From Clostridia bacterium (GTDB lineage: Bacteria > Bacillota > Clostridia > Oscillospirales > Acutalibacteraceae): a stretch of 18,144 nt of DNA. Made by a program: the position numbers and the translations under genes. The stretch spans positions 1-18,144 of the forward strand of contig JAFSBS010000071.1 in the NCBI GenBank assembly GCA_017437165.1, in the 5' to 3' direction. Shown one piece after another: positions 1-18,144 of the stretch (positions are counted from its first letter, which is position 1; every line of letters starts with the position of its first letter). The notes beneath the pieces were generated by a model. It was not told where the DNA came from and made no database searches. It was given only the letters and a program-made list of their open reading frames with translations.

Positions 1-281
1 AAACGAAGACCGCCCTTGTAAGGACCGATAGCACCGTTGAACTGAACACGGTAACCTGTATTTACGTGTACCTTACCCTTGTCGTCTGTCCATGTAACTC
101 TGAAAGTGATTTGTCTTTCAGGTTCTACAATTCTTTCAAGCAAAGAATATTTTTCATATTCAGGATTTTGCTCAATAACCGGTTCTAATGATGTTAAAAC
201 TTCTGTAACTGTCTGAACGAACTCCGGCTCGTTAGCGTGTTTCTTTGCTACATCATCAATTACTCTTTGAACATAACTCAT
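1..281 (-). CDS. gdhA: NADP-type glutamate dehydrogenase, N-terminal part (runs off the window)
   Basis: Glutamate dehydrogenase interconverts glutamate with 2-oxoglutarate plus ammonia in the cytoplasm, linking nitrogen and carbon metabolism. Only the first 93 codons are present. They begin MSYVQRVIDDV and include PERQITFRVTW and the family signature NTGYRVQFNGAIGPYKGGLR, which in hexameric GDHs forms the start of the substrate-binding domain. The N-terminal layout (helical 55 residues, then PER.I.FRV) fits the bacterial NADP-dependent ~445-residue class. The ATG at 281 is preceded by TAAGGAGT at good spacing. The gene reads leftwards away from the repeat region and appears to have its own promoter at 325-353. 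The rest of the gene lies outside the window, so cofactor specificity cannot be read directly. Confidence 0.93.
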   Translation of the reverse strand, partial: MSYVQRVIDDVAKKHANEPEFVQTVTEVLTSLEPVIEQNPEYEKYSLLERIVEPERQITFRVTWTDDKGKVHVNTGYRVQFNGAIGPYKGGLR

Positions 282-324
282 ATCTATTACTCCTTAAAAT
301 TAGAATAAAAATTTTTACCCGCTT

Positions 325-353
325 ATTTTATACCCGTTTTAGTCAAATTGCAA
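325..353 (-). promoter_or_regulatory. Predicted sigma-A promoter of gdhA
   Basis: On the minus strand TTGCAA (353-348) is followed after 17 bp by TAAAAT (330-325), about 44 bp upstream of the gdhA start codon. Spacing is ideal and both boxes match four or five of six consensus bases. The call comes from sequence only. Confidence 0.55.
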
Positions 354-462
354 CAAATTTCTGTTCAGGTTTTGTAATATTGTAACATTGAATAAAAATA
401 AGCGTGAACAAAACGAACTTTTTTTGCAAAATACAGGCAAATTCTTACATTTTTTGACTTAA

Positions 463-486
463 AAAAGTGAATTATTATTCACTTTT
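463..486 (-). terminator. Possible terminator hairpin, AT-rich
   Basis: A perfect 10-bp dyad (AAAAGTGAAT / ATTCACTTTT, loop 473-476) is followed on the minus strand by a T run that merges with the stem (complement of 461-466). It lies between the small minus-strand gene ending at 652 and gdhA, so it could end the former's transcript. The stem has little GC and may instead be a protein-binding dyad. Confidence 0.35.
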
Positions 487-538
487 CTGTGATAAACAAC
501 CTTTTTTATACACATTTTATTATATGCCGTGGTCGGTA

Positions 539-554
539 TGTCAGTGAGTCAGTG
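539..554. repeat. Short tandem-repeat arm (GTCAGTGA type), left
   Basis: TGTCAGTGAGTCAGTG is two copies of GTCAGTG with one extra base. An inverted, slightly different copy (CACTGACAACTGACA) lies at 1179-1193, so the two enclose the hairpin at 578-626 and both small genes. It resembles the 7-bp repeat arms flanking other elements in this window, but with only two units and an indel the assignment is tentative. Confidence 0.45.
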
Positions 555-577
555 GTTATAAATTGAAACAATAAATT

Positions 578-626
578 GGTCCTATCATCAAAAGTTGATT
601 TGGATATCAACTAAAATGATAGGACC
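578..626. repeat. CTATCAT-core hairpin element, copy 1
   Basis: An 11-bp perfect outer stem (GGTCCTATCAT 578-588 / ATGATAGGACC 616-626) encloses a second 7-bp stem (AGTTGAT 593-599 / ATCAACT 606-612). The same core, CCTATCAT then AGTTGAT then ATGATAGG, recurs at 8062-8095, 12065-12107 and, inverted, 13327-13364. It lies just past the stop codon of the minus-strand RHH gene and may act as its 3'-end structure. This copy has the most complete inner stem of the four. Confidence 0.75.
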
Positions 627-651
627 CTACATACTTTTAACATAGATTAAT

Positions 652-822
652 TTAGTTTTCTTTAATATCTTCCAATGCTGAACGCACTGCTGCAATTACA
701 AACGCAGAAAAGTTACATTCTTTTCCCTGAATTGCTTTTTCTACCTCTTCTATTACATCATTCGGAAAACGAATTGTTTTATTTGTTGTTGGCGGAATTG
801 ATGGTATTTTAAATTTTCCCAT
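652..822 (-). CDS. Small ribbon-helix-helix protein (YlcI/YnfO-like)
   Basis: A 56-residue protein beginning MGKFKIPSIPP. The core TNKTIRFPNDVIEEVEKAIQ followed by CNFSAFVIAAVRSALEDI fits a ribbon-helix-helix fold: a short beta strand (KTIRF), helix A (DVIEEVEKAI) and helix B (FSAFVIAAVRSAL). It resembles the small YlcI/YnfO (DUF3950) proteins common in Firmicutes. RHH proteins bind DNA as dimers and serve as repressors or antitoxins; this particular target is unknown. I chose the ATG at 822 because GAGGT lies at proper spacing; an upstream ATG at 852 would add ten residues without a better site and cover the palindrome. It is divergent from the small gene at 952, and dyads between them are candidate autoregulatory operators. 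No toxin-like partner is recognisable. Confidence 0.75.
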   Translation of the reverse strand: MGKFKIPSIPPTTNKTIRFPNDVIEEVEKAIQGKECNFSAFVIAAVRSALEDIKEN

Positions 823-834
823 ATAAATTACCTC

Positions 835-916
835 GCAATACAATTGTCTCACAATTAGTTTATAACACTATATTCATAAAATATGCATTGCATTTGTATT
901 GCAGTTATATTATAAT
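835..916. promoter_or_regulatory. Divergent promoter with operator-like dyads
   Basis: On the plus strand TTGCAT (888-893) and TATAAT (911-916) are 17 bp apart, a near-consensus promoter for the gene at 952. The 9-mer TTGTATTGC (894-902) lies in its spacer and is the exact reverse complement of GCAATACAA (835-843) near the opposite gene's start. A separate dyad AATTGT-CTC-ACAATT occupies 842-856, just upstream of the minus-strand start. Such placement suits autorepression by a dimeric RHH protein, but that is inference. Confidence 0.5.
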
Positions 917-951
917 ATTTTCTATCAAACAAAAAAGGAATATTGATTGAA

Positions 952-1149
952 ATGAAAAAAATAATTATTCGTTTTCTCATTAACTTACAGGACAAAGAAT
1001 TGACGAAAAAAGCCGAAGACGCAAATATGAAATTAATAACTTTTTGCACAGACATTATTTTAAAACTAAAAGGTAAAAACATTTATTTGACAGAAAATGA
1101 AATAAATGAAGCAGTTAAAAGTTTTTTGGACACAAACCCAAATGGTTAA
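952..1149 (+). CDS. Small hypothetical protein, possibly RHH-like
   Basis: A 65-residue lysine-rich protein beginning MKKIIIRFLIN and ending in DTNPNG. I do not recognise the family. The order of a short hydrophobic beta-like strand (KKIIIRFLIN), a helix (DKELTKKAEDANMK) and a second helix (LITFCTDIILKLKG) is compatible with a ribbon-helix-helix fold, followed by a further helix (TENEINEAVKSFL). GGAA at 937-940 gives about 11 bases to the ATG at 952; the in-frame TTG at 943 is too close to it. A strong promoter (888-916) lies directly upstream, which argues that the frame is real. There is no membrane segment or signal peptide. Codons are AT-rich like the neighbours. Confidence 0.5.
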   Translation: MKKIIIRFLINLQDKELTKKAEDANMKLITFCTDIILKLKGKNIYLTENEINEAVKSFLDTNPNG

Positions 1150-1171
1150 TTACTCAAATTAAAGCACTTAC

Positions 1172-1195
1172 ACTCTTACACTGACAACTGACACC
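1172..1195. repeat. Short tandem-repeat arm (CACTGAC type), right
   Basis: CACTGAC and AACTGAC stand in tandem with a 7-bp period (1179-1192), preceded by the looser unit ACTCTTA. The reverse complement nearly matches 539-554. It ends one base before the -35 box of the GH28 promoter. Confidence 0.4.
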
Positions 1196-1225
1196 TTGCA
1201 ATATTCAACCAAATTATGCTATAAT
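1196..1225 (+). promoter_or_regulatory. Promoter of the GH28-like gene
   Basis: TTGCAA (1196-1201), an 18-bp spacer and TATAAT (1220-1225) with an extended TGC just before the -10. The expected start near 1232 gives a leader of about 25 bases before the GTG at 1257. Confidence 0.65.
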
Positions 1226-1256
1226 TACAATATCTTAAAAAAAGGAAGTATGTAGT

Positions 1257-2588
1257 GTGAAATACTTTTATCCTGAAGATTTCGGCGCTGTTGCCGACGG
1301 AAAAATAAATGATGTAAAAGCAATTCAGAGCGCTATTGATAAGGCAGAAGAAAATGGTGGCGGTACAGTAGTTTTAACAAGCGGAAAAACATATTTTTCA
1401 GATTCCGTAAGAATGAAAAAGAATGTAGAATTGCACTTACAGAAAGGTGCTGTTTTAAAGGCTACTGACAACATTGACGGGTACATACGTCCTTGCAATA
1501 TGATAAATGACCCGAAAACTGCTCTTATCGGAAACCCCGTTACCGGCAAACCGTCGTTTGTATTTATTTATGGTTACGAAGCAGATAAATGCTCCATTAC
1601 AGGCGAAGGCACAATTGACGCAAATGGTCATAGTTTCGTGAAAAGAAAAGACAGATATTATGTAACAGGTGATTTTTACCCAAGACCAACTGTTATTTAT
1701 ATTGAAAAAAGTAATAATATCTCTTTTAAAGATTTCACAGTCATAGACGCACCATTCTGGACTCTTCACCCAGCGGGTTGTGATGATGTTTTAATATCAC
1801 AAATAAGAATTTTAAATGATTTGGATGTTGCCAACTCTGACGGTATTGACCCCGACCATTGCAGTAATGTGCGAATTCTCGGTTGTCATATTGAGTGTGC
1901 AGATGACTGTATTTGCTTAAAAGCATCAAAGGGTAACGCAGAGTATGGCCCTTGTGAAAACATCATAATTTCAGATTGTACTCTCATTTCGACTTCTGCA
2001 GCAATTAAAATCGGCACAGAAGGTGTCGGCGATTTCAGAAACATCATTGTAAATAACTGCATTATCACAAAAAGCAATCGCGGTCTTTCAATTCAGATTC
2101 GTGACGGTGGTAATGTTGAGAATGTTACATACTCAAACTGCATTATTGAAACACGACGTTTCTGCCCTGATTGGTGGGGTACTGCTGAACCAATTGTTAT
2201 CACTACATTTAACCGTGATGAAAATACAAAGTCAGGTAAAATTAAAAATATCCGTTTCTTCAATATTACCTGCAAAGGCGAAAATGGTGTTTTAGTACAC
2301 GGTAGCGAAGAAAATCTGATTGAAAATATTACTTTCGAAAATGTAAATGTAACTCTTTCTAAAACAACAAAATGGGAAAGCGGACTTTACGATTTAAGAC
2401 CCTGTCTTCAATATGGTGTCGAAAAAATAAAAAATTCCGCATTCTATTTAAGATATGCAGAAAATGTGTTGATAGAAAAATGTTCAGTTAATTGGGGAAA
2501 AATCTGCGATGAATACAACAAAAAAATTGATGCTGAAAATTGCCCGGGTTTAGAAATGATAAGGTTTACCGGAACTGATGCGAGATAA
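1257..2588 (+). CDS. Glycoside hydrolase family 28-like protein (polygalacturonase superfamily)
   Basis: A 443-residue right-handed beta-helix protein of the polygalacturonase type, which cleaves galacturonic-acid linkages in pectin or its fragments. The N-terminus carries the usual FGAVADGKINDVKAIQSAID segment. Motif I appears as NSDGIDPD (193-200) and motif II as ADDCICLKA (215-223), so the three catalytic Asp positions (195, 216, 217) are kept. The usual GHG motif is replaced by SAAIKIGTE (247-255), and the RIK motif by LSIQIRDGG (277-285). This variant occurs in broad GH28-like families, so the substrate is uncertain. There is no signal peptide, implying action on imported oligosaccharides in the cytoplasm. 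The start is GTG, set by AAAGGAAG eight bases upstream. It is transcribed alone, with its own promoter and a terminator at 2642. Confidence 0.85.
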   Translation: MKYFYPEDFGAVADGKINDVKAIQSAIDKAEENGGGTVVLTSGKTYFSDSVRMKKNVELHLQKGAVLKATDNIDGYIRPCNMINDPKTALIGNPVTGKPSFVFIYGYEADKCSITGEGTIDANGHSFVKRKDRYYVTGDFYPRPTVIYIEKSNNISFKDFTVIDAPFWTLHPAGCDDVLISQIRILNDLDVANSDGIDPDHCSNVRILGCHIECADDCICLKASKGNAEYGPCENIIISDCTLISTSAAIKIGTEGVGDFRNIIVNNCIITKSNRGLSIQIRDGGNVENVTYSNCIIETRRFCPDWWGTAEPIVITTFNRDENTKSGKIKNIRFFNITCKGENGVLVHGSEENLIENITFENVNVTLSKTTKWESGLYDLRPCLQYGVEKIKNSAFYLRYAENVLIEKCSVNWGKICDEYNKKIDAENCPGLEMIRFTGTDAR

Positions 2589-2641
2589 TAGTTGTACAGC
2601 AAACTTACATTTTGAAGGTTTTAAAAAATCTTAAAAATGTA

Positions 2642-2700
2642 ACAGCCCTTGACTCATGTTAAAAAACATCCGAACCAAGGGCTGTCACTGTTCACTTTTT
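2642..2700 (+). terminator. Terminator after the GH28-like gene
   Basis: A perfect 10-bp GC-containing stem, ACAGCCCTTG (2642-2651) / CAAGGGCTGT (2676-2685), has a small ATGTT/AACAT stem inside its loop. A T run at 2696-2700 follows. The long loop and a ten-base gap to the T run are unusual, but its place 53 bases after the stop codon fits. Confidence 0.6.
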
Positions 2701-2747
2701 GTATCTAACATCATTCTCATTTACCTCTTCTTTCTACAGATTTTTTC

Positions 2748-2837
2748 AGGCGATTCCTTTTATATATTAACGGTTAAAGCTTTAACTCTTTTTTATTTTA
2801 ATTTCTTCAGGAATTCGCCACCGGCTTATTTAAAGCC
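2748..2837. other. Structured intergenic segment, function unknown
   Basis: No convincing gene is visible between 2701 and 3243. Within it GGCGATTCC (2749-2757) can pair with GGAATTCGCC (2810-2819) with one bulge, enclosing the perfect palindrome GTTAAAGCTTTAAC (2773-2786). A small hairpin GGCTT-ATTTA-AAGCC follows at 2823-2837. These may belong to an untranslated RNA or a protein-binding region. Confidence 0.35.
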
Positions 2838-2856
2838 AAGGATTGATGTTTAGTTG

Positions 2857-3025
2857 TACATTGTAACCACACTTTCAATTTTTGAATTTGAACTATAGTT
2901 TCTTAATACATCGGAACCACACTTTCAAATTTTTTTAGTTTTAAGTTTCTGGTTTTTTAGTACATCGGAACCACACTTTCTTTTTAGATTTTTGTGTTTT
3001 ACTGTGGCATCGGACTCACCCTTCC
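2857..3025. repeat. Array of spaced 20-bp direct repeats, ~50-bp period
   Basis: TACATTGTAACCACACTTTC (2857-2876), TACATCGGAACCACACTTTC (2907-2926) and the same 20-mer again at 2961-2980 are separated by AT-rich stretches of 30 and 34 bp. A decayed fourth copy, beginning GGCATCGGACTCACC, occupies 3006-3025. Copies two and three are identical over 20 bases; the intervening sequence is T-rich and shares short words (TTTTTAG, GTTTCT). The function is unknown. It lies upstream of the AAA+ operon promoter and could be a regulator-binding array or the remains of tandem duplication. Confidence 0.75.
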
Positions 3026-3149
3026 TTTGTCTATATAGTAGCACACAAAAAAGCTCTTTTCAATTCACAATATTCAACAAAGTTAAAAGTCTCTGTATAG
3101 CTAAAACAGAGAGAATAATCATTCACCGCAACGACTTTCAGAAAAGTTG

Positions 3150-3179
3150 TTGACAATATATATTTTTATATGTTATTCT
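3150..3179 (+). promoter_or_regulatory. Promoter of the VWA-LRR-AAA+ operon
   Basis: A perfect TTGACA (3150-3155) and TATTCT (3174-3179) are 18 bp apart, with an extended TGT before the -10 box. The predicted start near 3186 places a hairpin at the very 5' end of the transcript. Confidence 0.65.
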
Positions 3180-3188
3180 TAAAGGGTA

Positions 3189-3214
3189 GTCGGTTAAAAA
3201 AACCGACCTTTTTT
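3189..3214 (+). terminator. Terminator-like hairpin in the operon leader (possible attenuator)
   Basis: GTCGGTT (3189-3195) and AACCGAC (3201-3207) form a 7-bp stem with an A5 loop, followed by C and six T. It has the form of an intrinsic terminator yet sits only a few bases after the predicted transcription start and 30 bases before the first gene. It could end leftward-arriving transcription, attenuate the operon, or protect the 5' end of the mRNA. Confidence 0.55.
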
Positions 3215-3243
3215 GCTTTTTATGAAAGGAGTGAGAATATTTA

Positions 3244-4650
3244 ATGGAGAAAACAAAAACAGAAATTTTAGCTGAAGAAATCTTATTAAAAGCTAAAACT
3301 GAACTCACAGGAAATATCCACTCACTCATAAGAGCTATAAACACTTTAGAATTTGTACCAACAAATGAAGAAGATATTTTTACTGACGCAAAATGTTTTT
3401 ATTATAACCCTAATTATATTCTTTTACGATTCAAAGAAAACACTGTTTCCGTAAATCGCGTTTTACTTCACTCTATTCTTCACTGTATGCTTTTACACCC
3501 TTTCAATATTGATTTTAAGGATACTTCTCTCTGGAATATATCATCAGATATTTCTGTTGAAGCTACAATAAACAGTTGGGGGTTATCTTGCGTAAAGAGC
3601 GAAAAAGAAATAGCCCAGAATGCAATTATTGAAAATATAAAAAAACAAGTTAAAAACCTTTCTGCCGAAAACATTTATTACTATTTAAAGAGTAGTGATA
3701 TAAATAAAGAAACTCTTGAACTCTATAAAACCACATTTCAAGACGATGTTCATAAAATCTGGTACAAAAACAAGAACTTTGCATTTTTTGAATTTGATGA
3801 CGATGAAGAAACTGTTGAAGCTCGTTCAATTTATAAAAAAGCAGACAGCCGAAAAGGTCTTTCTAACGAGTCAAATGATAAAATAATGTATGATGCAATA
3901 AGTGGCTCTGCAAAAGAAGAAAAAGACGAATGGCGTAAAGTTACTCCGACGGTTGCAAGTGATATTGAAGCACTTAAAAAGCAAGGGTATATGTCCGGTG
4001 CAGATATTCAGATTTTAAAAAGTGTTACAAATGACAGATATGATTACAGTAAATTTTTAAAGAAATTCATTTTCTTTAACGAATCTGTGGAAATAAATGA
4101 TGATGAATTTGACTACATATTTTACACTTATGGTTTAAAAATGTATAAGAATATGCCTATTATAGAACCACTTGAGTATATAGAAAATCTTAAAACAAGA
4201 AAACTTTTTATTGCTATTGATACTTCCGGTTCTGTAAAAGGAAACATAGTTGAGAAATTTATAGAAAAAACTTATAATATATTAAAGTCAACCGATTTCT
4301 TTTCTGTTAATACAGAAATTCACATTATTCAATGTGATTCAGAAATAAAAGATGTTAAAATAATTCATAATCCTGATGAATTGGAAGATTACATTAAAAA
4401 TCTTAAATTAAATGGTTTTGGTGGTACAGATTTCAGACCTGTTTTTCAGTATGTTGATGAAATTTTTAACACTTCAAAACAAAATGAAATTAACGGACTT
4501 ATATATTTCACAGATGGTGAAGGTATTTACCCGAAACAAATACCAAAATATAAATCTGTATTCTTAATAAATGACAGTTGTTTTGATAAATCAAAAATGC
4601 CACTATGGGCAACACCACTTTTTATTGATAAAGATGATTTTTCTGAATAG
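3244..4650 (+). CDS. Metallopeptidase-like and VWA-domain protein (DUF2201 type)
   Basis: A 468-residue cytoplasmic protein of the type databases call a predicted metal-dependent peptidase. The N-terminal domain (about 1-200) has the family's RVLLHSILHCMLLHPF (72-87) and LWNISSDISVEATIN. The zinc motif is HSILH (76-80), with the catalytic Glu of HExxH replaced by Ser, so peptidase activity is doubtful. The C-terminal VWA domain (about 318-465) keeps a full metal-ion-dependent adhesion site: DTSGS (326-330), GGTD (393-396) and FTDGEG (422-427). VWA proteins with this architecture are usually partners of MoxR-type AAA+ ATPases, and one lies two genes downstream. The ATG at 3244 follows AAAGGAGTGAG. 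It is first in a tight operon whose next start is only 13 bases away. No signal peptide or membrane segment is seen. Confidence 0.85.
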   Translation: MEKTKTEILAEEILLKAKTELTGNIHSLIRAINTLEFVPTNEEDIFTDAKCFYYNPNYILLRFKENTVSVNRVLLHSILHCMLLHPFNIDFKDTSLWNISSDISVEATINSWGLSCVKSEKEIAQNAIIENIKKQVKNLSAENIYYYLKSSDINKETLELYKTTFQDDVHKIWYKNKNFAFFEFDDDEETVEARSIYKKADSRKGLSNESNDKIMYDAISGSAKEEKDEWRKVTPTVASDIEALKKQGYMSGADIQILKSVTNDRYDYSKFLKKFIFFNESVEINDDEFDYIFYTYGLKMYKNMPIIEPLEYIENLKTRKLFIAIDTSGSVKGNIVEKFIEKTYNILKSTDFFSVNTEIHIIQCDSEIKDVKIIHNPDELEDYIKNLKLNGFGGTDFRPVFQYVDEIFNTSKQNEINGLIYFTDGEGIYPKQIPKYKSVFLINDSCFDKSKMPLWATPLFIDKDDFSE

Positions 4651-4663
4651 TTAAGGTGATAGT

Positions 4664-5914
4664 TTGAAAATAAAAAACAATAAATTGGTTTTCAAAAAAA
4701 AGAAATCTAAAATAAATGAATACTGTTACAACGAAGACATTGTGAATTTAGAGTTATCGGACAGAGTAAAAGTAATATCGCGTATGACGTTTACAAGTTG
4801 CCGAAATTTAAAAACTGTAAAATTCAATGAAAACTTACAGAAGATTGGTTACGAAGCATTTTATAACTGCACTTCATTAGAAGAAGCCTTTATCCCTGTT
4901 AAACTTGAAAGTTTGGGCGAAGCTGCTTTTATGGACTGCAGAAATTTAAAAAAAGTTATACTGCCGTCAATAAAAATTCTGCCCAAAAATCTTTTTAAGG
5001 GTTGTTTTAATCTTGAAGAAATTGTAATTCCCCATTCAGTCGAAATTATTGAAGAAGGGTGCTTTCACAGTTGTACAAATCTGAAGAAAATAACCTTTTC
5101 TGAAAATGTCAAGCAAATTAAAGAGTATGCTTTCAAGCGTTGTCAATCTCTTGAAAGTGTTATATTTCCCGACTCACTTCAGATACTTGGAGATAAAGCA
5201 TTTGAAGACTGTAAAAATTTAAAATACATAAAATTTAACAGTGAATTAAAATATTTGGGTAAATCTGTTTTTTACAACAAATATTATGATGAGTACAAAA
5301 TTAAAGGTACTGCGTTTTGCTCATCATTCACATCAAAAGCAGATTTAGAAAACTGCATTACCATAACAATACCGAAAACTATAGATTATTTAACTCTTGG
5401 CTTTGAAGGTGTTTTGCCTTTCGCTTACAGAAACAAAAATAAAACCTGCCCTAATCACGTTTTATCAATTGAAAAAGAGCAGATAAAAGTATTTATGAGC
5501 AGTGCCTTTTATTCTTATCAGGATGATAGCGACTATATAATAAAAAACGGCGAATTCGATTTTTCAAAATATGATAATCAATTAGAAAAAGCAGAAGAAA
5601 CAGAAAAACCATTTGTGGCTGCCTTCAGACTTGCGTACCCTGAAAATTTAAGCAAATCAAAAGAAAAAGAATATTTTGATTTTATAAAGGGGTATGAAAA
5701 AGATGTTGCAATATTTTCTGTTGAAGTTAACGACCGGAATGTGTTATCATACTTATTAGAGAATTTTTCTTTCGATACAGAATTCTGTGCTACACTTTAT
5801 AGTCTCTGTGCTAAAAAAGGTTACAGTAATTTACAAGAAATTGTATCAGTTAAAAAGAAAAAAACTGCTCTCTCTGAAACAGAAGATTTACTTAATGAGT
5901 TACTTTTAGTGTGA
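4664..5914 (+). CDS. Intracellular BspA-type leucine-rich-repeat protein
   Basis: A 416-residue protein with roughly seven LRR_5 (BspA-like, ~23-residue) repeats over about residues 24-205. They recur as AFxxCxxLxxxxxP with Ile/Leu at repeat-defining positions, for example AFYNCTSLEE and AFKRCQSLESVIFPDSL. After residue 205 the pattern breaks and a mostly helical region follows (AFRLAYPENL, EYFDFIKGYE, NVLSYLLENF, ATLYSLCAKKG), which looks ankyrin-like though I cannot assign it. Surface BspA proteins have a signal peptide; this one has none and begins with a lysine-rich segment, so it should be cytoplasmic. The start is TTG at 4664, chosen because AAGGTG lies five bases upstream; the gap from the VWA gene is 13 bases. 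Between a VWA protein and a MoxR ATPase it may recognise or scaffold a client; that is inference. Confidence 0.82.
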   Translation: MKIKNNKLVFKKKKSKINEYCYNEDIVNLELSDRVKVISRMTFTSCRNLKTVKFNENLQKIGYEAFYNCTSLEEAFIPVKLESLGEAAFMDCRNLKKVILPSIKILPKNLFKGCFNLEEIVIPHSVEIIEEGCFHSCTNLKKITFSENVKQIKEYAFKRCQSLESVIFPDSLQILGDKAFEDCKNLKYIKFNSELKYLGKSVFYNKYYDEYKIKGTAFCSSFTSKADLENCITITIPKTIDYLTLGFEGVLPFAYRNKNKTCPNHVLSIEKEQIKVFMSSAFYSYQDDSDYIIKNGEFDFSKYDNQLEKAEETEKPFVAAFRLAYPENLSKSKEKEYFDFIKGYEKDVAIFSVEVNDRNVLSYLLENFSFDTEFCATLYSLCAKKGYSNLQEIVSVKKKKTALSETEDLLNELLLV

Positions 5915-5922
5915 GGTAAAAA

Positions 5923-7320
5923 ATGAACATTAAAGACGCTACAAAACATATAAAAAACACTATAACTGCATATCTTGAAAAGGATGAAAACGGTGAGTTT
6001 ACCATTCCTGTAAATAAACAACGCCCTGTTTTTCTTTACGGCCCTCCCGGTATAGGTAAAACCGCAGTTATGGAACAAATTGCAAAAGAAATGAATATAG
6101 GAATTGTGTCTTACTCTATGACACACCACACAAGGCAAAGTGCTTTAGGCTTGCCATTTATAAAAACAAAGTCTTTCGGTGGTGTAGAGTACGATGTTTC
6201 AGAATTTACTATGAGTGAGATTCTTTCAGATGTTTACTCATACATAGAAAAAACAGGTCATAAACAAGGTATTTTGTTTTTAGATGAAATCAACTGTGTT
6301 TCTGAAACACTTGCACCTTCTATGTTAAGATTTTTACAGTACAAGTCATTCGGTTCACATTCTGTACCGGATGGTTGGGTGATAGTTGCCGCAGGCAACC
6401 CACCAGAATATAATAAATCCGTAAAGGAGTATGACATTGCGACTTTAGACAGAATTCAGAAAATAGATATTCAGTCTGACTACGATGTATGGCGTGAATA
6501 TGCAGTAAGTGAAAGAGTTCACCCGGCAATTATTACATATCTTGACTCGAAGCCCACAGATTTTTATATAATTGAAAATACCCCCGACGGAAAACAATTC
6601 GTTACCGCCAGAGGTTGGGAGGATTTATCGAGACTTATGTATTCTTTTGAAAAAAAGAATATTGATATTGATTATGAATTCGTTGCACAATATATTCAGG
6701 TGCCAACAGTTGCTTCTGATTTTTCTTCATTTTACAAAACATTCAAAAACATGAGAGAAATTTGCTCCCCTGAAAATGTTCTTAATGGTACTGCAAGTGA
6801 AGAACTCAAAGAAAAACTGAAAAATGCAGATATTGAAGAAAAATTAGGTTTTTTAAATCTTTTATCTAACATAATTAACGAAGAACTCCAGAAATGTATC
6901 GTAAAAAATAATACTATAAAAGAAACTGTAAAATATTTAAAAGAAAATGAATTTTTAACAAACGAAAACAGTTCCATTACAGAAAAAGATGCTTTTAATT
7001 ATATTCTTTCAAAAATAAAAATACAAACCGAAAAAAATGAAAAATCTTTAAAAGAAACTTCATCTGAAATTCTTAAAGAAGAAGTAGAAAATTTAAAAAA
7101 CGTTGTTGCTTCTTCTCAAAAAATACTCGGTAACAGCAGTAAATTTATTTATGACACTTTCGGCGACTCACCTGAAACAAAAATATTCACTTCCGATATA
7201 ACAAGAAACACATATTCTGCAGAATTTTTAATCGGTTTCGGTTGTGAAGACTTTTCTGAAATAACCAAAACTAAAAAAAGTGATGAAGCTCTTTTACAAG
7301 AACTCAATACATTATTGTAA
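5923..7320 (+). CDS. MoxR-like AAA+ ATPase (AAA_5)
   Basis: A 465-residue ATPase. Walker A is GPPGIGKT (40-47), Walker B ILFLDE (117-122), sensor 1 the Asn of AAGNPPEYN (159), and an arginine-finger candidate is in LDRIQ (R177). The motif order and the insert after Walker B match the MoxR/AAA_5 group, whose members (RavA, CbbQ, NorQ) remodel proteins together with a VWA partner. The region after about residue 250 is rich in Lys and Glu and probably helical or coiled coil (LKEEVENLKNVVASSQ), perhaps for contacts with the VWA or LRR protein. The ATG follows GAGGT, which overlaps the previous gene's TGA, so translation is probably coupled. No terminator follows; the next gene has its own promoter over this stop codon. 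Confidence 0.9.
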   Translation: MNIKDATKHIKNTITAYLEKDENGEFTIPVNKQRPVFLYGPPGIGKTAVMEQIAKEMNIGIVSYSMTHHTRQSALGLPFIKTKSFGGVEYDVSEFTMSEILSDVYSYIEKTGHKQGILFLDEINCVSETLAPSMLRFLQYKSFGSHSVPDGWVIVAAGNPPEYNKSVKEYDIATLDRIQKIDIQSDYDVWREYAVSERVHPAIITYLDSKPTDFYIIENTPDGKQFVTARGWEDLSRLMYSFEKKNIDIDYEFVAQYIQVPTVASDFSSFYKTFKNMREICSPENVLNGTASEELKEKLKNADIEEKLGFLNLLSNIINEELQKCIVKNNTIKETVKYLKENEFLTNENSSITEKDAFNYILSKIKIQTEKNEKSLKETSSEILKEEVENLKNVVASSQKILGNSSKFIYDTFGDSPETKIFTSDITRNTYSAEFLIGFGCEDFSEITKTKKSDEALLQELNTLL

Positions 7321-7343
7321 AATTCAATAATTTATGATATAAT
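7315..7343 (+). promoter_or_regulatory. Promoter of the cytidylate-kinase-like gene
   Basis: TTGTAA (7315-7320), a 17-bp spacer and TATAAT (7338-7343), with TGA just before the -10. The -35 box overlaps the stop codon of the AAA+ gene. Confidence 0.7.
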
Positions 7344-7381
7344 ACCTATAGAAGGAATATTTCTTTAAAGGAGGTATTAGT

Positions 7382-7996
7382 ATGTCAAAGATTATTACAA
7401 TAAGTCGTGAATTCGGTTCAGGTGGCAGAGAGTTAGGCAAACGCCTTGCAGAAGAGTTAGGGGTACCTTGCTATGACTACCAGATAATCGAAATGGTTGC
7501 AGAAAAACAAGGTCTTGACAAAGACTATGTTGAAAATGCAGCCGAAAGAGATATAAGAGCATTTTATCCGACAACTATCGGCGTAAGATTTTCTGCTTCT
7601 ACTTTCTTTATCAATCAGTCTGTTGAGCTTTTTACAGAGCAGACAAAGGTTATAAGAGAACTCGCATCAAAAGGTGACTGCGTAATTGTCGGCAGATGTG
7701 CTGATGTCCTTCTCAATAACGAGGAACTTCTCAATATCTTCGTTTACGCTGACAAAGAATCAAAAATAAAGCGTTGCAAGGAAAGAACAAAACCCGGTGA
7801 AGTGCTTACTGACAAAGATATTGAAAAGAAAATGAAAGAAATTGACAAAGGCAGAGCAGATTTAAGAAAAATGCTTGCAGACACCGCCTGGGGTGACAAA
7901 GAAGGTTATCACCTTATGGTAAATACTTCAGGCAAAGAAATTAAAACTCTTATTCCCGGTCTTGCAGCGTACGCGAGAGCATATTTTTCAAATTGA
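7382..7996 (+). CDS. Cytidylate-kinase-like family protein
   Basis: A 204-residue P-loop protein of the cytidylate-kinase-like family (Cytidylate_kin2). It begins MSKIITISREFGSGGRELGK, where REFGSGGRELGK is the family's form of the nucleotide-binding loop. It continues with YDYQIIEMVAEKQG, a central VIVGRCADVLL, and a lid-like stretch rich in Lys and Arg (SKIKRCKERTK). Members are presumed to phosphorylate nucleotides or related small molecules, but the substrate is not established, so I give no symbol. AAAGGAGGT six bases before the ATG is a very strong ribosome site, and the gene has its own promoter. Its TGA (7994-7996) lies inside the left arm of a repeat element, so the last residues may have been reshaped by that element. 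Confidence 0.85.
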   Translation: MSKIITISREFGSGGRELGKRLAEELGVPCYDYQIIEMVAEKQGLDKDYVENAAERDIRAFYPTTIGVRFSASTFFINQSVELFTEQTKVIRELASKGDCVIVGRCADVLLNNEELLNIFVYADKESKIKRCKERTKPGEVLTDKDIEKKMKEIDKGRADLRKMLADTAWGDKEGYHLMVNTSGKEIKTLIPGLAAYARAYFSN

Positions 7997-8180
7997 GAAT
8001 TGAAAATTCCGGAAACACTACGCATTTGATTATAATTATTTTTGAATAGAAACAACTACATCCTATCATTTTTAGTTGATACTTTAAATGATAGGGTGTT
8101 GTCATTTTTATACATATTCAATTATAATTGCCGACCGCAGGTCCCACAATTTTCAATTTTTAATTTTCAATTCTCAATTA
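7990..8180. repeat. CTATCAT-core element with 7-bp repeat arms, copy 2 (nested type)
   Basis: The whole space between two convergent genes is one inverted-repeat element. AATTGAGAATTGAAAATT (7991-8008) is the perfect 18-bp reverse complement of 8162-8179. Both arms are heptamer arrays: AAATTGA, GAATTGA on the left and TCAATTT, TTAATTT, TCAATTC, TCAATTA on the right. The centre holds CCTATCATTT (8062-8071) / AAATGATAGG (8086-8095). Between arm and core, CGGAAACACTACGCATTTG matches the centre of the element at 9908-10026, as if one element had inserted into another. Both flanking genes stop inside the arms. Confidence 0.85.
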
Positions 8181-8824
8181 AATTTAAACAGCCTCTCATA
8201 CAACTCAACCACCTTAAACCCGACTTTAAACTTACCTTTTGACGAGACTATTTTTTTACCGTCTTCGTCTAAGTATTCTTCTAAAGCGACTGAACTATCT
8301 GTTGTTATATCACCGGTTGCAGCCGGTACACAAAGCGGTGGAAACATTACACACCACCAATTCTTACCCTCTCCGCTACCTAAAACTACTTTTACAGATG
8401 TGTAAACCCCTGCCGGAAAAGTCAGGTCTTCATAAACCCTTGTTGTGTAATATTCTTTACCTAAAGTAATTTTTGCGTTATAGTCAAAACCATTTTCTTT
8501 TAATACTTCGTTTGCACACTTTTCCAATTCAATTTTTGATTTTTTAAAATACTCTTCTGCATTTTCAGGTGTAACTTTATCTGAAAGCAACTCTGTGTTT
8601 TTCTCTAATAGAGCATCACGAACTTTCAGTTTTATTTCTTGGTCTATATCTGAATTACTATCTGCTAAAATATGAAGTCTCACTACACTTTCTCTTATTT
8701 CACCCGAAACAGCGGCAAAATACGTTATCGCAAATGCACAGTAAAGCACAACTGCAATTAACAGAGATGCTAAAAATATTTTGTCACGTTTTTCTTTAAA
8801 TGCTTTATATGTATAAGTTGTCAT
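8174..8824 (-). CDS. spoIIR: Stage II sporulation protein R
   Basis: A 216-residue SpoIIR homologue. In endospore formers SpoIIR is made in the forespore, crosses the membrane and triggers SpoIIGA to process pro-sigma-E in the mother cell. The N-terminus has positively charged residues and one membrane or signal segment (IFLASLLIAVVLYCAFAITY, about 16-35). The conserved family segments IRESVVRLHILADSNSDIDQ, LKVRDALLE and the C-terminal WWCVMFPPLC follow. The ATG at 8824 is chosen because AAAGGCGG lies nine bases upstream; the ATG at 8848 would put that site inside the gene. It follows ispE on the same strand with a hairpin in the 58-base gap. Its TGA lies in the arm of the repeat element at 7990-8180. 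This gene is the best evidence that the host sporulates. Confidence 0.92.
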   Translation of the reverse strand: MTTYTYKAFKEKRDKIFLASLLIAVVLYCAFAITYFAAVSGEIRESVVRLHILADSNSDIDQEIKLKVRDALLEKNTELLSDKVTPENAEEYFKKSKIELEKCANEVLKENGFDYNAKITLGKEYYTTRVYEDLTFPAGVYTSVKVVLGSGEGKNWWCVMFPPLCVPAATGDITTDSSVALEEYLDEDGKKIVSSKGKFKVGFKVVELYERLFKFN

Positions 8825-8867
8825 AAATAAAAACCGCCTTTCGTTCATTGAATGAATTATTGGCGGT
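8825..8867 (-). terminator. Terminator-like hairpin between ispE and spoIIR, overlapping the spoIIR ribosome site
   Basis: Reading leftwards, ACCGCC (8867-8862) pairs with GGCGGT (8838-8833), with a near-palindromic ATTCATTCAATGAA in the loop, and a T-rich tail TTTTTATTT runs into the spoIIR ATG. The 3' strand of the stem includes the GGCGG of the spoIIR ribosome site, so the folded form would both stop transcription and hide the site. Confidence 0.55.
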
Positions 8868-8882
8868 CATTTTTCATTTTAT

Positions 8883-9767
8883 TCAGTTATTTTCAAGAAA
8901 TTTTACTCCTGTATTTTTTCTGTCACAAATATAAACTTTTTTGTAATTCTTTTCTAACTCTTTTTTTGCATTCATAGCATCTTTTTCGTTGAAAAAAATT
9001 CCGTAAATTGCAGAACCTGAACCCGACATACACGCAGCAGATGAATTGTGTTTTCTTAAAACATGTTTAATATCTGCTCTGTCGGGAACTTCAATTACCT
9101 GTTCAAACACATTATCACAATACTTTAATGCATCGTTAAGATTTTCTTCTAAAAGATTTTCTAACATTTCATTATTTTTTGTGTGTTTTAATCTTTCTCC
9201 CAATGAATCAATAGCATCATAGGCTTTAATGGTAGAACTACCACTTTCAGGCTTTACTATAACTATACAACATTCTTTAATATCGGGAAGTGGTGCAACA
9301 ACTGTACCAATATCCTGACAAAGTGCAGTACCACCTACAACACAGAAAGGAATATCTGCACCAACTTTACCACCTATAAACATAAGTGTCCGTTTACTTG
9401 CGTTTACCTCAAAAATTTTATTGAGTGCAACCAAAACTGCGGCACCATCTGCACTGCCTCCACCAAGTCCTGCTTCGTGCGGTATATTCTTTTCAATATG
9501 GATATGAATACCCTTGTCTTTTTCTATTTTAAAATGCTCGAAGAATTTCACAGCACACTTATATACAATATTTTTAGAATCCGTCGGTACGGTTTCATCT
9601 GTACACGAAATAGTAATTTTTTCACCTTTTGTTTTTTCAACTGTTATAACATCTTTTAAACCGATAGATTGCATAACAGTAAAAAGTGTATGATATCCGT
9701 TTTGCTTAACTCCTGTAACATCTAATATTAAATTTATTTTAGCATACGCTTCATAAGTTAACTTCAT
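8883..9767 (-). CDS. ispE: 4-diphosphocytidyl-2-C-methyl-D-erythritol kinase
   Basis: IspE phosphorylates CDP-methylerythritol with ATP, the fourth step of the MEP pathway to isopentenyl diphosphate. The 294-residue length is typical. GHMP-kinase features are clear: the N-terminal AYAKINLILDV with the conserved Lys (10), NGYHTLFTVMQSI, the ATP-binding loop PHEAGLGGGSADGAA (96-110), the catalytic Asp in VGADIPFCVVGGTA, and the C-terminal MSGSGSAIYGIF. GGCAGG precedes the ATG at 9767 at suitable spacing. The order ispE-spoIIR is seen in several Clostridia. The cytoplasmic enzyme is essential in bacteria that rely on the MEP route. Confidence 0.95.
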   Translation of the reverse strand: MKLTYEAYAKINLILDVTGVKQNGYHTLFTVMQSIGLKDVITVEKTKGEKITISCTDETVPTDSKNIVYKCAVKFFEHFKIEKDKGIHIHIEKNIPHEAGLGGGSADGAAVLVALNKIFEVNASKRTLMFIGGKVGADIPFCVVGGTALCQDIGTVVAPLPDIKECCIVIVKPESGSSTIKAYDAIDSLGERLKHTKNNEMLENLLEENLNDALKYCDNVFEQVIEVPDRADIKHVLRKHNSSAACMSGSGSAIYGIFFNEKDAMNAKKELEKNYKKVYICDRKNTGVKFLENN

Positions 9768-9811
9768 TTTTAAACCTGCCTTTTATAGCACTTTTTTTAC
9801 AAATTAGTTGT

Positions 9812-9820
9812 ATTTTACCA
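9812..9820 (-). promoter_or_regulatory. Extended -10 promoter of ispE
   Basis: On the minus strand TGGTAAAAT (9820-9812) is an extended -10 box about 45 bases upstream of ispE. No good -35 is seen at the expected distance. Confidence 0.45.
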
Positions 9821-9881
9821 TATTATTCAAATTAAATAAAGTTTTTTCTTTTATTTTGCTATATTATTTTTTAGAAGTTTG

Positions 9882-9890
9882 TGGTAGAAT
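9882..9890 (+). promoter_or_regulatory. Extended -10 promoter of the PHP gene
   Basis: TGGTAGAAT (9882-9890) is an extended -10 element; no convincing -35 is at 17 bp. A start near 9897 would place the whole repeat element at 9908-10026 in the leader RNA of the gene at 10043. Confidence 0.45.
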
Positions 9891-9907
9891 AGGAAACTGT
9901 AATTTCA

Positions 9908-10026
9908 AAATTGAAAATTAAGAATTGAAAGTTGAAAATTTCGGAAATGCTTCGCATTTGATTATAAATCAAAATATATTACAATTGGCGTCAGCCCCTT
10001 AATTTTCCATTTTCAATTATCAATGG
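9908..10026. repeat. Repeat element with 7-bp repeat arms lacking the CTATCAT core
   Basis: The left arm has heptamers AAATTGA, AAATTAA, GAATTGA, AAGTTGA (9908-9935). The right arm has TTAATTT, TCCATTT, TCAATTA, TCAATGG (9999-10026). GAAAATTAAG (9913-9922) pairs exactly with CTTAATTTTC (9998-10007). The centre contains the hairpin AAATGC-TTC-GCATTT and GGCGTCAGCCCC; the first part matches the inner left flank of the element at 7990-8180. This is the only copy upstream of a gene start. Confidence 0.7.
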
Positions 10027-10042
10027 ATGGTGTATTATATTT

Positions 10043-10858
10043 ATGAACGAAATCAAAATAATCGACTTACACACTCACACAATTAACTCCCCTGACGGAA
10101 ATCACGAAGCATTATTTATGGCAGAAGCTGCAAGGGACAACAAAATTCACACAGTTGCATTTACTGACCATTGTGAAGTAGATTATTATTACAAAGATAA
10201 TTACGACAAAGTTGTTGAAAACAGTTTCAGAGATGTTTCTGCAGTCTCTGAAAAATTACAAGGTCAGATAAACATTTTAAAAGGTATTGAACTTGCTCAA
10301 CCACACTATATTCCTGAATTGGCAAAAGAGATTATTGATTCACACAATTACGATGTCGTTATTGGTTCAATTCATAATTTAAGAGAACAGGAAGACTTCT
10401 ATTACTGGAAAAGTTTTGACGGAATTGACATTGAAGCAACAATGAATGAATATTTTGATGAACTTATAAAAATGCTCGAGTGGGGCAATTTTGAAATTTT
10501 AGCGCACATTACATATCCATTCAGATACATTTATAATATCTGCGGATATGTTGAAGATATTGATAAATATAAAGTTAAAGTAGATGAACTTTTAAAACTC
10601 TGTGCAGAAAAAGATAAGGCATTAGAAATAAATATGGGTGGTCTTAAATACCCTATTAACAAGCCATCACCTGATTTAGAAACAATTAAAAGATATAAAG
10701 AGTTGGGTGGTAAGTTAATCTCTGTAGGTTCTGACTCCCATTATGCTGAAAGAATCGGTTTAAATATTGACAAAGCTTACGAAATTGCAAGACAGGCCGG
10801 GTTTAAATCTGTCGCCACTTTTAAAGACAGAAAAGTATCTGAGTTTGCCATTGTATAA
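10043..10858 (+). CDS. PHP-domain phosphatase, histidinol-phosphatase (HisJ/HisK) type
   Basis: A 271-residue metal-dependent PHP phosphoesterase. Metal ligands visible are DLHTHT (His10, His12), FTDHCE (His43), KGIELAQPHY, GSIHN, LAHITYP and the C-terminal GSDSHYAERIG, the full set for a trinuclear PHP site. Length and motif order match the histidinol-phosphatase HisJ family, which makes histidinol in histidine synthesis. No his genes are adjacent, so another phosphate ester could be the substrate and I withhold a symbol. The ATG at 10043 lacks a good ribosome site; only GGATGG about 13 bases upstream is available. The leader is filled by a repeat element. A 7-codon frame (ATG at 10023) ends in TGA overlapping this start as ATGA, which might give coupling. 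Confidence 0.87.
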   Translation: MNEIKIIDLHTHTINSPDGNHEALFMAEAARDNKIHTVAFTDHCEVDYYYKDNYDKVVENSFRDVSAVSEKLQGQINILKGIELAQPHYIPELAKEIIDSHNYDVVIGSIHNLREQEDFYYWKSFDGIDIEATMNEYFDELIKMLEWGNFEILAHITYPFRYIYNICGYVEDIDKYKVKVDELLKLCAEKDKALEINMGGLKYPINKPSPDLETIKRYKELGGKLISVGSDSHYAERIGLNIDKAYEIARQAGFKSVATFKDRKVSEFAIV

Positions 10859-10868
10859 TAATTACCAT

Positions 10869-10890
10869 ATTATGCAAAATTCTGCATAAT
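10869..10890. other. Perfect 8-bp dyad after the PHP gene
   Basis: ATTATGCA (10869-10876) and TGCATAAT (10883-10890) surround a 6-base loop, starting 11 bases after the stop codon. There is no T run on the plus strand, so it is not a standard terminator; it may be a 3'-end structure or a binding site. Confidence 0.4.
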
Positions 10891-10928
10891 CATCATAAAA
10901 AAATATACATTGTAAAAAATTTACATTT

Positions 10929-11072
10929 GTAAAGCAAGTAACTTTACTTTGTTCATAACCCTGTCAGTTTTGTTCACAAACAGAGCCCAAAATCAAATTT
11001 TATTCTTTTTTGACAAAAAACGAGTAAAGTAATTGACTTTACATTGACAAAGTTATGAACAATTTTCATATT
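10929..11072 (+). promoter_or_regulatory. Promoter and twin operator-like dyads upstream of the pseudouridine synthase
   Basis: Two 19-bp dyads share GTAAAG-N7-CTTTAC (10929-10947 and 11024-11042). TTGTTCATAAC (10949-10959) recurs as its reverse complement at 11052-11062. A promoter TTGACA (11044-11049), 17 bp, CATATT (11067-11072) lies so that the second dyad abuts the -35 and the inverted 11-mer fills the spacer. This suits a repressor contacting paired sites and looping DNA, although no matching regulator gene is in the window. Confidence 0.5.
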
Positions 11073-11100
11073 TTTTCAATGTATATACAGTTGCATATAC

Positions 11101-11125
11101 AAATTGTTAAAAAGTTTAACAATTT
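11101..11125 (+). other. Leader hairpin just before the ribosome site
   Basis: AAATTGTTAAA (11101-11111) pairs perfectly with TTTAACAATTT (11115-11125), loop AAG. It ends 15 bases before GGAGG of the pseudouridine synthase gene. It is AT-only apart from two pairs and might tune translation or mRNA stability. Confidence 0.45.
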
Positions 11126-11150
11126 TAAAATTTTTAAATGGAGGTTTGTT

Positions 11151-12035
11151 ATGAGAGTTTTAGAGTACAATGTGCCGAAAGAATTTTCAGACAGACCTCT
11201 TCTTCATTTTTTAAAAGGTCACCTGAAACTTTCAACAAAAATTGTTCAGTCACTCCGCCATACTGAAGGTTCTGTTACTGCGAACGGCAGAGTTGTCAGA
11301 ATGATTGACAATGTTTATAAAGATGAAACTGTTGTAATAAGAATCCCCGAAAAATCTACACCCCCGCTTCTTTGTGAAATGGAATTAGATATAATTTTTG
11401 AAGATGAAGATATTTTGGTTTTAAATAAACCGGCAGGAATTTCTGCCCACCCTACAAGACGACACCCTAACGGTACACTTGCAAACGGTGTTGCTAATTA
11501 CATTATAAAGAATGGTGGCAGCGAAGCGGCAGGCAGAGCAATAGGCAGACTCGATAAAGGTACTTCGGGCGTTATTGTTTTTGCAAAAAATTCTCTTTCT
11601 GCGTTCAGGTTGAACGGAAAAATCGAAAAAACATATTATGCACTTGTAAAAGGCGATATTGCTGAAACAGGTACTATTGATACACCAATTTACCGACCCG
11701 ACCCAAATAAAACATTGAGAGCAGTTTCTTCTACAAGAGAAGATGCACTCCCTGCCACTACACATTGGCAACTTGAAAAGCGAAATGGTGACAGAGCATT
11801 ATTAAAAGTAAATATTGAAACAGGCAGGACCCATCAGATAAGAGTGCATTTTGCTTCAATTGGTTTTGCACTTATCGGTGACGATATGTATGGTGGCGAG
11901 GTTACAGAAAATCTTTCCCGCCCGGGTCTCCATTGTGGCAAAGCAGAATTTATTCACCCGACGAGTGGCGAAAAGATGATTTTTCATGCAGAACTGGCGG
12001 AGGATATAACCAAGGAACTAGGAATTAGAAACTAG
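11151..12035 (+). CDS. RluA-family 23S/tRNA pseudouridine synthase
   Basis: A 294-residue pseudouridine synthase of the RluA family, which isomerises specific uridines in rRNA or tRNA. The catalytic motif is GRLDKGTSG (132-140) with Asp135. Other family segments are VLNKPAGISAHPTRRH (90-105), KTYYALVKG, and TGRTHQIRVHFASIGFALIGDDMYGG written here in two parts. The N-terminal ~65 residues have an S4-like look (RPLLHFLKGHLKLSTKIVQSL, in shorter form FLKGHLKLS). The ATG at 11151 is chosen because GGAGG sits six bases upstream; a longer frame from 11055 would translate the promoter and leader hairpin. The final residues LGIRN and the TAG stop come from the repeat arm at 12015-12043. Which RNA site is modified cannot be told. 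Confidence 0.9.
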   Translation: MRVLEYNVPKEFSDRPLLHFLKGHLKLSTKIVQSLRHTEGSVTANGRVVRMIDNVYKDETVVIRIPEKSTPPLLCEMELDIIFEDEDILVLNKPAGISAHPTRRHPNGTLANGVANYIIKNGGSEAAGRAIGRLDKGTSGVIVFAKNSLSAFRLNGKIEKTYYALVKGDIAETGTIDTPIYRPDPNKTLRAVSSTREDALPATTHWQLEKRNGDRALLKVNIETGRTHQIRVHFASIGFALIGDDMYGGEVTENLSRPGLHCGKAEFIHPTSGEKMIFHAELAEDITKELGIRN

Positions 12036-12158
12036 GAATTAGGTGTTATAGAAATAACTTCATTCTATCATTTTTAGTTGATACTAAAAAACAACTTTAA
12101 ATGATAGGATGTTTTCATTTTTGCGAAGCCCTAATTCCTAATTCCTAGTTTCTGATTT
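12015..12158. repeat. CTATCAT-core element with 7-bp repeat arms, copy 3
   Basis: The left arm is GAACTAG, GAATTAG, AAACTAG, GAATTAG (12015-12042). The right arm is CTAATTC, CTAATTC, CTAGTTT, CTGATTT (12131-12158), the reverse-complement consensus. Seventeen bases (12027-12043) pair perfectly with 12137-12153. The core CTATCATTT (12065-12073) / AAATGATAG (12099-12107) also has an inner AGTTG/CAACT stem. The left arm supplies the stop codon of the upstream gene, and the element separates it from the rplU promoter. Confidence 0.85.
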
Positions 12159-12159
12159 C

Positions 12160-12191
12160 TGAAAATAATTTGGGTAACAAAATTATTTTCA
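12160..12191. other. 12-bp hairpin directly before the rplU promoter
   Basis: TGAAAATAATTT (12160-12171) and AAATTATTTTCA (12180-12191) pair perfectly around an 8-base loop, ending four bases before the -35 box. With no T run after it, it is a weak terminator candidate for read-through from upstream, or a binding site for a regulator. Confidence 0.4.
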
Positions 12192-12195
12192 CCCC

Positions 12196-12224
12196 TTGAC
12201 AAATTGTTTTCTATCTGCTAAAAT
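12196..12224 (+). promoter_or_regulatory. Promoter of rplU-prp-rpmA
   Basis: Perfect TTGACA (12196-12201), 17-bp spacer, TAAAAT (12219-12224) with TGC before it. The expected start near 12231 gives an 84-base structured leader. Confidence 0.75.
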
Positions 12225-12230
12225 ATCATA

Positions 12231-12306
12231 CGCCGCATATTAAGGGCGAGGTATATTCTCACAAACACATAAGTGTGCCTTGTTAGCGAGACTGAAAGAA
12301 AGCAGG
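12231..12306 (+). promoter_or_regulatory. Probable L21-type ribosomal-protein leader
   Basis: Between the promoter and rplU lies a leader with small stems: CGCC (12231-12234) / GGCG (12245-12248) and ACAC/GTGT (12265-12276), followed by CCTTGTTAGCGAG. Firmicutes often carry an L21 leader here, through which L21 is thought to regulate its own operon. I assign it by position and fold, not by alignment. Confidence 0.5.
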
Positions 12307-12314
12307 TAAAAACT

Positions 12315-12626
12315 ATGTACGCAATCATTGAAACAGGCGGTAAGCAATACAAAGTTGAGAACGGCGATGTTATTTTCATCGAAAAACTCGACGTTGAAGC
12401 TGACGCAGAAATAACTTTTGATAAAGTTATTGCAATTGGCGCAGAAGATGGCATTAAAGTTGGCGCTCCATACGTTGATGGTGCTTCTGTTGGCGCAAAG
12501 GTTATTAAGAACGGCAAAGGCAAGAAAATTGTTGTTGCTACTTACAAACCAAAGAAAAATGAGAAACGCAAGATGGGTCATAGACAACCATACACAAAGG
12601 TTGAAATTTCAGCTATCAATGCGTAA
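12315..12626 (+). CDS. rplU: 50S ribosomal protein L21
   Basis: A 103-residue protein, the normal length for bacterial L21, a 23S rRNA-binding protein of the large subunit. It begins [20 protein letters not shown] and keeps the C-terminal signature [15 protein letters not shown]. The ATG at 12315 has AGCAGG eight bases upstream; an in-frame extension from 12273 would run into the leader structure. The stop TAA shares its last base with the ATG of prp (TAATG), so the two are translationally coupled. Confidence 0.97.
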
Positions 12627-12940
12627 TGACAAAAGCAACATTTTATTTTGACGGAGATGTTCCTTACGGTTTCTTAATTACAGGTCATTCAGGTTTTGCT
12701 GAAGAGGGTGAAGACATTGTCTGTGCTTCCGTTTCTTCTGCAAGTTATATGGTAGCGAATACCATAACAGAGATTTTAAAGGTAAATGCTGAAATCAATG
12801 TGAATGATGCAAGAATGAAACTCATAGTAAACAAGGAACAAAGACATATCACAAAGGATATCTTACTTGGTTTAAAACTTCATTTAGACAGTTTAGCAGA
12901 AGATTATCCGAAGTTTTTAGAAACACTTACGGAGGTGTAA
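12626..12940 (+). CDS. prp: Ribosomal-processing cysteine protease Prp
   Basis: A 104-residue YsxB/Prp protein. Prp removes the N-terminal extension of L27 in Firmicutes and relatives, a step needed because the extension blocks the peptidyl-transferase centre. The catalytic pair is visible as His21 in GHSGFAEEGEDIVCASVS and Cys33. It sits between its usual partners, overlapping rplU by one base and ending four bases before rpmA, whose ribosome site lies inside the prp 3' end. The substrate site in the neighbouring L27 (INIQLF before AHKKG) agrees with this role. Confidence 0.95.
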   Translation: MTKATFYFDGDVPYGFLITGHSGFAEEGEDIVCASVSSASYMVANTITEILKVNAEINVNDARMKLIVNKEQRHITKDILLGLKLHLDSLAEDYPKFLETLTEV

Positions 12941-12943
12941 CGA

Positions 12944-13228
12944 ATGCTTAAGATTAATATCCAATTATTTGCTCATAAAAAAGGTATGGGTTCTACACGT
13001 AACGGCCGTGATTCAGAGTCTAAAAGACTTGGTGCTAAACGTGCAGACGGTCAACACGTTCTTGCAGGTAACATCCTTGTAAGACAAAGAGGTACAAAAA
13101 TCCACCCAGGCACAAACGTTGGTAAGGGTAAAGATGATACATTATTTGCTCTTGTTGACGGTCAGGTTCGTTTTGAACGCCTTGGCAAAGACCGTAAAAA
13201 AGTTAGTGTTTACACAGTAGAGCAATAA
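12944..13228 (+). CDS. rpmA: 50S ribosomal protein L27 with cleavable N-terminal extension
   Basis: A 94-residue L27, whose mature N-terminus reaches towards the peptidyl-transferase centre. It starts MLKINIQLF followed by [19 protein letters not shown]. The nine-residue extension ending in QLF matches the Firmicute form cut by Prp before AHKKG. GGAGGTG overlaps the end of prp and precedes the ATG at good spacing. The usual following gene obgE is absent; a strong terminator comes 12 bases after the stop. Confidence 0.97.
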
Positions 13229-13240
13229 GAAAAAAATACA

Positions 13241-13275
13241 AAACCACTGGTTTAACCAGTGGTTTTTATTTTTTT
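13241..13275 (+). terminator. Intrinsic terminator of the rplU-prp-rpmA operon
   Basis: AAACCACTGG (13241-13250) and CCAGTGGTTT (13256-13265) form a perfect 10-bp stem with a TTTAA loop, then a long T tract to 13275. It is the clearest terminator in the window. Confidence 0.92.
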
Positions 13276-13416
13276 AGGGACTGGGGATTAGAGTCTAGGG
13301 ATTAGGGCTTCACAAGAAATAAAAAACCTATCATTTAAAGTCAGAGTTAACCATAAACGATAGGATGAATTTATTTCTACAACAACTGATTCCTAGTCCC
13401 CAGTCCCTAGTCCCTT
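13275..13416. repeat. CTATCAT-core element with 7-bp repeat arms, copy 4 (inverted)
   Basis: The left arm has TAGGGAC, TGGGGAT, TAGAGTC, TAGGGAT, TAGGGCT (13275-13309). The right arm has CTGATTC, CTAGTCC, CCAGTCC, CTAGTCC (13386-13413). Thirteen bases, 13275-13287, pair perfectly with 13397-13409. The core CCTATCATTTA (13327-13337) / TAAACGATAGG (13354-13364) has one mismatch. Its reverse complement matches copy 3 over TAGAAATAA.TTCAT.CTATC and GAAGCCCTAAT, so it is inserted the other way round. It lies between the converging rpmA and gtrA-like genes. Confidence 0.85.
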
Positions 13417-13869
13417 ATGCTTAAACACAAAGAACTTACTAAACACATAATTAAGAACAACCACAATAACCGCAAGTAAAATTTTCACTATAAACTGCCC
13501 TGTTATTGTAAATCCTGCAAGAGTAAGAGCCTTTTCGCCAAGACCTAAAACGGATATAAACAAAAACATTCCGCCTTCTTCTACTAAAAAACTGAATATT
13601 CTCGCACCTAAAAATCCTGTGATTTCTTTAGTTATGAGTTTTAAATCCCAACTTTTTGACTCAAAAACAAAAAGTTTATTTGTAACATAGGCAAATACAA
13701 CCCCCACTACCCATGCAACTGCATTATTAACTAAATAAAGGTCTTCACCTAATATTTTTGTAAAAAGCCAGAATGCAAAGAAATTCACGAGTGTTGTAAG
13801 AACACCAAATATAATATATGTTACAAGTTCTTTATATTTATTGAAAATCGTAGTAATCGTTTTCATCAT
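13393..13869 (-). CDS. GtrA-family membrane protein
   Basis: A 158-residue GtrA-like protein. Such proteins have four membrane helices and are thought to flip polyprenyl-phosphate-linked sugars made by a GtrB-type transferase. Hydrophobic segments are at about 17-39 (TYIIFGVLTTLVNFFAFWLF), 45-65, 88-110 and 124-148, and the family words TNKLFVF and NYVFSKFFVF are present. Its start overlaps the end of the glycosyltransferase gene by 32 bases (ATGATG, either Met possible, weak ribosome site), so translation is coupled. The C-terminal residues GLGTGD and the TAG stop are encoded by the repeat arm at 13393-13413, so the tail is probably not native to the family. Confidence 0.87.
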   Translation of the reverse strand: MMKTITTIFNKYKELVTYIIFGVLTTLVNFFAFWLFTKILGEDLYLVNNAVAWVVGVVFAYVTNKLFVFESKSWDLKLITKEITGFLGARIFSFLVEEGGMFLFISVLGLGEKALTLAGFTITGQFIVKILLAVIVVVLNYVFSKFFVFKHKGLGTGD

Positions 13870-14806
13870 TATTCTCTTTTCCCAAATGCTCTTTTAAAAT
13901 ATACAGTGGTCTGTTTTTAGTCTGTACATACACCTTTGCCAGATATTCGCCTAAAATACCGAGGCAAAAAAGTTGCATTCCACCTAAAAATAAAATCAAC
14001 ACTATTATAGAAGCGTAACCCGGTACATCTATCCCCTGAATAAGTTTTTGGCATACAACAACTATAAGATAAATAATTGAAGCAACTGCGGTTATAAAAC
14101 CTGTTGCAATAGAAAGTCTTAATGGTAAAGTTGAAAAAGCAACAATTCCATCAATCGCATATTTGAAAAGTTTGAGAAAACTCCATTTACTTTCGCCATA
14201 CGCTCTTTCGCTTGCTTCATAAGCTATATATTTAGTATTAAATCCAACCCAACTGAATATACCTTTTGAAAAACGATGATATTCGCTCATAGAAAGAACC
14301 GCATCAACCATTTTTCTGTTAAGGAGTCTGAAATCAGATGCACCGTTTACAAAATCAACTTCTGCTAATTTATTTATAATAGTATAAAAAGCAGACTTAA
14401 AATTGGAAAGTAACGCACCTTCATTTCGCTCTTCCTGATATGCCGCTACACAATCTATGCTTTCATCTTTTTCTATTTCTTCGAGCATTTTAAGAACCAC
14501 TTCGGGACTTTGTTGTAAATCGGCATCTATAATGCAGACATAGTCACCACGCGAAGCTTTAAGACCTGCATACATAGCAGATTCTTTACCAAAATTACGG
14601 CTGAAGGACAATACCTGTATATTATACGCAGAATTTTCTTCATAAAGTTCTTTTAAATTATCAAAAGTTTTATCTTTACTTCCGTCATTTACAAAAACAA
14701 ATTCGTAATCATCTATATTACACAAAAATGCATTATTAACTTCATTGAAAAAACGTTTCACATTTGCTTCTTCATTATAACACGGAACAACGAGCGATAA
14801 TTTCAT
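13838..14806 (-). CDS. GT2 family glycosyltransferase, GtrB/polyprenyl-phosphate type
   Basis: A 322-residue inverting glycosyltransferase. The GT-A domain shows LSLVVPCYNEE (3-13), FVFVNDGSKD, FSRNFGKESAMYAGL and the metal-binding DADLQ of IIDADLQQSPE. After about residue 225 come two membrane helices (LSIATGFITAVASIIYLIVV and SIIVLILFLGGMQLFCLGIL), then EYLAKVYVQTKNRPLYI, as in GtrB and bactoprenol glucosyltransferases that load a sugar onto undecaprenyl phosphate. The partner flippase follows and overlaps. Together they probably decorate teichoic acids or other surface glycans; the sugar is unknown. AAAGGC precedes the ATG at 14806. Confidence 0.9.
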   Translation of the reverse strand: MKLSLVVPCYNEEANVKRFFNEVNNAFLCNIDDYEFVFVNDGSKDKTFDNLKELYEENSAYNIQVLSFSRNFGKESAMYAGLKASRGDYVCIIDADLQQSPEVVLKMLEEIEKDESIDCVAAYQEERNEGALLSNFKSAFYTIINKLAEVDFVNGASDFRLLNRKMVDAVLSMSEYHRFSKGIFSWVGFNTKYIAYEASERAYGESKWSFLKLFKYAIDGIVAFSTLPLRLSIATGFITAVASIIYLIVVVCQKLIQGIDVPGYASIIVLILFLGGMQLFCLGILGEYLAKVYVQTKNRPLYILKEHLGKENNDENDYYDFQ

Positions 14807-14847
14807 AACGATTGCCTTTCAAATTTTATTAGTTTTAATGTTTCTAT

Positions 14848-14876
14848 ATTTTACCATAAATAAATGATTTATGCAA
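14848..14876 (-). promoter_or_regulatory. Promoter of the glycosyltransferase-GtrA operon
   Basis: On the minus strand TTGCAT (14876-14871), a 17-bp spacer and TAAAAT (14853-14848) with TGG before it. The box set matches that of gdhA and is divergent from the hrcA promoter. Confidence 0.6.
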
Positions 14877-14937
14877 CAAACGGGGAATTTAAAATGTGTT
14901 ATTCACAAACTATTTACAAAAAAATTTGAATAAAAGG

Positions 14938-14966
14938 TTGACAAATGGTAAAAACAGATGTATATT
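14938..14966 (+). promoter_or_regulatory. Promoter of the hrcA-grpE-dnaK operon
   Basis: Perfect TTGACA (14938-14943), a 17-bp spacer and TATATT (14961-14966). The CIRCE operator starts 11 bases downstream, covering the transcription start region. Confidence 0.8.
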
Positions 14967-14976
14967 ATTAACAGAG

Positions 14977-15013
14977 TTAGCACTCTCACACACGAAGTGC
15001 TAATGAGTGCTAA
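14977..15013. promoter_or_regulatory. CIRCE operator (HrcA-binding site) with an extra half-site
   Basis: TTAGCACTC (14977-14985), nine bases, then AAGTGCTAA (14995-15003) is the CIRCE inverted repeat with a single change from the consensus GAGTGCTAA. A perfect GAGTGCTAA follows one base later (15005-15013), and AGCACTC recurs at 15022-15028. HrcA binds such sites to repress its own operon when unbound by misfolded protein via GroE. Confidence 0.93.
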
Positions 15014-15057
15014 AAACAAAAAGCACTCCACACAACCAATTGCAAAGGGGTGTTAAA

Positions 15058-16083
15058 ATGCCAACCTTATCTGAACGAAAACAAAAGATTTTAGCGTTGA
15101 TAATTGAAAGTTATATCGCTACAGGCGAGCCGGTTGGTTCAAAAACACTTCAGAATGCAATGGGTAATTCAGTTTCTTCAGCAACTATAAGAAACGATAT
15201 GGCAGATTTAGTTGAACTTGGTTACTTAATCCAACCACACACTTCTGCAGGCAGAGTGCCATCACAACTAGGCTATCGTTATTACGTTGACAATCTTATG
15301 ACTAAATATGAATTAGGTCACGAAGAACAAGAAAGAATAAAAACATGGCTTCAGGGATACTCGGGTGAACCCGACCAATTATTAGAAAAAGCAGGCAGCA
15401 TTCTTTCAGAGCTTACCAACTGCGTTGCAGTTTCTTCTTCACCCTCTGACAGCGAAGCCCTTATAAAACGTGTGGAATTAGTTCCGTTAAGCAGTAAAAC
15501 TGCAATGGTTGTATTACTTGCAACTTCAGGCATTCTGAAAAGTATGGTTGTTCGTACTGAAAGCGAAATAACCACACAGATTGCAGAAGTTTTCTACAAC
15601 ATAATGCAGACTTACTTTTTAGGTAATTCAGTTTCAAATATTGACATTCCGTTTATACAGACACTTGTTGCTTCGTTAGGTGATAAAGTATTTGTTATGT
15701 CTCCCCTGCTTTGTGGTGTAGCAGACCTTTGTAATTCAGTAAAATCTACCGACTTACATTTTAACGGTCAGTCTAATATATTAAATCATTCTGAATTATC
15801 ACTTGATGCATTTGAACTTATGGACTTTTTACACAGAGAAGTACCTATAAAAGCTCTTCTCACTGCTCAAAGAAAACCGCTTACGGTTTCAATCGGCGAA
15901 GAAAATGCATTTAAAGAACTCCGCAATTCATCAACAATATTTTCAAAATATACAGTTGGTGACCGTGACAGTGGTTCCATAGGCATTATAGGCCCTACAA
16001 GAATTGATTATGCAAGGCTTATTCCAAGCATTAAATATTTAGCAGGTGTCATTGGTAACCTGCTTACAGAAACACTTGAGTGA
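15058..16083 (+). CDS. hrcA: Heat-inducible transcription repressor HrcA
   Basis: A 341-residue HrcA. The N-terminal winged helix is shown by LSERKQKILALIIESYIATG, EPVGSKTL, VSSATIRNDMADLVELGYL and QPHTSAGRVPSQLGYRYYVD (quoted in parts). The larger C-terminal region has the family's GAF-like fold with VGDRDSGSIGIIGPTRIDYA near the end. HrcA represses chaperone operons through CIRCE, one of which lies 45 bases upstream. I use the ATG at 15058, five bases after AAAGGGGTG; an upstream frame from 15007 would start inside CIRCE. The stop TGA overlaps the ribosome site of grpE. Confidence 0.96.
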   Translation: MPTLSERKQKILALIIESYIATGEPVGSKTLQNAMGNSVSSATIRNDMADLVELGYLIQPHTSAGRVPSQLGYRYYVDNLMTKYELGHEEQERIKTWLQGYSGEPDQLLEKAGSILSELTNCVAVSSSPSDSEALIKRVELVPLSSKTAMVVLLATSGILKSMVVRTESEITTQIAEVFYNIMQTYFLGNSVSNIDIPFIQTLVASLGDKVFVMSPLLCGVADLCNSVKSTDLHFNGQSNILNHSELSLDAFELMDFLHREVPIKALLTAQRKPLTVSIGEENAFKELRNSSTIFSKYTVGDRDSGSIGIIGPTRIDYARLIPSIKYLAGVIGNLLTETLE

Positions 16084-16091
16084 GGTAAATT

Positions 16092-16640
16092 ATGGCAACT
16101 GATGAAAAAATCTTAAACGAAGAACAAAACGAATCTTCAAAAGAAACAAAAGAAACAAAAAAGTCAAAAAAATCAGATAAAAAAACTGATGCTTTAGTGG
16201 CTGAAAAAGAAAAATTAGAAAAGGAATTAGCAGAAACTAAAGACTCATATATGAGAGTTCTTGCTGAATATGATAATTTCAGAAAACGTTCACAAAGAGA
16301 AAAAGAATCTGCTTACAACGATTCAAAAGCAAGTACTTTAGCACTTCTTCTCCCTGTTATTGATAATTTTGACAGGGCGATAGATAATAAAACTGACGAT
16401 ATTGAGAGTTACAGAAAAGGTATTGAAATGACCTATAATCAATTAAAGGACATTTTGAGTAAATCAGATATTGTTTCTTTCGGTGAAGTCGGTGAAGAAT
16501 TCAATCCGGAAATACACAATGCAGTTATGACTGCGGAAAATCCAGATTTACCTGAAAATACTATTTCAGCAGTATTTGAAAAAGGTTATAAAATGGGTGA
16601 CCGCGTGTTACGATTTGCAAGTGTTCAGATAACTCAATAA
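16092..16640 (+). CDS. grpE: Nucleotide exchange factor GrpE
   Basis: A 182-residue GrpE, which releases ADP from DnaK. The first 45 residues are disordered and highly charged. A long coiled-coil follows (EKEKLEKELAETKDSYMRVL) with the family words LAEYDNFRKRSQREKE, LLPVIDNFDRAI and, near the C-terminus, FNPEIHNAVM and VLRFASVQI. GAGGT overlapping the hrcA stop drives its ATG eight bases after that stop. It lies 43 bases before dnaK with no promoter seen between. Confidence 0.96.
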   Translation: MATDEKILNEEQNESSKETKETKKSKKSDKKTDALVAEKEKLEKELAETKDSYMRVLAEYDNFRKRSQREKESAYNDSKASTLALLLPVIDNFDRAIDNKTDDIESYRKGIEMTYNQLKDILSKSDIVSFGEVGEEFNPEIHNAVMTAENPDLPENTISAVFEKGYKMGDRVLRFASVQITQ

Positions 16641-16677
16641 AAAAATAAACTTTTATAAAATCAAATTTTGGAGGTAA

Positions 16678-18144
<1,467 letters not shown>

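Follow-up and report, generated by a model that had tools for sequence, protein, structure and literature searches.

The window, the whole 18,144-nucleotide stretch of DNA analysed here, carries three intergenic elements in which a core hairpin is bracketed by heptamer arrays, together with a core that has no such arms and a fifth unit that has arms and no core. Element 1 lies in a convergent pair between a cytidylate-kinase-like gene (+) and a SpoIIR gene (-), element 2 separates two tandem genes, one for a pseudouridine synthase (+) and rplU (+), and element 3 lies between the convergent rpmA (+) and a GtrA-family gene (-). The arm-less core is found 3' of a small minus-strand ORF that by eye is ribbon-helix-helix-like, and the fifth unit sits in a divergent intergenic region. 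The features are as follows.

578..626 (core 582-622), no strand: core hairpin without heptamer arms, folding z -7.4
7990..8180, no strand: element 1, arms of the AATTGAA type, 18-bp arm match, folding z -7.6
7990..8008, + strand: left heptamer arm of element 1, running over the kinase gene stop codon (7994-7996)
8063..8094, no strand: core hairpin of element 1, CTATCATTT...AAATGATAG, from the pattern search
8133..8143, + strand: mini-hairpin of element 1, GACC-GCA-GGTC after TATAAT, a GNA triloop with a C-G closing pair
8147..8179, + strand: right heptamer arm of element 1
9907..10027, no strand: fifth unit, heptamer arms without a core, mini-hairpins seen by eye
12013..12165, no strand: element 2, arms of the GAATTAG type, 17-bp arm match, folding z -10.9
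12065..12107, no strand: core hairpin of element 2, from the pattern search
12123..12129, + strand: mini-hairpin GCGAAGC of element 2, core on one side and right heptamers on the other, seen by eye
13240..13276, + strand: ordinary intrinsic terminator of rpmA, directly preceding element 3, seen by eye
13274..13416, no strand: element 3, arms of the GGGACTAG type, 13-bp arm match, folding z -6.5
13328..13363, no strand: core hairpin of element 3, slightly degenerate on its right side, AAACGATAG

The left and right arms of each of the three elements contain a perfect inverted match, of 18 bp in element 1 (7991-8008 with 8162-8179), 17 bp in element 2 (12027-12043 with 12137-12153) and 13 bp in element 3 (13275-13287 with 13397-13409). 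Shuffled flanks give at most 11, 10 and 8 bp, respectively, and by the z values listed all three copies pair far above shuffled sequence. When arms are compared across the window copies, only matches of 5-11 bp are found. The longest inverted match in the flanks of the 578-626 core is 6 bp, and the 9907-10027 unit has a 10-bp arm match, against a maximum of 9 bp in shuffles, and a weak fold (z -2.2). The initial annotation had proposed that armed cores with matching arms are dispersed as a family, and the genome as a whole bears this out, with 52 cores by exact pattern where the control has none. Neither of the outcomes named there as fatal to the proposal, a lack of further copies or arms pairing no better than shuffled sequence, was seen. 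Moreover, 6 of the 22 congeneric genomes contain the exact core pattern, and none of 38 genomes from other genera does. The search relied on exact patterns, already clean in counts and controls, so that degenerate core copies are undercounted.

The core stem is A/T-rich and, across 152 cores, contains a conserved 2x2 A.A mismatch. The flanking triplets covary (ATC/GAT in 62, GTT/AAC in 46 and ATT/AAT in 18 of the 152), and the mean fold energy is -22.2 and -22.1 kcal/mol for the two strands, compared with -6.4 for shuffles. Because A-rich DNA precedes the core and T-rich DNA follows it, a hairpin and then a T-rich tract are encountered in both directions; indeed, the T content of the 12 nt starting 5 nt past GATAG is 64% and 69% on the two strands (n=152). 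Both strands of the cores thus present the stable hairpin and T-rich tract of a terminator. The uninterrupted stem with several G-C pairs seen in conventional terminators is lacking in the cores, and of 134 cores 10 score as conventional terminators on one strand and 6 on the other. The mismatch is not needed by a plain terminator and suggests recognition of one strand. Pair covariation in the cores and the pronounced folding of all three armed copies in the window are also what a structured RNA family (riboswitch-like or a small RNA), its long arms kept by compensatory change, would display. We regard such a family as very unlikely, given that nothing in the window reaches an Rfam gathering threshold, that most of the elements are found 3' of genes and their neighbours in the window are functionally unrelated, that no more than 27 of 45 copies have matching arms and that modules are swapped at orthologous sites.

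Of 68 cores in two relatives, 38 are found in convergent regions, 26 in tandem regions, one in a divergent region and one within an ORF, with two unplaced. In the stretches analysed, which were picked for holding cores and whose counts therefore give no share of gene pairs using them, an ordinary intrinsic terminator is present in 36 of 48 convergent regions without a core and in 13 of 98 with one (p=2e-13). This contrast is retained across four thresholds (p <=1.2e-9), with 2/98 in the shuffled control, and when loci of the window's own genome are removed (35/46 without a core versus 12/66 with one, p=1.4e-9). In tandem regions ordinary terminators do not differ in frequency (11/43 with a core versus 75/256 without, p=0.72). 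Some sites hold both, as at rpmA, whose ordinary terminator is also found in the relatives G001, G012 and G019.

The scarcity of ordinary terminators at convergent cores suggests that a spreading repeat took over their job. On the evidence of these sequences, we think it probable that the elements form a dispersed intergenic family whose core is a bidirectional intrinsic transcription terminator and which spreads among, or is swapped between, the 3' ends of genes, chiefly those of convergent pairs. A transcript arriving from either direction would fold into an identical long hairpin of about -22 kcal/mol followed by a T-rich tract, and the core would terminate transcription in the cell. At convergent pairs it would replace ordinary terminators, and the member at one site would often be displaced by another. 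The heptamer arms and mini-hairpins would be part of the spreading machinery rather than of termination. The usual view is that intrinsic terminators evolve individually. In this one clade they seem to have been supplanted by a repeat family at many positions, so that sister species that have the core and those that lack it would offer natural comparisons of terminator turnover.

Empty sites are found in relatives, in comparisons between species. A site of the window's own genome (C50) and a site of G001 (C15) are both empty in G019, the kinase site of element 1 is empty in G016, and at each an ordinary hairpin and T tract is seen by eye. At the tandem rplU site, empty in G016 and G019, an ordinary terminator was not seen by eye. 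Filled and empty sites differ, again by eye and between species, by replacement rather than clean insertion. The exclusion at convergent pairs would, taken alone, be expected as well of an element that seeks out terminators and destroys them. A purely selfish, non-autonomous element, MITE- or REPIN-like, would insert at terminators or hairpins and use its own hairpin for transposition, with strand-specific recognition via the A.A mismatch, terminator loss being a by-product of the insertion site. The strand asymmetry of the conserved mismatch is in keeping with this, as are mini-hairpins whose outward strand reads GNA (55 GNA versus 4 TNC triloops, n=115), the nesting and chaining of units, the existence of empty sites and the avoidance of divergent regions, which fits purifying selection. 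We nonetheless consider it unlikely: no terminator halves were seen in a parallel reading of two filled sites, T-rich tails occur on both strands, target-site duplications were not found by eye at empty and filled sites compared between species rather than strains, and no partner transposase was found in the one family tested (PF01797). The outer arms also vary between copies, whereas a MITE carries the same terminal inverted repeats in all copies. A selfish origin is compatible with the terminator explanation, and the two differ mainly in who benefits. A possible, though doubtful, combination is a selfish family that spreads with its bidirectional terminator and took over many convergent ends in one clade, its members displacing each other and its arms being rewritten as matched pairs by palindrome copying. 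If so, a mobile element would have been domesticated to serve as the routine 3'-end signal for many genes.

A REP or REPIN family mobilised by a RAYT (Y1 transposase) would likewise comprise intergenic inverted hairpins in tens of copies; the cores are, as in REP sequences, dispersed imperfect palindromes in inverted arrangement, and G012 and G019 each carry a RAYT-like gene. Y1 matches above the cut-off occur, however, in just two of the six core genomes, an absence from the other four that is weak evidence because each is 80-82% complete. RAYT-like genes are also found in the core-less G007 and G021, the flanks in G012, G019 and G007 hold their own GGGGACGGTT repeats, and none of eight Y1 loci scanned contains a core. 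Below-cut-off PF01797 matches in G002 and G016 fall in ORFs with an AraC-like appearance by eye and are likely to be false. Searched with the PF01797 profile across the 22 genomes of the genus, a REP/RAYT partner is unsupported and largely refuted, and we give this origin only the slightest probability.

DNA uptake sequences occur widely as single copies too. Here CTATCATTT is found 180 times paired and 51 times unpaired where 20 are expected in all (1.13 Mb, in stretches chosen for cores), and many of the 51 are, by eye, half-degenerate hairpins. The word is not over-represented singly as well as paired, and we reject, as the least probable reading of all, uptake sequences paired into terminators, even though Neisseria builds terminators in this way: closely spaced inverted pairs of its short uptake word function as rho-independent terminators (PMC2397512). 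The likeness is in the short word and the close inverted pairing, as far as the parts of that paper compared here go; unlike in Neisseria, the word is mostly in a hairpin, with a conserved internal mismatch and often within a unit with heptamer arms and mini-hairpins.

As judged from parts of the papers cited, other known systems share some features with the family. REPINs and REP sequences with RAYT (PMC3116915) are dispersed intergenic inverted hairpins with proposed non-autonomous spread; the present family differs in its heptamer-array arms, its substitution for terminators and the lack of any RAYT association found. Stem-loop repeat families in 40 bacterial genomes (PMC2267715) are intergenic and of the same general class, those based on uptake sequences having been suggested as terminators; families were not matched one by one, and the parts of that survey compared do not name this lineage. 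Xanthomonas GGGAATC heptamers form mostly intergenic arrays that usually have four units; there are 70 and 75 inverted pairs, and most sites are common to two species while array length varies (PMC4692102). Our arrays are likewise intergenic and in inverted pairs, of many types and with a core; those of Xanthomonas are of one G-rich type, with no common core hairpin in the parts compared. Geobacter metallireducens has short multicopy tandem 7- and 8-mer sites, the 8-mers paired on opposite strands with a variable gap (PMC2700814); these are short multicopy arrays like ours, differing as predicted regulator binding sites with no terminator core in the parts compared. TAACTGA repeats of Beggiatoaceae and cyanobacteria are also dispersed 7-bp tandem repeats between genes and, unlike our paired arms round a hairpin, form direct arrays, which in a Beggiatoaceae genome mostly sit immediately before start codons (PMC4679880). 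A literature search, which is no proof of absence, found no paper on repeats replacing terminators or on such elements in Clostridia. The abundance of 7-bp repeats in bacteria has been little studied (PMC4692102), and paired heptamer arrays of copy-specific sequence and fixed 7-bp period are a tractable case.

A survey of 494 intergenic regions from two relatives gave 122 arrays of period 7 and 0-4 at each other period from 3 to 13. Cyanobacterial STRR heptamers are 7-bp tandem repeats dispersed between genes in direct arrays, and the strict 7-bp period between genes is STRR-like. Among 45 copies with arrays on both sides, 27 have arms that match by at least 80%, compared with 21.8% of mismatched pairings; the other 18 fall short of this, apparently in part because units are nested or chained. 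The initial annotation held that arms match within a copy and differ between copies, and this stands as a tendency, not as a rule. At 19 orthologous sites with a core in both the window's own genome and G019, 11 copies are near identical, 3 have diverged and 5 are another member. The core at 578-626 is identical at its G019 site, and the interior of element 2 runs in the opposite orientation to that of its G001 orthologue. Orthologous sites show exchange of modules, and some 7-bp and single-base changes are found within arms. Arm differences can arise because another family member sits at the site, and not just through compensatory point change, one of the sources offered earlier; as the main cause at orthologous sites the latter is unsupported, as judged by reading alignments. 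The matched arms may reflect a unit that arrives with both, or one arm may be copied from the other across the palindrome.

The element is modular. Mini-hairpins and heptamer arrays are located outside the core hairpin, and arm-less cores and core-less armed units both occur, a separability that corrects the initial annotation. A single fixed element with fixed arms is rejected because of the separable modules and the swaps. The mini-hairpins, the internal mismatch and the link to terminators had been absent from the initial annotation. Mini-hairpin units are also present in congeners without the core. An ancestral compact form, with mini-hairpins flanking one ATTATAAT, is unsupported, with 9 instances in core genomes and 1 in core-less genomes; several of the 9 are head-to-tail chains.

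The window holds three copies of a repeated element in which an A/T-rich hairpin core (CTATCAT...ATGATAG) lies between paired arrays of 7-bp repeats (heptamers), and one core without such arms; the initial annotation had pointed to all four, and they are borne out as real:
7990..8180, element 1, armed copy between the kinase gene and SpoIIR, convergent
12013..12165, element 2, armed copy before rplU, tandem
13274..13416, element 3, armed copy between rpmA and the GtrA-family gene, convergent
578-626, bare core without heptamer arms

The arms of the armed copies were said to pair within a copy and to differ between copies. Both properties are found, with perfect inverted matches of 18, 17 and 13 bp (shuffled-flank maxima 11, 10 and 8) and cross-copy matches that reach 5-11 bp, and the armed copies fold at z-scores of -7.6, -10.9 and -6.5, far below shuffled sequence. 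The genome contains further copies: in its assembly (1.93 Mb, 81% complete, 457 contigs, the window being contig 20) CTATCAT N8-36 ATGATAG matches 52 times and a reversed control never, and flanks were extracted by script for 50 of the 52.

A stricter core pattern, scanned over 60 genomes, gave 45 (own genome), 50, 60, 99, 11 and 50 matches in six genomes of the genus and none in its other 16 genomes or in 38 genomes of other genera. In one congener, G016, the cores are mostly of a shorter subtype (27-29 nt, e.g. CTATCATTTAAACAACATGAAAATGATAG) at low copy (13 cores). Among the matches listed for named genomes, the MAGs Oscillospiraceae bacterium SIG561, SIG595 and SIG596 and Clostridia bacterium RGIG6294 have several each, and the single matches in many unrelated species were taken for chance. 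RGIG6294 is recorded as coming from sheep rectum, and from the MAGs sharing the core we infer a gut home for the window's organism.

Anatomy was read from 152 cores (own, G012, G001 and G019 loci), with dominant lengths of 36, 37 and 42 nt (33, 36 and 33 copies). Seven stem pairs are imposed by the search pattern; independent of it are the covarying triplets flanking the core (ATC/GAT 62, GTT/AAC 46, ATT/AAT 18) and a 2x2 mismatch within the stem, A.A on one strand, which is Watson-Crick paired in just 6-27%. By eye, the order outside the core in many copies is A/T-rich arms, ATTATAAT, a small stem (mini-hairpin) and then heptamers. Stems of at least 4 pairs follow ATTATAAT at 84 of 376 sites versus 34 of 376 when shuffled. 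The 115 triloop stems of at least 3 pairs, some surely chance, favor a GNA loop (55; TNC 4) and a C-G closing pair (75), and the stems occur in several compensated versions (GACC-GCA-GGTC, AAC-GCA-GTT, AAGTCC-GCA-GGACTT, AAGGC-GAA-GCCTT). A common form of the mini-hairpin, placed after TATAAT, occurs in 13 of 99 genomes, all of this genus; seven of them lack the core, which makes the core the narrower module. Half-cores, one CTATCATTT arm alone, adjoin CAGTGGT-type heptamers as if the core had been split (stretches L261 ~19216-19306, L253 ~1772-1864, L216 ~6630).

The heptamer period is sharply defined: the intergenic sequence of G012 and G001 (494 regions, 77,111 bp) holds 122 period-7 arrays and 71 of period 14, with 0-4 at any other period in the range 3-13. 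Such arrays occupy 142 of the 230 flanks of 115 copies and both sides of 45. The claim that arms match within a copy stands for 27 of these 45 at a threshold of at least 80%, versus 21.8% of cross pairings, and fails for 18. The observed mean (45 copies) exceeded that of all 20,000 permutations; an alternative cut of 41 copies gave p=5e-4, the own partner having a median rank of just 14.5 of 41 and being best or tied best in 10%. The 18 non-matching copies, some of them part of nested or chained units, weigh against a strict matching rule. Arrays are copied as blocks, one imperfect 30-mer recurring exactly at many places within one genome, and some orthologous arrays of the own genome and G019 show length differences of 7 bp. 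Heptamer arms may extend beyond this genus, since inspection by eye of a genome from a different family within the order showed TTTTCAA-type arrays as an inverted pair (L277 ~957-1060). Tandem ACTTGCAC units 3' of the kinase gene stop in L291 (~2115) have period 8 instead of 7.

Cores lie mostly between convergent genes. By a simple ORF caller, and in stretches picked for holding cores, 68 cores of G012 and G001 (40 stretches) divide into 38 convergent, 26 tandem, 1 divergent, 1 in an ORF and 2 unplaced, and 50 own copies into 30, 13, 2, 2 in ORFs and 3 at edges; the window core at 578-626, scored divergent, is actually 3' of a small ORF missed by the 80-aa cut. Next to cores in L203 (near 14400) and L254 (near 9100) lies another dispersed repeat, which contains GCGATATA words.

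In a strict search with cores masked, ordinary intrinsic terminators were called in 35 of the 46 core-less convergent regions versus 12 of the 66 that hold a core (p=1.4e-9). With own loci included the counts are 36 of 48 versus 13 of 98 (p=2e-13; at most 1.2e-9 across four thresholds), the shuffled control for the core-bearing regions giving 2 of 98. The second threshold misses 11 of the regions that lack a core; a hairpin is visible by eye in seven or eight of these, and three resemble ORF-calling errors. Tandem regions with a core (11/43) and without (75/256) do not differ in this way (p=0.72). The core folds at -22.2 and -22.1 kcal/mol on the two strands versus -6.4 for shuffles, and the tail beyond it is T-rich on both (64% and 69% T). 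On the simplest reading, the core would terminate transcription arriving from both sides.

At the kinase site, one element is common to the own genome and G019, its right half different in G019; G001, G012 and G002 hold other elements with other heptamers, and G016 has, by eye, an ordinary terminator hairpin without an element. The rpmA site carries an element in five of the six core genomes, G016 lacking it; G001 and G012 share the core there, and since G001's left arm differs from that of G012, its arms are mismatched. At rplU the own genome and G001 have the same interior in opposite orientations (score 29 forward, 62.5 reversed, of 99), G012 and G002 hold other elements, and the site in G016 and G019 shows neither an element nor a visible ordinary terminator.

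We compared 21 sites between the own genome and G019, 18 from the own side (flank identity 83-99%, save two sides at 78% and 68%) and 3 from the G019 side alone. In the 19 with a core in both, 11 are near identical, 3 diverged and 5 hold another member. The other two have a core on one side only: opposite the own core C50, G019 holds an ordinary bidirectional terminator, as it does opposite one G001 copy; opposite one G019 core, the own site carries other arrays. Less clear are heptamers with a different hairpin in G001 opposite own core C34, a G012 copy at whose position G019 has an additional gene, and one further core-less site that rests on a doubtful alignment; a degenerate match within a gene (L045) was not accepted as a genuine core. 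Many sites are thus retained although what they hold is altered.

Most simply read, the armed unit would be mobile, now or formerly. Its matched arms could arise if a unit arrives with both, or if one arm is copied across the palindrome during replication, a process known for quasi-palindromes; the data do not separate arrival from copying, and mismatched arms exist, as in G001 at rpmA. A protein that recognizes DNA or RNA in single-stranded form may be suspected from the stem mismatch and from the strand specificity of the mini-hairpins.

Both halves of the design have precedents. A repeated word in inverted pairs works as a terminator in Neisseria (PMC2397512), resembling the core in its inverted pairs of one word, and the heptamer arms resemble the inverted pairs of heptamer arrays in Xanthomonas (PMC4692102) and the paired short tandem arrays of Geobacter (PMC2700814). 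Our literature search found no printed account of the two halves combined, of arms that vary in type, or of mutual exclusion with ordinary terminators.

The Y1 transposase RAYT, an obvious candidate partner, is unsupported: it is above the cut-off in two of the six core genomes, the gene also occurs in core-less genomes, and it is flanked by its own repeats. RAYT-like Y1 genes flanked by their own GGGGACGGTT repeats lie in L238 1088-2800 (G012), L237 850-1800 (G019) and L244 1190-2400 (the core-less congener G007); these repeats are a separate family, and the G012 3' flank is present about three times.
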